From Niveispirillum lacus (GTDB taxonomy: Bacteria; Pseudomonadota; Alphaproteobacteria; Azospirillales; Azospirillaceae): a stretch of DNA of 64,000 nt. The position numbers were made by a program, and so were the translations under genes. Within the stretch, counting starts at the first letter, position 1. Every line of letters starts with the position of its first letter. Under the pieces are notes generated by a model, which did no database searches, was not told the DNA's origin, and saw only the letters and a list, made by a program, of their open reading frames with translations. Positions 1 through 64,000 of the stretch are shown here, one piece after another. The stretch is taken from positions 49,344 through 113,343 of the forward strand of contig NZ_NOXU01000027.1 in assembly GCF_002251795.1 (NCBI RefSeq), in the 5' to 3' direction.

Positions 1-46
1 GGGGGGGCGGTCGCACCCTCACACCCATTTTCCTGTGGCCCCTGGG

Positions 47-64
47 TCCCCGCTTTCGCGGGGA
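47..64. repeat. Short GC-rich hairpin (REP-like) upstream of ppdK
   Basis: A 7-bp perfect stem (TCCCCGC / GCGGGGA) with a TTTC loop. It is followed by GATGACGG, a form common in dispersed intergenic repeats of alphaproteobacteria. It may equally be the terminator of a gene lying before the window. No second copy was noticed here. Confidence 0.35.
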
Positions 65-138
65 TGACGGTGGGGGCTGCCCGCACCGTTACCGCCCTAC
101 AGGGCCGCCACTCCCCCATTCGGGCCACGGCCCGTATT

Positions 139-171
139 CCATGCAACAACACCTTAAACAATGTTGCATGG
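139..171. promoter_or_regulatory. Perfect 10-bp inverted repeat upstream of ppdK
   Basis: CCATGCAACA (139-148) and TGTTGCATGG (162-171) are perfect reverse complements separated by 13 nt. The element ends 53 nt before the ppdK ATG. It could be a dimeric regulator operator or an mRNA hairpin. It lacks a T-run, so it is unlikely to be a terminator. The regulator is unknown. Confidence 0.5.
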
Positions 172-224
172 TGTTTCACCACGTCACCACCAGACCAACC
201 CCATAATCAAACGGGACCAAGATC

Positions 225-2906
225 ATGACGAAGTGGGTCTACAGCTTCGGTGAAGGCAAGGCCGAAGGTCGCGCGGAGATGAAGAACCTCCTGGGCGGCA
301 AGGGCGCCAATCTGGCGGAGATGAGCAATCTCGGCCTGCCGGTGCCCCCTGGCTTTACGGTCACGACAGAGGTCTGCACCTACTTTTATGCCAATGGCCG
401 CCAATATCCCGACAGCCTGCGCGCCGAGGTCGGCGCCGCCCTGGCGGAAATTGAGCGGATTGTGGGCATGACATTCGGCGACGCGGAAAACCCGCTGCTG
501 GTTTCCGTGCGCTCCGGTGCCCGCGCGTCGATGCCGGGCATGATGGATACGGTCCTGAATCTGGGCCTGAATGATGTGACGGTGGCAGGATTGGCGCGGC
601 GGTCGGGCGATGCCCGCTTCGCCTATGACAGCTATCGCCGCTTCATCCAGATGTTCGGAAATGTCGTGCTGGATGTGGATCACCATCATTTCGAGGAAGT
701 GCTGGAAGATCACAAGCGCGGCCGTGATCTGAACCTGGACACTGAACTGACCGCCGAAGACTGGCAGGAAGTCATCAAGGGTTATAAGGACGTGGTGCAG
801 GAGGCCTTGGGCCGCCCCTTCCCGCAGGACCCGCAGGAACAGCTCTGGGGCGCCATCGGGGCCGTGTTCGGGTCCTGGATGAATGCACGGGCCATCACCT
901 ATCGTAAGCTGCACGACATCCCCGCCGAATGGGGCACCGCGGTCAACATCCAGGCCATGGTGTTCGGCAATATGGGCGGTGACTGTGCCACCGGTGTGGC
1001 CTTCACCCGCAACCCGTCGACGGGCGAGAACGCCTTTTACGGTGAGTATCTGATCAATGCCCAGGGTGAGGATGTGGTGGCCGGCATTCGCACGCCGCAG
1101 CACCTGACCATCGCCGGCAAGATCGCCAATGGCTCTGACCTGCCGGCCATGGAAGAAAGCATGCCGGAAGTGTTCGCGCAGTTGAACGCGGTGCGTCTGA
1201 AGCTGGAAAAGCATTACCGCGACATGCAGGACATCGAATTCACGGTCCAGCAGTCCAAGCTGTATATGCTGCAAACCCGGTCGGGCAAGCGCACCGCCCC
1301 GGCGGCGCTGAAGATCGCGGTCGACATGGTGCGCGAGGGCCTGATCAGCGAGAAGGAAGGTATCCTGCGGATCGAGCCCAAGTCGCTGGATCAGCTCCTG
1401 CACCCCACGCTGGACCCCAAGGCCAAGAAACAGATCATCGCCAAGGGACTTCCGGCCAGCCCCGGTGCCGCCAGCGGCAAGGTCGTCTTCACGGCCGAAG
1501 AGGCGGAGAAGCAGGCCGGATTGGGGGACAATGTCATCCTCTGCCGCGTGGAAACCAGCCCGGAAGACATTCACGGCATGCACGCGGCCAAGGGTATCCT
1601 GACCACCCGCGGCGGCATGACCAGCCACGCGGCGGTGGTGGCGCGTGGCATGGGCCGGTCCTGCGTGGCCGGTGCCGGTGAACTGCGCATCGATTACAAG
1701 CGCGGCATCATTACGGTTCGCAATGTTGAGGTGCGGGCCGGCGATATCATCACCATTGATGGTTCAACCGGTGAGGTGATGCTGGGCGAAGTGCCGACCA
1801 TCCAGCCAGAACTGTCGGGCGACTTTGCCGAACTGATGGGCTGGGCCGATGCCCATCGGCGCATGAAGGTGCGCACCAACGCCGAAACCCCGCTGGATGC
1901 CCGCACGGCCCGCAAGTTTGGGGCCGAAGGCATTGGCCTGTGCCGCACCGAACATATGTTCTTCGATGCTGAGCGCATCATTGCCGTGCGCGAGATGATC
2001 CTGGCCGAAAGCGAGGCCGGTCGCCGCGCAGCCCTGGCCAAGATTGCGCCCATGCAGCGCAAGGATTTTGTCGAACTGTTCAAGATCATGAAGGGCCTGC
2101 CCGTCACGATCCGCCTGCTGGACCCGCCGCTGCACGAATTCCTGCCGAATACGGAAGCCGAAATGGTGGAGGTGGCCAAGGCCGCCGGCACCGATCTGGG
2201 CAAGGTGCAGCACCGGTCGCTGCAACTGCATGAAGCCAACCCGATGCTGGGCCATCGCGGCTGCCGCCTGGGCATCTCCTATCCTGAAATCTATGAGATG
2301 CAGGCCCGCGCCATTTTCGAGGCGGCGGTGGAGGTGTTCAAGGAGACCGGTGAGACCGTGATCCCGGAGATCATGATCCCGCTGGTGGGCACCAAGAAGG
2401 AGCTGGACATCCTGAAGGCGGTGATCGACCGCGTCGGCGCGGAAGTCATCGCGGCGTCCGGCCACAAGGTCGATTATCTGGTCGGCACCATGATCGAACT
2501 GCCGCGTGCGGCCCTGCAGGCCGGCAAGATCGCGGAGACGGCCGGCTTCTTCAGCTTCGGCACCAACGACCTGACCCAGACCACCTTCGGCATCAGCCGC
2601 GACGATGCCGGCGCCTTCCTGCCGGATTATCAGCGGGCCGGCATTCTGGAACATGACCCGTTCGTGACCCTCGATACCGACGGTGTGGGCGAGTTGGTAC
2701 AGATCGCCGCTGAACGCGGCCGCAAGACAAGACCCGATATCAAGCTGGGCATCTGCGGCGAGCATGGGGGCGACCCGTCGTCGGTGTATTTCTGTGAAAA
2801 GGTGGGGCTGGATTACGTTTCCTGCTCCCCCTACCGCGTCCCCATCGCCCGCCTGGCCGCCGCCCAGGCCGCCATCGAAGGCGAAAAGCGCGCCAGCGAA
2901 GCGTGA
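225..2906 (+). CDS. ppdK: Pyruvate, phosphate dikinase
   Basis: Cytosolic enzyme that interconverts pyruvate + ATP + Pi and PEP + AMP + PPi, linking glycolysis and gluconeogenesis. The 893-aa length is normal for the family. The N-terminal nucleotide-binding part starts with the [10 protein letters not shown] motif. The swivelling phosphohistidine domain carries [13 protein letters not shown], with the phosphorylated His at about residue 468. The C-terminal TIM barrel ends with [10 protein letters not shown], which supplies the catalytic Cys. The ATG at 225 has only a weak upstream GGGA. The gene stands alone, preceded by an inverted repeat and followed by strong terminators. Long reading frames opposite to it are compositional shadows. 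Confidence 0.97.
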
Positions 2907-2918
2907 GATAAGTGCCGC

Positions 2919-2948
2919 ATCCCCCGGCAGGCTGCGCTGCCGGGGGAT
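2919..2948 (+). terminator. GC-rich hairpin after ppdK
   Basis: CCCCCGGCAG and CTGCCGGGGG form a 10-bp stem around GCTGCG, starting 15 nt after the ppdK stop. It has no T-tract, so it is more likely an mRNA 3' stabiliser or an accessory to the terminator that follows. Confidence 0.45.
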
Positions 2949-2982
2949 GTTGCCCCATCGGTTGCTGGCAAAACCAGAATGC

Positions 2983-3015
2983 AAAAAGCCCCGCTGGCGA
3001 CCAGCGGGGCTTTTT
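2983..3015. terminator. Bidirectional intrinsic terminator between ppdK and tRNA-Glu
   Basis: AAAAAGCCCCGCTGG...CCAGCGGGGCTTTTT is a near-perfect stem with A/T runs on both flanks. It can stop ppdK on the plus strand and the tRNA transcript on the minus strand. Confidence 0.9.
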
Positions 3016-3025
3016 GATGATCGCT

Positions 3026-3101
3026 TGGCGTCCCCAAGGGGATTCGAACCCCTGTTACCGCCGTGAGAGGGCGGTGTCCTAGGCCTCTAGACGATGGGGA
3101 C
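3026..3101 (-). tRNA. tRNA-Glu (anticodon CTC)
   Basis: Read on the minus strand, the gene is a 76-nt cloverleaf starting GTCCCCATCG and ending GGGGACGCCA, with CCA encoded. Acceptor GTCCCCA pairs with TGGGGAC. The anticodon stem CCGCC/GGCGG encloses loop CTCTCAC, giving anticodon CTC (codon GAG). The T-loop GTTCGAATC is standard. Confidence 0.96.
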
Positions 3102-3131
3102 TAGAGCCGTGCGAGGCGCGCTTTCTATGCG

Positions 3132-3174
3132 ATGAACCGGGGGCGATCAAGTGGTATTTTCGCCCCCGGTTCAT
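3132..3174. terminator. 15-bp hairpin between tlpA-like gene and tRNA-Glu
   Basis: ATGAACCGGGGGCGA (3132-3146) and TCGCCCCCGGTTCAT (3160-3174) are perfectly complementary. The hairpin lies 8 nt past the stop of the minus-strand lipoprotein gene and upstream of the tRNA. It probably ends the lipoprotein transcript, although the minus strand has no clear U-tract. Confidence 0.55.
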
Positions 3175-3181
3175 TTTCATA

Positions 3182-3790
3182 TCAACGCATCGCCCACCCG
3201 ATCAGCGCCTTGGCTTCCGCACCATCCCAGTGCGCAGCGCCAGCCAGACGGCCGATTTCCCGCCCTTCCGCATCAACCAGAATCGATAAGGGCAAGCCTT
3301 CCTTCAGGGGGAAGGCCTTCATGCTGGTCATCTTCTGATCCAGATAGATGGGCAGGGATTTGATGCCCGCTTTCTCATAGAAGGGTCCGACTTCATTCAG
3401 GCCACCCCGGTCAACCGAGATGGCGACCACCTGAAACTTGTCGCCGCCCATCTCTGCCTGAAGCCTGTCCAGGGCCGGCATCTCGCGGATACAGGGCGCA
3501 CACCAGGTGGCCCAAAGATTGATCAGCAGCGCCTTGCCCTTGAACGATGCCATATCGACCGGGTTGCCATCCTTGTCGGTGATGGTCAGGGCCGGCAGCG
3601 CGGGGCGGTCAGGGCTGGCCACGAAGGGGCGCGATTCCCCTTGGAAAACGGGCATGGCGGCTGGGGTGGAGGCGGGTGCCGCCGACGGCACACTGGTCGC
3701 GCCACTTTCCTTCTTTTCGCCGCAGCCCCCCGTTACGAGAATTGCTGTACCCACGGCCACGATTGTTGCGATGCGTCGGAAAATCGCCAT
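3182..3790 (-). CDS. TlpA-like thioredoxin-fold lipoprotein
   Basis: Periplasmic membrane-anchored thiol:disulfide protein of the TlpA/ResA type. The 202-aa product begins [19 protein letters not shown] and has a lipobox-like TGGC at about residues 21-24. An Ala/Pro-rich linker leads to a thioredoxin fold with the redox motif WCAPC. Family members reduce apocytochrome or Cu-site cysteines; the substrate here cannot be told. An upstream in-frame extension exists, but it runs antisense into argH, so the ATG at 3790 was chosen. It is divergent from argH with about 76 nt between starts, an arrangement common in alphaproteobacteria. Confidence 0.88.
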
Positions 3791-3866
3791 TCTGCCCTCT
3801 ATCGAACTTTGTGCGACAGAGTTCGTGCCCGATGGCCCCGCCGTCAACCCCGCAAACCGACGCAGA

Positions 3867-5291
3867 ATGACGATGACCGAGAAAACCACCCAGACCGCCG
3901 CCGCCGGAACCGACGCCAACGCGCTGTGGGGCGGGCGATTTGGCTCTGGTCCCGCCGCCATCATGCAGCAGATCAACGCCTCCATCGGCTTTGACCAGAA
4001 ACTCTGGGCGCAGGATATTGCGGGGTCGAAGGCGCATGCCACGATGCTGGCGGCCCAGGGCATCATCAGCGATGCCGACCGCGACGCCATTCTGGCCGGC
4101 CTGGATCAGGTGGCACGGGAGATTGCCGAGGGCCGCTTCACCTTCACGGTGGAGAATGAGGATATCCACATGAATGTGGAATCCCGCCTGAAGGAGATTA
4201 TCGGCGAACCCGCCGGCCGCCTGCATACCGCCCGGTCGCGCAATGATCAGGTGGCGACCGATTTCAAACTGTGGGTGCGCGACGCGTTCGACCGGCTGGA
4301 CACCGATATTCAGGCGCTGCAGGCAGCCCTGATCGACCGGGCTGAACAGTTCCCGGACCTGATTATGCCCGGCTTCACGCATTTGCAGACGGCACAGCCC
4401 GTGACCTTCGGCCACCATCTGCTGGCCTATGTGGAAATGCTGGGCCGTGACCGGGCGCGCATGCGCGATGCCCGCAAGCGGCTGAATGAATGCCCGCTGG
4501 GTTCCGCCGCACTGGCCGGCACCCCCTATCCCATCAACCGCGAGGCGACGGCGGCGGCGCTGGGCTTTGACCGGCCCACGGCCAATTCGCTGGACGCCGT
4601 GTCCGACCGCGATTTTGCGCTGGATTATCTGGCCGCCGCCAGCATCTGCGGCACGCATCTGTCGCGTCTGGCCGAAGAGATCGTGATCTGGTGTACCAGC
4701 CAGTTCCGCTTCATCCGGCTGACCGACGCCTTTACCACCGGCAGCTCCATCATGCCGCAGAAGCGCAACCCCGATGCCGCCGAGCTGGTCCGGGCCAAGG
4801 TGGGCCGGGTGATTGGCGCCCTGAACGGCCTGCTGATTGTGATGAAGGGCCTGCCGCTGGCCTATTCCAAGGATATGCAGGAAGACAAGGAGCCGGTGTT
4901 CATGGCGGATGAGACGCTGGCTTTGTGTCTGGCCGCCACCACCGGCATGATCCGCGACCTGACGCCCGATCCCGCCGCCATGCGCCGCGCGGTGGAGGCC
5001 GGGTTCCCCACGGCCACCGATCTGGCCGACTGGCTGGTCCGGTCCCTGGGTGTGCCGTTCCGCGACGCGCACCACATCACGGGCCGCATCGTGAAGCTGG
5101 CGGAAGAGGCAGGCACCGGCTTGGCTGAAGTGCCGCTGGAGAAGATGCAGGCGGTACATCCCGGCATCACCGACGCCGTTTATGGCGTGCTGACCCTGGA
5201 AGCCTCCGTCAACAGCCGTACCAGCTTTGGCGGCACCGCCCCCGCACGGGTGCGTGAGGCTGTGGCAGCCGCCAAACAGCGGTTCCTGTAA
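3867..5291 (+). CDS. argH: Argininosuccinate lyase
   Basis: Last step of arginine synthesis: argininosuccinate to arginine and fumarate, in the cytosol as a tetramer. The 474-aa product starts MTMTEKTTQ; a second ATG at 3873 is equally possible. It has the core [12 protein letters not shown] near the N-terminus, [13 protein letters not shown] and the fumarase/lyase signature [16 protein letters not shown]. The open frame extends upstream to 3507, but that part overlaps tlpA antisense and is not conserved-looking. It is followed 26 nt later by the small lipoprotein gene and then lysA, forming a likely operon. Confidence 0.97.
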
Positions 5292-5317
5292 TCCAGATCC
5301 CCGGAAGGAGCATGCCC

Positions 5318-5482
5318 ATGCGCAAAGCCATCCTTGTCGTTGCCCTTCTGGCGCTGGCCGGGTGCGGGATGAAACCGCATTTCCCCAAGGCCCCGCCGGG
5401 CAGCCCGCCGCCCAAGACCTATCCCGATCCGGCCAGCGATCCGAAGCCGGTCCCCCCTTCGTCTGAGAAGCCGCAACAATGA
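5318..5482 (+). CDS. lptM: Small LptM-like lipoprotein
   Basis: A 54-aa protein whose reading is clear: MRKAILVVALLALAGCG, then a short Pro/Lys-rich tail ending EKPQQ. The LAGC lipobox and the following CGMKPHFP resemble the LptM/YifL family (LAGCGxKGPL...P), which in enterobacteria assists assembly of the LPS transporter LptD. AGGAG at 5306-5310 is spaced 7 nt from the ATG at 5318; an ATG at 5312 is too close. The stop overlaps the lysA start (ATGA). Position between argH and lysA is typical for this lipoprotein. The LptD role here is inference. Confidence 0.82.
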   Translation: MRKAILVVALLALAGCGMKPHFPKAPPGSPPPKTYPDPASDPKPVPPSSEKPQQ

Positions 5483-6762
5483 CCTGCTTCCCCGTTCCCG
5501 GTTTCCATTACACCGATGGCGCGCTGCATGCCGAGGGTGTGGCCCTGTCCGCCATCGCCGCCTCGGTGGGCACGCCCACCTATGTCTACACGACGGAAGG
5601 TTTGGCCGCTGCCTGGCGCGCCTATGCCGATGCCTTTGCCGGCCAGGATGTCACCATCTGTTACGCGCTGAAGGCCAACTCCAATCTGGCCATCATCCGC
5701 ACCCTGGCACAGTTGGGCGCCGGCGGCGACGTGGTGTCGGTGGGAGAGATGCGCCGTGCCCTGGCAGCCAGCATCCCTGCCAACAAGATCGTCTTTTCCG
5801 GGGTAGGCAAGACGCGGGACGAATTGGTGGCAGCGCTGCAGGCCGGCATCCACCAGATCAATGTCGAAAGCCTGCCCGAGCTGGAGATGCTGTCGTCGGT
5901 CGCGGTGGACCTGGGCGTCACAGCCGCCATCGCCATTCGTATCAACCCGGATGTCGACGCCGAAACCCATGGCAAGATCGCCACGGGCCGCAAGGAGGAC
6001 AAGTTCGGCATCGATTTCGCCCATGCGGGTGAGGCCTATGCCCGCGCCATGGCGCTGCCCGGTATCAATCCGGTCGGCATCGCCGTCCATATCGGTTCCC
6101 AGCTTCTAAAGACCACGCCCTTCCGCAAGGCGTTTGGCAAGCTGGCGGGTCTGGTCCGCGAACTGAAGGCACAGGGCGTGCCGTTGTCGCGCATCGATCT
6201 GGGCGGCGGCCTGGGCGTGCCGTACAAGCCGGAGGATCAGGCCCCCGATTATCCCGCCTATGCCAAGGCCATTGCCGAAACGGTCGGCGACCTGGGCTGC
6301 CATGTCACGCTGGAGCCGGGGCGGTCGCTGGTGGCGGCTGCCGGCCTTCTGCTGACCCGCACCATCTTTGTGAAGGAAGGGCTGCACCGCCGCTTCCTGA
6401 TCGTCGATGCCGCCATGAATGATCTGGTGCGTCCGGCCATGTATGAGGCGTGGCACACGGTCATCCCCGTAGCACAGCCGGCCGCAGATGCCATCTGGGC
6501 TGATGCCGACATCGTGGGTCCGATCTGTGAGACGGGCGATACCTTCGCCCGCCTGCGCCCCATGCCGCCGGTGGCACCGGGGGACCTGTTGGCCTTTTTA
6601 ACGGCGGGTGCCTATGGCGCCGCTATGTCTTCGACATATAATTCCCGGCCGCTGGTGGCTGAGGTGCTGGTATCCGGCACGGCATTTCAGGTGGTGCGCC
6701 GCCGACCGAGCTTCGAGGACAGTCTGGCACTGGAAACCGTTCCAGACTGGTTGGAACCATAA
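5479..6762 (+). CDS. lysA: Diaminopimelate decarboxylase
   Basis: PLP enzyme converting meso-diaminopimelate to L-lysine. The 427-aa product shows the PLP-lysine region ICYALKANSN (about residues 55-64), HIGSQ, the phosphate-binding GGGLGVPY and the C-terminal substrate/active-site motif ICETGD followed by AGAYGAAMSSTYNSRP. The start codon overlaps the stop of the upstream lipoprotein gene, so translation is probably coupled. A decayed second copy of its 3' third lies at 8058-8317. Confidence 0.97.
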   Translation: MTCFPVPGFHYTDGALHAEGVALSAIAASVGTPTYVYTTEGLAAAWRAYADAFAGQDVTICYALKANSNLAIIRTLAQLGAGGDVVSVGEMRRALAASIPANKIVFSGVGKTRDELVAALQAGIHQINVESLPELEMLSSVAVDLGVTAAIAIRINPDVDAETHGKIATGRKEDKFGIDFAHAGEAYARAMALPGINPVGIAVHIGSQLLKTTPFRKAFGKLAGLVRELKAQGVPLSRIDLGGGLGVPYKPEDQAPDYPAYAKAIAETVGDLGCHVTLEPGRSLVAAAGLLLTRTIFVKEGLHRRFLIVDAAMNDLVRPAMYEAWHTVIPVAQPAADAIWADADIVGPICETGDTFARLRPMPPVAPGDLLAFLTAGAYGAAMSSTYNSRPLVAEVLVSGTAFQVVRRRPSFEDSLALETVPDWLEP

Positions 6763-6765
6763 GGG

Positions 6766-6786
6766 GGGGGCCGGCAGCCGGCCCCC
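6766..6786. terminator. Hairpin between convergent lysA and binding-protein genes
   Basis: GGGGGCCGG and CCGGCCCCC form a 9-bp stem with loop CAG, 4 nt after the lysA stop and 11 nt past the stop of the minus-strand gene. It has no T-run on either side. Confidence 0.5.
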
Positions 6787-6796
6787 TACAATCCGC

Positions 6797-7942
6797 TCAC
6801 TCCCCGGATTTGAGGATAACGAAACGGCTGTCGTCGGTGATTTGCGTCAGGTAGACCTTATCGGAACCCTGATTGTCGCCAGGGCCGAAATTGAGGCGGA
6901 AGCCACCAATGTCATGGTCGCGGGTGCCCATGATGGCTTCCATCAGCTTGGCCCGGGTCGGCTCTGGCCCGGCCTTTTGCAAGGCTTCAATAAACAGGCG
7001 GCCGACCAGGTATCCTTCCAGCGAGATGAAGCCTGGCTTCGACTTGCCCCCCAGGGCCGATTGATAGTCGCGCACCACGGGCAGGCTGTCGTCCCAGGGC
7101 AGGGGTACAACCTGGGAAATGATCACATTTTCCGTCTTGCCCTGAAGTTCATCCACCAGCGCCTCACTGCCAACGAACGAGATGTTCATGAAAATCGCGT
7201 TCAATTTGGCTGTCTGCGCCGCCTTGATGAAGGCCGCGCAGGGCGCATAGGGGCCCACCATGACGACGGCGGCGGGCGTGGCAGACTGGATCTTGGCCAG
7301 CGCGGCAGCAATGTCGGTGGTGTTGCGGGGGAAGCTGGCCGCTACCGCCAAGGTTTTGCCGCGCTTCTCCATGGCCTTATTCACCCCGGCCAGCCCCGCC
7401 TGGCCAAAGCTGTCATCCTGAAAGAGAATAGCGATCTTTTCCACACGGCGCGTGTCGACCAGATAGCTGATCCAGGCTTCGGTTTCCTGGTCATAAGAGG
7501 CACGCAGATTAACGACATTGGTCAACTTTGCATCGCGCAAGAAACCAGCCCCCGTAAAAGGACCGATGAACGGAACGCCTGCCGTTTCCGCTATGGGTTG
7601 TGCCGCCTTTGACGTCGGTGTGCCAACAGGACCCAACAGGGCAAAAACATTGTCTTCCTGGATGATACGACGGGTCAGCGCCTCGCTGTCATTGGGTTCG
7701 TACGTATCATCCTTACTGACCAAGGTCAGTTTGCGGCCATGCACGCCACCCTTGGCGTTAACTTCCGCGAAAGCGGCCAGGAGCCCTGTGCGCATACCGG
7801 AACCAAGAGCGGCGGCCGGGCCGGACTGCGCTGCGACCTGTCCGACGACAACCCTGTCTGGCAATATCCCCACCTCGGCCCGTGCAGCCGAACCGGCAGC
7901 GGCCAAGACAAGTGACAGTATAATCACAGATACTGCTTTCAT
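6797..7942 (-). CDS. ABC transporter substrate-binding protein, Leu/Ile/Val-type (Peripla_BP_6)
   Basis: Secreted periplasmic binding protein of the LivK/branched-chain amino acid class. The 381-aa product has a signal peptide ending near AAGSAARA, then VVVGQVAAQSGPAAALG typical of the family's first strand and TRRIIQEDNVFALLGPVGT in the first lobe. The ATG at 7942 is preferred over the in-frame GTG at 7951 because of the GGGGTG upstream. No permease or ATPase gene is nearby, so it is an orphan that must work with a transporter elsewhere or act as a sensor. It sits between lysA and a relic of lysA, so its arrival is tied to that rearrangement. Confidence 0.9.
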   Translation of the reverse strand: MKAVSVIILSLVLAAAGSAARAEVGILPDRVVVGQVAAQSGPAAALGSGMRTGLLAAFAEVNAKGGVHGRKLTLVSKDDTYEPNDSEALTRRIIQEDNVFALLGPVGTPTSKAAQPIAETAGVPFIGPFTGAGFLRDAKLTNVVNLRASYDQETEAWISYLVDTRRVEKIAILFQDDSFGQAGLAGVNKAMEKRGKTLAVAASFPRNTTDIAAALAKIQSATPAAVVMVGPYAPCAAFIKAAQTAKLNAIFMNISFVGSEALVDELQGKTENVIISQVVPLPWDDSLPVVRDYQSALGGKSKPGFISLEGYLVGRLFIEALQKAGPEPTRAKLMEAIMGTRDHDIGGFRLNFGPGDNQGSDKVYLTQITDDSRFVILKSGE

Positions 7943-8057
7943 TTTGACCACACCCCGGTAGAGATTTCGTCACATATCAAAGCATTTTTACTTAAAATTC
8001 CCAATATCCAGGCCTATATGCAGAAGGATAAGATGCAGTGCAGCGAAGTCGGCGGCC

Positions 8058-8317
8058 GGCGCCGACTTTGTCGATCCAGTCTGCGAGACAGAAGGCAATT
8101 TGACCCGTCTACCCCTGTTGCCGCCCCTTTGTGCCGGGGGACCTGCTGGCCGTTTTGATGGCGGGTGCCTATGGCGCTGCCACGTCTTCGACATATATTT
8201 CGGTCATTGGTAACCGACGGGCTGGTGTCCGGCACGAAGGTCGAGGTGGCGCACTGCCGGTCGAGCGTCGAGGACGGTCTGTCACTGGAAACCAATCCCG
8301 ATTGGCTCTCCCCTTAA
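8058..8317 (+). pseudogene. Decayed duplicate of the lysA 3' end
   Basis: The DNA from about 8058 to the TAA at 8315-8317 aligns to the last ~85 codons of lysA at 6500-6762. In 8135-8197 the two match at about 56 of 63 bases (CCGGGGGACCTG...TCGACATAT). Reading pieces in shifting frames gives DPVCETEG, PGDLLAVLMAGAYGAATSSTY and LVSGTKVEVAH...LETNPDWLSP*, matching the lysA pieces GPICETGD, PGDLLAFLTAGAYGAAMSSTY and LVSGTAFQVVR...LETVPDWLEP*. At least two frameshifts separate them and the first ~340 codons are missing. It is non-coding and ends 52 nt before the next gene. Confidence 0.9.
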
Positions 8318-8369
8318 GCGGTGAAAGCGGGGTAGGCTGTCGGGCGACTTGTGAAGGTTTGAACGACAG

Positions 8370-11069
8370 ATGCCGCCCCGCCCTGCCCCGTCAAGCACGC
8401 CCACCCCCCGGCCGGAAGCACCGGTACGGCCGCTGGCCGCCCGGTTGCGGACGCTGCTGGACCGGTATCGGACCGGCGGGCAGGGTCGGTTGCCACCGGG
8501 CAAGGCGCCGCTGCCCGGCGATGCCGACAGCACGGCCCTGAAATTGGCCCGTGCCGCCCTATGGTGGGAGAGGCTGTGGCCCGCGCTGTGGCGGCCCCTG
8601 TCCCTTCTGGGTCTGTTCCTGGCGCTGGCCTGGATGGGCCTTTTCATCCGCATGTCGCCCTGGCTGCATGTGCCGCTGCTGCTGGCAATCCTGGGCGGTA
8701 CCGGTTGGCTTGTCCGGCAGGGTCTGCGGGAACTGAACCGCCCAACCGAGGTCGATGCCCGTCGCCGTCTGGAGCGCGACAGCCAACTGGCCCACCGGCC
8801 TCTATCACAACTGCAAGATGGCATTGCCGGCGGGGCGGGCGATCCGGTGGCCCACGCCCTGTGGCGTGCTGCACAGGAACGGGCGCGGCAGCAGGCGCAG
8901 CATCTGCGCGTCGATCTTCCGGACAGTCGGTTGCCCACTCGCGACCCGTGGGCCCTGCGCGTGGCGGCAGCACTGCTGATGGTGGTGGGGGCCACGGTCG
9001 GTTGGGGTGACCTCGGCGGACGCACCGCAGGCGCGCTGCTACCCTCCCTCGGTCTGGGCGACTTGCTGACGCCCACGCGGCTGGATGCCTGGGCCACACC
9101 ACCGGACTATACCGGACAGCCCCCAGTTTTCCTGACGGGCCAGAAACCCGCCGACAGCCCTGCGGAAGCGGACGAGGAAAAACTGCTGTTCCTCCCGGCC
9201 GGCACGAAGCTGGTTGTGCGCCTGGATGGGGGGTTCGGCACACCCTCGCTTGATGCCAACGACCAGCGTGTCGATTTCGCCCCCGTTGCCGGCGGCGGCT
9301 ATCAGATCGAGGTGGCCCTGACCAGCGGCGAGGATGTCTCCGTCCGGCAATTCGGGCGCGAGGTGGCCTCCTGGCCTATCCGGCTGGTACCGGATCAACC
9401 GCCCGGTATTGCCTTTCGCACGCCGCCCAGCGCCACCGAACGCAATGCCCTGCGCATCGATTATACGGGTGCCGATGATTACGGCATCCATACCGTTACC
9501 GCCACGGTAACCCTGGGTACCGATCTGGCCGGCGCCATCGACCGCACCCCCATTGACCTCACCCTGCCTGTCCCAGCCAAGAACCGCCGGGAGATCACCG
9601 GCACCGGCTTTCACGACCTGACCGGCCATCCCTGGGCTGGCATGCCGGTCAATGTCCGCCTGCGCGCCACCGATGGCGCCGGCCAGGTATCGCAAAGTGC
9701 CGAGCAGACAATGACCTTGCCTGAGCGGCATTTTAACCATCCTGTCGCCCATGCCATCATCGAACAGCGCAAGACCCTGATCCTGATGGGCGACGCCGTG
9801 CGCCCGATAGTTGGCCGCGCCCTGCATGACCTGTCAGTCAATCTGGATGGCTATGGCGGCGACCCCCTGGCCTTCCTGGCGCTGCGCAGTGCTGTGGGCC
9901 GGCTGATGCGCAATGCCGGGCCGGACACGGTGCCCAGCACCATCGCCATGCTGTGGGATGTGGCCCTGCGGATCGAGGATGGCAACCTGTCGCTGGCTGA
10001 ACGTGAACTGCGCGATGCACAGAAGGCGCTGATGGAGGCGCTTGATAATAACGCCTCGGCCGAAGAGATCGATCGCGCGATGCAGCGCCTGGAACAGGCC
10101 ATGCAAGAGTTCATGGATGCCCTGGCCCAGCAGGAAGCGCAGCAACAGCCGCAGAATGGACAACCGCAGAACCAGGGGCCCAGCGACCCCGATGCCCAGT
10201 CGATGTCGCGGGAGGAGGTGGAGGACATGGTGCGCCAGATGCGCGATCTGGCGCAGTCAGGCAACCATGAGGCCGCACGCCAGATGCTGTCACAGCTTCA
10301 GCAACTGATGGAAAATCTGCAAAATGGTCAGTCGCCGCCACCACAGGACCCGCAGGCCAATCAACAGGCGGAAGCCCTGTCCGAGCTGGCCCGCAAGCTG
10401 CGTGACGTACAAAGACAGCAACAGCAACTGATGGACGAGACCTTCAGCCAGCAGCAAGACCAGTTCGACCAGGCAGAGCAACTGCCACAAAATCAGATGC
10501 AGGGCCTGGGCATGCCCAACCGCCAGGGCCGTGCACCCAATCCTGATGGCCGGGCCCAGCAGCGCAGCCCCGCAGACCCGGCCGCCGGCGCCATGGCCAG
10601 CAAGCAAGATGATCTGCGCACCGAACTGGGCGACGTGATGCGCCGGCTTGGGGAAATCGGCGGGGAAATCCCCCGCCCTCTCGGCCGTGCCGAACGTGCC
10701 ATGAAGGATGCCGCCGATGCCCTGCGTAGCGGCGCCCCGGATCAGGCTGTTGCCTCGCAAGGCGAAGCCCTGGAGCAGTTGGCGCAGACCCTGCAATCAA
10801 TGCAGGAACAGATGGCCCGCGCCAACCCTGGGCAGGCTGGCGGCCAACGCACCCCATCGGGACGGCAGCAGGGCCGCGACCCGCTGGGTCGTCCCCTGCC
10901 CGGCTCTGGCAGCTTGAACGGGGAAGAAGTGAAAATACCTGCGGAAGCCGACATGCAACGCGCCCGCGAAATCCTGGAGGAACTGCGCCGCCGGGCGTCG
11001 GAACAGAACCGTCCGAAAGCTGAACGCGACTATATCGACCGCCTGCTGGACCGGTTCAAACGCTATTGA
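8370..11069 (+). CDS. TIGR02302/DUF4175 family large membrane protein
   Basis: An 899-aa protein of a family widespread in alphaproteobacteria and of unknown function. Two hydrophobic segments lie at about residues 70-112 and a third at about 193-212. A periplasm-like beta-rich part (about 220-460) follows. A long helical tail extremely rich in Gln (about 540-830, with runs such as QQEAQQQPQNGQPQNQ) precedes a charged C-terminus ending DRLLDRFKRY. The start lies 52 nt after the lysA relic; GAAGG upstream is a loose ribosome site. Its usual neighbour in related genomes is lysA, which suggests the 6.8-8.3 kb segment is a later insertion or duplication. Confidence 0.88.
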   Translation: MPPRPAPSSTPTPRPEAPVRPLAARLRTLLDRYRTGGQGRLPPGKAPLPGDADSTALKLARAALWWERLWPALWRPLSLLGLFLALAWMGLFIRMSPWLHVPLLLAILGGTGWLVRQGLRELNRPTEVDARRRLERDSQLAHRPLSQLQDGIAGGAGDPVAHALWRAAQERARQQAQHLRVDLPDSRLPTRDPWALRVAAALLMVVGATVGWGDLGGRTAGALLPSLGLGDLLTPTRLDAWATPPDYTGQPPVFLTGQKPADSPAEADEEKLLFLPAGTKLVVRLDGGFGTPSLDANDQRVDFAPVAGGGYQIEVALTSGEDVSVRQFGREVASWPIRLVPDQPPGIAFRTPPSATERNALRIDYTGADDYGIHTVTATVTLGTDLAGAIDRTPIDLTLPVPAKNRREITGTGFHDLTGHPWAGMPVNVRLRATDGAGQVSQSAEQTMTLPERHFNHPVAHAIIEQRKTLILMGDAVRPIVGRALHDLSVNLDGYGGDPLAFLALRSAVGRLMRNAGPDTVPSTIAMLWDVALRIEDGNLSLAERELRDAQKALMEALDNNASAEEIDRAMQRLEQAMQEFMDALAQQEAQQQPQNGQPQNQGPSDPDAQSMSREEVEDMVRQMRDLAQSGNHEAARQMLSQLQQLMENLQNGQSPPPQDPQANQQAEALSELARKLRDVQRQQQQLMDETFSQQQDQFDQAEQLPQNQMQGLGMPNRQGRAPNPDGRAQQRSPADPAAGAMASKQDDLRTELGDVMRRLGEIGGEIPRPLGRAERAMKDAADALRSGAPDQAVASQGEALEQLAQTLQSMQEQMARANPGQAGGQRTPSGRQQGRDPLGRPLPGSGSLNGEEVKIPAEADMQRAREILEELRRRASEQNRPKAERDYIDRLLDRFKRY

Positions 11070-11148
11070 GGCCCGTGGCTCTCGACATCCCGGCCCCGTT
11101 GCGCCATGTTCCCAGCCCTGGAACACAGCCGGAACGACAGGCCGCCCC

Positions 11149-14064
11149 ATGCCGAGCGACAGCGCCACCAGCCCCCCCCTTCCGCCGGCCGACGGCGCTC
11201 CGCTGTATCTGGTGGACGGGTCGGGCTTTATCTTCCGGGCCTATCACGCACTGCCGCCGCTGAATCGTCCTGACGGGACCCCGGTGAATGCCGTCATGGG
11301 TTTCACCAACATGCTGATGCGGCTGCTGGCGGAACTGAAGGCCGATGCAGTGGCAGTCATTTTCGACAGCAAACGCCTGAATTTCCGTAATGATTTCTAC
11401 CCTGACTATAAGGCCCACCGCCCCGAACCACCAGAGGACCTGCGTCCGCAGTTCGCGATCATCCGGGAAGCGGTAGAAGCCTTCAACCTGCCCTCCATTG
11501 AGCTGGAAGGGTTTGAGGCAGACGATCTGATCGCAACCTACGCCCGGCAGGCCCGTGCCCTGGGTCGCCCTGTCACCATCGTGTCGTCTGACAAGGACCT
11601 GATGCAGCTTGTGGATGATGGCATCCGCCTGCTGGACCCGATGAAGAACCGCATGATCGGCCCGGATGAGGTGTTTGAGAAGTTCGGCGTCCCCCCCGGC
11701 AAGGTGGTGGATGTCCAGGCCCTGGCCGGTGACAGTGTTGATAACGTGCCCGGTGTTCCCGGTATCGGGATCAAGACAGCAGCCCAATTGATCACCGAGT
11801 ATGGATCGCTGGAAGCGCTGCTGGAGCGGGCGGGCGAGATCAAGCAGGCCGGCCGCCGGCAGAAGCTGATCGAGAATGCCGACCTGGCCCGTATCTCCAA
11901 GCGTCTGGTGAAATTGGAAGAGAATGCGCCGGTGCCGGTCCCGGTGACAGAGTTGAAGGTACGCGAGCCGGATGTGAACCGCCTGCTCTCCTGGCTGGGC
12001 GTACAGGGGTTCCGGTCAATCATTGCCAAGGTAAAGGCGGAAATCGCCGCTGACGGTACCCTGGCCGATGGGGCGGCTATCCAGGCCGTCGCCGGCGGTG
12101 GCGGGGAGCAGCAGCGCCGCGACCTGCGCGCCGCATTGGATGGCCGCTCCTATGCCCCGCCCACAGTCCCGGTACCGGCACGGGCCGATGCCCACATCCC
12201 CCGGCCGGACAAGGTCGAGCATGTGCTGGTCGATACCGAGGAGGCGCTGGCCGCCTGGGTGGCAGAGGCGATGGAGGCCGGTGTCGTCGCCGTCGATACC
12301 GAAACCGATGGGTTGACGCCTATGCGGGCCCGTTTGGTGGGCATTTCGCTGTCCACCCGTCCGGGCCGCGCCTGTTACATCCCTGTGGCCCATATCGATC
12401 CGTCGACGCCTAAGGAAGCGGCAGGGGGCCTGGATTTCGGTGATGGCGCACCACCACCCCGCCAAGTATCGCTGGCCCGCGCACTGGAGATCCTCAAGCC
12501 GCTGCTGGAACATCCGGGCGTGCTGAAGGTTGGGCACAATATCAAGTTCGACTGGCAGATGTTCGCCAAGCATGGCGTTACGGTCGCCCCCATCGACGAC
12601 ACCATGCTTCGATCCTATGTCATTGGCGGGGGCCGCCATGGGCATGGCATGGATGAGCTGGCGCAGCGCCATCTGGGTGTCACCACCATCTCTTTTGATG
12701 AAGTGACGGGGACGGGCAAGAACCGCATCACCTTTGATCGCGTGCCGTTGGACAAGGCGACCGCCTATGCAGCGGAAGATGCGGATATCACGCTGCGCCT
12801 GTGGCATGTGCTGCGCCATGACGTGCTGGCCGACCGGATGGTGACGGTCTATGAGACCATTGAGCGTCCCCTGGTGCCCGTTGTGGCGCAGATGGAGATG
12901 GCGGGTGTGCTGGTCGACCGCCAGGTTCTGAAGGAACTGTCCAACGATTTCGCGAAGCGTCTGGTGGAGCTGGAAGCCGAGATCCACAAGCTGGCAGGCC
13001 GCGACTTCAATGTCGGCAGCCCCAAGCAACTGGGCGAGATTCTGTTTGATGAGATGAAGCTGTCGGGCGGCAAGAAATCCGCCAAGACGGGCGCCTGGTC
13101 CACCGACAGTTCGGTGCTGGAGGAACTGGCCGATCTGGGCATCCCCATCTGTCAGAAAGTCATGGACTGGCGGCAATTCGCCAAGCTGAAATCCACCTAC
13201 ACGGACACGTTGGGCGACCAGATCAATCCGGAAACGGGCCGCGTCCATACCAGCTTCGCCCTGGCCGCCACCTCAACGGGCCGTCTGTCATCGACCGACC
13301 CGAACCTGCAGAACATCCCGATCCGCACGGAGGAAGGGCGCAAAATCCGTCGCGCCTTTGTCGCTGCCCCCGGCAACCGCATCATGTCGGTGGATTACAG
13401 CCAGATCGAACTGCGCATCGTGGCAGAGATGGCGAAGATCCCGGCCTTGCAGCAGGCCTTCCGCGACGGCATCGACATCCACGCCATGACCGCCAGTCAG
13501 GTGTTCAACGTGCCGCTGGACCAAATGACCTCGGAGATTCGCCGCCGGGCCAAGGCGATCAATTTCGGCATCATCTATGGCATCTCCAGCTTCGGCCTGT
13601 CGCGTCAGCTTGGTATTTCAGCCGGAGAGGCCGGGGCCTTCATCAAAGCCTATTTTGAGCGATTCCCCGAGCTTCAGGCCTATATGGAAAAGACCAAGGC
13701 AGAGGCGGCGCGCGATGGTTTTGTCCGCACGTTGATGGGCCGTAAATGCTGGATACAGGGTATTCAGGAAAAGGGTGCGCGCAAGGCCTATGCCGAGCGT
13801 CAGGCCATCAACGCCCCCATCCAGGGCACGGCAGCCGACATCATCAAACGCGCCATGATCCGGCTACCCGCCGCGCTTGCCGATGCCGGCCTGAAGGCCC
13901 GCATGCTGCTACAGGTGCATGACGAACTGTTGTTCGAGGTGCCGGAAGCAGAGGTGGAGGCAACATCCGCCCTGGTCCGCTATGTCATGGAAAATGCCGT
14001 CGATATCGGCATCCCGCTGGTGGCAGAGGCAGGCGTGGGCCTGTCCTGGGCCGAGGCACATTGA
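11149..14064 (+). CDS. polA: DNA polymerase I
   Basis: Replication and repair polymerase that removes RNA primers and fills gaps. The 971-aa product has three domains. A 5'-3' nuclease (about 15-310) contains LVDGSGFIFRAYHALPPL and DSVDNVPGVPGIG. A 3'-5' exonuclease (about 370-570) keeps its acidic motifs in VDTETDGL, GHNIKFD and YAAEDAD, so proofreading should be intact. A family A polymerase domain carries SVDYSQIELR (motif A, about 746), RRRAKAINFGIIYG (motif B) and LLQVHDELLFEVP (motif C). It is followed by an unrelated accessory patch. Confidence 0.97.
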   Translation: MPSDSATSPPLPPADGAPLYLVDGSGFIFRAYHALPPLNRPDGTPVNAVMGFTNMLMRLLAELKADAVAVIFDSKRLNFRNDFYPDYKAHRPEPPEDLRPQFAIIREAVEAFNLPSIELEGFEADDLIATYARQARALGRPVTIVSSDKDLMQLVDDGIRLLDPMKNRMIGPDEVFEKFGVPPGKVVDVQALAGDSVDNVPGVPGIGIKTAAQLITEYGSLEALLERAGEIKQAGRRQKLIENADLARISKRLVKLEENAPVPVPVTELKVREPDVNRLLSWLGVQGFRSIIAKVKAEIAADGTLADGAAIQAVAGGGGEQQRRDLRAALDGRSYAPPTVPVPARADAHIPRPDKVEHVLVDTEEALAAWVAEAMEAGVVAVDTETDGLTPMRARLVGISLSTRPGRACYIPVAHIDPSTPKEAAGGLDFGDGAPPPRQVSLARALEILKPLLEHPGVLKVGHNIKFDWQMFAKHGVTVAPIDDTMLRSYVIGGGRHGHGMDELAQRHLGVTTISFDEVTGTGKNRITFDRVPLDKATAYAAEDADITLRLWHVLRHDVLADRMVTVYETIERPLVPVVAQMEMAGVLVDRQVLKELSNDFAKRLVELEAEIHKLAGRDFNVGSPKQLGEILFDEMKLSGGKKSAKTGAWSTDSSVLEELADLGIPICQKVMDWRQFAKLKSTYTDTLGDQINPETGRVHTSFALAATSTGRLSSTDPNLQNIPIRTEEGRKIRRAFVAAPGNRIMSVDYSQIELRIVAEMAKIPALQQAFRDGIDIHAMTASQVFNVPLDQMTSEIRRRAKAINFGIIYGISSFGLSRQLGISAGEAGAFIKAYFERFPELQAYMEKTKAEAARDGFVRTLMGRKCWIQGIQEKGARKAYAERQAINAPIQGTAADIIKRAMIRLPAALADAGLKARMLLQVHDELLFEVPEAEVEATSALVRYVMENAVDIGIPLVAEAGVGLSWAEAH

Positions 14065-14155
14065 TCCCCCGAGACCACAATCCAGACGCGATCATATTGA
14101 TGGGCTACACACCCCATGATACTTTCTTCACCTATATCTAAAGGAGAGGAAAATC

Positions 14156-14707
14156 ATGGGATGGCGCGACCGGGCAGAGGGTGATGGGGCGCAGGGATCG
14201 GCGGATGATCTGTCCTGGCTGGTCGGCACCTATTGGTACGTGCCGACCGAATATCTGCCTGCGATGCAGCAGGTGAATGTGACAGAGCCGAAGATCACCC
14301 AGGTAAATGACCAGACGCTCTGGTACTTCACCGAATACAGCAACGGCTATCTGGTTGGCCAATGTGCCGCCAGTGTCGATGGTGATGATTTTGAGTATCA
14401 GAGCATCGTCGGGTCGGTCACGCCGGAGGGCACCGTCTGCCTGTCCTTCACCCCTGTCGGCGGCATCAGCCTGCACCCCGTTCGCGGCAGCGTGTCGGTA
14501 GCCAATTTCATTGTTGGGCAGGGCAAGATGGTCAAGCATCAGGGCGAATGGGCCTTTCTGATGCAAATGACGGGCGGCAACGGCGTCTATAACCTGACCC
14601 ACTGGGCCTATATGATGCAAACCCGCCCCGGCGACCAAAGCTGGACCAACCTGCCCGGCACCGATGGCAGCCAAAGCGTGGACGAGATTTTCGCCGATTG
14701 GGGGTGA
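14156..14707 (+). CDS. Uncharacterised 183-aa soluble protein
   Basis: Function not recognised. The ATG is preceded by a strong ribosome site (AAGGAGAGG at 14141-14149). No signal peptide or membrane segment is seen. The protein is rich in aromatic residues and predicted beta strands (LSWLVGTYWYVP, TLWYFTEYSNGYLVGQ, GEWAFLMQMTGGNGVYNL), suggesting a small beta-barrel or sandwich fold of lipocalin-like size; that is only an impression. It is followed by a small gene whose start lies 4 nt after its stop, so the two are probably co-expressed. Confidence 0.75.
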   Translation: MGWRDRAEGDGAQGSADDLSWLVGTYWYVPTEYLPAMQQVNVTEPKITQVNDQTLWYFTEYSNGYLVGQCAASVDGDDFEYQSIVGSVTPEGTVCLSFTPVGGISLHPVRGSVSVANFIVGQGKMVKHQGEWAFLMQMTGGNGVYNLTHWAYMMQTRPGDQSWTNLPGTDGSQSVDEIFADWG

Positions 14708-14711
14708 CGGA

Positions 14712-14882
14712 ATGACAAAGGCTGCTGATCAGATGCTGGAAAGGCTGGCACGGCAAACAGCAAGCCTTAGCGCCGATGACGAGCAATCTGCGCTGGATTG
14801 GATTGAGCGGGTTGGCGAGTTTGACAGCAGCACCAATGCGCCGACGTCAGAGCCGAATATTGATGCAAGACCGCAGAAATAA
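14712..14882 (+). CDS. Small uncharacterised protein, 56 aa
   Basis: Begins MTKAADQMLERLARQ and ends NIDARPQK, with no recognised motif. The N-terminal half is a likely amphipathic helix. The central ADDEQSALDWIERVG resembles the short helical segments of antitoxin-type or DUF2281-like peptides, but not strongly enough to assign. The start is 4 nt after the upstream stop, with GGGGGTGACGG acting as a ribosome site. It is convergent with the antitoxin gene at 14892, leaving 9 nt between stops. Confidence 0.55.
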   Translation: MTKAADQMLERLARQTASLSADDEQSALDWIERVGEFDSSTNAPTSEPNIDARPQK

Positions 14883-14891
14883 GTGACAGCT

Positions 14892-15185
14892 TCAGCCGTC
14901 CACCAACTCAATACGCAACCGCTTGCCAACTGCAATCGCGGCGCGTTCGAGGGTCAGGAGCGTCACCGAAGCGTTTGAAGAGTCGAGCAGACGGTCCAGC
15001 GACGTCCGGCTGGTGCCCATGCGCTCGGCCATTTCCGTCTTGGTCAACTCTTTGGCTTCCATCGCCTGCGACAATTGCCAGGCGATGACCCGCTTCAGGG
15101 CTCGGGCATTCACGCGCTCCAGCATGCCTTCTTCGGCCAGAAAGTCGTCGAAGGACGACCCGATATGCGGATGTTTCTCTTCCAT
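14892..15185 (-). CDS. HigA-type antitoxin, XRE-family DNA-binding protein
   Basis: A 97-aa helix-turn-helix protein. The HTH core is about residues 39-75: LSQAMEAKELTKTEMAERMG then TSRTSLDRLLDSSNASVTL. The C-terminus KRLRIELVDG matches small XRE antitoxins that pair with RelE-superfamily toxins. It lies 45 nt downstream of the toxin gene, the toxin-first order typical of higBA. Expected roles are neutralising the toxin and repressing the shared promoter; an inverted repeat sits at 15610-15621. Confidence 0.88.
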   Translation of the reverse strand: MEEKHPHIGSSFDDFLAEEGMLERVNARALKRVIAWQLSQAMEAKELTKTEMAERMGTSRTSLDRLLDSSNASVTLLTLERAAIAVGKRLRIELVDG

Positions 15186-15230
15186 AACTCTACCCCTCGC
15201 CTTCCAACGCGGGGCATTGGAACCCGCGCG

Positions 15231-15569
15231 TCAGAGTGTCCTCATCCGGTCCCTGGCCAGATCAAGATCGGCCTTGGGCGTCTCCTGGGTTTTCTTGATG
15301 AACCCGTGGAGCAGGACCATACGCCCGTCATGCACACAGAACAGAACCCGTGCGATACGGTTCCGGAGATGCGTGCGAACTTCAAACAAGCCATCCCCCA
15401 TGGGACGACATGTCGGCATGCCAATCGGCCAGCCGAATTCAACTGTCCTGATATCGTCACCGATCAGTTCGCTATCAGGCTTGCCCAGTTCACGCAGCCA
15501 CTCGCGCACCGGCTCTGTGCCAGCAGCCAACGTGTAGAAGCGCGCAGGCAGGCACTTTAACGGAACCAT
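15231..15569 (-). CDS. HigB/Gp49-type toxin (RelE superfamily)
   Basis: A 112-aa protein of the phage-derived Gp49-like/HigB family (PF05973 type). Supporting motifs are VREWLRELGK near residue 21, the strand-rich core GDGLFEVRTHLRNRIARVLFC and the C-terminal HGFIKKTQETPKADLDLA. The Lys/Thr-Pro segment KKTQETP is the hallmark of the family. Members are ribosome-dependent mRNA interferases. Upstream GGAGG sits 7 nt before the ATG. The pair is a free-standing module between polA and dxs. Confidence 0.9.
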   Translation of the reverse strand: MVPLKCLPARFYTLAAGTEPVREWLRELGKPDSELIGDDIRTVEFGWPIGMPTCRPMGDGLFEVRTHLRNRIARVLFCVHDGRMVLLHGFIKKTQETPKADLDLARDRMRTL

Positions 15570-15609
15570 AACATGCCTCCTCTACCAGAAGGGGCATGGT
15601 GCTTCATTT

Positions 15610-15621
15610 TTGGTACACCAA
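15610..15621. promoter_or_regulatory. Candidate operator of the toxin-antitoxin pair
   Basis: TTGGT-AC-ACCAA is a perfect 5-bp inverted repeat, 41 nt upstream of the toxin start, in a locally AT-rich stretch (15602-15660) that stands out from the GC-rich surroundings. This is where a HigA-type repressor would be expected to bind. Confidence 0.4.
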
Positions 15622-15808
15622 CAAATAAAAAAAGATAGCCCAAAGTGGCATTTTGATTTTTATGCCCGATAGAAACGGCCTCGTCAACAAGAATGCGTCC
15701 CACAGGACGAAACCAAGATGGAGAACCGCGTCACCTGTGACGAACCTCGACCGCGAGACCGCCGAGTGGGCAGAGAGGACCTCAACTCTCGCATTTGCAG
15801 GTTACCTG

Positions 15809-17725
15809 TTACGCCCCCACCGCCGCCTTCCCCTCCACGCCCAGCGCCTTCAGCGCCGTGTTGACGATGTCGCGGGCCTGCAGGCCGGCTTCCTCATACT
15901 GCTTCACCGGGCTGTCATGGTCCTGGTAGGTATCGGGCAGGACCATGGGCCGGACCTTGCAGCCCAGTTCCAGCAGGCCGCTGGTCGCCAGATGGTGCAG
16001 GACATGGCTGCCGAAGCCGCCGATGCTGCCTTCCTCAATGGTGATCAGCACTTCGTGGCTACGGACCAGCCGTTCGACCAGGTCCATGTCGATGGGCTTG
16101 GCGAAGCGGGCGTCGGCGACGGTGGTGGACAGGCCCAAGGCCGCCAGATCCTCTGCCGCCTTTGACGCCTCCGCCAGACGGGTGCCCAGCGACAGGATAG
16201 CGACCTTTGACCCTTCGCACATGATACGGCCCTTGCCGATGGGCAAGGGAATGCCCTGTTCCGGCATTTCCACACCCACCCCTTCCCCGCGTGGATAGCG
16301 CACGGCGATGGGGCCGGCATCATAGGCGGCACAGGTGGCCACCATATGCACGAGCTCCCCCTCATCCGCCGCGGCCATGACCACCATGTTGGGCAGGCAG
16401 GTCAGATAGGCGACATCAAACGCGCCGGCATGGGTCGCCCCGTCCGCCCCCACCAGACCGGCCCGGTCAATGGCAAACCGCACAGGCAGGTTCTGCAAGG
16501 CCACGTCATGGACCAACTGGTCATAGCCGCGTTGCAGGAAGGTGGAATAAATGGCGCAGAACGGCTTGAACCCTTCCGTCGCCATACCGGCAGCAAAGGT
16601 CACGGCATGCTGTTCGGCAATGGCGACATCGAAGCTGCGCTTGGGGAACTTGGACGCGAACAGGTCCAGACCCGTGCCCGACGGCATGGCCGCCGTGATG
16701 GCGACGATCTTCTCGTCCTTCTCGGCCTCGCGGATCAGGCTGTCGGCAAAGACGCGGGTGTAGCTGGGGGCATTGGCCTTGGGCTTGGCCTGGGTGCCGG
16801 TAATCACGTCGAATTTGCCCACCGCATGCAGCTTGTCGGCCGACGCTTCAGCCGGCGCATAGCCCTTGCCCTTCTGCGTGACCACATGAACCAGCACGGG
16901 GCCACCCTGCGGATCGTCGCGGACATTTTCCAGCACGGGCAGCAGATGGTCCAGATTATGCCCGTCGATGGGACCGACGTAATAGAAGCCCAACTCCTCG
17001 AACAGCGTACCGCCGGTGACCATGCCGCGGGCATATTCCTCTGCCCGGCGCGCCGCATTCAGCAGCGGGCGCGGCAGATGTTCGGCCACCTGCTTGGAGA
17101 AGTCACGGAATCCGCGATAGGATTTGGATGAGATCAACCGCGACAGGTATCCGGAGAGCGCACCCACCGGCGGGGCGATGGACATATCATTGTCGTTCAG
17201 AATGACGACCAGGCGCGATTGCAGCGCGCCGGCATTGTTCATGGCCTCATACGCCATGCCGGCCGACAGGGCACCATCCCCAATCACCGCAACGACATTG
17301 TTGGTCTTGCCTGCGAGATCGCGGGCCATGGCCATGCCCAGTCCAGCCGAGATGGAGGTGGAACTGTGGGCTGTGCCGAAAGGGTCGTACTCGCTCTCAG
17401 ACCGCTTGGTAAAACCGGACAGACCGCCCCCCATACGAAGGGTGCGAATCCGGTCGCGCCGCCCGGTCAGGATCTTGTGCGGATAGGCCTGATGGCCGAC
17501 ATCCCAGATCAGCCGGTCACCTGGCGTATCGAAGCAGTAATGCAGGGCGACGGTCAGTTCCACCACGCCCAGGCCGGCACCCAGATGGCCGCCCGTAACG
17601 GATACGGCATCGATGGTTTCCTGACGCAGTTCATCGGCCAGTTGGCGCAGCTGTGTGGGCTGCAACCGCCGCAGATCGGCGGGTACTCTCACCTGGTCCA
17701 ACAACGGCGTCTTCGACTGGGACAT
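15809..17725 (-). CDS. dxs: 1-deoxy-D-xylulose-5-phosphate synthase
   Basis: First enzyme of the MEP isoprenoid pathway: pyruvate + glyceraldehyde 3-phosphate to DXP, using thiamine diphosphate. The 638-aa length is normal. It shows [15 protein letters not shown] near the N-terminus, [20 protein letters not shown], the ThDP motif beginning [13 protein letters not shown], the pyrimidine-domain [15 protein letters not shown] and the transketolase C-terminal domain. The usual upstream partners xseB and ispA are absent; the gene is preceded by a GGDEF relic and non-coding DNA. Confidence 0.97.
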
Positions 17726-17886
17726 CGTCCCTACCTCTTATTCTGTTGCCATCAGCAGGAAGCGGATGCGAACGCCCCTTTCCCGCTACATACGCTTTCC
17801 AACGACAGGCGCCAATATCCGTTGCCGTATAAGCACGCGGTACCACTGCAAAAGGCATCCGCTCTGGATACGGGCACGGACACGGT

Positions 17887-18000
17887 TCAACTGTCCTGCC
17901 TTGTGGTATAACCCGCCTCCCTATGGAAAGCGACGCGGTTCTTGCCCCGACGTTTGGCGGTGTAAGGGCGCTACGGGCAAGCACGGCGCTCGACATCCGC
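17887..18000 (-). pseudogene. Relic of a GGDEF (diguanylate cyclase) C-terminus
   Basis: On the minus strand one frame reads YTAKRRGKNRVAFHRE and ends at TGA 17887-17889. Just upstream, another frame reads VLARSAL. Together they match the end of a GGDEF domain (LLxRADxALYxAKxxGRNRV) with a one-base loss at about 17964. The catalytic half is missing, and no start codon or signature upstream could be found to about 18170. The fragment lies beside the minus-strand polysaccharide operon and is probably a deletion remnant. Confidence 0.7.
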
Positions 18001-18176
18001 GCTGACCAGCCGTCGCCACTACCGAACAAGGGCATTCCAACCTCCTGCTTCAGCACAGGCTCCGCCGGTTGAGCGGTCAGGTTCCCATAGAACAGCACCA
18101 GCCGCGCCAGGACCGTACCGTTGGTCACGCCCGACAGGATACAGGCTGACGCTCATCATTCATGCGAGCCGACTTG

Positions 18177-18971
18177 CTAACGGCCGAACTGCCACCAAAG
18201 TGCCAACAGGGCCATGCGCTCGCCGCCGGCATTGCGGCCGCCGATGGCTTTGGACAGCCCAACCTGAAGCCCTACATCGTTGGACAGTCGCCGCACGGCT
18301 GACAATTGAACCTTGTATCGGCGCACATCGCCATAGCCTGGGCCCGGCGTCCCGGTACTGACAGCATTAAAACTCTGAGCCAGCAGCAGCCAGTCGACAT
18401 CCGGCCGCCAACCCCATGTCAGGTCCAAACGAAGCTCATCCGCAGCCGGGCCGCCGCGCGTGCGGTAGGCCAGTTGCCCGTCGAAGAACCCGCTGTCGAA
18501 CCCGTACCCGTAAAGCGCACGCATTTCCGCATCCACCTTGCCTGACCCCAGCGGTGGCTGGGCACCGCGATCGTAGCCCAGCGGCACGCGGATCAGGGGT
18601 TGCAGCGCCACAATCTCCGCCCCGGCCTGCCAAACGGTCCGGCGCAAGGCAAATTCGGCATCGGCCAGACCGGCCGCCTTATCGCTGCCGCCGTCCGCAT
18701 CGTCGGCTTTCAGCGACTGCCATGAAGGCTGGACACTGAGGGTGGTCGTACCGTCGACCCCCCAGGAAATCAGCGGTGACACCTCCAGCTTGCGGAACTT
18801 GGGGTCGGGGCCGCCGACGCGGCCATCAAAGCCGCTGTCCGATTGTGAAAAGGTGGCGCCGGCAATGACCTCCATGGTCCCGGCAGCCTGCGGCCAGGCC
18901 CCGGCCATAGCAGGGGCGGCGGGCAACAGCAGGCCAATGGCCAGAAAGACAACAGACTTAAGACAGGACAT
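18177..18971 (-). CDS. Outer-membrane beta-barrel protein, phenol-degradation-transporter-like
   Basis: A 264-aa secreted protein. The signal peptide (about 1-23) ends APAMA. The rest is alternating amphipathic strands (MEVIAGATFSQSDSGF, LRLDLTWGWRPDVDWLLLAQ, YKVQLSAVRRLSNDVGLQVGL) ending in aromatic ...LLALWWQFGR, like outer-membrane barrels of the MetA-pathway/DUF transporter type. The start lies 3 nt after the stop of the receiver protein gene, so it is the last gene of the five-gene operon. It could be the export pore for the glycan, but no TPR scaffold like BcsC is present. Confidence 0.75.
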   Translation of the reverse strand: MSCLKSVVFLAIGLLLPAAPAMAGAWPQAAGTMEVIAGATFSQSDSGFDGRVGGPDPKFRKLEVSPLISWGVDGTTTLSVQPSWQSLKADDADGGSDKAAGLADAEFALRRTVWQAGAEIVALQPLIRVPLGYDRGAQPPLGSGKVDAEMRALYGYGFDSGFFDGQLAYRTRGGPAADELRLDLTWGWRPDVDWLLLAQSFNAVSTGTPGPGYGDVRRYKVQLSAVRRLSNDVGLQVGLSKAIGGRNAGGERMALLALWWQFGR

Positions 18972-18974
18972 GCT

Positions 18975-19928
18975 TCAGCCTTCCTCGGACGGCACCATGG
19001 CGCCATCCACAATCCGACCACCGCCATGGGCACGGGCATGGTCCAGTCCCCGCCGGGCAATAGCCGCAGCCTCCAGCCCGACGCCATATCCGGCAGACAG
19101 GGTGACATGGGGGCCGGCATTGGACCGCGGATGCGGGATGCGGGCACGCCCAACCAGTTCGACCAGCCGTTCGGCAGTGTCGCGGGCCAGTCCGGGATCC
19201 GCATTTTGGAACAGGATGGCCAGCCGGCCATCGCCGGCCATGGTCAGCACATCCCCGATCCGCCCCGGCAAACCAGCGGCCAGTTCCATGACCCGCCGGG
19301 TTAGCGCGGCTGCCGGGTCAGCGCCATCCACCTCTTCCAGGCGACCGAAATCATCAATAGCAGCCATCAGCACGGCACCGTGATGGCGCCGCTGTGCGCG
19401 TTCGGACAGAAGCTGAAGCGTCTGAGCCGGTCCGGGCCACCCCAGCCCCGCAACGAAACCAGCATCCGATAGCGACAATTGTCGACGATCTGCTGCCAGT
19501 TCGGCCAGCTCACCTTCCCGCGCCCGACGCCGGCGGGCCTCCGTCCGCCAGCGCAGGGCCGATTGCACCCGCGCGCGCAGCGCCATCACAGAGGCCGGCT
19601 TGACCACAAAGTCAAACGCGCCGGCAATGAAGGCTTGGTTCAGCGTCTCCTCATCCTCCAACGACGACACCATGATCACGGGAACATCGGCCAGCCGGGG
19701 ATTATCCTTGATCAGGCAGGTGGCGGTGATTCCGTCCATTTCTGGCAGCATGATATCCATCAGCACGATATCGACCGGGCATTGCTCACCCTCGATCCGC
19801 CCGACATCCAGAGTGGCCAGCGCCTCCTCGGCGCTGGCAGCCATGATGAACGGACCATACCCGCAGGCATTCAGTTGTGCTGCCAGCAGTTCCCGGACCT
19901 CCTCTATATCCTCGACGATAAGGATCAT
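18975..19928 (-). CDS. Response regulator: receiver domain plus degenerate GGDEF domain
   Basis: A 317-aa protein. The receiver domain (about 1-125) begins MILIVEDIEEVRELL and has the phosphoacceptor Asp in DIVLMDIMLPEMDG and the conserved Lys in FVVKPAS. A linker (about 130-165) leads to a GGDEF-like fold (about 175-310). The substrate and catalytic signature is replaced by AGDGRL where GGDEF is expected, though a HVTLSAGYG strand like VTxSxG remains. It should therefore not make c-di-GMP and may act as an allosteric switch. An upstream in-frame extension overlaps the membrane-protein gene and was rejected; the ATG at 19928 is 1 nt past that gene's stop. Confidence 0.85.
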   Translation of the reverse strand: MILIVEDIEEVRELLAAQLNACGYGPFIMAASAEEALATLDVGRIEGEQCPVDIVLMDIMLPEMDGITATCLIKDNPRLADVPVIMVSSLEDEETLNQAFIAGAFDFVVKPASVMALRARVQSALRWRTEARRRRAREGELAELAADRRQLSLSDAGFVAGLGWPGPAQTLQLLSERAQRRHHGAVLMAAIDDFGRLEEVDGADPAAALTRRVMELAAGLPGRIGDVLTMAGDGRLAILFQNADPGLARDTAERLVELVGRARIPHPRSNAGPHVTLSAGYGVGLEAAAIARRGLDHARAHGGGRIVDGAMVPSEEG

Positions 19929-19929
19929 G

Positions 19930-21489
19930 TCATTCCCCCCCGTTCCTTTCGCCGGCCGGCAACCGCCAGACACGCCAGTCATCCCTGTCATAGACCAGCA
20001 CGGCCCCCCTTCCTGCATCCTGCCACAGATCGGGCAGGGCCTGTGCGATCCGGTCACGGGCACCTGCCGGCCTGGCAGGCGCCCGCAACGCCACATAGGC
20101 GGTGCGCAACTGCCCGACGATCAGATCGGCTTTTAATCGGTCATTGCTGGGCAGAACCAGTCCCGCCGCCCGCCCCCGGCCCGGCAGCACCGCCCCCGCG
20201 GTCAAGCCGTCGATGGCCACGTCATTCAGGTCGCGCAGGAAATGTCCCAGGGCCAGGTCACCTTTGGTGGAACCCTCGACCGGCCCCTGCCCCAGTAGCG
20301 CCAGCCGCCAAGCCGATGCATGGGCATCGCCGGTCTGATCCTGCGCCCACCAGCCAGCCACCAGCCCCAGTAAGACCAACAGCATCAGCAGACCCCCGCG
20401 TCGCTGGTGGCGCCCCGCCACCGCTGCCGCCAGGACACAGACCGGCGCCAGGTAGGCCAGCAACCGCCCTGGATCCCCAAGGAACCAGGTGGCAGAACTG
20501 AGGACCAGCGCCGTCAGGATCATCCCAGTCAGCAGCAGAAGGACCCGCCGCGCCCCCCGATCCCCAAACCACAGCCCCATGGCCAGCAATGGCGCATTGG
20601 CCAGGATCAGCAGCACACCGAAGACCAGCGCCGTGCCGATGCTGCCGCCCGGTCCCAGCAACCAGGGACTGTCGCCGATCTGTGCAGCCGAACCGTGAAT
20701 GGCGGCATCAACGCCAGCAGCAAAAGCCAGCGGCGAGCCACCAAACACCCAGTTTGCATAGAACAAGGCGATGGCGGCAAAGATCAATGGAAACATCACC
20801 ACCAGCAGGCTTCCCGAGGCCGATGTCGCCACCATACGGGCGGGCAGCAGCAGGGCGATGAAGGGCACCGACGCCAGCACCAGATAGGCTCCGGCCGCAT
20901 CGGCCAATGCCAGAAAGGCCAGGGAAACACCCAGCGCGATCATGTCATTGACCTCCCCCCGCCGGGCCAGCCGTTGGGCGGCACTGACGGCGACGGTGAA
21001 GGCCAGGACACCGAGCGGTGCTGAACCACCGGCGGCAACGGTCGGCGCCAGGGCGGGAGCACTGGACAGCAGCGCCGCCGTCACCAGGGAAGGTAAAAAC
21101 CGATACCCACCGGCCACCAGCAGACGCACCCAAAAGGCCGCTGCGATCGCGAGCATCAACACATTGACCAGCAAGGGCGGCGGCATGCCGCCCAAGCCGG
21201 GGATCAGGGCGATGATCATGTCAAAGGCCAGGGGCAGGACGGGATAGGCTGTACCCGTCAGGTCCCGGAAGGCCCCGACATCAGCAGTGGCCAGCAGGGC
21301 CCGGGTCCAGCGATCGGCCATCGCGGAGTCCAGCCACCCACCCTGCATCGGCCAGGACGCGACAAACCCGATGAACGGTAGCAGCAGCGCCAGGGCGACG
21401 GGGAAAAGCCAGCGCGGGACCGACCGCCCACCCCGTTTATCCATGTGAACTGGTACGAAATTGCCGTGGCTGGCGGCGGCCATGGTCAT
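19930..21489 (-). CDS. Polytopic inner-membrane protein, possible GT-C-like enzyme
   Basis: A 519-aa protein with about 10-11 hydrophobic segments between residues 23 and 390 and a soluble C-terminal part of about 130 residues. The first loop, GGWLDSAMADRWTRALL, followed by acidic residues, is the layout of GT-C glycosyltransferases and of polysaccharide-modifying membrane proteins. No diagnostic motif was recognised, so the function is open. The start ATGA overlaps the stop of the GT2 synthase, implying translational coupling. It is likely a dedicated partner of the synthase. Confidence 0.8.
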   Translation of the reverse strand: MTMAAASHGNFVPVHMDKRGGRSVPRWLFPVALALLLPFIGFVASWPMQGGWLDSAMADRWTRALLATADVGAFRDLTGTAYPVLPLAFDMIIALIPGLGGMPPPLLVNVLMLAIAAAFWVRLLVAGGYRFLPSLVTAALLSSAPALAPTVAAGGSAPLGVLAFTVAVSAAQRLARRGEVNDMIALGVSLAFLALADAAGAYLVLASVPFIALLLPARMVATSASGSLLVVMFPLIFAAIALFYANWVFGGSPLAFAAGVDAAIHGSAAQIGDSPWLLGPGGSIGTALVFGVLLILANAPLLAMGLWFGDRGARRVLLLLTGMILTALVLSSATWFLGDPGRLLAYLAPVCVLAAAVAGRHQRRGGLLMLLVLLGLVAGWWAQDQTGDAHASAWRLALLGQGPVEGSTKGDLALGHFLRDLNDVAIDGLTAGAVLPGRGRAAGLVLPSNDRLKADLIVGQLRTAYVALRAPARPAGARDRIAQALPDLWQDAGRGAVLVYDRDDWRVWRLPAGERNGGE

Positions 21490-23399
21490 GATGATTGCCC
21501 CATGCTGGCCAACGCCTTGGCCACTTCCTGCTTGGTGGTCTGTGACAGGCCGTGCTGAGTCTTTTCCCAGTAGAATGGATTCTTCACCAGTTGCCACAGC
21601 GCCTTGTAGGCCGCTACCGACATCAGCGCCCAGTAACCAATGACCGTCAGGCCCCAGGGCGCCAGATTGGTCCAGCCGCGTTTCACCGGCGCGATGATCG
21701 AGATGTAGGTAAACAACCCATTGCCGGCCAGAAGGTTAAACAGTGACAGGTATAACAAGGCCGTCGGGAACAGCGGGTCCAGCCAGGTCCCACCCAACAG
21801 CAGCCACAGCAGGTAGAAGCCCCAGAAGATCGGGTTCAGCAAGCCCGACAGCATGGTGCCACCGATAAAGAACTGGAACCCCCAGAAGCCGCCCGCGCCC
21901 ACCGATTTATAGAGGTGGATCGGGTCCCGCATATGCACCAGATAGGTCTGCATATAGCCCTTGATCCAGCGCGAACGCTGACGCACCCAATTGGGAATGG
22001 AGACATTGGCTTCCTCGAACGTGGTCGAATTCACGACCCCGACGCGATAGCCTTTCTGTGTCAGCCGCACGCCCAGATCGGCATCCTCCGTCACGTTGAA
22101 CGGATCCCAGGCGTGAAGTTTGGTCAGCACATCCATCCGGAAATGGTTCGACGTACCGCCCAGCGGGATCGGAATATTCAACCGTTCCAGCCCGCCCAAC
22201 ATGAAATCAAACCATAGCGAATAATCCAGTGTGAACATCCGCGTCAGCCAATTTTCATTGGCATTGAAATAGTTCAGGCGACACTGGATGCAGGCGGTAT
22301 TGGGCGAGGCCTTGCGGAAAGCCACAACCACCTTTTTCAGTTGGTCCGGCTCCGGTTGGTCCTCTGCGTCGAAGATCACCAGATACTCGCCACGGGCAAA
22401 GCGCAGGGCATAATTGCAGGCCTTGGGCTTGGTCTGCGGTTTGGAAGCGGGCACCCGGATGATCTCAAATATGCCTTCCAGGCCCAGCGACTTGGCCGCG
22501 TTGATCGTCTCATGGTCACCCGCTTCCAGCACCAGCTTGATATCCAGCTTGGCGATGGGATAGTCCAACCGGCGCAGCGCTGCCGCCAGGATGGGCAATA
22601 CCTCCGGCTCCTTGTACATGGGGACCAGAACGGTAAAGGTCGGCAGATCATCATCATTGAGGGCCGCGACCTCGGCGTCGGTCACCTTGCGATCTACCTG
22701 TTTGGCATCAGCCCCGAACCAGACCAGGATGGTCTTCAGGAAGAAATTACCAAGATAGAACAAGGCCATGATGACATTGGTCACGATCAGGGTGCCAATG
22801 GGAGCAAAGGCCAGACCCAGCAAGAACACCGAGAGCAAGGCGTACAGAAACAGCATCTGGCCCGGCGTCACGACCGTGCGGGCGGAACTGCTAGGGTCCA
22901 TGTCGGCCAGGGCATGCACCGCCAGATGGTTAAACTCCTCCTCGAACAGTCGTTGTAAGGTCCAGACAATGTCGAACTTCGACGTCACGACCATCCGGGT
23001 CCTGGGTCCGTAGGTCTGGCGGGCGAACAGCATGGCCTTGGGCCCCGGATCGGCTGTCGCGACCGTGACGACATCGCCTTCCTTCTTCCAGGGCAACAGC
23101 AACAGACGGCTGTAATCCTCCATCTGGGTTTTGTCCGCGAGCCCTTCTTGCGGTGGCTGCGCCATCATGTCGATGAAGGGCAGACGGAAGCGGTCGGCCA
23201 GTGTGCGGTAGAAGTCCCGGGCCTTGACCATACCCTGGGAGATCACAACGTCACCGAACGGCACTTTCCACTGCCGTTGCAGTTCCAGCGCACGCTCCAC
23301 CTGCGCGACCGTCATCAAGCCCTTGGCCAGCAGAAGCTCGCCAATGGGCGGGACCGTATCGCTACTGGTTGGAGCGGCAGGCGGGGGAAGAGGGACCAT
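21486..23399 (-). CDS. GT2-family polysaccharide synthase with N-terminal MshEN (GspE-N) domain
   Basis: A 637-aa processive-type glycosyltransferase. Residues about 18-155 form a GspE-N/MshEN domain with two family-type motifs, IGELLLAKGLMTVAQVERAL and FGDVVISQGMVKARDFYRTL. Two membrane segments follow (about 182-228). The GT2 domain has VPMYKE (260-264), acidic DAEDQPEPDQL (344-), TED (437-439) and QRSRW (474-478), the D,DxD,TED,QxxRW set of BcsA-like synthases. Three or more further membrane segments follow. MshEN domains bind c-di-GMP in other proteins, so activation by c-di-GMP is likely, in place of the PilZ domain of cellulose synthase. The sugar is unknown. The gene starts 6 nt after the BcsB-like gene. 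Confidence 0.92.
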   Translation of the reverse strand: MVPLPPPAAPTSSDTVPPIGELLLAKGLMTVAQVERALELQRQWKVPFGDVVISQGMVKARDFYRTLADRFRLPFIDMMAQPPQEGLADKTQMEDYSRLLLLPWKKEGDVVTVATADPGPKAMLFARQTYGPRTRMVVTSKFDIVWTLQRLFEEEFNHLAVHALADMDPSSSARTVVTPGQMLFLYALLSVFLLGLAFAPIGTLIVTNVIMALFYLGNFFLKTILVWFGADAKQVDRKVTDAEVAALNDDDLPTFTVLVPMYKEPEVLPILAAALRRLDYPIAKLDIKLVLEAGDHETINAAKSLGLEGIFEIIRVPASKPQTKPKACNYALRFARGEYLVIFDAEDQPEPDQLKKVVVAFRKASPNTACIQCRLNYFNANENWLTRMFTLDYSLWFDFMLGGLERLNIPIPLGGTSNHFRMDVLTKLHAWDPFNVTEDADLGVRLTQKGYRVGVVNSTTFEEANVSIPNWVRQRSRWIKGYMQTYLVHMRDPIHLYKSVGAGGFWGFQFFIGGTMLSGLLNPIFWGFYLLWLLLGGTWLDPLFPTALLYLSLFNLLAGNGLFTYISIIAPVKRGWTNLAPWGLTVIGYWALMSVAAYKALWQLVKNPFYWEKTQHGLSQTTKQEVAKALASMGQSS

Positions 23400-23405
23400 G
23401 CCGGA

Positions 23406-25469
23406 TCACGTCTTCGGCGGGCGGTTTCGATACCAGCGGCGCAAGGCCCCGACACCGACCAGGGTCAACAGACCCCAGGCACCCAGCACCAGCACGATGC
23501 GGAACCGGTCCAGCCAATCGGCCCAGCCGGCATCATCAGCCACCACCACCCGCACCGCGCGGTCGCGCACCGTGTCAAAGGCCATCAACATGCCCGTCGC
23601 GTCGGCAAAAGCGACATTACCCCTGTCAAACGACAGACGTGGTATGCCCGGCGGCACCCGACCGTCATGGGTGGTCAGCGAAAGGCCGGGGGTGTCATCC
23701 AGATTGGTAAGCTGGGCCGTGACCAGCCCGCTACTACCCGTGATATCCAGCAGGACCTGCCCTGACCGGTCCTGCACCGACACGGCCCCACGATCCAGGC
23801 GCACGGGCAGGTCGGCCTTGCCCGGCAGGCTGGCGCCCGGCAATTGAATGAAGGGTGTGATGGGCACGGCCTTGCCATCGCCGATAATCACCGACAGTGG
23901 CGCCTGAACAGGCACAAGGTCGGCAACGATACGGGCTGCAAGGTTGATGGCATTCAGATCCCTCAACTGGTCCGCAGTAACAACAAGGGTCGCCCCCTTG
24001 GCCATGGCGGGTGACAGGGCATAGAAATCGCCAGGCTTCGTGTTGTCGGGTGCCAGGGTCACGCGGCTGCCTGGCAGGATCTGAGCCGGGCTGGCCAACG
24101 GCGCCTCACGGCAATCGCCACCGGACGGCTGACGCTGCAACACGATGCGGATGGCGTTGGACCGGCCCAGCAGACCATCGGGCAACGGCACCGACATCCG
24201 CTGCACCTTGCCGCCATCGGTCAGGGAAACGCTGCGCAGCAATGTGTTATTGACGAAGACATGCAGCAACTGCGGCCGGTCGCCCATGGTGCTGCCGGGC
24301 GCCAGCTCAATCTCCAGTGCCGCCGGGCGCTGACCATGCGGCACCTGCGTGTAATCCAGGCGCAGCGGCCACTCTGCACGGTCAACCAGTTCCTGTACGC
24401 CCTGGCCCAAGCCCAGGGCCGCGAAGGGGATGCCGTCAGCACCAATCAGGCTGGCCGGCGGTGGTTTGGCGATGGTGATGGCATTGGCCGTCATATCGGA
24501 CAGGGCGGACCAGCCATCGGTCAGGAAACGAACCTTCTCTCCGTCAATCCCGTCCAGAAGTGCGATGGAGGGGGCACCCATACCCTTCAGCAGCCCGATA
24601 TCAGCACCGCCGGAGGTGTCCAGTTCATACTTCCTTTCAGGGCCGGCCTTGGCCTGCATCACACTGATAAAATCGTTGATCTCCGCCCGGGAGGCGACGA
24701 AGACGCTGCCGGTATCCATCTCTGCCAAGGTCGGCAGGGGCGGCGGCGGCGGAAGGCCAACCTGAGCGGCGGTGGCATCCGCTGCCGGGGTCGCCGCAGA
24801 CGGGATGCGGATGATCTGGACGCGGCGCCCCTCACGGATCAACGTCGCGGCCAATCGGATCACAGCCTGGAACTGCGTCGCGCTCAACCCTTCTGCTGAC
24901 ACGAAGATGCTGACGCGCGGTCCCAGCGCCGACCAGGCGGCGCGCACGCTGTCGATCCTGGCGGGATCAATCCTGTAGGTTACGGCGCTGTCGGGCGACA
25001 GGGTGACAAAGCCGCCAGGCAGCCGTTGATCGACGCAGCGATTATCGGTCCATTGCGCGCCCCAGGCGATGGTGGCCTTGGTAAAGGCCTGCCGCGTGTC
25101 AACCCGCTTTAAGCTGGTAGCGACCGATTGCGCATGGGCCCCCGCCTTCAAGGCGCCCGTCCAGCGCGGTTGGTCATCCAACAGCAATTGCACTGACGCC
25201 CGCTGCCCTTCGGCCAGGACCGTATCCAGATTCATCTCCAACTGAAGATTGTCGGTCGGGACCCAGGCTGGCAGCGGGAAAAAGACATCCTGCCGGGCAG
25301 AGATGCCCGACAAGGTAACCCCGTTCGGATAGCCCAGGTCGCGCAGCGTCACAGTGCGGATCGCCGGGTCTGCGGGATCGGCGGCCATGACCGGGGCGAC
25401 CAAGGCGGTTCCCGTGTACAAGGTGGTGAAGAAGGCGGCGATCAGGGCGTGGCGCATGGGGCTTACCAT
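23406..25469 (-). CDS. BcsB-like periplasmic subunit of a polysaccharide synthase
   Basis: About 687 aa and exported. The N-terminus is MVSPMRHALIAAFFTTLYTG with cleavage near VMAA. One C-terminal membrane helix (FRIVLVLGAWGLLTLVGVGAL) is followed by a basic tail, the anchoring seen in BcsB. The beta-rich body with repeated modules beginning RTVTLRDLGYPNGVTLSG and the later ALGLGQGVQELVDRAEWPLR fit the cellulose synthase regulatory subunit family (PF03170). BcsB guides the growing chain across the periplasm. The ATG at 25457 is an alternative start; neither has a clear ribosome site. It is the first gene of the operon. Confidence 0.88.
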   Translation of the reverse strand: MVSPMRHALIAAFFTTLYTGTALVAPVMAADPADPAIRTVTLRDLGYPNGVTLSGISARQDVFFPLPAWVPTDNLQLEMNLDTVLAEGQRASVQLLLDDQPRWTGALKAGAHAQSVATSLKRVDTRQAFTKATIAWGAQWTDNRCVDQRLPGGFVTLSPDSAVTYRIDPARIDSVRAAWSALGPRVSIFVSAEGLSATQFQAVIRLAATLIREGRRVQIIRIPSAATPAADATAAQVGLPPPPPLPTLAEMDTGSVFVASRAEINDFISVMQAKAGPERKYELDTSGGADIGLLKGMGAPSIALLDGIDGEKVRFLTDGWSALSDMTANAITIAKPPPASLIGADGIPFAALGLGQGVQELVDRAEWPLRLDYTQVPHGQRPAALEIELAPGSTMGDRPQLLHVFVNNTLLRSVSLTDGGKVQRMSVPLPDGLLGRSNAIRIVLQRQPSGGDCREAPLASPAQILPGSRVTLAPDNTKPGDFYALSPAMAKGATLVVTADQLRDLNAINLAARIVADLVPVQAPLSVIIGDGKAVPITPFIQLPGASLPGKADLPVRLDRGAVSVQDRSGQVLLDITGSSGLVTAQLTNLDDTPGLSLTTHDGRVPPGIPRLSFDRGNVAFADATGMLMAFDTVRDRAVRVVVADDAGWADWLDRFRIVLVLGAWGLLTLVGVGALRRWYRNRPPKT

Positions 25470-25531
25470 TGACAGGGGGCCGTGGCCGGTTCCCGATGGC
25501 AGCCGGCGGTTGAAGGGCGGAGGGTGGCGGA

Positions 25532-26533
25532 TTGCAGCGGGAACGATATGCCTCGCGGCGCGGCATTCTGAAACTGGCGGCGGGTCTGGCAGGGCTGGGC
25601 CTGCTGCCAGCGGGTTGCACGGGTGCTGGCGCGTCGCCCTGGCGGGGTGTGAACCTGATCGCAACGCCGGATGCGCCGCTGGGGTCCGCCGCCTGCGGGC
25701 ATTCCCTGCGCCATCTGCGCAATCAAGGCGGCAATGCTGTCGCCCTGATCCCGTTCCTGTGGCAGCCGGCGCCCGCTGACCCCCGCATTGTGCTGGGTGA
25801 CGCCGTCAGCGCAGATCAACTGCGCGCCGGGATTCGTCAGGCCAGGAACCTGGGTCTGAAGGTGCTGGTCAAACCCCATGTCTGGGTACCACAGACCTGG
25901 GCCGGCGCGATCGAATTCACGCAAGCCGCCGATCAGGCAGAATGGTTGGCCCGCTACCAAGCGCTGCTTCTCGACCTCGCCATCCTGGCACAGGAAGAGG
26001 GAGCAGAAGCCCTGGCATTGGGAACGGAACTGCGCGGCGTCAGCGGCGATCCTGCCTGGACCCGCATCATCACACAGGTGCGCAACCGGTTCCGGGGGAT
26101 CCTGACCTATGTCGCACATTGGGATGGCGAACTGGATCGCCTGCCCTTCCGCACCTTGCTGGATGTCCCATCGATCAGCCTCTACCCGCCGCTGGGCGAG
26201 GATGATGCTGGCTTGGCTGGACGGATTGAGGCCCTGGCCGCTGCCCTGGCCAGACAGGGGCCGCTGTGGGTGGGCGAACTCGGCCTGCGCAGTGCGGTGG
26301 GCGGTCAGTTGAAACCCTGGGAAAGCCCCGAAGAGCGCGCGGCGCTTCCCGATGGTGATTTGCAGGCCCGGGTCCTGGACCATTGGCTGACGGCCCTGAG
26401 CCGTCACGGGTTGCACGATGTCCTGCTGTGGCGCTGGTTCAGCGATCCCGATGCCGGTGGCCCGCAGGACACCGACTTCACCGTGCAGGGTAAGCCCGCA
26501 GAAGCGGTGTTGAAGCGACATTTTGGGAGCTGA
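25532..26533 (+). CDS. Tat-exported lipoprotein glycoside hydrolase, GH113-like
   Basis: A 333-aa protein starting at TTG with a strong ribosome site (GGAGGG at 25518-25523). The N-terminus shows a twin-arginine motif SRRGILK, a hydrophobic stretch and lipobox LPAGC, so it is probably a membrane lipoprotein exported folded. The mature part has WRGVNLIA, VKPHVWVP, the acid/base candidate in ALGTELRG and the nucleophile candidate in WVGELGLRS, consistent with a clan-A TIM barrel such as GH113 (beta-mannan/glucan hydrolases). It is divergent from the synthase operon with a 62-nt gap. It is probably the trimming enzyme for its product, analogous to BcsZ; that role is inferred. Confidence 0.8.
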   Translation: MQRERYASRRGILKLAAGLAGLGLLPAGCTGAGASPWRGVNLIATPDAPLGSAACGHSLRHLRNQGGNAVALIPFLWQPAPADPRIVLGDAVSADQLRAGIRQARNLGLKVLVKPHVWVPQTWAGAIEFTQAADQAEWLARYQALLLDLAILAQEEGAEALALGTELRGVSGDPAWTRIITQVRNRFRGILTYVAHWDGELDRLPFRTLLDVPSISLYPPLGEDDAGLAGRIEALAAALARQGPLWVGELGLRSAVGGQLKPWESPEERAALPDGDLQARVLDHWLTALSRHGLHDVLLWRWFSDPDAGGPQDTDFTVQGKPAEAVLKRHFGS

Positions 26534-27028
26534 GGCCCCGGACCGTTCAACCGTCATCCCTACACCACCGGGACGCCGATAAACGGCGCCCGACGGCATG
26601 TAACGCTGGGGAAACGGCACCGGCGATCGCCGTCCCGACACTGTATCGCAGCCACCATGAACAGAGACGGGAATGGTCGCCTGGAACATACGGGCCGGCC
26701 TTGTCAAGGGGCAGGAATGGGTGCCAACCCCCTGAACGGGCTTGGATACCGAGGAAACCTCCTCACCAGCCTGTGTAAGTCAAGCCGGGGCTGCCGACCA
26801 CCGACGAGCGTGTATCCAGAAGAATATAAAATCCAATGGGTTTTGGCATGGAACTGTTCCCCGTCGGGACACGTCCATAAACAATCACAGATATCAGCGC
26901 ATAAGCCAGTGGATGACCGGGGGGCCGGACGGCTCAGGGCGCCCACACCCAAACCAGCCTGCCCCACAAACCATCAAGCGATGCGACTGTTTCCAGTGCA
27001 TCACCGCATCGGGCCCGGAGAGCATTGA
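26534..27028. other. Non-coding stretch after the hydrolase gene
   Basis: No convincing gene was seen in about 495 nt. A hairpin at 26570-26591 (GGGACGCCG...CGGCGCCC, one bulge) may end the hydrolase transcript. A locally AT-richer segment at 26818-26895 has no promoter or ORF with family-like features. Confidence 0.5.
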
Positions 27029-27928
27029 TCAAGGACGCCAGTCCTGCCGCGCCGCCCAATCCTCCAGTCCTGTCAACGTCACAGGCAGATCGGCCAGGAC
27101 CGGGGCCATATCGACATAGAAGGGTTTCTCCTCCCCAAAATTGTACCATTCATAAATCCGGCGCAACTCACTGGTCAGACGGTCATGGTCAAGCGTCGTC
27201 ACATCCTTGAACACGCCGGCCATGGCCGCGCAGAAATCCGGGATTGGGCGTGGGTCGAACCGCAGCGAACGGCCCAGCACGGCACCCAGCCGACGGGCCA
27301 GGTCAGGCCCCCGGATGGCTTCTGCACCACCAACATTATACGCACGGCCCGAGAGATGAGGCCGGTCCAGGGCGGCAATCATCAGATCCGATACATCATC
27401 CTGGCAGATCCAACAGACATCCAATTCGGGATGATGCGGATAGAAAAGACGCCCTTCCTCCAGGATATGTTTACGCGCCCAGGCACGCAGCAGATTGTCC
27501 AGATAGATCACCGGCTGGATCGACACGATGGGCGTTCCACTGTCGCGCAGTCTTTCCCGCATCTCCCAGCGGGCATCATGGGCGGCGAAGCCGCGCTTGC
27601 CCTCCTTGATGATCATGGAACTGTTAAAGACCGTCATACGCAGCCCCTGCCGCTGCGCCGCCATGCCAATGGCCTCCACCGCCCGGATCAGCGGTTCCGC
27701 AGCCTGGAACGAGGTGGACGGCATGGTGATGAACAGCGCGTCGATCCCATCCAGGGCGCGGACGAGGCTATCGGGATCACGGTAATCGGCGACCACACTG
27801 ACCACCCCGGCGATGGCTATTTTTGCAGGATCGCGGGCGACGGCAACGGGCGTGTGGCCGGCGGCGACCAGGCGGCGCAACTGCGCTTGCCCCTGGTCAC
27901 CCGTGGCACCAAAAACCAGAACTTTCAC
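27029..27928 (-). CDS. NmrA-like NAD(P)-binding protein
   Basis: A 299-aa atypical short-chain dehydrogenase-fold protein. The N-terminal MKVLVFGATGDQGQAQLRRL is the dinucleotide-binding GxxGxxG of the NmrA/HSCARG type. VVSVVADYRDPDSLVRALDG follows, typical of the second fold unit, and there is no YxxxK catalytic pair in the usual place. It may be a quinone/isoflavone-reductase-like enzyme or a redox sensor. Its start overlaps the MFS gene stop (ATGA), so it is the last gene of a TonB receptor/SnoaL/MFS/NmrA operon. The substrate is unknown. Confidence 0.85.
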   Translation of the reverse strand: MKVLVFGATGDQGQAQLRRLVAAGHTPVAVARDPAKIAIAGVVSVVADYRDPDSLVRALDGIDALFITMPSTSFQAAEPLIRAVEAIGMAAQRQGLRMTVFNSSMIIKEGKRGFAAHDARWEMRERLRDSGTPIVSIQPVIYLDNLLRAWARKHILEEGRLFYPHHPELDVCWICQDDVSDLMIAALDRPHLSGRAYNVGGAEAIRGPDLARRLGAVLGRSLRFDPRPIPDFCAAMAGVFKDVTTLDHDRLTSELRRIYEWYNFGEEKPFYVDMAPVLADLPVTLTGLEDWAARQDWRP

Positions 27929-29295
27929 GCCTCACTCTCCCGCTCTGCCAGGGCCGCCCGGAAGGCGCCGAGACCGCGCAGCATCAGGATCGACGCCCCG
28001 ATGCTGGACACCGAACAGACCAGGGCCAGTGACCACCCCACCATACCCGGATCACCAAACAAGCGGTCGGTAATCAGGGCGATGAAGGTGGGAGCCAGGC
28101 CCAGCCCAACAATGGAAACGGTAAATACATAGAGCGACGAAACCACCCCGCGCATGCGATTGGGTGTCACCATCTGGATGGATGAGGCTGCCATGGCCAT
28201 GGGCAACGTGTAAAAGAAGGTCACCCCCACCGCCGCCGCGAGGGCCAGTTCATAAGTCGGGCAGAAGGGCAGCATCACCGCAAACGGCACCACGCCCAGT
28301 GTGGTAAGAGCCGGGGTGCGGAATGCAGCATCACGATAGCCGCGGGCAGCCAAAGCCTTGGCGACATAGGGCCCGCACCACACACCCAACGACCCGGCGA
28401 TCAGCACCGACGCCCCATATTCCAGCCCTACCGAGGCCATGGACACGCCATGCTGCCGGATCAGGAAGCTGGGTATCCAGGCCGGAAAGGCGTAAAGGGC
28501 GATGACATGCAGCGACATGCCGCCATAAAATGCGCCGTAAAACGCCCGCTTTTCGGACAGGAACTGCCAGATCTGGCCCAAGGTGAACCGTTCCTGCTCC
28601 GCCCTGCCTGTTCCCTTGGCCCGCGGCGGCTCCCGCACCGTCAGCATGACGGCCGCAAGCAGCAGACCGGGCGCACCGACAACGATGAAGGCCAGATGCC
28701 AGGGCGCCAGCAGCCCGAAGGGCCCCGCATCCACCGGTCCGACATGACCCAACTGTTGGATGACCAGTCCACCGAAGATCAACGCCAAGCCGCCTCCCAG
28801 ATAGGGGCCCATGAGAAAGATGCTCATGGCGCGCGGCAGTTTTTCCTTGCTGAAATAATCGGACAGCAGTGACCAGGCCGCCGGCATCAGGCAGGCCTCC
28901 GCCCCCCCCACACCCATCCGCGCACCGAACAACTGCCAATAGGTCTGGGACAGGCCGCAAAAGATGGTGAACACCGACCAGATGGTCACGCCGGTCCAGA
29001 TAATGGTCCGGCGATTGCCGATATCCGTCCACCGCCCAAACACCGGCCCCATCACGACATAGGCAACGGTAAAGGAGAGGCCCTGTAACAGGCTGATCTC
29101 CGTATCCGACAGGCTGAACTGCCCTTTGATCGGCTCCACCAGCAGATTAAGGATCTGCCGATCCACAAAAGCCACGGCATAGGCGATGGTCAGCAGGATC
29201 GTGACGTACCAGGCATAAAGCCCATCGCGGGGGACCGGCCGAAGCTCGGTCTTGGATGCGGGTGTATCGATGCCGGATATCGGGCGATTGCTCAT
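27925..29295 (-). CDS. MFS transporter, spinster-like
   Basis: A 456-aa permease with 12 predicted membrane helices and an MFS loop 2-3 signature beginning GRWTDIGNRRTII after the second helix. The start VAFVDRQILNLLVEPIKGQF is typical of the Spns-like/anion-cation symporter branch often paired with TonB-dependent receptors in sphingomonads and related bacteria. The start overlaps the upstream SnoaL-like gene and the stop overlaps the downstream NmrA-like gene. It probably carries the compound taken up by the receptor across the inner membrane. Confidence 0.92.
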   Translation of the reverse strand: MSNRPISGIDTPASKTELRPVPRDGLYAWYVTILLTIAYAVAFVDRQILNLLVEPIKGQFSLSDTEISLLQGLSFTVAYVVMGPVFGRWTDIGNRRTIIWTGVTIWSVFTIFCGLSQTYWQLFGARMGVGGAEACLMPAAWSLLSDYFSKEKLPRAMSIFLMGPYLGGGLALIFGGLVIQQLGHVGPVDAGPFGLLAPWHLAFIVVGAPGLLLAAVMLTVREPPRAKGTGRAEQERFTLGQIWQFLSEKRAFYGAFYGGMSLHVIALYAFPAWIPSFLIRQHGVSMASVGLEYGASVLIAGSLGVWCGPYVAKALAARGYRDAAFRTPALTTLGVVPFAVMLPFCPTYELALAAAVGVTFFYTLPMAMAASSIQMVTPNRMRGVVSSLYVFTVSIVGLGLAPTFIALITDRLFGDPGMVGWSLALVCSVSSIGASILMLRGLGAFRAALAERESEA

Positions 29296-29888
29296 TGATC
29301 GGCTTTCCCATCCTGGGCGTGGTCGGGAGCGTGATCTTGGGCGTGATAAAGCCGCCAGCTTGGTAGCGCCTCGGGGAAATCGGCCGGCCGCCGGTCACCA
29401 TAGGCGCGCTGGCGCAGCGGATCGCCCAACGCCTCGGCATATTCGCGCACCGGGAGATAATAGAAAAAGGTCAGCAAGCGGTCAGCGAAGCGCCAGGTGC
29501 CATCGGCCCCCCGCCGATATTCATCCAGATACCGCAACGCCGTCAGCATCGCCTGGCCATTGCGCCAGACCTCGGCATGCGAGGTGACGATACCCGTGGC
29601 CCGGTCCGGGTCGGCATCGTCAAACTGGACGATCTTGTCATGGGTGAAATGATTGCAAGGCCCCAGCGCTGCAAAGCGACCGCGATATTGCTCGATCACG
29701 GCCGCCCGCCCGCGCGCATCCAACACCCCGTCCTTGGACCGGAAAGCACCATCTTCGGTGAAAAGATTGGCCAGCCCCTCCAGGTCACGGTCATCAACCG
29801 TCAAACCATAGCGGGCCACCAGATCATTGATCTCGGCACGGGCCTCCAGCCGGGCGATGCGCTGTTCCAGGGTCAGGGTCGTTGCCAT
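29292..29888 (-). CDS. SnoaL/NTF2-like protein
   Basis: A 198-aa cytosolic protein of the NTF2-like superfamily, close to SnoaL-4 or small dioxygenase subunits. The typical start is IARLEARAEINDLVARYGLTV, then DDRDLEGLANLFTEDGAFRS and an HFTHDKIVQFDD strand. Such proteins are isomerases, dehydratases or hydroxylase partners for small ring compounds. The ATG at 29888 (MATTLTLEQ) is preferred; an upstream ATG adds only MINRTGVP. A long palindrome lies 31-59 nt upstream. The stop overlaps the MFS start. Confidence 0.85.
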   Translation of the reverse strand: MATTLTLEQRIARLEARAEINDLVARYGLTVDDRDLEGLANLFTEDGAFRSKDGVLDARGRAAVIEQYRGRFAALGPCNHFTHDKIVQFDDADPDRATGIVTSHAEVWRNGQAMLTALRYLDEYRRGADGTWRFADRLLTFFYYLPVREYAEALGDPLRQRAYGDRRPADFPEALPSWRLYHAQDHAPDHAQDGKADQ

Positions 29889-29918
29889 GGGTACACCCGT
29901 TCGATTGATCACCGTTGA

Positions 29919-29947
29919 GAGCGGTTTCCGGTAACCGGAAACCGCTC
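29919..29947. promoter_or_regulatory. 29-nt perfect palindrome between TonB receptor and SnoaL-like gene
   Basis: GAGCGGTTTCCGGT, a central A, and ACCGGAAACCGCTC form a 14-bp perfect inverted repeat. Outer TTGA/TCAA can extend it with a bulge. There is no U-run downstream on the minus strand, so an operator (for example for a TetR- or GntR-type dimer) or an mRNA processing hairpin is more likely than a terminator. Confidence 0.55.
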
Positions 29948-30013
29948 AAACGACGACGGTCGCGTCAGGCCGGGCCGCACAGGCGGCACCGGCGATTATG
30001 GGCCATTGTTGAG

Positions 30014-32308
30014 TTAGAACTTCGCCGACAGTTCTACACCATAGGTCCGGGGCACACCGCCCCACACCGCACGATGGGTGCCGCCGTCAAAGCCGAAATC
30101 ATAATATTGGGCGTTGTTCAGGTTTCGCCCGAACACGGACAGGGTGTAACTGTCATTCAGGGAATAACTGACCGACGCATCCCACAATCCATAGGAATCC
30201 AGGGCCAGCGACGGGCTGTTCAGCGTATCGATGAACTGGTCATCGACCCAGGTGTAGGAGGTACGGAAGCGCAGCGAACTGGTCTGCGTCACCGGCACCT
30301 CGTAACTGGCCGCAACGGCATATTGCCATTTTGGCACACGCTCGAACTTCAGATCTTTTGCAATCGGACCGTCGATCGCCGGCTCATACACACCATTCCG
30401 GTTCGTGTCGATATTGGCAAAACTATCATAACCGGCATTGGTGTAACCCAACGACGCATCCAGCGTCAGGGCGTCGGTAACCAGGAAGGAACCTTCCAGT
30501 TCCAGACCCCAGATGGTGGCCGAGGCGGCGTTTCGCGGCACCTGGGTCACCGTCGGCAGGCCGTTGACGATGACTGTGTCAGAAACGGTTCGCTGAATGT
30601 TGGTGTAATCCGACAGGAAGGCGGCGGTATTCAGGCGCAGGCGCCGGCCCATGAGCTCACTCTTCATGCCAGCTTCATACGAGGACACGGTTTCTTGGTC
30701 CACCGGCCCCAGAACGGCGGCATTGGTGGCACGGGCATTAAACGAACCGGAACGGAAGCCTTTGGTCCAGGACGCGTAGAGCAACACATCCTCATCGACC
30801 TTCCAATCCAGGCCGACCTTGGGTGAGAAGCTGTTCCACTTGTCATCATTACGGAGCCTTGCCACAGGGCAGGCGTTGAAATTCAGGCTGTTATAGAGGG
30901 CGGCGTTGAAGGGACACAACTCGATCTCCTTCTTCTCCACCGTATAGCGTCCCCCCAGGATCAAAGACAGTTGATCGGTGAATTTTACCGAACCTTGGCC
31001 GAAGACGGCATAGGAGCTGTCATCGGTCTTGGCGATGCCGACGGTGCGTGAAATGACGGGCGCGGTCGCCGGGCCGCTGGCATAGGCCGCACGCCTTTCG
31101 GCGATATACATCTCCTGGGTGAAGTAATAGAGGCCCGTCGTAAACTCCACCGTGTCGGAGAAATTCGACGCGTAACGCAGCTCTCCCGAATACTGGTGCT
31201 GACGCTCCCGGTTATCCGGGAACTCAAACACGATATGGGGTGAGCCGTCGAAATCGGTGGAGGAATTGAATTTCACCTCACGATAGCCGGTGACCAGCGA
31301 GACGATGCCATGGCCCAGATCCAGGCTGGCATCAACGATGCCATGGCCGGCCTTGGTGTCGACATAACCCTGTTCATTGTGGTTGATGTCATATTTGTCT
31401 GCCGGCGGGGTATAGCCGAATACGCGCTGCACTGTGGCAGGAGAGGCCACAAGTTGGCCATTGACCAGCAACAGACGGGGGTTGATGCGGCTATCCTTGT
31501 TCTGCGAGGCCGACGATCCCCCCTTGTCCCGGTAATATTCGCCAATCAGATCAACGGTCAGCACCTCATTGGGTGTCCACCGGAACGTGGGGCGCAAGAT
31601 GGCGGTGTCGACATCCGGCTTGTTGCGGCCTGTCGTCAGGTTCTTGAAATAGCCATCGCGGCTTTTCGACATGGCGGCAATCTTACCGGCCAACTGTCCC
31701 TCGATAATAGGGAACCGCACCGAGGCTGACACATCCATGCGGTCATAGTTGCCATAAGTGACTTTAATGTCAGCGCCCAGATCGCCCGTGGGCCGGGTCG
31801 ACAGGACGGAAACCGCACCGCCCGTCACATTCTTGCCGAACAGCGTGCCCTGCGGACCGCGCAACACCTCTACCGACGCAATATCGAACGTGTCCTGCAT
31901 CGAGGCCGGGCCAAAGCCGATATAGATGCCGTCCACAAAGGTGCCCACGGCGGGATCGACGGTGCGAATGGTGTTCGATGAACCGATACCGCGAATGAAA
32001 AAGTTGGAGAAACCGCCAAAGGTACCTGACTGGTTCAATTGGATGTTCGGTGCCATGCGGCCCACATCCACGAGATCGGTGGCAAAACTTTTTTCGATGG
32101 CATTGGCATCAAAGGCCGTAATGGCAACCGACACGGACTGCACATCCACAGCACCCGCCCGCTTCTGGCTGACCACCACAATCTCGTCCAGCATGGGACC
32201 GGTATCGGCCTTCTGCTCCTGCGCGGCCGCCGGCAGCACTCCCGAAATCAGCGCCAGACCCAATGCCAGCAGGGACGGACGCCACGACAATTGTGCACGC
32301 ATAGACAT
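30014..32308 (-). CDS. TonB-dependent outer-membrane receptor
   Basis: A 764-aa protein with signal peptide (ending VLPAAAQEQ, about residue 30) and TonB-box-like MLDEIVVVSQKR. The plug domain (about 50-165) contains FGGFSNFFIRGIGSSN and VEVLRGPQGTLFGKN. A 22-strand barrel of about 600 residues ends in an aromatic, ...YGVELSAKF. The sequence type belongs to the catabolic receptors common in sphingomonads rather than clear siderophore or B12 receptors. It leads the operon with SnoaL-like, MFS and NmrA-like genes. The ligand is probably a hydrophobic or aromatic compound (inference). Confidence 0.95.
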   Translation of the reverse strand: MSMRAQLSWRPSLLALGLALISGVLPAAAQEQKADTGPMLDEIVVVSQKRAGAVDVQSVSVAITAFDANAIEKSFATDLVDVGRMAPNIQLNQSGTFGGFSNFFIRGIGSSNTIRTVDPAVGTFVDGIYIGFGPASMQDTFDIASVEVLRGPQGTLFGKNVTGGAVSVLSTRPTGDLGADIKVTYGNYDRMDVSASVRFPIIEGQLAGKIAAMSKSRDGYFKNLTTGRNKPDVDTAILRPTFRWTPNEVLTVDLIGEYYRDKGGSSASQNKDSRINPRLLLVNGQLVASPATVQRVFGYTPPADKYDINHNEQGYVDTKAGHGIVDASLDLGHGIVSLVTGYREVKFNSSTDFDGSPHIVFEFPDNRERQHQYSGELRYASNFSDTVEFTTGLYYFTQEMYIAERRAAYASGPATAPVISRTVGIAKTDDSSYAVFGQGSVKFTDQLSLILGGRYTVEKKEIELCPFNAALYNSLNFNACPVARLRNDDKWNSFSPKVGLDWKVDEDVLLYASWTKGFRSGSFNARATNAAVLGPVDQETVSSYEAGMKSELMGRRLRLNTAAFLSDYTNIQRTVSDTVIVNGLPTVTQVPRNAASATIWGLELEGSFLVTDALTLDASLGYTNAGYDSFANIDTNRNGVYEPAIDGPIAKDLKFERVPKWQYAVAASYEVPVTQTSSLRFRTSYTWVDDQFIDTLNSPSLALDSYGLWDASVSYSLNDSYTLSVFGRNLNNAQYYDFGFDGGTHRAVWGGVPRTYGVELSAKF

Positions 32309-32713
32309 CTCGAACCTCCCCTTGAAGGGCCGTTGCGGCCGGCCCTGACCTGTGCGGCGCCCGGTTTCTGATCATTGAAGCGGCAGTCGAATTATCCGCC
32401 TACCGCCTGATCCATCCGGTGGCATCGCCCGTTGTGTATAAATTCTATACGTTCTGCGTATGCATGACGGCAATACCAAATCGGCTGCCGGGGCAATTTT
32501 TTTGTAACAGGTGTTAGAAAATGGAAATCTGTGTCCCAGTCTGCTGTTTTTCAGGCCGACAACACACTGGTTCGCCCGCTCTATCCGGTTAGGCGTCGGC
32601 CTATCCCGGTAACTCTCCCAGCGTCGGGCCCGACGCGTCGAGAAGCCATGGCTCTGTATACAAAAAGCCCCGCCACCCCATATCCAGCGCCGGTCGCGGG
32701 CCCAGAAAGGCAA
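32309..32713. promoter_or_regulatory. Upstream region of the TonB receptor gene with AT-rich inverted repeat
   Basis: No gene was found in about 405 nt. GTATA-AATTC-TATAC (32436-32450) is a 5-bp inverted repeat in an AT-rich island that could hold the -10 region of the receptor promoter or an operator. A T-run at 32499-32503 (TTTTTTT region) adds to the local AT bias. The rest, 32520-32700, shows no recognisable structure. Confidence 0.35.
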
Positions 32714-32745
32714 AAGGCCGCCGGCATCAACATGCAGGCGGCCTT
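32714..32745 (-). terminator. Intrinsic terminator of tRNA-Ile2
   Basis: AAGGCCGCC (32714-32722) and GGCGGCCTT (32737-32745) make a 9-bp stem. On the minus strand it is followed by TTTTGCC. It lies 6 nt past the tRNA 3' end. Confidence 0.8.
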
Positions 32746-32751
32746 CTAATC

Positions 32752-32827
32752 TGGTGGGCCCGGAGGGACTTGAACCCCCAACCAGACCGTTATGAGCGGC
32801 CGGCTCTAACCATTGAGCTACAGGCCC
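32752..32827 (-). tRNA. tRNA-Ile2 (anticodon CAT, lysidine type) or tRNA-Met
   Basis: Read on the minus strand it is a 76-nt cloverleaf beginning GGGCCTGTAGCTCAATGG and ending CGGGCCCACCA with CCA encoded. Acceptor GGGCCTG pairs with CGGGCCC (one T-G). The loop CTCATAA gives anticodon CAT. The acceptor and the stem GGCCG/CGGTC resemble the minor isoleucine tRNA (ATA codons after lysidine modification) of alphaproteobacteria more than elongator or initiator tRNA-Met. Confidence 0.88.
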
Positions 32828-33017
32828 CCACCAAGTGCGGGGGCGCACAATGCCCCAAAGGGGCGGGCCCTGGCAATACGGGATTTACGGCTGGGCAATT
32901 CCCCTTTTCCGGTCAAAGCGATGGTGCCTGCCTGCATCCCCCTTGCAACGGTGGCCCAAGGCTGGCAAGGCTTGCACCCCGCTCTCTGCCACCTGTTCCA
33001 ACGGAGTGCTGACCGCC

Positions 33018-33647
33018 ATGCCCGGTCCCGTCACCGTCGATTTCTATTTCTCGCCTGCCAGCCCCTATGCCTATCTGGCCGGCACCCAGATGATGAAGCT
33101 GCAGATCGAAACCGGCTGCCGGGTGGACTGGTATCCTGTGTCGGCCCGCGCCATCATTAAGGCCGCCGGCTACGATATGGAACAGGCGGTTCCCCATTCC
33201 GGGCAGTTCCGGCCCGACTATCGCCGTACCGATCTGGCGCGTTTTGCCAAACTGTATGGCGTGCCGCTGCGCGATTATAAGGATGTCGTGATGCCGAACC
33301 CGCCACGGTTGGCGCTGGCCTGTGTGGCGGCCCGCCGGTTCGATGCCGGCCAGGTCTTTGCCCGCGCCCTGATGAAGGCCATTTTTGTGGATGGGATCAG
33401 CCCCGCCGACGATGCGCTGTGCGTCCGGATCGCCAACGACACGGCTGGCATTGAACCACACCTGTTCCAACCCATGCTGGATGACCCCGAAACAGCGCGC
33501 ATTCAGGACGGTTTTGTTCAGGCCGCCGTGGCCGCTGGTTGTTTTGGGGTACCCAGCTTTGTTGTGAATAAGAAGGAGATGGTATTCGGCAATGACCGGC
33601 TGCCCTTGCTGAAACAGGCCGTGCTGGAGGCCAAGGCGGCCGGCTGA
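33018..33647 (+). CDS. 2-hydroxychromene-2-carboxylate isomerase-like protein (DsbA/kappa-GST fold)
   Basis: A 209-aa cytosolic protein of the DsbA/kappa-glutathione-transferase fold. The N-terminal VDFYFSPASPYAYLAG has Ser in place of the CxxC, as in HCCA isomerases of naphthalene pathways. Later elements FARALMKAIFVDGI and GCFGVPSFVVNKKEMVFGNDRL are characteristic of the family (cis-Pro region and glutathione-binding strand). The ATG at 33018 starts the conserved part; the open frame upstream crosses tRNA-proximal DNA. It is convergent with the next gene with no bases between stops. No other degradation genes are adjacent. Confidence 0.9.
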   Translation: MPGPVTVDFYFSPASPYAYLAGTQMMKLQIETGCRVDWYPVSARAIIKAAGYDMEQAVPHSGQFRPDYRRTDLARFAKLYGVPLRDYKDVVMPNPPRLALACVAARRFDAGQVFARALMKAIFVDGISPADDALCVRIANDTAGIEPHLFQPMLDDPETARIQDGFVQAAVAAGCFGVPSFVVNKKEMVFGNDRLPLLKQAVLEAKAAG

Positions 33648-34181
33648 TCACGCCACGGCGGGGTCGCCATTGCGGTTAGCCACGGGCGGCGGCGCGGGGA
33701 AGACGGAAACCGTGCTATAGCCCTGCTCAGCACTGTAACGTTTCTCCACCTTGGCGCGGGCGGCGTGTTCGTCCGCCGCCCAGACACGGAACCGCCGTTG
33801 CCCCTGCCAGGGGGCGCCATTGCGGCCGATGGAAATGCCCGGCGCCTCTACCGTCACGTACCACCCGACATCCGCCGGCCCGCGCTTTTCATCGAGGACA
33901 AAGGTGCGGTTGGCGGGATGGGCCAGCCGCAGCAATTCAGCCTCCACCTGGCTGATTTCTTCGATCAGATGATCCACGGTGCGCTGCTGGTTGCGCACCT
34001 CACGGCCCAAAATCAGACTTTCGCGCCCAGCGACCCGCAGACGGTCGACCTGCTGCTGTCGTTTGGTCAGCAATTGTGTGACGCGCCGGCGTGTGTCACG
34101 GACCCGGCGCATGGATTGTTCCAGCGCCAGGGCAAAGGCCACCGCCACAATCATCACCACCAGCAGGACGGGACCAGTCAT
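33648..34181 (-). CDS. Single-pass membrane protein with coiled coil, unknown function
   Basis: A 177-aa protein. One membrane helix (about 4-19, VLLVVMIVAVAFALAL) at the N-terminus is followed by a coiled coil (about 20-85, rich in Arg/Gln/Glu, ending DHLIEEISQVEAELLRL) and a small alpha/beta domain (about 90-160) containing WYVTVEAPG and FRVWAADEHAARAKVEKRY. Not recognised. It starts 7 nt after the stop of a gene of the same build, so the two probably form one complex facing the periplasm or cytoplasm. An upstream in-frame ATG overlaps the preceding gene and was not used. Confidence 0.78.
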   Translation of the reverse strand: MTGPVLLVVMIVAVAFALALEQSMRRVRDTRRRVTQLLTKRQQQVDRLRVAGRESLILGREVRNQQRTVDHLIEEISQVEAELLRLAHPANRTFVLDEKRGPADVGWYVTVEAPGISIGRNGAPWQGQRRFRVWAADEHAARAKVEKRYSAEQGYSTVSVFPAPPPVANRNGDPAVA

Positions 34182-34188
34182 CGCGCCC

Positions 34189-34749
34189 TCAACCCGCCGC
34201 CGCTTCGCTGGCGGGGGCGGCACTTTCCAGGGTGATGTTCAGCAGGGAGAAACCCAACGGCATCGGGTAGATCCGCCCCGCCTCCCGCTTGGCATCAGCC
34301 AGATTATCTGCCCAGATCTCAATGACCTGTGGATTGGCCCATTCCATGTCCAATGTCGGGTGGCGCTTGCGGTCGGTCAGAGCCTGCTGCACCTGCCGGT
34401 TAACCATCCAGGCCCGGAATTTCGCAACCGTTTGGCCTTCGGGCCCAATGATGCGCACGGGTGAATTGGCCTCCCGCCGGGCATCGGCCAGAGCCTTCTC
34501 CTGCAAGAAGCGCCGACGGCGCAATTCACCCAGCTCGGATTGCAGTTCCGTCAACCGGGCTTTCCGGTCGCTGCGACGCAGATCGAATTTCGCCTCCAGC
34601 AGCGAGCGGCGGGGCAAAACCTCTTCGATCCGCTTCAAATCATGGCCGGACTGGATCGAGCTTTCCGCATACCGACCCATGAGATAGGTAAAGAGATAGG
34701 CACCTAAGCCCATCACCATCCCCATCATCAAGGCCTGTGCCCACCCCAT
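34189..34749 (-). CDS. Single-pass membrane protein with coiled coil, partner of the previous one
   Basis: A 186-aa protein of the same layout as its downstream neighbour. The N-terminal membrane helix is MMGMVMGLGAYLFTYLMG. A coiled coil (about 25-90) includes LTELQSELGELRRRRFLQEKA. A C-terminal region of about 90 residues has VIEIWADNLADAKREAGRIY, comparable to FRVWAADEHAARAKVEKRY in the neighbour. The shared WA(A/D)(D/N)xxxAxxxxxxxY pattern suggests an ancient duplication. Function unknown. Confidence 0.78.
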   Translation of the reverse strand: MGWAQALMMGMVMGLGAYLFTYLMGRYAESSIQSGHDLKRIEEVLPRRSLLEAKFDLRRSDRKARLTELQSELGELRRRRFLQEKALADARREANSPVRIIGPEGQTVAKFRAWMVNRQVQQALTDRKRHPTLDMEWANPQVIEIWADNLADAKREAGRIYPMPLGFSLLNITLESAAPASEAAAG

Positions 34750-35046
34750 CGCCGTGCCTTCCCTTGCCTGGTCTGCGCAATAAAGATGCAACCCTTAGGT
34801 TCGGACTCTATCTTGTATTTAAGATAAACGTTCGCCGTAGCAAAGGAAACCATTGATCCGTTACCACCTAAGCCCAGGGCTGCGACAAGATGAGTAAGGC
34901 GACCTACCGCTTTTGGTGGTGCCCTTACCGGTCGGGGCAGGCATGAGCCAATGGCACCCCGGCACCCCGCCCCGTCCCCTTGCGGCCCGTGCGCACCCTG
35001 GCTAGGGTACGCGCCGTGATTTATGCCGCATCGGGTCGAGGTAAAG
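34750..35046 (+). promoter_or_regulatory. thrC leader region with inverted repeat and a possible 18-codon leader ORF
   Basis: TATCTT-GTATTT-AAGATA (34809-34826) is a 6-bp inverted repeat in AT-rich DNA. An ORF at 34890-34946 reads MSKATYRFWWCPYRSGQA, with adjacent Trp codons but only one Thr. CGGGGC near its end could pair with a later GCCCCG. No T-run follows. A peptide-type attenuator is possible but weakly supported. Confidence 0.25.
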
Positions 35047-36456
35047 GTGTCCTATATCAGCACGCGCGGCCAGGCGCCCGCCCTGGCGTTCGACGATGTC
35101 CTGCTGGCGGGTCTCGCCCGTGACGGTGGGCTTTACGTGCCGGCGGCATGGCCGCAACTGACACCTGACGATCTGCGGCGTTTCCGGGGCTTGTCCTATG
35201 CCGAGTTGGCGGTCGAGGTGATGCTGCCCTTTCTCGGTGGCACCATCGACCGGGCGGATTTTACCAGGCTGGTGACGGCTGCCTACGGCACGTTCCAGCA
35301 CAAGGCCGTGGTGCCGCTGACCCAGATCGACAGCAATGCCTGGATGATGGAGCTGTTCCACGGTCCCACGCTGGCCTTCAAGGACGTGGCGCTGCAGCTG
35401 CTGGGCCAGTTGTTCGACCATGTCCTGGCCCACAAAGACAGCCGCGTCACCATTGTCGGCGCCACCAGCGGCGACACTGGTTCAGCGGCGATCGAGGCCT
35501 GCCGCGACCGCGAGCGGGTGGATATTGTTATCCTGCACCCGCATAACCGCACGTCGGAGGTGCAGCGCCGGCAGATGACGACGGTCCTGTCGTCCAACGT
35601 CCATAACGTTGCCCTGCAAGGCACGTTCGACGATTGCCAGGACGCCGTGAAGGCCATGTTTAACGACCAGCCGTTCCGCGATGCGTTGAACCTGTCGGCG
35701 GTCAATTCCATCAACTGGGCCCGTATCATGGCCCAGATTGTCTATTATGTGGCGGCCGCTGTGGCGCTGGGCGCACCCGACCGGCAGGTGGCCTTTGCTG
35801 TACCCACGGGCAATTTCGGCAATGTCTATGCCGCCTATGCCGCGCGTCAGATGGGCGTGCCGGTGGCAAAACTGATCGTCGGCACCAATGAGAATGACAT
35901 TCTGGCCCGCTTCTTTGCGTCTGGCGAGATGAAGGCCGACGGCGTGGTGCCAACCCTGTCACCCTCGATGGACATCCAGGTTTCCAGCAATTTTGAACGG
36001 CTGCTGTTCGATCTGATGGACCGCGACGGGGCCGCCGTGGCCCAGTGTATGGCCGGCTTTCGGCAGACGGGGCGGTTCGAGGTCAGCCAGGGGCAGTTGG
36101 CCCGCGTGCGCGAATTGTTCGCCGGGTATCGCTGCGACACCAAACAGACGCTGGATGTGATGCGCGAGGCCTATGCCGGTTCCGGCTATCTGGTGGACCC
36201 GCACAGTGCCGTGGGCGTGGCGGCAGCCCGGCATACTGGACTGGACCCTGCTATCCCCGTCATCGTCATGGGTACGGCCCATCCGGCCAAGTTCCCCGAC
36301 GCTGTGGAAAAGGCGACCGGCGTGCGCCCGCCCCTGCCCCGCCATCTGGCTGATTTGTATGAACGGCCCGAACGACTGGATATCCTTCCCAATGATATCC
36401 AGATATTGAAAGACTATGTGCGGACCCGCGCCCGCGTCGCCGCTTCCACCGTTTGA
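35047..36456 (+). CDS. thrC: Threonine synthase
   Basis: PLP enzyme turning O-phosphohomoserine into threonine. From the GTG at 35047 (MSYISTRGQAP, matching the usual family start) it is 469 aa. GAGG sits 5 nt before that GTG. An ATG at 35023 would add eight residues but lacks a ribosome site. It has HGPTLAFKDVALQLLGQLF, the PLP-lysine region, TSGDTGSAAIEA and GNFGNVYAAY. The downstream peptidase gene begins near its stop, an arrangement common in alphaproteobacteria. Confidence 0.95.
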   Translation: MSYISTRGQAPALAFDDVLLAGLARDGGLYVPAAWPQLTPDDLRRFRGLSYAELAVEVMLPFLGGTIDRADFTRLVTAAYGTFQHKAVVPLTQIDSNAWMMELFHGPTLAFKDVALQLLGQLFDHVLAHKDSRVTIVGATSGDTGSAAIEACRDRERVDIVILHPHNRTSEVQRRQMTTVLSSNVHNVALQGTFDDCQDAVKAMFNDQPFRDALNLSAVNSINWARIMAQIVYYVAAAVALGAPDRQVAFAVPTGNFGNVYAAYAARQMGVPVAKLIVGTNENDILARFFASGEMKADGVVPTLSPSMDIQVSSNFERLLFDLMDRDGAAVAQCMAGFRQTGRFEVSQGQLARVRELFAGYRCDTKQTLDVMREAYAGSGYLVDPHSAVGVAAARHTGLDPAIPVIVMGTAHPAKFPDAVEKATGVRPPLPRHLADLYERPERLDILPNDIQILKDYVRTRARVAASTV

Positions 36457-36476
36457 AACACCGGATCAGAGAATAC

Positions 36477-37760
36477 GTGAATAACAGCTTCCCCGCCGCC
36501 CCCGGCACCCGCGTCACCACCCTTCCCAACGGCCTGCGTGTCGCCACCGACAGCATGCCCCATGTCGAGACCGTATCGGTCGGTATCTGGTTCGGCGTCG
36601 GCAGCCGGCACGAACCGCTGACCGCCAACGGGGTGGCGCATCTGGTCGAACATATGCTGTTCAAGGGAACGCCGACGCGCGACGCCTTCGCCATTTCGGC
36701 GGAGATCGAGAATGTCGGCGGTCATCTGAACGCCTATACCAGCCGCGAGCAGACCTGCTATTACGCCAAGGTCCTGAAGGAGGATCTGGGTCTGGCACTC
36801 GGCATTCTGGCCGACATGGTACAAAATCCGCTCTTCGATGAGGGGGAACTGGCCAAGGAACGCCAGGTCATCCTGCAGGAAATCGGTCAGGCCGAGGATA
36901 CGCCCGACGACATCGTTTACGACCATTTCCTGGCCACCGCCTTCCCGAAGCAACGTCTGGGCCGTCCAGTCCTGGGCACCGCCGATGTGGTGGAAAGCCT
37001 GCCGCGCACGGCAATGGTCGATTATGTGACGGGCCGTTACGTCCCCGCCAACATGGTCGTGGCCGCCGCCGGCAACATCACCCATGAGCAGGTGGTGGAA
37101 CTGGCCGCCCGCCTGTTCGCCTATCCGGGTGCGGGTGAGGTGACGGGGGCCGAACAGGCCCTCTATCACGGGGGTGAGTTCCGGGAGGAGCGCGACCTGG
37201 AACAGGTACATGTGCTGCTGGGCTTCGACGGGGTGTCGAACAATAGCCCGGATCTGCATGCGGCGATGGTCATGTCCACCCTGCTGGGAGGGGGCATGTC
37301 GTCGAGGCTGTTTCAGGAAGTGCGGGAAAAGCGCGGGCTGGTCTATTCGATCCACAGTTTCAACTGGTCCATGGCCGACAGCGGCGTGTTTGGCATCTAT
37401 GCCGGCACCGGCCCCGACAGCACCGCCGAACTGATCCCCGTGATCTGTGAGGAGGTGCGCAAACTGGCCGGCACCCTGACAACAGAGGAACTGGTCCGCG
37501 CCAAGGCGCAATTGAAGGCCAGCCAACTGATGGGCCTGGAAAGCACCACCAACCGCGCCGAACAGCTCGGTTCGCAGTTGCTGACCTATGGCCGTGTCAT
37601 CCCGCCCGCCGAAACGGTGGCCAAGCTCGATGCGGTCGATCTGGCCGCCGTTGCCGCCTGTGCGGAACGCATGTTCAGCAGCAAACCGACCCTGACGGCC
37701 CTGGGTCCGCTGGACGGTCTGGAAAGCCTGGACAGTGTGACAAGCCGTCTGGCAGCCTAG
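36477..37760 (+). CDS. M16-family zinc peptidase, mitochondrial-processing-peptidase-like
   Basis: About 427 aa from a GTG at 36477, where the conserved sequence starts (GTRVTTLPNGLRVATD); a TTG at 36453 inside the thrC stop is possible. The inverted zinc motif HLVEHMLFKGT (HxxEH) and the downstream acidic ligand region ENVGGHLNAYTSREQTCYYA are intact, so it should be an active metallopeptidase. The C-terminal half has the family's GGGMSSRLFQEVREKRGLVY. Close relatives of the MPP beta subunit sit next to thrC in many alphaproteobacteria. Substrates are unknown in bacteria. Confidence 0.93.
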   Translation: MNNSFPAAPGTRVTTLPNGLRVATDSMPHVETVSVGIWFGVGSRHEPLTANGVAHLVEHMLFKGTPTRDAFAISAEIENVGGHLNAYTSREQTCYYAKVLKEDLGLALGILADMVQNPLFDEGELAKERQVILQEIGQAEDTPDDIVYDHFLATAFPKQRLGRPVLGTADVVESLPRTAMVDYVTGRYVPANMVVAAAGNITHEQVVELAARLFAYPGAGEVTGAEQALYHGGEFREERDLEQVHVLLGFDGVSNNSPDLHAAMVMSTLLGGGMSSRLFQEVREKRGLVYSIHSFNWSMADSGVFGIYAGTGPDSTAELIPVICEEVRKLAGTLTTEELVRAKAQLKASQLMGLESTTNRAEQLGSQLLTYGRVIPPAETVAKLDAVDLAAVAACAERMFSSKPTLTALGPLDGLESLDSVTSRLAA

Positions 37761-37821
37761 GATCTTAGGGCCCAGAGCACGCGCAACCAAACAACAGCAA
37801 TCGGGGGGAGGCAGGAGCAGG

Positions 37822-38430
37822 ATGATCCGTTTGATCCCTGACGGTCTGTTGAGCCCCCCGCCCTTGCGTGTTGACGGGCCCCATGTCTTCATCCGGCCGG
37901 CCCAGCCGCGCGATTGGAAACAATGGGCGGAAATCCGGGAGATCAGCCGTGAATTCCTGGTGCCATGGGAGCCGACCTGGCCGCCCGATGCCTTGACTCA
38001 GACGGCGTTCAACCGTCGTCTGCGCCGGCAGGCCGCCGAGTGGCGCGATGATGAGACCTACAGTTTCCTCACCTTTGAACAGGGAAGCGAGCAGGTGGTG
38101 GGCGGTATCGGCCTGACCAATGTTCGGCGCGGTGTGGCCCAGATGGGGTCCATGGGCTATTGGGTGGGCCGGCCCTTTGCCCGCCGTGGCTACACATCAG
38201 AGGCTGCCCGCCTTATGCTGTCCTTTGCCTTCGGCCAGTTGGGCCTGCACCGCGTAGAAGCAGCGTGTCTGCCCTCAAACCAGGCCAGCAGCGGTGTCCT
38301 GGAAAAGGTAGGTTTCACGCGTGAAGGCTACGCCCGCGCCTATTTACGCATCAATGATAAATGGGCCGACCACGTGCTGTACGCGATCCTGCGCGATGAC
38401 TGGGCGGCAGAACGGCACCATCGGGCATGA
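37822..38430 (+). CDS. GNAT-family N-acetyltransferase, RimJ/RimL type
   Basis: A 202-aa protein. The N-terminal part has VFIRPAQPRDWKQWAEIREI. The acetyl-CoA-binding region is MGYWVGRPFARRGYTSEAAR, where R-x-x-G-x-x-(S/A) is read as RRGYTSEA. LGLHRVEAACLPSNQASSG and VLEKVGFTREGYAR follow. This matches ribosomal-protein N-terminal acetyltransferases such as RimJ; the acceptor cannot be assigned. The ATG at 37822 is preceded by GGAGG at 37807 and a long spacer, so a nearby start is possible. It is ended by a bidirectional terminator. Confidence 0.9.
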   Translation: MIRLIPDGLLSPPPLRVDGPHVFIRPAQPRDWKQWAEIREISREFLVPWEPTWPPDALTQTAFNRRLRRQAAEWRDDETYSFLTFEQGSEQVVGGIGLTNVRRGVAQMGSMGYWVGRPFARRGYTSEAARLMLSFAFGQLGLHRVEAACLPSNQASSGVLEKVGFTREGYARAYLRINDKWADHVLYAILRDDWAAERHHRA

Positions 38431-38433
38431 ATG

Positions 38434-38467
38434 AAAAAGCCCCGCCTGATCGCAGACGGGGCTTTTT
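38434..38467. terminator. Bidirectional terminator between GNAT gene and trxA
   Basis: AAAAAGCCCCG (38434-38444) and CGGGGCTTTTT (38457-38467) form an 11-bp stem flanked by A and T runs. It serves convergent transcripts. Confidence 0.92.
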
Positions 38468-38496
38468 GGAGGAGCATCGGAAACAGACAGGGCCGA

Positions 38497-38820
38497 TCAG
38501 AGGCTCTGTTCGATCCAGGACTTCAACTGAGATTTCGGCAGGGCGCCAATCTTGGTGGCGGTCACCTGGCCATCCTTGAAGACCATCAGCGTCGGGATAC
38601 CACGTACGCCGAAACGGCTGGGGGTCGTCGGGTTCTCATCAATATTCAGCTTGGCGATGGTCACCTTGCCATCCAGTTCCCCCGCCAGTTCATGCAGGCT
38701 GGGAGCCAGCATCTTGCAGGGGCCGCACCATTCCGCCCAGAAGTCCAGGAGAATCGGACCTTCGGCCTTTAGCACCTCGGATTCAAAGCTGGCGTCGGTT
38801 ACAGTGAGGATATCAGCCAT
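38497..38820 (-). CDS. trxA: Thioredoxin
   Basis: A 107-aa cytosolic redox protein. It starts [16 protein letters not shown] and has the classical active site [14 protein letters not shown] (WCGPC at about residues 32-36), the buried DFW Asp and cis-Pro in [11 protein letters not shown]. It supplies electrons to ribonucleotide reductase, PAPS reductase and peroxiredoxins. An in-frame upstream extension is not conserved. In many relatives addAB precedes it; here it stands alone between terminator and the divergent unknown gene pair. Confidence 0.96.
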
Positions 38821-39062
38821 TTTTCCCTCAGGGGGTTCGTGTCGTGGGCACGGCCCGCACGCGCGAACCGCCTCTCGACAGGAAATGTAGGCACCCGCCC
38901 GACCCTGGGTCAAGCCGGTGGCACCAGCACCCCTGCGCTGCACCCTGTGCGGCTTGAAATCGTTTATCTGAGATACGGAAAACTGCCCAACTATTTAAAA
39001 TACGAGATATAACAAGGGCAATGCCCCTCGTTGGCAGGTATTAGCAAGCGGACCGGCCGGAC

Positions 39063-40199
39063 ATGACGGATCAAGGGGACAGCGGGCGTACCCGCAAATT
39101 AATGGAAGAGTTCGCGCCCACGACATTCGAGGAGCGCGGGGTCACCGTCCCCTTCACCACACCGCTGCTCAGCCAGGCACGTCTGCGCCGTGATGCGAAT
39201 GAGCGATTTGAGTTCCTGTTGCCCAACTTCACGGCTGGCAAGGGCACCTATGTCCTGCCCTGGAAGGGGCTGCCCAATGTCATGACACTGACACTGCATG
39301 ACCGGCTGCTGTTTGAAGAGATCGAAAAGCTGGAGACCCATTCTCCCGAACAGATCCGGTCCTGCGCCCTGACGGTGCAAGCGACAGGGGTCTGCGGACC
39401 CGACGCCGCCACCCGCGCCGTGAGCCTGCTGGACCAGGACAGCCAGTATCTTGTGTTGACCCAGTTCATTCTGGTGACGGAGCTGCTGAAGCTGGTCAAT
39501 ATCAGTGCCGCCGACCTGATGCGACCCGGCATGACTGCTGATGACAGCAAACGTGTGGCCCGCCAGGCGCTGGCGAAGGTGGCCGCAATGGTCGATATCC
39601 CGCCCGATGACATGACAGGCCGCGTTGACCAGTTGGGCGAGGCTGTGGCGCCGGTCGGCCTGCCGCAGGCACCGAAATCCGGCCGACTGCGGACCCTGGC
39701 CGACCGCTTGCAGGCCTTTGCCCAGGGAACGCAGCATTTCGCCGAAACCGACCCATCGGACGCGGCGATGTTGGGCACCTATGTCTCCACCGTCGCCAAC
39801 CACACGCTGACCCTGGCCCGGCAGCGGATCGGCAAACTGGATGCGGCCTGCCGCGATGCCAGACAGATTGTCAATGATGCGCCAAAGCTGCACAAATCCA
39901 TTCAGGAATTTGTGGCCCGCATCTCCTGGCTTCTGGATGGCTGGGAATTCCTGATTGCGATGTGGGAAAGTGTGAAAAGCGAGCCATCGGCCAGCAAACA
40001 GACCGCGATCAGCGATATTTCCCGCCTGCTGCCCATGATCCCGAAGGAAGAGATCAGCGCCGCCACGGAAAGCCTGGACCTGGACGCCATCCAGCGCCTG
40101 CAGAAAAAATGGGTGCGGGTCAATCAGGATTGGCGCACCGGTGTCCTGGACATGGATGCCGTGATGCGGCTGGAATCCCTGAAAGCGGCGATGGGCTGA
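39063..40199 (+). CDS. Uncharacterised 378-aa helical protein, first of a pair
   Basis: No family recognised. There is no signal peptide or membrane segment. The N-terminal ~55 residues are extended, with GKGTYVLPWKGLPNVMTLTLHDRL, and the rest is mainly alpha-helical with acidic surfaces, ending VMRLESLKAAMG. Two Trp-rich spots (WLLDGWEFLIAMWESV and WVRVNQDWRTG) may be interaction patches. It is followed 10 nt later by a second helical protein gene, so they probably act together. Expression may start from the AT-rich stretch at 38995-39012. Confidence 0.85.
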   Translation: MTDQGDSGRTRKLMEEFAPTTFEERGVTVPFTTPLLSQARLRRDANERFEFLLPNFTAGKGTYVLPWKGLPNVMTLTLHDRLLFEEIEKLETHSPEQIRSCALTVQATGVCGPDAATRAVSLLDQDSQYLVLTQFILVTELLKLVNISAADLMRPGMTADDSKRVARQALAKVAAMVDIPPDDMTGRVDQLGEAVAPVGLPQAPKSGRLRTLADRLQAFAQGTQHFAETDPSDAAMLGTYVSTVANHTLTLARQRIGKLDAACRDARQIVNDAPKLHKSIQEFVARISWLLDGWEFLIAMWESVKSEPSASKQTAISDISRLLPMIPKEEISAATESLDLDAIQRLQKKWVRVNQDWRTGVLDMDAVMRLESLKAAMG

Positions 40200-40209
40200 G
40201 GGCACGGGC

Positions 40210-41595
40210 ATGAACGACAAGAAGCCAGCCGCCCCAGGCTCCCCTGCCAGCAAAACCAGTGATTGGGCCGCCCTGGGCGCAGATATCATGCGCCTGCCGG
40301 ATCGCAAGCTGCTGCAGATTTATCGCCTGCTGGAACAGGTGGGGGACAAACCGGAAGTATCGGATGCGTTCGGTGCCATGCGCCCGCGCCTGACGACTCT
40401 GCGCCCACCCCGTCGGCCAGCCTTGTCACGCCTGTTTTTTCTACCGGCAGAGGATATGCTGGATGATGTTGGACATTACAGCCGCCGCCTGAACCGGATT
40501 TGCCGGACAACCCTGTCGCCCTGCTGGCAGGCGGTGAGGGAACATATCCCCGCCGCCCTCATGCAGGAGGTAAACCAGGAAGTTGCCCTGGTGGATTACC
40601 GTGACGGCGCCGCCATCGCCGTCCTGGTAGAGCCGTTATGGCAGGCCGGGGCAGAAGCCCTGGACCGGGTCATGGCCGAGTGCCAGAACAATCTCAAATA
40701 CAAGATTTCCCTGTTCGGCCGCGATGACGACGTACAGCGGCAGCTCGGCACCCTGCGCCAGATCTTGACCGTTGCCTTTCGGATCGAAAAGCTGAAGGCA
40801 GCTCTGCCGCCGCGCCCCATTCTGGATCTGGCCGAATCCCATGTCGAGATCATCCGCACTGCCCTGATTGACCTGGGCAAGGAAGATGCGTCCCTGACCC
40901 AGCCTTTGCTGCTGGTGCTGGCCTCCCGCATGCAGCGACCCGGTGAATTACTGCGTATGTTGGGCGAGGTGCGGCTGGGCGGAACCGTGGCAGAAAAGGA
41001 AACGCTGACACGAGAAATGTCTGGCTATGTGGTCGGCAACCTGCTGCGCCAGACCAGCGATTTCGACCGCGAAAACCTGCAGGTGCAAGGCGACCCGGCC
41101 AGTCTGGCGGCGGCGGCCGAACGGCTGACCGACGGTCTGAACTCTGTCAACGACACGGTTCAGGGGCTACGCGACAAGGACATCACCGCCAAGATGAAAA
41201 ATGCCCGGGCGGAAATTGGGCATTTTGTGCTGAAAAACATCTGCGCCGATGTCGACAAGGAACTGACCAGTGCATTGTTTGGCCATGATGGCGCTCTGCC
41301 CAGCGATGAGGATGTGAAGAAGGCTGAACAGCTTGCGCTGGCCCTGCGCCGTTCATCAAAGCTGGCCGGCCCGCTGGGCATTCAGCGGGAAGTCACGGCC
41401 AAGATCAACGAGGCCCGGCAACAGGTGGTTGACAACACGCTGGCCGCCCTGCGCAACACCCCGCGCAACCGCGACGGTTCAATGGGGGCGGATGCCCAGC
41501 GTCAGATGTTCAACGGTCTGCGCATGGTGGAAATCCTGTCCGGGTCCGACGAGGCAGAACGCCTGTTCAGGGAATGGAACGCACAGTTCCGCTGA
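40210..41595 (+). CDS. Uncharacterised 461-aa helical protein, second of a pair
   Basis: Not recognised. Almost wholly alpha-helical and soluble by eye, with segments like [24 protein letters not shown] near the start, a core beginning [20 protein letters not shown] and a C-terminal [19 protein letters not shown]. The heptad-like content in 250-330 may form a coiled coil. No catalytic motif, zinc site or nucleotide loop is seen. It could be a scaffold or regulatory partner of the preceding 378-aa protein. fumC follows after 70 nt. Confidence 0.85.
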
Positions 41596-41665
41596 CGGGG
41601 GACTTCCGCCCGCGCCGGCATCTGCTAGACTCCCCGCCTGTTCTGGCATGAGAGAGGCGCCGGTG

Positions 41666-43060
41666 ATGCCCATCCCTGTCCGCATCGAAACCGACAGTTT
41701 CGGCCCCATTGAGGTGCCGGCTGATCGTTATTGGGGCGCCCAGACCCAGCGATCGCTACAAAATTTTCGGATCGGCGGCGAACGCATGCCGACAGCCCTG
41801 ATCCGGGGGCTGGGTATTGTCAAGAAGGCCGCCGCCAAGGCGAATGCCATGCTGGGACAGCTCGACCCCCTTCTGGCCGACGCCATCATGCGCGCCGCCG
41901 ATGAGGTGATCGACGGCACCCTGATCGACCATTTCCCGCTTGTTGTCTGGCAGACCGGGTCCGGTACCCAGACCAACATGAATGTCAATGAGGTCATTGC
42001 CAACCGCGCCATCGAGATGATGGGCGGGGAGATCGGGTCGAAGAAACCCGTCCACCCCAATGACCATGTGAACAGGGGCCAAAGCTCAAACGACAGTTTT
42101 CCCAGCGCCATGCATATCGCTGCGGCCGAACGCATCTACCATGATCTGATCCCGGCTTTGGAACAGCTTCACGCGGCCCTGGCCGCCAAGGCCGCGGCCT
42201 TTATGACGATCATCAAGATCGGCCGGACGCATCTTCAAGATGCGACGCCGATGACGCTGGGGCAGGAATTTGGCGGCTACGCCCAGCAGGTGGCCTTTGG
42301 CATCGACCGGGTAAAGGCAGTGATGCCGTCCTTACTGCGCCTTGCTCAAGGCGGCACGGCGGTCGGCACGGGCCTGAACACGGCCAAAGGTTTTGACGTG
42401 GCGTTCGCGCAGGAAGTGGCCGCCATCACCGACCTGCCTTTCATCACGGCCGCCAACAAGTTCGAGGCCCTGGCGGCCCATGACAGCATCGTGGAAGTAT
42501 CCGGGGCGTTGAACACGGTTGCCGTCTCGTTGATGAAAATCGCCAACGATATCCGCTTATTGGGGTCCGGCCCGCGCAGTGGCATCGGGGAAATCAGCCT
42601 GCCGGAAAATGAACCCGGCAGCTCGATCATGCCCGGAAAGGTGAACCCGACGCAATCAGAGGCCATGACCATGGTCTGTGCGCAGGTGATGGGCAACCAT
42701 GTCACCATCACCCATGCCGGTGCCACCGGTCATTTTGAACTGAATGTGTTCAAGCCGGTGCTGATCTACAATCTGCTGCAATCCATCAGGCTGATCGCGG
42801 ATGCCAGCCGGTCCTTCGCGGAGAATTGTGTGGTCGGCATCGTTGCCAACGAAGCCCGTATCCGCCGGCTGATGGAAGAAAGCCTGATGCTGGTCACCGC
42901 CCTGAACCCCCATATCGGCTATGATAATGCCGCCCGCATCGCCAAGAAGGCGCATCATGAGGGTATAACCCTGCTGGAAGCGGGCCTGGCCTTAGGCCTG
43001 TTGAGCGAGGCGCAGTTCCGCGCCTGGGTAAAGCCCGCTGACATGGTGCATCCCGGATGA
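41666..43060 (+). CDS. fumC: Fumarate hydratase, class II
   Basis: TCA-cycle enzyme, iron-independent, interconverting fumarate and malate as a tetramer. The 464-aa product starts [18 protein letters not shown]. It has the [14 protein letters not shown] loop, the motif [18 protein letters not shown] and the signature [16 protein letters not shown]. Start options GTG 41663 and ATG 41648 exist; 41666 matches the family. The open frame upstream is a shadow of the previous gene. Confidence 0.96.
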
Positions 43061-43181
43061 CGGGGGCCGATCTGCAACCCGGCCTCTCTGTAACGGGCCG
43101 CCAGGTCCGTTGGACGGGGGTGGAAGCGCTCTGCCGCATCCATTATCCTGTGTTCCCCTTCGCCACGATCCAAGTCCAGCC

Positions 43182-44003
43182 ATGAAACGTGCGCCCAGCA
43201 TTGCCGGTTTATTGACGATCTGGGTGATCGTGTCGGTCGCCCTCACCATCATGGGACCGTTCGGCACCATGGCCATTCCTTTCCCGGAACGACTGCCTTA
43301 CTGGCTGGGCCTGATGGCGGTGAATGGCTTGAAATGGTGGCTGTGGTTCCGCTTCACCGGCCCGCTGGTCCGGTGGCGGGACCGCGATATGGCCTGGCTG
43401 GCCGTGCTGTCGGTGTTTATCCTGCAACTGACCTTGCCCTTTGAAGTCCGATTGGCCAACTGGGCTGTGGGCGTATCTGCTCCGCCCTATCTGCCGCTCT
43501 ATGGCAGCTCAGTGGCACTGGGGCTGATGATCTGTGCCGGCGTGGAAGCGGTACGCTGGATCCTGCGCCGCCACCCCACCGCCACCGCGCCCGCTGCTGC
43601 CGACCTCGCCCCCCCTGTGGGAATATCCGACAGAGTGCCTGTCACGACACCGGTTGAGCGGCCGGACATCGTCAGCGGCGGCCTGCTGGCCCGGGCCGGG
43701 GTAGGTGATGCCGATCAGGTTCTGGCGGTGGAGGCAGAGGATCATTACCTGCGCCTGTATCTGGCCGATGGGCGCAAGCCGCTGGTCCTGTACCGGTTGC
43801 GCGACGCCCTGGCAGAACTGTCGCATCTGGACGGCGAACAGGTGCATCGCGGCTACTGGGTAGCCGGTCGTGCGGTCCAGGGTCTGGAACGGCGCGACGG
43901 ACGCAAATGGGCCCTGCGTCTGGAAAGCGGCATGCTGGTGCCCGTCAGCGCCACTTTCCTGCCGGCTGTCCGCCGTCGCGGCTGGCGCGAACTGGCCGCG
44001 TGA
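43182..44003 (+). CDS. Membrane-anchored LytTR-domain regulator
   Basis: A 273-aa protein. Four predicted membrane helices lie in residues about 8-140 (starting ITGLLTIWV-like, exact MKRAPSIAGLLTIWVIVSVA), followed by a Pro/Ala linker and a LytTR DNA-binding domain (about 180-265) with VLAVEAEDHYLRLYLADG, YRLRDALAEL, VHRGYWVA and VSATFLPAVRRR. LytTR domains bind DNA in response to peptide or other signals; here sensing could be through the membrane part. No kinase or receiver gene is adjacent, so it is an orphan. Targets are unknown. Confidence 0.88.
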   Translation: MKRAPSIAGLLTIWVIVSVALTIMGPFGTMAIPFPERLPYWLGLMAVNGLKWWLWFRFTGPLVRWRDRDMAWLAVLSVFILQLTLPFEVRLANWAVGVSAPPYLPLYGSSVALGLMICAGVEAVRWILRRHPTATAPAAADLAPPVGISDRVPVTTPVERPDIVSGGLLARAGVGDADQVLAVEAEDHYLRLYLADGRKPLVLYRLRDALAELSHLDGEQVHRGYWVAGRAVQGLERRDGRKWALRLESGMLVPVSATFLPAVRRRGWRELAA

Positions 44004-44009
44004 GGCTGG

Positions 44010-44867
44010 TTACGCCGCTGCTATCGTCGCATCGGACGGCAGGTTCAACATGTCCAGCACCGCCCCCTCACGCGCCGCGAAGGCACCAGGGAATGCCAGT
44101 TTGGCATCGCGTTCAATCGCGGCCATGGCCTTATCATCATGGTCGGGATCATGGTGGAACAGGCACAGGCGCTTGGCACCAGCCTCCTGCACCAGCTTCA
44201 CGCCTTCATTCCAGGTCGAATGACCCCAGCCAACACGGGCGGCATATTCCTCCTCGGTGTAGGTGGTGTCATACAAGACAATGTCAGCCCCCTCGATCAG
44301 CCGCAGGATGTTCTCATCCAGCCGACCGGCCACATGTTCGGTGTCGGTGACGTAACAGAAGGCCTTGCCGCCATACTCGATACGGTAGCCTACCGCCCCA
44401 CCCGGATGGTTGAGTTCCCCCGTCTTGACCACCAGGCCCGGCCCCAGATCCAACTGGTCACCGGCATGTAAATTCTGAAACGCCATTTTCGCCCGCATGG
44501 TGGTCAGCGGCACCGGGAAAAGGGGCTTTTCCATGCAGGTGGTCAGCACCTCGCCGATGCAACTGCACCCCGACAAGTCACGGGCAAAGATGTCCAGATG
44601 AAAATCCGGACAATAGCCCGGCTCAAAGAAGGGGAAACCGTTGATATGGTCCCAATGGGCATGGCTGAGCAGCAACGTGGCATGTTGAACCTTGTCGCGA
44701 CGGAAGCGTTGACCCAGCGCGCGCAGGCCCGTACCCGCATCCAGGATCAGCGTGCGGTCGCCCGCCGTGATCTCGACGCAACTGGTATTGCCGCCATAGG
44801 TCAGATGCGAGGCATAGGCACAGGGAAATGTCCCCCGCACGCCCCAGAACTTAACCTTGAACTCCAT
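44010..44867 (-). CDS. MBL-fold metallohydrolase
   Basis: A 285-aa soluble protein starting MEFKVKFWGVRGTFP. It has the metal-binding motif SHAHWDHINGFPFF (HxHxDH), a further His in TGELNHPGGAVGYRIE, Asp/His in CYVTDTEH, and LCLFHHDPDHDD near the C-terminus. The layout is that of the metallo-beta-lactamase phosphodiesterase-like group (YPO/RNase Z-related), often seen beside two-component genes. The substrate is unknown. Its stop lies 6 nt from the convergent LytTR gene. Confidence 0.9.
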   Translation of the reverse strand: MEFKVKFWGVRGTFPCAYASHLTYGGNTSCVEITAGDRTLILDAGTGLRALGQRFRRDKVQHATLLLSHAHWDHINGFPFFEPGYCPDFHLDIFARDLSGCSCIGEVLTTCMEKPLFPVPLTTMRAKMAFQNLHAGDQLDLGPGLVVKTGELNHPGGAVGYRIEYGGKAFCYVTDTEHVAGRLDENILRLIEGADIVLYDTTYTEEEYAARVGWGHSTWNEGVKLVQEAGAKRLCLFHHDPDHDDKAMAAIERDAKLAFPGAFAAREGAVLDMLNLPSDATIAAA

Positions 44868-45096
44868 GACACTGCCCCTGGAGCCGGACGATGCCCGGCG
44901 ATTGCTGCCCCCGGTTACCGGCAGACACATTCTGCCAGACGTCTCGAAGGTTCCACAAAAATAAAGGCGACCGTGCCGGTCTTCCTGTGATGAGGCACAC
45001 AGGGGCAGTCACGAATCTGTCATGGCGGAGGTGCATCTGGATAGGGTGGAACCAGCGACAGTATCGCCCCGCCCCTCCAGGGCCGAGCAAGCGGTC

Positions 45097-46014
45097 TCAC
45101 CGCCTGATCCGATGATCCAGACGATCATCTTCCAGGCCGGCCGGTTCTTGATGAATGGCGAACTCTGCCTGGGGAAACACCGCGCGCAGTTCCCGCTCGA
45201 TCTCATCGGTAATGTCATGCGCCTGTGCCAAGGTCAGGTGCGGGTCCAGTTCCAGGTGGAATTCAATATGCTGACCGATACCCGTGGACCGGGTGCGCAG
45301 GTCGTGGATGCCGCGGGTCTGCGCATGGGCCCGCACCACCTCCTTGACCTTCGCCCGGTCGGCAGCGGGCAGTTCGCGGTCCATCAGTACACCCAACGCT
45401 TCGCGGACAAGGCGGCTGGCGCCCCAAACCAGGAACGCGGCGATACAGAGGGCGAAGATCGGGTCCCAATAGGGCCATCCTGACCACGCCGTGAGGCCGA
45501 GCGCCGCAATGACGGCAGAGTTCATCAGCAGGTCGCCGCTGTAATGCATGCTGTCGGCAGCGATGGCCATCGACCCCGTACGCCGGACGACCCAACGCTG
45601 CACCAGCAGCAGTAACCCGGTCAGGAGAATAGCGAAAACCATGGTGGCGATGCCCAGTTCCGGACTTTGCACCGGGCGGGGTTCGGCCAGGCGGCCGATA
45701 CCTTCATAGCCCAGGAAAACGCCGGACCCGGCGACAAAGGCGGCTTGGGCCAGGGCCGCCAATGGCTCTGCCTTGCCGCGTCCGAAACGGTGGGTGCTGT
45801 CGGGCGGCTGAAGGGCTTGTGCCACGCCCAGCAGGGTCACGACCGAGGCCAACAGGTCAACCGAGCTGTCCATCAGCGAGGACAGGATCGCCACCGCCCC
45901 GGTCGCCATATACGAAGCGAGCTTGGTTGCGATCAGGATGAGGGCCACGGTGACGCTGGCATAGGTGGCCCAACGCCGGTAACGCTCCCTCGCCTCCGCC
46001 GTGTCAGCCACCAC
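45097..46014 (-). CDS. Cation diffusion facilitator, FieF-type
   Basis: A 305-aa inner-membrane Zn2+/Fe2+ exporter driven by protons. Six membrane helices occupy about residues 18-205. Metal-site motifs SLMDSSVDLLAS (DxxxD, helix 2) and ADSMHYSGDLLMN (HxxxD, helix 5) are intact. A cytoplasmic dimerisation domain (about 210-290) contains HDLRTRSTGIGQHIEFHLE. The tail is acidic and basic, DDRLDHRIRR. It could belong to the same operon as pdxH, whose stop is 24 nt away on the same strand. Confidence 0.93.
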   Translation of the reverse strand: MVADTAEARERYRRWATYASVTVALILIATKLASYMATGAVAILSSLMDSSVDLLASVVTLLGVAQALQPPDSTHRFGRGKAEPLAALAQAAFVAGSGVFLGYEGIGRLAEPRPVQSPELGIATMVFAILLTGLLLLVQRWVVRRTGSMAIAADSMHYSGDLLMNSAVIAALGLTAWSGWPYWDPIFALCIAAFLVWGASRLVREALGVLMDRELPAADRAKVKEVVRAHAQTRGIHDLRTRSTGIGQHIEFHLELDPHLTLAQAHDITDEIERELRAVFPQAEFAIHQEPAGLEDDRLDHRIRR

Positions 46015-46038
46015 GCACCTTTAGATCAGGGATATAGA

Positions 46039-46632
46039 TCAGGGATAAAGGCGGCCCTTCGACCATGCCCCCTCACCCTCACGGGTGAACAGGATGCGGT
46101 CATGCAGCCTGTATTCCCGATCCTGCCAGAATTCGATCCGGTCGGGAACCACGCGAAAACCGGTCCAGTGCGGCGGGCGCGGCACAATGCCGCTCCCGAA
46201 CCGGACCTCGGCATCGGCGACGGCCTGTTCCAGGGTGGCGCGGCTGTCCAGGGGACGGGATTGCTGGCTGGCCCAAGCGCCGACCTGACTGCCGCGCGGA
46301 CGACTGGCGAAATAGGCATCCGCCTCGGCATCCGTGACCCGTTCCACCGGCCCTTCGATGCGCACCTGACGACGCAGCGATTTCCAATGGAAGGTCAGGG
46401 CCGCGAAATGCGTGGCCTGCAACTGATCACCCTTACGGCTCTGCGTATTGGTGTAGAAGGTAAAGCCGCGGTCATCCAGCCCCTTCAGTAGCAAAATGCG
46501 CACGGAAGGACGGCCATCGGCGGCAACGGTCGCCACCGACATGGCGTTAGGATCGTTGATTTCGGCCGTCTCAGCCTCGGCGAACCAGTCGCGGAACTGG
46601 ACGAACGGATCGGTGGCGTTTTCCAGCGTCAT
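46039..46632 (-). CDS. pdxH: Pyridoxamine 5'-phosphate oxidase
   Basis: FMN enzyme making pyridoxal 5'-phosphate from PNP/PMP. The 197-aa product (MTLENATDPFVQFRDWF) has the FMN-binding RILLLKGLDDRGFTFYTN and SRKGDQL, the VRIEGPVERV strand, the SRPRGSQVGAWASQQS loop, and the C-terminal PHWTGFRVVPDRIEFWQ with RLHDRILF. The upstream open frame is not conserved. It is divergent from the small antigen-like lipoprotein gene and upstream of the CDF gene. Confidence 0.96.
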   Translation of the reverse strand: MTLENATDPFVQFRDWFAEAETAEINDPNAMSVATVAADGRPSVRILLLKGLDDRGFTFYTNTQSRKGDQLQATHFAALTFHWKSLRRQVRIEGPVERVTDAEADAYFASRPRGSQVGAWASQQSRPLDSRATLEQAVADAEVRFGSGIVPRPPHWTGFRVVPDRIEFWQDREYRLHDRILFTREGEGAWSKGRLYP

Positions 46633-46791
46633 AGCTTGATCTTTGTCATAGTTGCGCCCGAATTGATGGTGAAGATAAGCAGCATGGGTTGTTTGTCCAT
46701 GCCGTCCCCCGCATGGCACCCGTCCGCAGGCGGAAACGCCCGATGGCGAATGGTTCGGGGGCAAAGCATGATCCGAGAAAGGTTCTGAAAA

Positions 46792-47262
46792 ATGATTCGC
46801 AAGATCGTTGTCGCCACCGCCCTGGTGGCCCTGCTGGCCGGGTGTCAGACCACCGGCGGCAGCAAGCAGACCGGTGGCGCCGTGATCGGCGGCCTGATGG
46901 GCGGTCTGGCCGGCAGCCAGATTGGCGGCGGTTCGGGTAAACTATGGGCGACGGGTGCCGGCGCCGTGCTGGGTGCCCTGATTGGTTCTGAAGTCGGCGC
47001 CTCGCTGGACAAGGCCGACCGCGCCGCCCTGGAACGCAACACCTATGCTTCGTTCAATGCACCGCTGAACCAGCCTATTGTCTGGGACAACCCCAACAAC
47101 AGCAACCGGGTTATCGTAACCCCGACGCAGGAGGGCCGCCAGCAGGGCACCGGCGCCTATTGCCGTGAATATCAGCAGACGATCATCGTCGGCGGCCGCA
47201 GCGAACAAGCCTATGGACGCGCCTGTCAGCAGCCGGACGGTTCCTGGAAAATCGTCAGTTAA
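46792..47262 (+). CDS. 17-kDa surface-antigen-like glycine-zipper lipoprotein
   Basis: A 156-aa outer-membrane lipoprotein of the RT0821/Lpp0805 family. The signal peptide ends LLAGCQTT. A glycine zipper (about 30-70) reads [20 protein letters not shown] and [17 protein letters not shown], and the C-terminal domain has [12 protein letters not shown] and [12 protein letters not shown]. Such proteins are abundant envelope antigens in rickettsiae and alphaproteobacteria. A strong intrinsic terminator follows its stop. Confidence 0.94.
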
Positions 47263-47292
47263 TGGCTGGCTGACACGGGCACAACCCAATAT

Positions 47293-47328
47293 CCCCGCGT
47301 CAGGACACCCCCTGACGCGGGGTTTTTT
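47293..47328 (+). terminator. Intrinsic terminator of the antigen-like gene
   Basis: CCCCGCGTCAGG and CCTGACGCGGGG form a 12-bp stem with a 6-nt loop, then TTTTTT. It lies 30 nt after the stop. Confidence 0.95.
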
Positions 47329-47428
47329 ATACCGATGCGCAGGGCCATCCCTGTCGGCCATGCTTGACCAGGGGCCGCCGGGGCGTAGGATGCGGCAGCT
47401 TTTCCCTTTTTACTGGCCGTTGGTGACC

Positions 47429-48388
47429 ATGCGCGATCCCTACCTTGTCCTCGGGCTGACACGAAGTGCCACGGCCGACGACATCAAGCAGGCCTTTCGC
47501 CGCCTGGCCAAACAATATCATCCCGACCTCAATCCCGGCCGGCCCGATATCGAGCAGAAGTTCAAGGAGGTCAACAGCGCCCACGGCCTGTTGTCCGATC
47601 CTGAGAAACGGGCCCGTTTCGATAAGGGGGAAATCGACGCAACCGGCACCGAGCGGCCGGATCGCAGTTTCCGCCGTGCGTGGCAGAATGCCGGTCGCGG
47701 TCCGGGGGCGGGTGGTACGCGCGGGGCGGGCGCCGGCGCCCGTCCGGGCGGCGACACGGGTGATGATCCGTTCGCCGATGATTTCTTCAATGATATCTTC
47801 GGTGCAACCAAGCGGCGCTACTCCGCTGGCGCCGGGGCGGGGGTGAAGGCAAAGGGCAGTGACGTGAATTATTCCGTCAATGTCAGCTTCGCCGATGCCT
47901 GCCTGGGCGCCAAACGGCGGCTGACCTTGTCGACAGGCAAGACCATCGACGTCAATATTCCGCCGGGAACCCGCGATCAGACCAAGCTCCGCCTGAAAGG
48001 CCAGGGGCTGGCGGGGTTGGGCGGCGCAGGGGCCGGGGATGCCATTGTCGAGGTGCTGGTCGATAGCCACCCCCTGTTCACCCGAAAGGATGATGACATC
48101 CACCTGGACGCGCCGGTCACCCTGCAGGAAGCCATTCTGGGAGCGGCCATCAAGGTGCCGACCCTGGATGGCCAGGTCGCGGTGAGGGTGCCCCCGGGCG
48201 CCAACAGCGGCACCACACTGCGTCTGAAGGGCAAAGGCATTCCCAACCCGGACCGCAAGGTCACCGGCGACCTCTATGTCAAGTTGGTCGTCATGCTGCC
48301 GGAGAAGCCCGACGCCGAACTGACCGCCTTTATTGAGCGCTGGTCAAAGGGCAGGGATTACGACGTGCGGCGCAAGCTGGGGGTGTAG
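47429..48388 (+). CDS. DnaJ-like J-domain co-chaperone, CbpA type
   Basis: A 319-aa protein. The J domain (about 1-65) starts [20 protein letters not shown] and has the HPD motif ([10 protein letters not shown]). A Gly/Arg-rich linker (about 80-145) follows, and then two beta-sandwich substrate-binding domains with [19 protein letters not shown] and [19 protein letters not shown]. The CxxCxGxG zinc finger of true DnaJ is absent, so it is a type II (CbpA/DjlA-like) partner of DnaK. Upstream in-frame codons cross the preceding terminator and were excluded. Confidence 0.92.
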
Positions 48389-48404
48389 GCGACCCCCGCT
48401 TTCC

Positions 48405-48800
48405 TCACTTCTGTTCTTCCTGTGCCTTGTCCATGGCCCCCTCGGCTTTCGCTCGCAGGTCCTCGATGGTGGCGCCGAGATTGACACCCGCCTTTTCACC
48501 AGCCTTTTCAAGTTCCGCAGCCGCACGGTCGCTGGCCTGCTCCAACTGATCGGCCGCCTTGTCGGTCACCGCTTCCAGTTTCTCGCCGGCTTTTTCCTGC
48601 GCCGACTCCAATTTGCCGGCGGCGTCTTCCAACTTGCTGGCCGCGTCATTCAGCGTGGTGGCTGCCTTTTCAGCAGCGGCATTGATCTTCTCGCCTGCGC
48701 GTTCAGCGGTATCCTGGCTATCGCAGCCGGCCAGCACCAAGGGAACGGCCAAGACCAGAGCCGACACCTTGGCATGGCGCAGAAATTTCAGGCCCATCAT
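48405..48800 (-). CDS. Alanine/glutamate-rich amphipathic-helix lipoprotein
   Basis: A 131-aa protein with signal peptide and lipobox (VLAGC, mature Cys near residue 25). The mature part is a long charged amphipathic helix built of near-repeats such as EKAATTLNDAASKLEDAAG and EKLEAVTDKAADQLEQASD, similar in composition to LEA- or apolipoprotein-like envelope proteins. Function unknown; an envelope spacer or stress protein is possible. GGAG is 4 nt before the ATG; a second ATG three bases later is possible. Confidence 0.82.
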   Translation of the reverse strand: MMGLKFLRHAKVSALVLAVPLVLAGCDSQDTAERAGEKINAAAEKAATTLNDAASKLEDAAGKLESAQEKAGEKLEAVTDKAADQLEQASDRAAAELEKAGEKAGVNLGATIEDLRAKAEGAMDKAQEEQK

Positions 48801-48895
48801 TTCTCTCCATTGCTTCCGGGTCTGGTGTGACCCCTTGGCGCCAGACCGCCACGCACTACGTTCAAAGGCTGACGAAGGTAAGATGGAAGCAATCC

Positions 48896-49624
48896 ATGGC
48901 ATCCCCCTACATCATCATTGGTGCGACCGGTGGGACCGGTCGTGCCCTGGCACGGCGGCTGGCAAACAGAGGTCATAGATTGCACCTGATCGGGCGCGAT
49001 TCAACCCGCCTTGCCGATCTGTCGCAGACCCTGGACGCCACCCACGCCGTCGCCGATGTCACAGAAGAGGACGCGCTGACCGACGCTGTTCTGCGGGCTG
49101 ACCAGGGCGACGGCATCGCCGGTATTGCCTATTGTGTCGGGTCGATCGTGATCAAGCCGCTGAAGGCCACGCGCAGCGCCGATTTCTTGTCGGCCTTCAA
49201 TCTGAACCTGCTGGGTGCCGCTACGGCCCTGCGCGCAGCAGAAAAGGGGTTGAAGGCAGCCAAAGGGGCGGTTGTTCTGTTTTCCACCGTTGCCGTCGAA
49301 CAGGGCTTTACCAATCATACTGTCATTGCCGCCGCCAAAGGAGCGGTGGCCGGGCTGGGCCGGGCCCTGGCGGCGGAATGGGCGCCCCATGTGCGCGTGA
49401 ATGTCATCGCCCCGTCGCTGACCCGCACGCCGCTGGCCGCTCCACTTCTGGCATCCGAACAGATGGCACAGGGTATCGCCGCCATGCATCCCCTGCCCCG
49501 ACTGGGTGAGGCCGATGACCTGGCCGCGATGGCGGAGTTCTTGCTGTCGCCCGATGCTGGATGGATCACCGGCCAGGTTCTGGCTGTGGATGGTGGACGC
49601 AGTACCTTACGCACCAAGGGATAG
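48896..49624 (+). CDS. SDR-family protein lacking the catalytic Tyr
   Basis: A 242-aa short-chain dehydrogenase fold: YIIIGATGGTGRALARRL cofactor loop, IAYCVGSIVIKPL, and WAPHVRVNVIAPSLTRTPLA. In the active-site helix the usual YxxxK is read as VIAAAK (FTNHTVIAAAKGAVAGL), so the Tyr position is Ile while the Lys stays. This subgroup exists in other bacteria; the activity is uncertain. It is followed 9 nt later by the DUF6134-like gene and then the photolyase, so it probably shares the operon. Confidence 0.85.
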   Translation: MASPYIIIGATGGTGRALARRLANRGHRLHLIGRDSTRLADLSQTLDATHAVADVTEEDALTDAVLRADQGDGIAGIAYCVGSIVIKPLKATRSADFLSAFNLNLLGAATALRAAEKGLKAAKGAVVLFSTVAVEQGFTNHTVIAAAKGAVAGLGRALAAEWAPHVRVNVIAPSLTRTPLAAPLLASEQMAQGIAAMHPLPRLGEADDLAAMAEFLLSPDAGWITGQVLAVDGGRSTLRTKG

Positions 49625-49633
49625 GAGACGAAG

Positions 49634-50359
49634 ATGCACCGCCGCCACCTGATCCTGTCAGCCCCAATCGCCATGGGCCTTGGGTTTCTCCTGCCACGCC
49701 GGTCGGCGGCCTTCACCCTGCCCGAGACCGATACCCTGTCCTTTTCCGTGTTCCGCAAGAATGACAGCCCCATGGGCTATCACCGCTTGCGCTTTTTGCG
49801 GGACGGCGACCGGCTGATCATGGAGAAGGAGATCAATCTGGAAGTGTCGCTGGCCTTTGTGACCGCCTATAGCTATCGCCATCACAACCGGGAGGTGTGG
49901 CAGGGCGGACGTTTGGTGGAGATCGAAACCCGGACCAACGATGATGGTGACGATTATTGGCTGCGGGCCAAAGCCGGCCCCGACGGGTTGATGGTGGATG
50001 GCAGCGGCGGCAGCTATGTCGCCCCGGCCGATATCATCCCTACCAGCTACTGGAACAGCGCCATCACCAGTGCCACACAATTGCTGGATACCCAGCGCGG
50101 TCTGATCATGGACGTGCGGATGGAGGATAAGGGTGCGGTCATGCTGGAAACAGAGGCCGGTACCCTGCGCACACGCCAGCATACGATCAATATTCTGACC
50201 AACCCGCCCGGCCGCACCAATCAGATTGATCTCTGGTATGACGATACCAGCCAGTGGGTGGGACTGGCCTTTGAGGCAAAGGGCCAAAAGATCACCTACG
50301 TTATGGACAGCCGCGCCATCCCGCCGGAACCCGCCCCGCAATCGGCAGCCCGACTGTGA
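49634..50359 (+). CDS. DUF6134-like exported protein
   Basis: A 241-aa protein. The N-terminal RRHLILSAPIAMGLGFLL followed by RRSAA looks like a signal peptide or weak Tat signal. The mature beta-rich domain (FSVFRKNDSPMGYHRLRFLR, WQGGRLVEIETRTNDDGDDY, QIDLWYDDTSQWVGLAFEA) matches the DUF6134/DUF3108-like family as best remembered; function unknown. The stop overlaps the GTG start of the photolyase gene (GTGA), so the two are translationally coupled. Confidence 0.8.
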   Translation: MHRRHLILSAPIAMGLGFLLPRRSAAFTLPETDTLSFSVFRKNDSPMGYHRLRFLRDGDRLIMEKEINLEVSLAFVTAYSYRHHNREVWQGGRLVEIETRTNDDGDDYWLRAKAGPDGLMVDGSGGSYVAPADIIPTSYWNSAITSATQLLDTQRGLIMDVRMEDKGAVMLETEAGTLRTRQHTINILTNPPGRTNQIDLWYDDTSQWVGLAFEAKGQKITYVMDSRAIPPEPAPQSAARL

Positions 50360-51918
50360 CCGACTGCATCCGTCTGGTGCTGGGTGACCAATTGTCGCGC
50401 AATCTGGCCAGTTTGCGCGGGCTGGATAAGCACCAGGACGTGGTCTTGCTGGCGGAGGTAATGGCGGAGGCGACCTATGTCCCTCACCACCCGCAGAAGA
50501 TTGCCTTCCTGTTCAGCGCCATGCGCCATTTTGCTGAGGAACTGCGGGCGGATGGCATCCGGGTTGACTATATCCGTCTGGATGATCCCGACAATACGGG
50601 CACCCTGGGTGGGGAGCTGTCCCGCGCCATCGACCGGCACCAGGCCGCGCGCGCCATCGTCACCTTCCCCGGTGAATGGCGCGTCTGGCAACAGATGCGG
50701 GCTTGGCAGCAAGATTTTGCCGTACCGGTGGCGGTGAAGGAGGACGACCGTTTCTTCTGTCCCATTGCCCGCTTCCGCGCCTGGGCCGACGGGCGCAAGC
50801 AGGTGAGGATGGAATTCTTTTACCGGGAGATGCGGCGGGATCACAAAATCCTGCTGACCCCCGACGGGCAGCCGGAAGGCGGGCAGTGGAATTTCGACGC
50901 GGAAAACCGTAAATCCCTGCCCAAGGGCCTGAAAATCCCCCAACCCTACCGCGAGACGCCCGATGCCATCACCAATGAGGTGCTGGCCCTGGTGGCATCG
51001 CGGTTCGCAGGGCATTTCGGCCGGCTGGACGGGTTCTTCTATGCCGTCACAGCGGCGGGGGCGGAACGGGCGCTGGACCATTTCATCCGCCACTGCCTGC
51101 CCCTGTTCGGTGATTACCAGGATGCGATGGCCATGGGCCAGGAAACCCTGTTCCATTCCATCTTGTCCCCCTACATCAATGCCGGCCTTCTGGACCCTCG
51201 CCGGGTGGTGGAGGCCGCTGAACAGGCCTGGCGGCAGGGCCACGCGCCCCTGAACGCCGTGGAAGGGTTTATCCGCCAGATCCTGGGCTGGCGGGAATAT
51301 GTACGCGGCATCTACTGGCTGAAAATGCCGGGATATGCCGACACCAACGCGCTCAACGCCCACCGCCCCCTGCCCGATTTCTATTGGACCGGGCGCACCG
51401 ACATGAACTGCATGGCGCAGGTCATCGGGCAGACCGAACGTCTGGCCTATGCCCACCATATCCAACGCCTGATGGTAACTGGCAATTTCGCCTTGCTGTT
51501 GGGGGTGGAGCCGGCTCAAATTGAGGAATGGTATCTGGCCGTCTATGCCGACGCCTATGATTGGGTGGAACTGCCGAATGTCCACGGCATGGTGATGCAT
51601 GCCGATGGCGGCTATCTGGGCAGCAAGCCCTATGCGGCCAGCGGCAAATATATTCAGCGCATGTCGGACTACTGCACCCGGTGCCGCTATGACGTGAAAG
51701 AAACCATCGGCCCCACCGCCTGCCCCTTCAACGCCCTCTATTGGAACTTCCTGATGGAGAATGAGGCCAAGCTGCGCGGCAATCCCCGGATGGGGCTGGT
51801 CTATAAGGGCCTGGACGCCATGGAACCAGCCAGGCGCGAGGCGATCAGGGCACAGGCCGGACGGTTCATCACGGGCCTGATACCGGCCTATCGGGCGACA
51901 GGAACGGAGCCATCATGA
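50356..51918 (+). CDS. FeS-containing (6-4) photolyase, CryPro/FeS-BCP type
   Basis: A 520-aa cryptochrome/photolyase-like FAD protein with C-terminal iron-sulfur cluster. An N-terminal Rossmann-like part (CIRLVLGDQLSRNL) is followed by the helical FAD domain. Four Cys occur in TDMNC, YCTRC and ACPFN with spacings 88, 3 and 13, the same as Cys350/438/441/454 remembered for Agrobacterium PhrB, so the 4Fe-4S site should be intact. Repairs UV (6-4) photoproducts in PhrB. GTG start inside the preceding stop; the next SDR gene starts inside its stop (ATGA). Confidence 0.94.
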   Translation: MTDCIRLVLGDQLSRNLASLRGLDKHQDVVLLAEVMAEATYVPHHPQKIAFLFSAMRHFAEELRADGIRVDYIRLDDPDNTGTLGGELSRAIDRHQAARAIVTFPGEWRVWQQMRAWQQDFAVPVAVKEDDRFFCPIARFRAWADGRKQVRMEFFYREMRRDHKILLTPDGQPEGGQWNFDAENRKSLPKGLKIPQPYRETPDAITNEVLALVASRFAGHFGRLDGFFYAVTAAGAERALDHFIRHCLPLFGDYQDAMAMGQETLFHSILSPYINAGLLDPRRVVEAAEQAWRQGHAPLNAVEGFIRQILGWREYVRGIYWLKMPGYADTNALNAHRPLPDFYWTGRTDMNCMAQVIGQTERLAYAHHIQRLMVTGNFALLLGVEPAQIEEWYLAVYADAYDWVELPNVHGMVMHADGGYLGSKPYAASGKYIQRMSDYCTRCRYDVKETIGPTACPFNALYWNFLMENEAKLRGNPRMGLVYKGLDAMEPARREAIRAQAGRFITGLIPAYRATGTEPS

Positions 51919-52682
51919 CACACCTGCCCACCCCCACCCCTGCCGATGGTGTTGCCTGGGTCACTGGTGCTTCTTCCGGCATCGGAGAGCATGTGGCACT
52001 GGCCCTGGCTGCCGAGGGCTGGACCGTACTGGCCAGCGCGCGGCGGGCCGAATCACTCGTGGCGCTGTCAGACCGGTGTCATGGACCGGGCCGCATCATC
52101 CCCGTTCCGCTGGATATTACGGATGCCGATGGGGTGAAGACCGCCCTGTCGGCGCACGGGCCCATCGCGCTGGCCGTGCTGAACGCCGGCACCTATTTGC
52201 CGGATGCGGCCAAAAATCTGGACCCCGGCACCTTTGCCCACACGATCAATGTCAATCTGGTCGGTACCGTCAATTGTCTGGCCGCCATTCTGCCCGGCAT
52301 GATCGCGCGGCAGCGCGGGCAGGTGGCAATCGTCTCCTCTGTGGCCGGTTATCGTGGCCTGCCCCGGTCGCTGGCCTATGGCGCCTCCAAGGCGGCGTTG
52401 AACAACATGACGGAAAGCCTGAAGCTGGATGTGGAGCGTTACGGCATCAAGGTGCAACTGGTCTGCCCCGGCTTCATCAAGACACCGCTGACCGACAAGA
52501 ACGACTTTCCCATGCCCTTCCTGATGCCGGTGGAGAAGGCAGCAGCCCGGCTGGTGGCGGGGCTGAAAGGCAACGGTTTCCAGATAACGTTCCCGCGTCG
52601 CTTTACCTGGCCGCTTCTGCTGTTGCGCCGTTTTCCCGATGCACTGTATTTCATGTTGGTTCGTCGAACCGTGCCGAAATAA
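51915..52682 (+). CDS. Short-chain dehydrogenase/reductase
   Basis: A 255-aa classical SDR. The cofactor motif is TGASSGIGEHVALALA, with NAGTYL in the second strand, the Ser in VAIVSSVAGYRG, the YxxxK in SLAYGASKAALNNM and the PGFIKT loop. A C-terminal hydrophobic segment (FTWPLLLLRRFPDALYFMLV) hints at membrane association. Together with the photolyase and the following SnoaL-like gene it resembles the light-stress cluster near ChrR or LitR-regulated photolyases in other proteobacteria. The substrate is unknown. Confidence 0.9.
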   Translation: MTHLPTPTPADGVAWVTGASSGIGEHVALALAAEGWTVLASARRAESLVALSDRCHGPGRIIPVPLDITDADGVKTALSAHGPIALAVLNAGTYLPDAAKNLDPGTFAHTINVNLVGTVNCLAAILPGMIARQRGQVAIVSSVAGYRGLPRSLAYGASKAALNNMTESLKLDVERYGIKVQLVCPGFIKTPLTDKNDFPMPFLMPVEKAAARLVAGLKGNGFQITFPRRFTWPLLLLRRFPDALYFMLVRRTVPK

Positions 52683-52727
52683 GCATCGGGATCGGACCCT
52701 CAGGAAACGGCTTGGATCAAGGTGCGC

Positions 52728-53177
52728 ATGGGATCGCTGAATGGACAGGTTCCGGTGGAGCAGGCGCTGGCCGCCTATATCCGCTTTTATCAGGAACTGC
52801 GGCCCGAAACAGTCGCCCGGCTGGACCGGCTGGTCGTTCCGGATGTGCATTTCAAAGATCCGTTCAATGATTTCCGGTCGCGCGACCGGATGAAGGCGGT
52901 ATTCACCTCCATGTTCGACATGCTGGAGCAGCCGCGCTTCATCGTGCGCGACCATGCCCTGTCGGAACAGACGGCCTATCTGCGCTGGGGCTTTGTATTC
53001 CGCCGGAAAGGGGAGCCGCGGCCCCGCACCATTGAGGGTATGTCAGAGGTACGGTTCGACCTTGCCGGTCAGGTGTCCAGCCATATCGACCATTGGGATG
53101 CGGCCGAGCAGTTTTATGAAAAGCTGCCCGTGCTGGGCTGGGTGCTGCGCAAGATCAAGGCCTATATGGCGCATTAG
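52728..53177 (+). CDS. SnoaL/NTF2-like protein of the photolyase cluster
   Basis: A 149-aa NTF2-like protein with FYQELRPETVARLDRLVV, then DVHFKDPFNDFRSRDRMKAV and GLSEV/RFDLAGQVSSHIDHWDAAEQFYEKLPVLG. This family often accompanies SDR and photolyase genes in sigmaE/ChrR or LitR light-stress regulons of alphaproteobacteria. ATG 52728 with AAGG at 52718-52721 is preferred over GTG 52722. panC follows after 70 nt. Confidence 0.85.
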   Translation: MGSLNGQVPVEQALAAYIRFYQELRPETVARLDRLVVPDVHFKDPFNDFRSRDRMKAVFTSMFDMLEQPRFIVRDHALSEQTAYLRWGFVFRRKGEPRPRTIEGMSEVRFDLAGQVSSHIDHWDAAEQFYEKLPVLGWVLRKIKAYMAH

Positions 53178-53247
53178 CGCTTGTCGCGGGAAGGGGGAGC
53201 GCATACCTCCCTATGCCGCACCCGCGAAACAGACCTGAGCCATCACC

Positions 53248-54087
53248 ATGAGCCTGTCCATCGTCCGCACTGTCGCCGACCTGCGCACCCAGGTTTACGC
53301 ATGGCGCAAGGCGGGACTGCGCACGGCCCTTGTCCCCACCATGGGCGCCCTGCATGAGGGGCACCTGACCCTGGTGCGCCGGGGCCGCGACCTGGCCGAC
53401 CGGGTGATTGCCACAGTGTTCGTGAACCCGACCCAGTTCGGCCCGAACGAGGATTTCAGCCGTTATCCACGGGACGAGGCCGGTGACGCCGCCAAGCTGG
53501 CCAGTGCCGGCTGCGACCTGCTGTTCGCGCCGACCGTTGATGTGATGTATCCAGCCGGTTTCGCGACCAGCATTGATGTCGGTCCCGTCACCACCCGCTG
53601 GGAAGGCGCGTTCCGTCCTGGCCATTTCCAGGGTGTGGCGACGGTGGTGACCAAGCTGCTGTTGCAGGCGGGTGCCGATGTCGCCTGCTTCGGGGAGAAG
53701 GACTATCAACAGCTTTGCACCATCCGCCAGTTGGTCCGCGACCTGGATATTCCGGTACAGATCGAAGGTGTGCCGACGGTGCGGGAGGGCGATGGTCTGG
53801 CCCTGTCGTCGCGCAACGCGTATCTGTCACCTGAACAGCGGCAGGTGGCGGGGCAACTGAACCGGGTGATGCGCGGTGTGATCGACCGGTTGCACGCCGG
53901 GGAGACGGTGGACGCGGCTCTGTCGGCGGGTACACAGGCCCTGCTGGACGCTGGCTTCACCGCTGTGGACTATCTGGCTCTGGTCGATGCCCTGACCCTG
54001 GAACCTCTGACGGCACCCGGCGCCGGTCGCCTGATCTGCACTGCGCGCCTTGGCGGGGTGCGGTTGTTGGACAATATGGCGGTATAA
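53248..54087 (+). CDS. panC: Pantothenate synthetase
   Basis: ATP-dependent joining of pantoate and beta-alanine, a step of CoA synthesis. The 279-aa product has the HIGH-like MGALHEGHLTLV, the ATP/pantoate site VFVNPTQFGPNEDFSRYP, FRPGHFQGVATVVTKLL, FGEKDYQQL and SSRNAYLSPEQR, all in normal order. It is likely part of or just after the preceding operon. Confidence 0.96.
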   Translation: MSLSIVRTVADLRTQVYAWRKAGLRTALVPTMGALHEGHLTLVRRGRDLADRVIATVFVNPTQFGPNEDFSRYPRDEAGDAAKLASAGCDLLFAPTVDVMYPAGFATSIDVGPVTTRWEGAFRPGHFQGVATVVTKLLLQAGADVACFGEKDYQQLCTIRQLVRDLDIPVQIEGVPTVREGDGLALSSRNAYLSPEQRQVAGQLNRVMRGVIDRLHAGETVDAALSAGTQALLDAGFTAVDYLALVDALTLEPLTAPGAGRLICTARLGGVRLLDNMAV

Positions 54088-54091
54088 GAAA

Positions 54092-54115
54092 GGGCGGACC
54101 CTCACTGGTCCGCCC
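54092..54115 (-). terminator. Terminator between convergent panC and gloA
   Basis: GGGCGGACC (54092-54100) and GGTCCGCCC (54107-54115) are perfect complements with loop CTCACT. Read on the minus strand the stem is followed by TTTCTT, so it mainly ends gloA and may also affect panC. Confidence 0.75.
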
Positions 54116-54125
54116 CGCATTATCC

Positions 54126-54545
54126 TTACCAGACACCCGTGTTGGGCATGCTGGTCCAGGGTTCCGCCGCAGGCAGCGACCCGCCCTTCTGCAACAGTTC
54201 GATCGAGATATTGTCAGGCGAACGGATGAAGGCCATACGGCCGTCGCGCGGCGGACGATTGATGGTCACGCCCTTGTCCAGCAGCGACTGGCAGGTGGCA
54301 TAGATGTCGTCCACCTCGAACGCCAGATGGCCGAAATTGCGCCCACCGGTGTAAACTTCCGGGTCCCAGTTATAGGTCAGTTCGACCTGCGCCTCCGGTG
54401 TTTCATCGGCCGCCAGAAAGACCAGGGTGAAGCGGCCCGCCGGGTTCTCCATGCGGCGCAATTCCTTCAGACCCAGCTTGTTGCAGTAAAAATCCAGCGA
54501 CTGCTCCAGGTCGGTCACACGGACCATCGTGTGCAGATATTTCAT
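54126..54545 (-). CDS. gloA: Lactoylglutathione lyase (glyoxalase I)
   Basis: Detoxifies methylglyoxal as its glutathione hemithioacetal. The 139-aa product is the usual single-domain length. The four metal ligands are recognisable in order: His in [10 protein letters not shown], Glu in QVELTYNW, His in [10 protein letters not shown] and Glu in [22 protein letters not shown] is the typical strand-loop. It reads minus, convergent to panC, and its promoter region faces the Amt-kinase gene. Confidence 0.94.
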
Positions 54546-54786
54546 TGTTTCTTATCCATGGGTTGACAGACATCGCATGGTTTAACATGGGGCATCAGCA
54601 GCCGATATCCCAGTCCCGGCATGCATAGCCCCCCCCAGCGACCCCGCATGGTCGCCATGAAAGTTCGATTGCAATGCAGCATGATCCGTGTTGGCATGGA
54701 TGTTAGCGGTGTCACGCATAGGGCTTCACCAACATTACCGGCACCATGCCTGACAGGTTGCAGGCATGGTGCCGGCGGGGATATGG

Positions 54787-56919
54787 ATGACAAGTGATCC
54801 GGTCGTTCATCTCTGGGTTCTGACCGCGACGGCTTTGGTCTTCGCGATGCAGTTGGGATTCTGCCTGCTGGAAGTCGGGTTCGTCCGGGCCAAGAATTCC
54901 ATCAATGTCGCCATCAAGAATGTGATGGATTTTTGCATCGCCGCCTTCCTGTTCTGGCTGTTCGGCTATGCCATCATGTTCGGGCCCAGTTGGATGGGCA
55001 TCGCTGGCACCGGTGGCTTCATGCCCGACCATCTGGATGCCACGACACCCCTGGTGTTCATCCTGTTTCAGATCATGTTTTGTGGCACCGCAACGACCAT
55101 TGTGTCGGGGGCGGTGGCCGAACGCATGGGCTATGGCAGCTACATCATCGTCTCCGCCCTGCTGTCGGCCCTGATCTATCCGGTTTTCGGGCATTGGGCC
55201 TGGGGCGGCATGGCGGGGACGGAAAGCCAGGGCTGGCTGTCGGCCATGGGGTTCATCGACTTTGCCGGCTCCACCGTCGTGCATTCCGTAGGCGGATGGC
55301 TGTCGCTGGCAGCGGTTCTGGTGATCGGCCCACGCACCGGGCGCTTTGATCCCGGTGTCCGGGCACTGGGCAGCAACAACCTGACCATGGCGGCATCCGG
55401 TGTGCTGGTCCTGTGGTTCGGTTGGCTGGGTTTTAATGGCGGTTCGGTGCTGGGGGAGTTGGACAAGGCACCAGGCGTCTTGCTGAACACTGTGGTTGCG
55501 GGCTGTGCCGGCGGTCTGGCGGGGCATTTCCTGTCGATGCTGATGGAACCGAAACCGCGTGTCGAACATTTCCTGAATGGCATCCTGGGTGGTCTGGTCG
55601 GCATCACGGCTTGCGCGCTGGTGGTCAGCACCGGGTCGGCGGCGGTGATCGGGGCGGTGGCCGGGGTGATCGTCATTGCCGGCGGCGTGCTGCTGGACCG
55701 CTTGAAGATTGACGATGCGGTGGGGGCCGTGCCCGTGCATCTGTTCGCCGGCATCTGGGGGACATTGTGCGTGGCCCTGTTTGGCGATGTCGCCCTGTTC
55801 GGCACAGGCCTGTCACGTTGGCAGCAGTTGGGGGTGCAGATCACCGGGATCGTTGCTTGCGGGGTTTTCACCTTTGGCAGCGGCTATATCCTGCTGTGGG
55901 CCATCAACCGGGTTTTTCCGCTGCGCATCGATGTGGAGGCGGAGCGGTTGGGCCTGAACGTGGCCGAACATGGCGCCACGTCCCCCATGCTGGATCTGGC
56001 TGCCGAGATGGAGCGCCACCGTCAGGAAGGCAAGTTTGACCGTCCTGTCCACGTGGAACCGCAGTCGGATGTGGAGTTGATCGCAGCACAGTATAATCGC
56101 GTGATCGATCGGGTCACGGCGGAGATCCAGCGTCATTCTCTGCTGCTGGAGGAATTGAGCAAGGCCAAAGTGGAGGCAGAAAACTCCAACCTCTCAAAGT
56201 CACAGTTCCTGGCAACCATGAGCCATGAACTGCGCACACCGTTGAACGCGGTGATCGGCTTTTCACAATTGATCGCTGATCAGGCCTATGGCCCCCTCGA
56301 CGAGCATTACGTCGAACATGCCCGCGACATCCATGATGGCGGCAAACATCTGCTGGCGCTGGTCAATGATGTGTTGGATTTCTCGCGGCTGGAGGCCGGG
56401 AAGTTCCAGTTGAATGAACAGCCGCTGGATCTGGTGCGTATCCTGCGCGGTGTCCATCGATTGATGCTGCCGCTGGCCGAAAGTGGCAGCCTGGGCCTAC
56501 TCCTGGATGCATCGCCTGATCTGCCAGCCCTGATGGCCGATGAACGCGCCATCCGTCAGATCCTGATCAATCTGGTCGGCAACGCGGTCAAGTTCACCCA
56601 GGCCGGCGGCAAGGTGAAGTTGATCGCCACCCTGGAACCTGATCGCCGCCTCTGCCTGACCGTGAATGACAGCGGCATCGGTATGGACCCGGCCCTGGTA
56701 TCCAAGGCGCTGGAACCCTTTACCCAGCTTGAGGGCGGGCTGGCCAAAGGTCATGGCGGGTCAGGCCTGGGCCTGTCGCTGGTCAATGCACTGGTACGCC
56801 TGCATGACGGGACACTGGTGATCCAGACAGCACCGGGCAAGGGCACCAGCGTCCATATCCGCTTCCCCATCGCCCGCACCATCGAACGGGCAGCGGAGAA
56901 GGACCGGCGGACGGGCTAG
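54787..56919 (+). CDS. Ammonium transporter fused to a histidine kinase (Amt-HK)
   Basis: A 710-aa fusion. Residues about 5-395 are an Amt/Rh channel with 11 helices. The twin His are present (H166 in VVHSVGG, H318 in PVHLFAG), as are the phenylalanine gate region (FQIMF) and GHWAWGG. A linker (about 395-460) leads to a HisKA domain with the H-box MSHELRTPLNAV (H480) and a HATPase domain with LINLVGNAVKFT, DSGIGMDP and GGSGLGLSLV. It should sense ammonium passage and phosphorylate a response regulator not encoded here. The in-frame ATG at 54766 would add seven residues. Confidence 0.94.
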   Translation: MTSDPVVHLWVLTATALVFAMQLGFCLLEVGFVRAKNSINVAIKNVMDFCIAAFLFWLFGYAIMFGPSWMGIAGTGGFMPDHLDATTPLVFILFQIMFCGTATTIVSGAVAERMGYGSYIIVSALLSALIYPVFGHWAWGGMAGTESQGWLSAMGFIDFAGSTVVHSVGGWLSLAAVLVIGPRTGRFDPGVRALGSNNLTMAASGVLVLWFGWLGFNGGSVLGELDKAPGVLLNTVVAGCAGGLAGHFLSMLMEPKPRVEHFLNGILGGLVGITACALVVSTGSAAVIGAVAGVIVIAGGVLLDRLKIDDAVGAVPVHLFAGIWGTLCVALFGDVALFGTGLSRWQQLGVQITGIVACGVFTFGSGYILLWAINRVFPLRIDVEAERLGLNVAEHGATSPMLDLAAEMERHRQEGKFDRPVHVEPQSDVELIAAQYNRVIDRVTAEIQRHSLLLEELSKAKVEAENSNLSKSQFLATMSHELRTPLNAVIGFSQLIADQAYGPLDEHYVEHARDIHDGGKHLLALVNDVLDFSRLEAGKFQLNEQPLDLVRILRGVHRLMLPLAESGSLGLLLDASPDLPALMADERAIRQILINLVGNAVKFTQAGGKVKLIATLEPDRRLCLTVNDSGIGMDPALVSKALEPFTQLEGGLAKGHGGSGLGLSLVNALVRLHDGTLVIQTAPGKGTSVHIRFPIARTIERAAEKDRRTG

Positions 56920-56962
56920 GATCAGGGGCCACCGCCCCCCTTTATACCCTGAGCGCGGGCGG

Positions 56963-58039
56963 TCACAGCAACCACCGCCCCTCCAGCCAGCGAAGGACCC
57001 ATAGCGCGCTGCGTCCCTGGGTCCAGTAACCCGCCCATTGCGCCAGCGCGGTGCCATTGCCCAGATCGAAGAACAAGGGCGGTGTGTGGAGGGTGGCGCG
57101 GCGCGGTACCAGGCTGCTGGCCAGCGCCGTCAGATTGAAGCCCAGCGTGCGCCAACCCGGATGCAGACCGCCTGAAGGGCAGACAGTCTCTCCCCCAGCC
57201 AATACATGGTCGAGACCGCCGACAAAAAGCCTGGCGTCACAGGCCAGTCGCCCATCGACATCAACATTCAGCCCGCTGGTCTTCAGCCAGCCCGGCCCCA
57301 CCCCGCCTGTCGCATTCAAAAACAGGTCAAAGGCGATGCGGTCTCCGTTGGCCAGTACGGCCTCATTGCCGTCCACCCGTGCCACCGTGGCCTTTTCGAT
57401 CAGGATGGCGCCATGGGCCGACAGAAACTCTGCCAGCCTGACCCCCACCGGCCCCGGTAACCTGGACAGGATCAGACCCCGCATCAGCAGCGTGACGGCC
57501 ACATGTCCGCCCAGCAGGGCGGCAAGCTGAAGGATGGACAGTGCCATCCGTACCGCTTCGATCCCGCCGCCGGCGATGGTCAGGGCCACGACCCGACCCG
57601 GATGCAGTGCAAACCGGGCTTCCAGCGCGGCGCGCAGGTCCAGCAGGCGGGACAGGGGGCGTGTGGCAAAGCAGCGATGATGCCCGACGGTCCCCGGAAT
57701 GGCCCGTGTGCCCGCCTCTGGTGCGATCGACAACAGGTCGAAAGGAACCGGCTCCCCCTCATGCCGGTGTACCAGACCGGCTTTCAGATCCAGGCCCAAC
57801 ACCCCGTCATCAATAAAGCCGATCCCGGCTTGCCGTGCCAGGGTACCGACATCTAGCCGCGCAATGGCGGGATCAATCCGCCCCGCCAGCATGGCCGGTA
57901 CCGCCTCCGCCCAGATCTGCGGGGCTGTCGCCAGCAGGCTGACGCTGTGACCACGGCGCGATAATGCGGACAGTTGTTTGAGCAGCGGCGGCCGGGCGTG
58001 ACCACTGCCCAGAAGCAGGATACGAAGCGGACCGGTCAC
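56963..58039 (-). CDS. FAD-dependent pyridine nucleotide oxidoreductase (Ndh/SelD-N-like)
   Basis: A 358-aa flavoprotein. The first dinucleotide loop is [17 protein letters not shown] (GxGH form seen in SelD-fused and type II NADH dehydrogenase-like enzymes). The second, [18 protein letters not shown], has GGGIEA. The FAD-closing motif is [10 protein letters not shown] and the C-terminal region ends LEGRWLL. It may oxidise NADH or a related donor; the acceptor is unknown. Its start overlaps the ctrA stop by 4 nt (ATGA), so it is co-expressed with ctrA. Confidence 0.85.
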
Positions 58040-58746
58040 CCGGCAGCCTTCGCCGCGGCCGCCCCTTCAGCCGGGTCGCGCAACACATAGCCGCGGCCCC
58101 ACACTGTTTCGATGTAATTGTCGCCATCGGTCGCGGTGGTCAGCTTCTTGCGCAATTTGCACACAAAAACGTCGATGATCTTCAATTCCGGCTCGTCCAT
58201 GCCGCCATAAAGATGGTTCAGGAACATTTCCTTGGTCAGCGTCGTGCCCTTGCGCAGCGACAGGAGTTCCAGAATGCCATATTCCTTGCCCGTCAGGTGT
58301 AGCGGAGCACCCTCCACGCTGGCGGTCTTGGCATCAAGGTTCACGGTCAGCTTGCCGGTACGGATGACACTTTCCGAATGACCCTTGGACCGGCGGATGA
58401 TGGCCTGGACCCGCGCGATCAATTCGCGCTTGTCAAACGGCTTGGTCAGATAGTCATCGGCGCCGAACCCCAGACCCTTGATTTTATGATCCAGGTCGGA
58501 CAGGCCCGAGAGGATCAGGATTGGCGTATTGACCCGTGAGGCGCGCAGACGACGCAGCACCTCATACCCGTCCATGTCGGGCAGCATCAGATCAAGAATG
58601 ATGATATCGTAATCATAGAGTTTACCGATCTCCAGCCCGTCTTCACCCAGGCTGGTGGCATCCACGATGTACCCGCCCTCGGCGGACAACATCAGCTGGA
58701 TGCTCTTCTGCATCGCGGCATCGTCTTCGACCAGCAGGACACGCAT
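58036..58746 (-). CDS. ctrA: Cell-cycle master response regulator CtrA
   Basis: A 236-aa OmpR/PhoB-type transcription factor. The receiver domain has [20 protein letters not shown] and the phosphorylated Asp in [17 protein letters not shown], with the Lys in [15 protein letters not shown]. The winged-helix domain (about 130-225) has [19 protein letters not shown] and [20 protein letters not shown], the exact CtrA fingerprint. It controls cell cycle, flagella and chemotaxis in alphaproteobacteria, and it is divergent from fliI-fliJ. Only a single TTAA half-site is visible in the shared upstream region. Confidence 0.97.
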
Positions 58747-58914
58747 GACAAGTTCCTCGGGCTTTCAATGAGCATCACCCCATCTAAGGCAGATAGGTTA
58801 ACAGACGCTCTACGGATATGCTATCCGACCAATGGCATTGCCAGGGGTCATAGCCTGTTCATTGGTATGTGGTGAACAACCCGGCAGATCCCTGCCACAG
58901 ATCGGGGGCAATCG

Positions 58915-60243
58915 ATGCTTGATCACGACCAGTTGCTGCAGGAGATCAACGCCCTGCCCGGCTATGCTGTTTTCGGTCGCGTGACCTCCGTCCTGGGCAT
59001 GATGGTTGAGGTCGGGGGTGTCGAACGGCGCCTGTCCATCGGTGGCCGCTGTCGGGTGATCACCCGCGGGGGCAGGCCGGTGCCCTGTGAAGTGGTCGGT
59101 TTCCGGGGTGGCCGGGCCTTGCTGATGCCATTCGGCACGCTGGACGATATCGGCCTGGGCTGTCGGGCGGAGGTGGCGGAGGGTCAGGCGTCGATTTATC
59201 CAACCCAGGCCTGGCTGGGCCGCGTCATCAACGCCCTGGGACAACCCATTGACGGCAAGGGCCCCTTACCCACCGGTGATGTGCCTTATCTGATCAAGGC
59301 CGGTCCGCCGCCCGCCCATGCCCGCAAGCGGGTGGGCGGTAAGATGGATCTGGGAGTAAAATCCATCAATACGTTCCTGTCCTGCTGCCGTGGGCAGCGC
59401 ATGGGCATCTTTGCCGGCTCCGGCGTGGGCAAGTCGGTGTTGATGTCGATGTTGGCCAAATATACCGAGGCCAATGTCAGTGTCATCGGCCTGATTGGTG
59501 AGCGTGGGCGCGAGGTACAGGAGTTCCTGGAGCATGACCTGGGACCGGAAGGCATCGCACGCTCCGTTGTTATCGTCGCCACCTCCGACGAACCACCCCT
59601 GATGCGCCGTCAGGCCGCCTACCTGACCTTTGCCGTGTCGGAGTTTTTCCGCGATCAGGAACAGGACGTGCTGTGCCTGATGGACAGCGTCACCCGCTTC
59701 GCCATGGCCCAGCGAGAGATCGGCCTGTCCGCCGGTGAACCACCCACCACCAAGGGCTATCCACCCACGGTCTTCGCCGAGTTGCCGCGCCTGCTGGAAC
59801 GGGCTGGCCCCGGTACGGGGGTGGGTACCATCAGCGGCCTGTTTACGGTGCTGGTCGAAGGTGGCGACATGGAAGAACCCATCGCCGATGCGGTGCGCGG
59901 TATTCTGGACGGCCATATCGTCATGGAACGGCGTATCGGCGAACGCGGACGCTATCCGGCGATCAACATCCTGCGGTCGGTCAGCCGCACCATGCCCGGC
60001 TGCAACACACCGGAACAGAATGCGTTGGTCGGCAAGGCGCGGCGCCTGATGTCGGCCTATTCCGACATGGAGGAGATGATCCGCCTCGGGGCTTACCGCA
60101 AGGGCAGTGACCCGCAGGTGGATGAGGCCATTCATTACAACCCGGCGATCGAAGCCTTCCTGCGCCAGGGCAAGGGGGAGCGCAGCACCCTTGACCAGGG
60201 CTATGCCGAACTGGCTGCCATCCTGGGCGGGGCCAGCGGATGA
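58915..60243 (+). CDS. fliI: Flagellar export ATPase FliI
   Basis: A 442-aa F1-beta-like ATPase that energises flagellar protein export. Motifs: Walker A GSGVGKS in [38 protein letters not shown], Walker [12 protein letters not shown] and [20 protein letters not shown]. The start ATG at 58915 begins [12 protein letters not shown]. It overlaps fliJ by 4 nt. The rest of the flagellar genes are outside the window. Divergent from ctrA, a conserved pairing in alphaproteobacteria. Confidence 0.97.
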
Positions 60244-60689
60244 AAGACCTGAAGCCCCTGATCCGCCTGAACCAGCGCGAGGTGGATCAACGCCGTCGTG
60301 TACTGGTGGAGTTGCAAGAGGCCCAGGAACGGCTGGCAGCGGAGCGGGAACAGTTTGAAAATCAGGTGGTCATGGAACGTGAACTGGCCGCCACTGACCT
60401 GATGCTGGCCAAGTCGTATCCCGCCTTCGCCAAGCGGGTGGAGATGATGCGCGACGACTATGAACGGCGCGCGGCCACCCTCAGGCTGGAGGTGGAGCGG
60501 GCCGAAGAAGCAGTGGCCGAGGCGTTCCGCGAACTGAAGAAATTTGAACAGGTCCAGGAACAGCGCGATCAAGCCGCCAAAGAGGCCCGGCGTTACCGCG
60601 AAACCCAGATGTTCGACGAGGTGGCTTCCATCCGCTTCTCCCGCCAGCAGGGGACAGCAGATGAAACCGGGGAGGGCGGTAGTGGCTGA
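60240..60689 (+). CDS. fliJ: Flagellar export chaperone FliJ
   Basis: A 149-aa protein almost entirely coiled coil ([20 protein letters not shown], then long heptad-like Glu/Arg/Leu). FliJ couples the FliI ATPase to the export gate FlhA, like the gamma subunit of F1. Start overlaps fliI. Length and position fit; sequence is poorly conserved by nature. Confidence 0.9.
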
Positions 60690-60771
60690 TCATCGCGCGC
60701 CCGCTTCCCATGGCCCCGGTGCCCGCCAATGTGCAGGCCTATTGTAGTCTCGCCCCTGTCTGCCGATACCC

Positions 60772-62001
60772 ATGACCGTCCTGATCCTGAGCGTTTTTGT
60801 GCTGGTCTATCTGGGCATGGCCATCGGCCGCTTTCCCGGTTTGCAGATCGACCGGACCGGCATCGCGCTGCTGGGCGCCGTAATCCTGGCGCTGGCCGGC
60901 GCAATCCCGGGCGAAGCCCTGGCCACCGCCATTGACTACCCGACCCTTTTTATTCTGTTGGGCCTGATGATCCTGTCGGCACAGTTTGAACTGGCGGGCT
61001 TTTATGGCTGGTGTGCGGTGCGGCTGGCGCAGGCGGCACTTAGTCCGGTGGCGCTACTGGCGCTGGTGGTGGCGGTGGGTGGCGGGCTGTCGGCGGTGCT
61101 GGCCAATGATGTGGTGGTCTTCGCCATGACGCCATTGCTCTGCGCCGGGCTGGTGGCGCGGGGGCTGGATGCCCGACCGTATCTGATCGCCCTGGCGGGG
61201 GCCGCCAATGCAGGTTCGGCCGCCACCATCATCGGCAATCCGCAGAACATCCTGATCGGACAGTTGGGCCATCTGGATTTCTGGCCTTTCCTGGCGGCCT
61301 GCGCTGTGCCAGCCGTTCTGGCCATGGTGTGTGTCTTTGCCACCGTTGCCTTCATCTGGCGCGGGCGGCTGGAACTGGCCGATGCCAGTCCCCTGCCGCT
61401 GTCCCCGCCCGACCTTGACCTGTGGCATCTGAAAAAGGCGCTGCTGGCGACCCTGGTGCTGCTGGTGTTTTTTGCCACGCCATTGCCGCAGGAGGAAGGG
61501 GTGCTGGCCGTGGCGGCGGCCATGCTGATCTCCCGCCGGTTCGCCAGCCGCCGCATGCTGGGGCTGGTGGACTGGCACCTGCTGGTGCTGTTCGCAGCCC
61601 TGTTTGTGGTCACGGCGGCGTTGGCCCGCACCGGCCTGCCGGCGGCGATGGTGGCCACACTCGCCAACAGCGGCTGGGCGCCGGACCGTCTGTCTGTTCT
61701 GGCCCCCCTGTCCCTGGTGGCCAGCAATACGATCGGCAATGTGCCGGCGGTGCTGCTGCTGATGCAGGTCTGGCCCAGCCCGCCAGAGGGCGCGCTTTAC
61801 GCGCTGGCCGTCCTGTCCACCCTATCGGGCAACCTGCTGCTGCTGGGTAGCCTTGCCAACCTGATCGTGGTGGAACGCGCAGCGGCCAGCGGCGTGACGT
61901 TGGGTTTTTGGGAACATGCCAAATGCGGCGTACCGATGACCCTGTCCTCCATCGCCCTGGCCATCGGGTGGCTGTGGGCGATGGGGCATGTGGGGTGGTG
62001 A
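60772..62001 (+). CDS. Ion-transporter-superfamily permease (SLC13/ArsB/NhaD-like)
   Basis: A 409-aa membrane protein with about 10-11 helices. The duplicated loop motif occurs as AANAGSAATIIGNPQNILIG in the first half and SNTIGNVPAVLLLM in the second half, characteristic of ion transporter superfamily members such as ArsB, NhaD and SLC13. The substrate (an anion such as arsenite or a dicarboxylate, or Na+/H+ exchange) cannot be settled. Neighbouring regulator genes (Zur-like, CobW) are on the other strand. Confidence 0.88.
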   Translation: MTVLILSVFVLVYLGMAIGRFPGLQIDRTGIALLGAVILALAGAIPGEALATAIDYPTLFILLGLMILSAQFELAGFYGWCAVRLAQAALSPVALLALVVAVGGGLSAVLANDVVVFAMTPLLCAGLVARGLDARPYLIALAGAANAGSAATIIGNPQNILIGQLGHLDFWPFLAACAVPAVLAMVCVFATVAFIWRGRLELADASPLPLSPPDLDLWHLKKALLATLVLLVFFATPLPQEEGVLAVAAAMLISRRFASRRMLGLVDWHLLVLFAALFVVTAALARTGLPAAMVATLANSGWAPDRLSVLAPLSLVASNTIGNVPAVLLLMQVWPSPPEGALYALAVLSTLSGNLLLLGSLANLIVVERAAASGVTLGFWEHAKCGVPMTLSSIALAIGWLWAMGHVGW

Positions 62002-62004
62002 TCG

Positions 62005-63237
62005 TTACGCTGCCTTGGCGTTCACCACACTGTCGAACAGTTCCTGCACCGTTTCGCGCTTCAAATCCTTGACGATGAAGACGATGCGGGTGCTCTGGTC
62101 CGCCGTGGGCCAAGTGTCCAGTTGCACCGGCGGGTGGAACAGGTGCTGGACGCCGTGGATAACGATGGGCCGTTCCGCCTCCTCGACATTCAGCAGGCCC
62201 TTCACGCGCAGGATGTTGTCGCCTTGCGCCTTAGCCACTGTCTCGAAGAAAGTGACCAGCCCGTCCCAGGGCAGCGGCTTTTCCGACCGGATAACGAAGG
62301 ACGAGATCTTGTCATTGTGACGATTGACGTCATGGTGGTGATGGTCATGGCCATGCACGTGATCATGGTCATGGTCACAATGGCCATGATCGTGGTCGCA
62401 ATGGCTGTGGTCATGGTGGTCATGCCCATGGTCATGGGCGTGGTGCTCATGCCCGTGATCATGATGATCATGGGTGCAATGCCCATGATCATGGTCGCAA
62501 TGGCCATGGTCGTGATCATGGTGATGATCATCCCCACCTTCATAGGCCTCGGCCTTCAGCCAGCGCTGAACGTCCAGCGACTTGGTGGCCGGGTTGTACA
62601 GGCCCGCATCGAACAGCAGGACAGGCAGGCCCTGATCCTTCTGCGCATCGACATGCACGGCACCGGGGTTCAGGTCATGCAGGCGGCGGCGCAGCGCCTC
62701 CACCTTGGCCGGTTCGGCCAAATCGGTCTTGGTCAGGACCACGCGGTCGGCAACCGCAGCCTGCTTCAGGCTTTCCTCATGCTCGTCCAACTGGCCCATG
62801 CCATGGACCGTGTCGATGGTGGTGACCACCCCGTCCAGACGGAAACGCGAGGCGATCAACGGATCGGTCATCAGCGTATGCAGGATGGGGGCCGGATCGG
62901 CCAGGCCCGTGGTCTCGATCACCACACGGTCGAATTCGGGAATGTCGCCACGCATGCGCTTCATGTAGAGGTCGCGCAAGGTCTCGGCCAGGTCGGAGCG
63001 GATCGTGCAGCACAGGCAACCGCTATCCATCAGCACCATATTTTCGTCCGACTGTTCGACCAGCAGATGGTCCAGCCCGACCTCACCAAATTCATTAATG
63101 ACGACGGCGGTGCGTACCATGGCCGGATCGCGGATCAGGCGCGACAGCAACGTGGTCTTGCCGCTGCCCAAAAACCCGGTCAGGACCGAAATGGGCAGGC
63201 GGGGCGGCGGGCTGGGCGGGGTCTGTTGCGTGGACAA
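62005..63237 (-). CDS. CobW/COG0523 metallochaperone GTPase with His-rich insert
   Basis: A 410-aa G3E GTPase. Walker A LTGFLGSGKTTLLSRL, switch region NEFGEVGLDHLLVEQ, the metal-binding CxCC (SGCLCCTIRSDL) and NKTD-like LTKTDLAEP are all present. The C-terminal CobW domain (about 315-405) ends ELFDSVVNAKAA. Between them is a His-rich run of about 70 residues, which should bind Zn2+ or similar. It probably delivers zinc when it is scarce. The gene follows a Zur-like regulator by 69 nt on the same strand. The putative 492-aa antisense frame over the His repeats is a shadow. Confidence 0.95.
   Translation of the reverse strand: MSTQQTPPSPPPRLPISVLTGFLGSGKTTLLSRLIRDPAMVRTAVVINEFGEVGLDHLLVEQSDENMVLMDSGCLCCTIRSDLAETLRDLYMKRMRGDIPEFDRVVIETTGLADPAPILHTLMTDPLIASRFRLDGVVTTIDTVHGMGQLDEHEESLKQAAVADRVVLTKTDLAEPAKVEALRRRLHDLNPGAVHVDAQKDQGLPVLLFDAGLYNPATKSLDVQRWLKAEAYEGGDDHHHDHDHGHCDHDHGHCTHDHHDHGHEHHAHDHGHDHHDHSHCDHDHGHCDHDHDHVHGHDHHHHDVNRHNDKISSFVIRSEKPLPWDGLVTFFETVAKAQGDNILRVKGLLNVEEAERPIVIHGVQHLFHPPVQLDTWPTADQSTRIVFIVKDLKRETVQELFDSVVNAKAA
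62325..62537 (-). repeat. Imperfect repeat encoding the His-rich segment
   Basis: On the plus strand ATGGTCATG, GTGATCATG and GTGGTCATG-type units repeat in about 12-15 nt steps; on the coding strand they give HGHCDHDH, HDHGHDHH and related units. The mix of His, Asp, Cys and Gly suits soft-metal binding. Slippage here could change the number of units between strains. Confidence 0.85.
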
Positions 63238-63306
63238 GAGAGTATTCCTCGGGCAGAGAAAAGGCAGTTTGTTTGGCGGACAAATGGGGGCGCAAGGCCA
63301 CCCGCG

Positions 63307-63798
63307 TCAATGGTCGCGGCAGTCGGGGCAGATGCCCGTTACCTCTACGGTCTGCCGCTGCACGGTAAAGCCCTGCGCCGCCGCACTGTCAGCGATGGCT
63401 GCCGCAATGCTGCGGTCGGTCAGTTCGGTGGCATTGCCGCAGCAGGAGCAGACCAGGAACTGTCCGGTATGGGCGGTGCCAGGGTCGGGGCAGCCGACAA
63501 AGGCGTTCTGGCTTTCGATCCGGTGGATCAGCCCCTGTTCCAACAGGAAATCCAGCGCGCGATAGACGGTCAGGGGGGCCACGCGCTTCCCATCGGCTGA
63601 CAGGTCTTCCAGGATGGCATAGGCGCCGCGCGGCTTATGGCTAGACCAGACCAGTTCCAGCACACGCGCCCGCTGCGCTGTTAGGCGCACGCCTCGTTCG
63701 GTACAGATGGCATCGGCACGCGCCAGCGCCTCCTTGACGCAAGACCCATGGTCATGGCGAACAGCATGGTCGTGAGGGTGGTGGCTATGGCTGGACAT
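63307..63798 (-). CDS. Zur-type Fur-family zinc-responsive repressor
   Basis: A 163-aa Fur-family regulator. The His-rich N-terminus MSSHSHHPHDHAVRHDH precedes a DNA-binding domain (about 20-100) with RLTAQRARVLELVWSS, then the dimer/metal domain with APLTVYRALDFLLEQGLIH and FVGCPDPG, CSCCGN and CPDC zinc-site cysteines. Those paired Cys and its position ahead of the CobW gene point to Zur rather than Fur. Likely represses CobW and zinc uptake genes when zinc is plentiful; no clear operator was found upstream. Confidence 0.88.
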   Translation of the reverse strand: MSSHSHHPHDHAVRHDHGSCVKEALARADAICTERGVRLTAQRARVLELVWSSHKPRGAYAILEDLSADGKRVAPLTVYRALDFLLEQGLIHRIESQNAFVGCPDPGTAHTGQFLVCSCCGNATELTDRSIAAAIADSAAAQGFTVQRQTVEVTGICPDCRDH

Positions 63799-63861
63799 TG
63801 GATAGGCCTTCGGCAAACACAATGCCAATGTAGGCAGGCTGACTGCGGAAGGAAAGCAGGG

Positions 63862-64000
63862 TTACCCCTCCTCCCCCCAGCGCCGGACACGACCCGTCTC
63901 AATATCGAACAGATCCAGCACCCGGCCGATCGTGTGATCGACCATATCGTCCAGGCTTTGCGGGTTGGCATAGAAGGCGGGGACCGGCGGATAAACAATC
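63862..64000 (-). CDS. ubiX: Flavin prenyltransferase UbiX, 3' fragment at the window edge
   Basis: The minus-strand frame entering at the right edge reads IVYPPVPAFYANPQ, then SLDDMVDHTIGRVLDLFDI, GRVRRWGEEG and TAA at 63862-63864. This is the C-terminus of UbiX, which makes prenylated FMN for UbiD-type decarboxylases. Only the last 45 codons are in the window; the gene continues outside. Confidence 0.88.
   Translation of the reverse strand, partial: IVYPPVPAFYANPQSLDDMVDHTIGRVLDLFDIETGRVRRWGEEG

Follow-up and report, generated by a model that had tools for sequence, protein, structure and literature searches.

A Niveispirillum lacus gene cluster very probably encodes an Xag/Sfz-type exopolysaccharide synthase

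Six neighboring genes of Niveispirillum lacus were originally predicted to form an apparently new polysaccharide synthase cluster, and the question raised by this locus is whether they constitute a system of their own or belong to one that already has a name. The window, as the term is used here, is the whole stretch of 64,000 nucleotides that was analyzed, and it comes from a host genome of 4.97 Mb. The six genes, which span positions 18177-26533, were taken from the list of open reading frames (ORFs), their starts were then refined, and domains were assigned with Pfam. The features are listed by position.

18177..18971, minus strand: predicted 12-strand outer-membrane barrel (XagA/Sfz5-type), 264 aa; AlphaFold2, Foldseek and homology to XagA
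18975..19928, minus strand: receiver plus GGDEF-like domain lacking the GGDEF signature, 317 aa; Pfam and alignment
19930..21489, minus strand: membrane protein (XagC/Sfz3-type), predicted GT-C-fold glycosyltransferase, 519 aa; AlphaFold2 and Foldseek
21486..23399, minus strand: MshEN plus GT2 polysaccharide synthase (XagB/Sfz2-type), 637 aa; Pfam MshEN and GT2, motifs
23406..25469, minus strand: BcsB-like periplasmic subunit (Sfz1-type), 687 aa; Pfam BcsB (1.2e-8) and homology to Mariprofundus ferrooxydans
25470..25531, no strand: divergent intergenic region, 62 nt; no consensus promoter found
25532..26533, plus strand: GH113-type lipoprotein (XagD/Sfz4-type) with twin-arginine-like leader and lipobox, 333 aa; Pfam GH113 (1.1e-28)

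The ORF coordinates agree with the original prediction of five minus-strand genes with tiny gaps or overlaps and a divergent hydrolase gene 62 nt away. Within the tightly packed block, a 6-nt gap separates the BcsB-like gene from the MshEN-GT2 gene, which overlaps the membrane protein gene by 4 nt; the membrane protein/receiver (REC) junction has a gap of 1 nt and the REC/barrel junction one of 3 nt. Pfam also returned the predicted domains (BcsB, MshEN-GT2, REC/degenerate GGDEF and GH113), and fold prediction bore out the barrel. A promoter scan of the 62-nt divergent gap found no site, and an Rfam search of the 64-kb window found no riboswitch.

Elsewhere in the window, a 183-aa ORF without a Pfam match follows polA (14156-14707, plus strand), and a Gp49/HigB-type toxin-family protein is encoded at 15231-15569 on the minus strand (PF05973, 3.6e-21). 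NmrA-like, MFS transporter and SnoaL-like genes follow one another with touching ends at 27029-29912 on the minus strand; next comes a TonB-dependent receptor gene (30014-32308), and the row resembles a small catabolic or uptake operon.

To place the cluster, we scanned named genomes with the GT2 alignment and compared the flanking genes by profile search and then directly. Over about 600 aa, the GT2 protein aligned with 59% identity to that of Xanthomonas cucurbitae and with 54% identity to those of M. ferrooxydans PV-1 and M. micogutta ET2. The BcsB-like protein (25% identity, E 2e-53) and the membrane protein, which sits directly after GT2 (27% identity, E 2e-46), aligned to M. ferrooxydans sequences; the GH113 protein showed 43% and 35% identity to XagD/Sfz4-type enzymes, and the barrel showed 28% identity (E 2e-15) to Xanthomonas XagA. 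Profile searches linked the membrane protein to Xanthomonas XagC (4e-7) and the barrel to the gene in the Sfz5 position (1e-8 and 2e-6); judged by sequence, these two profile-only correspondences are the weakest. The gene order is barrel-GT2-membrane protein-GH113 in X. cucurbitae (locus L057) and BcsB-GT2-membrane protein-GH113-barrel in Mariprofundus (loci L061 and L062), and the genes at these loci were equated with the published xag and sfz1-5 names by content and order.

Both sets have been named before: xagABCD in Xanthomonas (Tao et al. 2010; PMC3609779, PMC3528676) and sfz1-5 as a candidate twisted-stalk cluster of Mariprofundus (PMC8250860). Kato et al. had already labeled FeOB genes as bcsB plus xagBCD-like (PMC4643136). 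Five of the six genes in the window match xagABCD and sfz1-5 by homology and clustering, which contradicts the original view of a gene set without a named counterpart; because both the literature and the homology search point to xag and sfz, we rejected the idea of a new system. The cluster instead adds a member not described before to a biofilm-sugar machinery that is known but poorly understood. In X. campestris, deletion of the xag cluster reduces polysaccharide and abolishes biofilm, and in an X. oryzae rpfG mutant the raised biofilm is removed by deletion of xagA or xagB (PMC3609779, PMC3528676); mutant proof of a role in biofilm or stalk exopolysaccharide comes from Xanthomonas only (PMC3609779). 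A literature search on Niveispirillum exopolysaccharide returned nothing relevant in titles or abstracts. The Niveispirillum cluster is very probably an Xag/Sfz-type member that acts as an exopolysaccharide synthase.

Xanthomonas xagABCD and the window share a contiguous set of barrel, MshEN-GT2, XagC membrane protein and GH113 enzyme, whereas the Xanthomonas operon lacks both a BcsB gene and a REC/pseudo-GGDEF gene, places the barrel first and has a co-directional GH113 gene. About 2.5 kb downstream of xagABCD, X. cucurbitae carries a BcsA-like GT2 gene with a BcsB homologue (L057:16669-21209). Mariprofundus and Ferriphaselus carry the candidate stalk cluster sfz/sfb, also termed "xag-like" (PMC8250860, PMC4643136). 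It shares BcsB, MshEN-GT2, membrane protein and GH113 with the window, and the gene after these, at the place of Sfz5, encodes a homologue of the barrel; unlike the window, it has no REC/pseudo-GGDEF gene and carries a large Sfz6 CotH protein. In Mariprofundus Sfz2, unlike the window GT2, the N-terminal motif region occurs twice. The Sfz2 N-terminus is longer at both L061:9974-12058 and L062:9998-12052, and the L061 extension matches the MshEN motif region again. By sequence comparison, then, the REC/pseudo-GGDEF gene is the sole extra gene in the window relative to both published forms.

The window cluster also resembles the Bcs cellulose synthase (BcsA, BcsB, BcsZ, BcsC) in combining a GT2 and BcsB with a periplasmic endo-glycanase and an outer-membrane channel; however, it lacks a PilZ domain, a BcsZ-family hydrolase and a TPR domain. 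The original prediction was thus right in describing a BcsA/BcsB-type synthase cluster in which MshEN replaces PilZ, GH113 replaces BcsZ and a non-TPR barrel takes the position of BcsC. NfrB of the E. coli glycan system likewise carries GT2 and MshEN in one protein. The window GT2 N-terminus matches NfrB residues 480-625, and the arrangement is reversed relative to NfrA/NfrB (PMC8669469, PMC8669472), as MshEN lies behind GT2 in NfrB and in front of it in the window.

The cluster is present in 9 of the 10 other genomes of the genus; G004 lacks it, and a contig end cuts it in G005 and G007. One congener (G008) lacks only the REC gene. All six genes occur in a genome of the same family (G028) and five in a genome of another family (G110), where the barrel was not found by ORF search. 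Across 289 alphaproteobacterial genomes, six carry the XagC/Sfz3-type membrane protein, with GT2 directly adjoining in five, and the REC/pseudo-GGDEF gene is also found in several other alphaproteobacterial clusters. Co-occurrence in relatives had been proposed as a check, and the set is indeed kept together in the genus, G028 and G110. Because of this retention, and because the membrane protein gene lies beside GT2 in alphaproteobacteria, the genes form a unit kept together by selection and not by chance.

MshEN-GT2 relatives also occur in Bacillota and Actinomycetota (L110, L121, L124 and L126), mostly without a barrel, and in Clostridium and Desulforamulus a BcsB-like gene lies downstream. 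In many Bacteroidota (L074:5243-7774 and other Mucilaginibacter loci) the core is BcsB-GT2-membrane protein; a gene for a histidine kinase lies immediately upstream, and a GH5 gene lies on the opposite strand.

Pfam assigned Glyco_trans_2_3 (2.7e-24) and MshEN (1e-9) to the GT2 protein. Its motifs DAED, TED and QRSRW are intact, and they are near-invariant in 91 aligned sequences. The BcsB-like gene is the sole BcsB match in the genome. The closest curated synthase model to GT2 is CelA; identity as a cellulose synthase was rejected, as the CelA score (52.7 bits) is far under the cutoff (699.1) and Pfam gave no PilZ match.

The published c-di-GMP-binding motif of MshEN is RLGxx(L/V/I)(L/V/I)xxG...LxxxLxxQ, in two copies (PMC5013675). 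At these sites the window protein has PIG...G...Q and PFG...G...R, keeping the glycines and the first Gln and losing the Arg from both motifs and the Gln from the second. The domain nevertheless scores 44.5 against the NCBIfam c-di-GMP motif cutoff of 38. In the sister species N. irakense, the Arg is kept in motif II only, and the binding residues vary widely across the family, with the best conservation in Mariprofundus, Nitrospinota and Aquificota. Based on these alignments, direct c-di-GMP control is likely for the family as a whole but uncertain for the Niveispirillum copy, because its MshEN binding residues are partly lost. Of the proposed c-di-GMP control via MshEN, the presence of the domain and its score above the motif cutoff hold up, whereas the partial loss of the binding Arg and Gln counts against it.

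Control might pass instead through the receiver protein, in which Pfam found Response_reg (3.3e-21) and a weak GGDEF match (1.9e-5). Nearly all of the 16 aligned homologues retain D58 and K110. The GG(D/E)EF signature is absent from all 16 aligned proteins, and the window protein has AGDGR at the site; an active diguanylate cyclase was rejected on this ground. As judged from the alignment, the protein is probably a phosphorylatable regulator without cyclase activity. A somewhat unlikely alternative is that this protein and its kinase exert the control and that this MshEN copy no longer binds c-di-GMP. Such a shift would fit the residues lost from both motifs, the stronger MshEN erosion in Sulfitobacter, Salipiger and Croceicoccus, all of which carry the REC gene, and the large gene that follows REC in two Rhodobacterales clusters, a histidine kinase gene in the one scanned. 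However, the MshEN domain still passes the motif cutoff, erosion also occurs in Acidocella, Belnapia and Mucilaginibacter, lineages without the REC gene, and one sister species has the cluster without REC.

For the family, where direct control via MshEN is likely, a 2015 paper listed xagABC among operons expected to encode a still unknown c-di-GMP receptor (PMC4624772). The MshEN domain could be the receptor missing from the xag literature; a literature search found XagB and MshEN (as whole words) together in no paper of the collection searched.

The membrane protein of the window had no Pfam match. An AlphaFold2 model built with 48 family members reached pLDDT 91.7 and pTM 0.91, and all of its Foldseek matches down to rank 18 were GT-C glycosyltransferases or complexes with one, at TM-scores of 0.29-0.49. 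These matches include EmbC, AftB and PglB, as well as AftA, OST, ALG12, Pmt4 and ArnT, the last five with a Foldseek probability of 1.00. Among the family members, 6 of 48 matched PMT_2 and 7 of 48 matched NF047440, a putative-glycosyltransferase model; the window protein matched neither. In Bacillota, clusters of Clostridium drakei, Desulforamulus, Paenibacillus and Sporolactobacillus hold a gene combining GT2 with GtrA_DPMS_TM, the layout of polyprenyl-phosphate-sugar synthases (DPMS-like). A GtrA_DPMS_TM search of the host genome found no DPMS-type donor enzyme and one GtrA match of 156 aa without GT2.

For the XagC/Sfz3-type protein, a GT-C glycosyltransferase fold is predicted with confidence. 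The glycosyltransferase activity of this protein we only infer, because the acid (Asp/Glu) of the first external loop occurs in most family members but is missing from some. The absence of this expected acid, for example from Chloroflexi members, and the shorter, divergent XagC of Xanthomonas would suit a scaffold or transporter that has a GT-C-like fold and no enzyme activity. We consider that quite improbable, given that the top structural matches are all glycosyltransferases and that DPMS-like genes adjoin the cluster, and we retain the reading of the protein as a glycosyltransferase.

Pfam gave no match for the barrel protein, which has no TPR part. AlphaFold2 predicted a beta-barrel of about 12 strands (pLDDT 90.9), and the nearest solved folds in Foldseek were the COG4313 channel and FapF (TM about 0.7). 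Homology places XagA and Sfz5 in one predicted 12-strand barrel family, through which the glycan chain may pass. The leader of the GH113 protein, read directly from the sequence as SRRGILKL...LLPAGC, combines a twin-arginine-like motif with a lipobox. Both E166 and E249 are found in all eight family members compared, and they line up with E151 and E231 of 4cd6, a beta-mannanase of solved structure; we take these two to be the catalytic residues of 4cd6.

Tentatively, the most likely product would be a beta-1,4-mannan or glucomannan, favored because of the GH113 enzyme and of neighboring GDP-mannose genes. A Synergistaceae cluster has ManC/PMI directly upstream, above the curated cutoff, four Bacillota clusters have neighboring GMP_PMI relatives below the cutoff, and a phosphomannose isomerase gene adjoins sfz (PMC8250860). 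A beta-1,4-mannanase disperses Xanthomonas biofilm, and its regulation runs opposite to that of xag (PMC3528676); this is circumstantial evidence for mannan. The window cluster contains no sugar-nucleotide gene; the host genome can make GDP-mannose-type precursors. Several other neighbors scanned in other phyla are unrelated housekeeping genes, to which we gave no weight.

A beta-1,4- or mixed-linkage glucan, on which the GH113-type enzyme would act as BcsZ does on cellulose, is a possible though less likely product. The BcsA/BcsB-like architecture, the CelA model as closest curated match and the Bacteroidota GH5 enzymes, which are closest to endoglucanases, would agree with it; a weaker match is a bifunctional endomannanase/endoglucanase. 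GH113 structures in the PDB, however, carry the name beta-mannanase, and the ManC/PMI and GMP_PMI-type genes of Synergistota and Bacillota also argue against a glucan.

The genes present, their homologies, their predicted folds and the intact active-site motifs of GT2 and GH113 are observed; from them we infer an order of action, a mode of regulation and a product, with mannan or glucomannan as the preferred polymer. The XagB-type GT2 would draw on a sugar nucleotide to polymerize a beta-linked hexose chain, which it would extrude across the inner membrane, and the BcsB-like subunit would take up the chain in the periplasm. There, the XagC-type GT-C-fold protein may decorate it from a polyprenyl-phosphate sugar and the GH113-type lipoprotein may trim or release it, with the XagA-type 12-strand barrel providing outer-membrane passage. 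Production would be gated by the MshEN domain and the phosphorylatable REC/pseudo-GGDEF protein.

The same gene set thus appears in two separate literatures, as the "uncharacterised" Xag polysaccharide and as candidate stalk genes of iron oxidizers. Their comparison suggests testable roles: XagC/Sfz3 would be a GT-C glycosyltransferase and XagA/Sfz5 a channel in the outer membrane, Sfz4/XagD would belong to GH113 and not to GH10, and the XagB/Sfz2 N-terminus would be a c-di-GMP-binding-type domain, not a piece of a secretion ATPase. More speculatively, and with some doubt on our part, Xag/Sfz clusters may be a widespread bacterial synthase of GT-C-decorated beta-1,4-mannan or glucomannan that makes the same polymer in Xanthomonas biofilms and iron-oxidizer stalks. 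If so, this polymer would be the Xag polysaccharide of Xanthomonas biofilms, on which the dispersing beta-1,4-mannanase ManA might act; it would also be the organic matrix of iron-oxidizer stalks, and a polyprenyl-linked GT-C enzyme would add its decoration in the periplasm. As a harmless bacterium, a Niveispirillum may serve as a model for learning the composition of the polymer.

Follow-up and report, generated by a model that had tools for sequence, protein, structure and literature searches.

The window, a stretch of 64,000 nucleotides from Niveispirillum lacus, carries what is, judged by homology, a complete xag/sfz exopolysaccharide cluster, in which one gene encodes a membrane-bound family 2 glycosyltransferase (GT2) with an MshEN domain at its amino end, referred to here as the window synthase. 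The features of the locus are as follows.

25532 to 26533, plus strand: GH113 glycoside hydrolase, homologue of XagD/Sfz4, divergent from the operon (PF22612, E = 1e-28)
23406 to 25457, minus strand: BcsB-like periplasmic subunit, homologue of Sfz1 (PF03170, 34.7 bits against a cut-off of 21; the ATG at 25457 is inferred)
21486 to 23399, minus strand: MshEN-GT2 synthase of 637 aa, homologue of XagB/Sfz2, the window synthase (open reading frame and translation, profiles, identity, AF2 model)
23190 to 23348, minus strand: MshEN_N subdomain, aa 18-70, two 24-residue c-di-GMP motifs with a 5-residue spacer (motif mapping, NF053729, four-helix bundle)
22935 to 23189, minus strand: MshEN_C subdomain, aa 71-155 (PF05157 match over 71-155; superposes on MshE 5htl_B)
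21930 to 22643, minus strand: GT2 catalytic domain, aa ~253-490, with membrane helices on both sides (Pfam, conserved residues, BcsA match)
19930 to 21489, minus strand: homologue of XagC/Sfz3, a 519-aa membrane protein of GT-C fold (profile linkage; AF2 model, Foldseek)
18975 to 19928, minus strand: response regulator, receiver plus degenerate GGDEF (PF00072, PF00990)
18177 to 18971, minus strand: XagA-like exported protein of 264 aa (homologue in Xanthomonas locus L073)

The genes on the minus strand are tightly packed: the synthase starts 6 nt past the stop of the BcsB-like gene, its own stop overlaps the ATG of the XagC/Sfz3 homologue (ATGA), and the next two gaps are 1 and 3 nt. Homologues of xagA, xagC and xagD, or of sfz1, sfz3 and sfz4, all lie beside the synthase in the window as they do in its relatives, and a BcsB-like homologue adjoins the glycosyltransferase gene in most loci of the family. 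Gene order in the window is that of Mariprofundus-type loci (BcsB-GT-XagC-GH113), to whose homologues the GH113 protein is 38-40% identical, and the Xanthomonas xag locus (XagA-XagB-XagC-GH113) shares the gene set. The XagA-like protein, whose Xanthomonas homologue precedes xagB in locus L073, begins with a signal-peptide-like N-terminus and had no match in the Pfam profile search; it is a probable outer-membrane barrel. The response regulator, by contrast with the rest, belongs to alphaproteobacterial loci and is absent from the Xanthomonas and Mariprofundus loci examined. Such receiver/pseudo-GGDEF regulators accompany xag clusters in several Alphaproteobacteria, and in the window protein the GGDEF signature is replaced by GDGRL. 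As the signature is lost in all eight of the xag-linked homologues aligned as well, we rejected this regulator as the source of c-di-GMP for the operon.

That the window synthase belongs to the XagB/Sfz2 family (Xanthomonas xagABCD, KEGG K20327; Mariprofundus sfz1-6) is almost certain. A genome scan gave identities of 54-80% to named XagB/Sfz2 homologues, with Niveispirillum irakense at 80% and, over aa ~9-630, Xanthomonas cucurbitae at 59% and Mariprofundus ferrooxydans PV-1 at 54%; XagB and Sfz2 themselves are 54-61% identical to it over nearly the full length. They share its domain order and its neighbours (BcsB-like, XagC/Sfz3, GH113 XagD/Sfz4 and XagA-like proteins). Profiles and the AlphaFold model (pLDDT 89.8) place an N-terminal MshEN domain first, then transmembrane helices from residue ~179, a BcsA-like GT2 domain matched by PF13632/PF13641 (Pfam), and further helices, the last ending at 606. 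The motifs of a processive GT2 are present as DAED at 344-347 (D344/D347), TED at 437-439 and QxxRW at 474-478, and these residues are invariant or nearly so across 55 homologues. Furthermore, the synthase part of the model superposes on BcsA with Z scores of 26-30 in a second structural comparison of the Foldseek matches. The window system resembles BcsA-BcsB in its GT2 and transmembrane fold and in having a BcsB-like partner, and BcsA is itself under c-di-GMP control; however, BcsA senses the nucleotide through a C-terminal PilZ domain and the window synthase carries MshEN instead, and the CelA/BcsA family model scores only 52.7 bits on it, far below the cut-off of 699.

The original prediction placed an MshEN-type domain at the amino end of the glycosyltransferase, at 22950-23360 on the minus strand, which corresponds to residues ~14-150 of the 637-aa reading frame. 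This proved correct: the complete domain spans residues 18-155, ahead of the first membrane helix and on a processive-type GT2, and both of the motifs quoted earlier are present at aa 18-41 and 47-70, far beyond chance. Motif I reads P18-IGELLLAKGLMTVAQVERALELQ-41, the spacer RQWKV occupies aa 42-46, and motif II reads P47-FGDVVISQGMVKARDFYRTLADR-70, which makes an MshEN_N unit of exactly 53 residues, the same as in V. cholerae MshE (PMC5013675). The proposed alignment to PF05157 scored above the curated cut-off (E = 1e-9, 38.7 bits against 23.1), as did NF053729 'c-di-GMP_motif' at aa 18-69 (E = 9e-12, 44.5 bits against 38), and phmmer matched MshE 5htl and PilF in the same alignment. In the AlphaFold model MshEN_N forms a four-helix bundle (helices 19-25, 31-44, 48-54 and 60-70) followed by MshEN_C to ~152, and residues 16-152 superpose on c-di-GMP-bound MshE 5htl_B with a Z score of 17.3 and an rmsd of 2.3 Å over 137 aligned residues. 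Fold and motif layout are thus those of the MshE N-domain (5HTL), although MshE is a pilus ATPase and retains both arginines and Gln61. The genome holds only one other MshEN match (G000:C12:147873-148073), a short reading frame without an intact ATPase reading frame, possibly a GspE remnant.

An important question is whether this domain can still bind c-di-GMP, and here the contact residues give a divided answer. Both contact glycines are kept (MshE Gly11 and Gly40 correspond to Gly20 and Gly49), as is Gln32 (Gln41), and all six hydrophobic contacts are still hydrophobic (Leu10 to Ile19, Leu25 to Val34, Leu29 to Leu38, Leu39 to Phe48, Leu54 to Phe63 and Leu58 to Leu67), but the remaining three Arg/Gln contacts have changed, Arg9 to Pro18, Arg38 to Pro47 and Gln61 to Arg70. 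Most of the key contacts are thus present, namely the glycines, Gln32 and the hydrophobic clusters, while both arginines and Gln61 differ, with changes of a kind that is also seen in known binders and elsewhere in the family. In MshE, the arginines stack on guanine and Gln32 and Gln61 make hydrogen bonds. The glycines and the hydrophobic clusters carry the most weight: mutation of the hydrophobic contacts in that protein reduced binding more than tenfold (PMC5013675) and the glycine mutants bound poorly if at all (PMC5013675), while changes of Arg9 or Gln32 cost no more than fivefold (PMC5013675). Known binders also depart from the MshE pattern: E. coli NfrB, which binds c-di-GMP with a Kd of 1.0 uM and requires Gly491 for function, aligns with Pro489 at the Arg9 position and Arg512 at the Gln32 position, and PilF GSPII-C, another binder, has Pro at the start of one motif. 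We considered the relaxed exact-pattern motif of Wang et al. as a family test and dropped it because NfrB, PilF-B and PilF-C, all of them known binders, escaped it; contact status was scored instead by aligned contact positions. The window protein shares Gly11 and Gly40 with all ten of its close homologues in the Niveispirillum group, where the mean pairwise difference is 0.08 at contact positions against 0.24 in the rest of MshEN_N (permutation p 0.03), and Pro47 varies within the genus, being Arg in sister species. No report of c-di-GMP binding or activity for any XagB MshEN domain was found in the literature searched. On this comparison of residues, the MshEN domain of the window synthase is likely to bind c-di-GMP. 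Since both guanine-stacking arginines are proline and one phosphate-binding glutamine is arginine, the predicted affinity likely lies in the micromolar range, weaker than that of MshE; because NfrB and PilF GSPII-C carry such changes, binding is expected to be weaker but real.

The strongest alternative is that this MshEN domain has lost its c-di-GMP binding and is now a structural module or a docking site for a protein such as the receiver/pseudo-GGDEF regulator of the operon, and we regard this as unlikely without dismissing it. The loss of three of the four Arg/Gln contacts speaks for it, as does PilF GSPII-A, which does not bind c-di-GMP (Arg62, Ser39, Ala41, His33) and likewise aligns with Arg at the Gln61 position and without Arg38, which is Ser there; that protein, however, is also without Gly40 and Gln32. 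The conserved pseudo-GGDEF regulator linked to alphaproteobacterial xag loci would offer a docking partner, and homologues in Bacteroidota keep the fold-forming residues with both contact glycines gone, so that an MshEN domain can outlive its ligand. Against these points, the window synthase retains the contact glycines, Gln32 and the hydrophobic clusters, all of which are conserved in the Niveispirillum group, and both Pro in place of Arg and Arg in place of Gln occur in known binders.

The family as a whole offers a further view of the contact glycines. For 62 family members, we set the number of GGDEF matches in the genome against the state of the two glycines: both were present in 39 of the 44 members whose genomes have at least two GGDEF matches, and not once among the 18 that have at most one (Fisher p 2e-11), although this p-value is no proof because the GGDEF-poor set, judged by the record titles, consists entirely of Bacteroidota (18 of 18), and so of few evolutionary events. 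The covariation, which seems not to have been reported before, may be a single lineage effect. Both turn glycines are nevertheless kept in 14 of these 18 Bacteroidota, and for that reason the MshEN fold probably persists in them. Five alphaproteobacterial members with GGDEF proteins in their genomes have lost one or both contact glycines. The host of the window synthase has 34 GGDEF matches.

The original prediction also regarded the position of the domain as a different wiring of the idea seen in NfrB. It was right that NfrB carries its MshEN domain at the opposite, C-terminal end. However, the N-terminal arrangement is no unusual variant of NfrB; it is standard in the XagB/Sfz2 family, whose relatives in our genome scan span at least eight phyla and nearly all carry an N-terminal MshEN domain, which makes this the rule of the family. 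They include members in Bacteroidota, Chloroflexota, Bacillota, Actinomycetota, Synergistota, Gemmatimonadota and others, and the same layout is found in Xanthomonas (L073) and Mariprofundus (L077/L078). NfrB and the window synthase share the combination of GT2 and MshEN, with Pro and Arg replacements that in NfrB lie in motif I; their glycosyltransferase parts, however, are only ~23% identical, and NfrB works with different partners, NfrA and YbcH. We rejected the idea of an NfrB homologue with moved domains on account of this distant relationship. The NfrB equivalog NF008411 scores 28.5 bits on the window synthase against a cut-off of 1170, with the match confined to the MshEN part. The arrangement is also already known in kind: an N-terminal EpsE-like T2SS domain (IPR007831) followed by a GT2 has been described for Sfz2 (PMC8250860), whose cluster had earlier been named xag-like (PMC4643136), and MshEN fusions to glycosyltransferases were listed by Wang et al. 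2016. It is thus very widespread and no new invention.

The number of MshEN copies varies within the family. The window synthase has a single one, in which both arginines are proline, whereas Mariprofundus Sfz2 and homologues in Bacillota and Chloroflexota have extra tandem copies: two MshEN_N units in the Mariprofundus homologue, two or more motif copies in those of Bacillota (L122, L133, L137, L139 and others) and six PF05157 matches in one Chloroflexota protein (L097:6826-10854). Within the order, the gene occurs in 11 of 82 genomes, the window's own included; apart from a single genome from a different genus, all of these are Niveispirillum. One Niveispirillum orthologue (L009, G009:C12:8364-10256) contains an in-frame TGA and is either a pseudogene or the product of a sequencing error.

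A second alternative, discussed for Sfz2 (PMC8250860), takes the N-terminal domain for an EpsE/GspE-like translocation part that pushes the polymer out; Pfam and InterPro do class it with the N-domain of secretion ATPases, but with no ATPase domain, a 53-residue c-di-GMP unit that keeps both contact glycines, and authors who themselves find translocation questionable (PMC8250860), we consider it very improbable.

Our preferred reading is that the window synthase is the inner-membrane synthase of a xag/sfz exopolysaccharide system in which c-di-GMP, acting through MshEN, switches polymerization on, and we think this quite likely. In the proposed mechanism, some of the host's ~30 GGDEF proteins would supply the c-di-GMP, which would bind the 53-residue MshEN_N bundle and alter the contact of that bundle with the cytosolic glycosyltransferase domain. 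If the window synthase works like NfrB and BcsA, for which this is established, binding would free the GT2 domain and so switch polymerization on; activation of the enzyme by c-di-GMP is somewhat more likely than inhibition. The chain would leave through the transmembrane channel of the GT2 with the BcsB-like subunit, the GT-C protein XagC would modify it, the XagA-like protein would take part in export and the GH113 enzyme would trim it. More broadly, and with some reserve, we favour the view that c-di-GMP switches all XagB/Sfz2 synthases, those of the stalk-forming iron oxidisers among them, through the N-terminal MshEN domain, and that lineages without diguanylate cyclases kept the domain and lost the nucleotide contacts, while others expanded the sensor into two or more copies. 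XagB-type synthases are leading candidates for the enzymes behind the twisted iron stalks and behind a biofilm glycan of Xanthomonas, in which both xagA and xagB have a part in biofilm (PMC3609779). The contact map, together with the finding that GGDEF-poor Bacteroidota have lost the contacts, makes c-di-GMP control of this widespread synthase family testable.

Finally, the cluster contains a protein, XagC/Sfz3, that was listed as of unknown function in the sfz paper (PMC8250860). The model of the window homologue (AF2, pLDDT 87.6) matches ArnT with a Z score of 19.2 over 408 residues, and each of the 50 Foldseek matches listed is either a GT-C enzyme or a complex that includes such an enzyme. 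On the strength of this model, XagC/Sfz3 is a protein of predicted GT-C fold, which seems not to have been reported before and gives a first role to the gene; such an enzyme could transfer sugars from lipid carriers onto the chain being exported. A 327-kb viral contig (IMGVR_UViG_3300028800_000001, L024:3652-8258) carries a 1183-aa reading frame in which an XagB-type GT2 without MshEN is fused to an XagC-like GT-C domain (E 1.5e-29), and this fusion supports joint action of XagB and XagC. The reading frame lies directly after a GH113 gene, near genes for a Cas4-like exonuclease and a RuvC-like resolvase, and is apparently a phage-borne polysaccharide synthase without the sensor domain. Ten more putatively viral contigs from IMG/VR (L147-L156) encode XagB-like GT2 proteins, most of them without the MshEN region in the stretch covered and several situated at contig ends.
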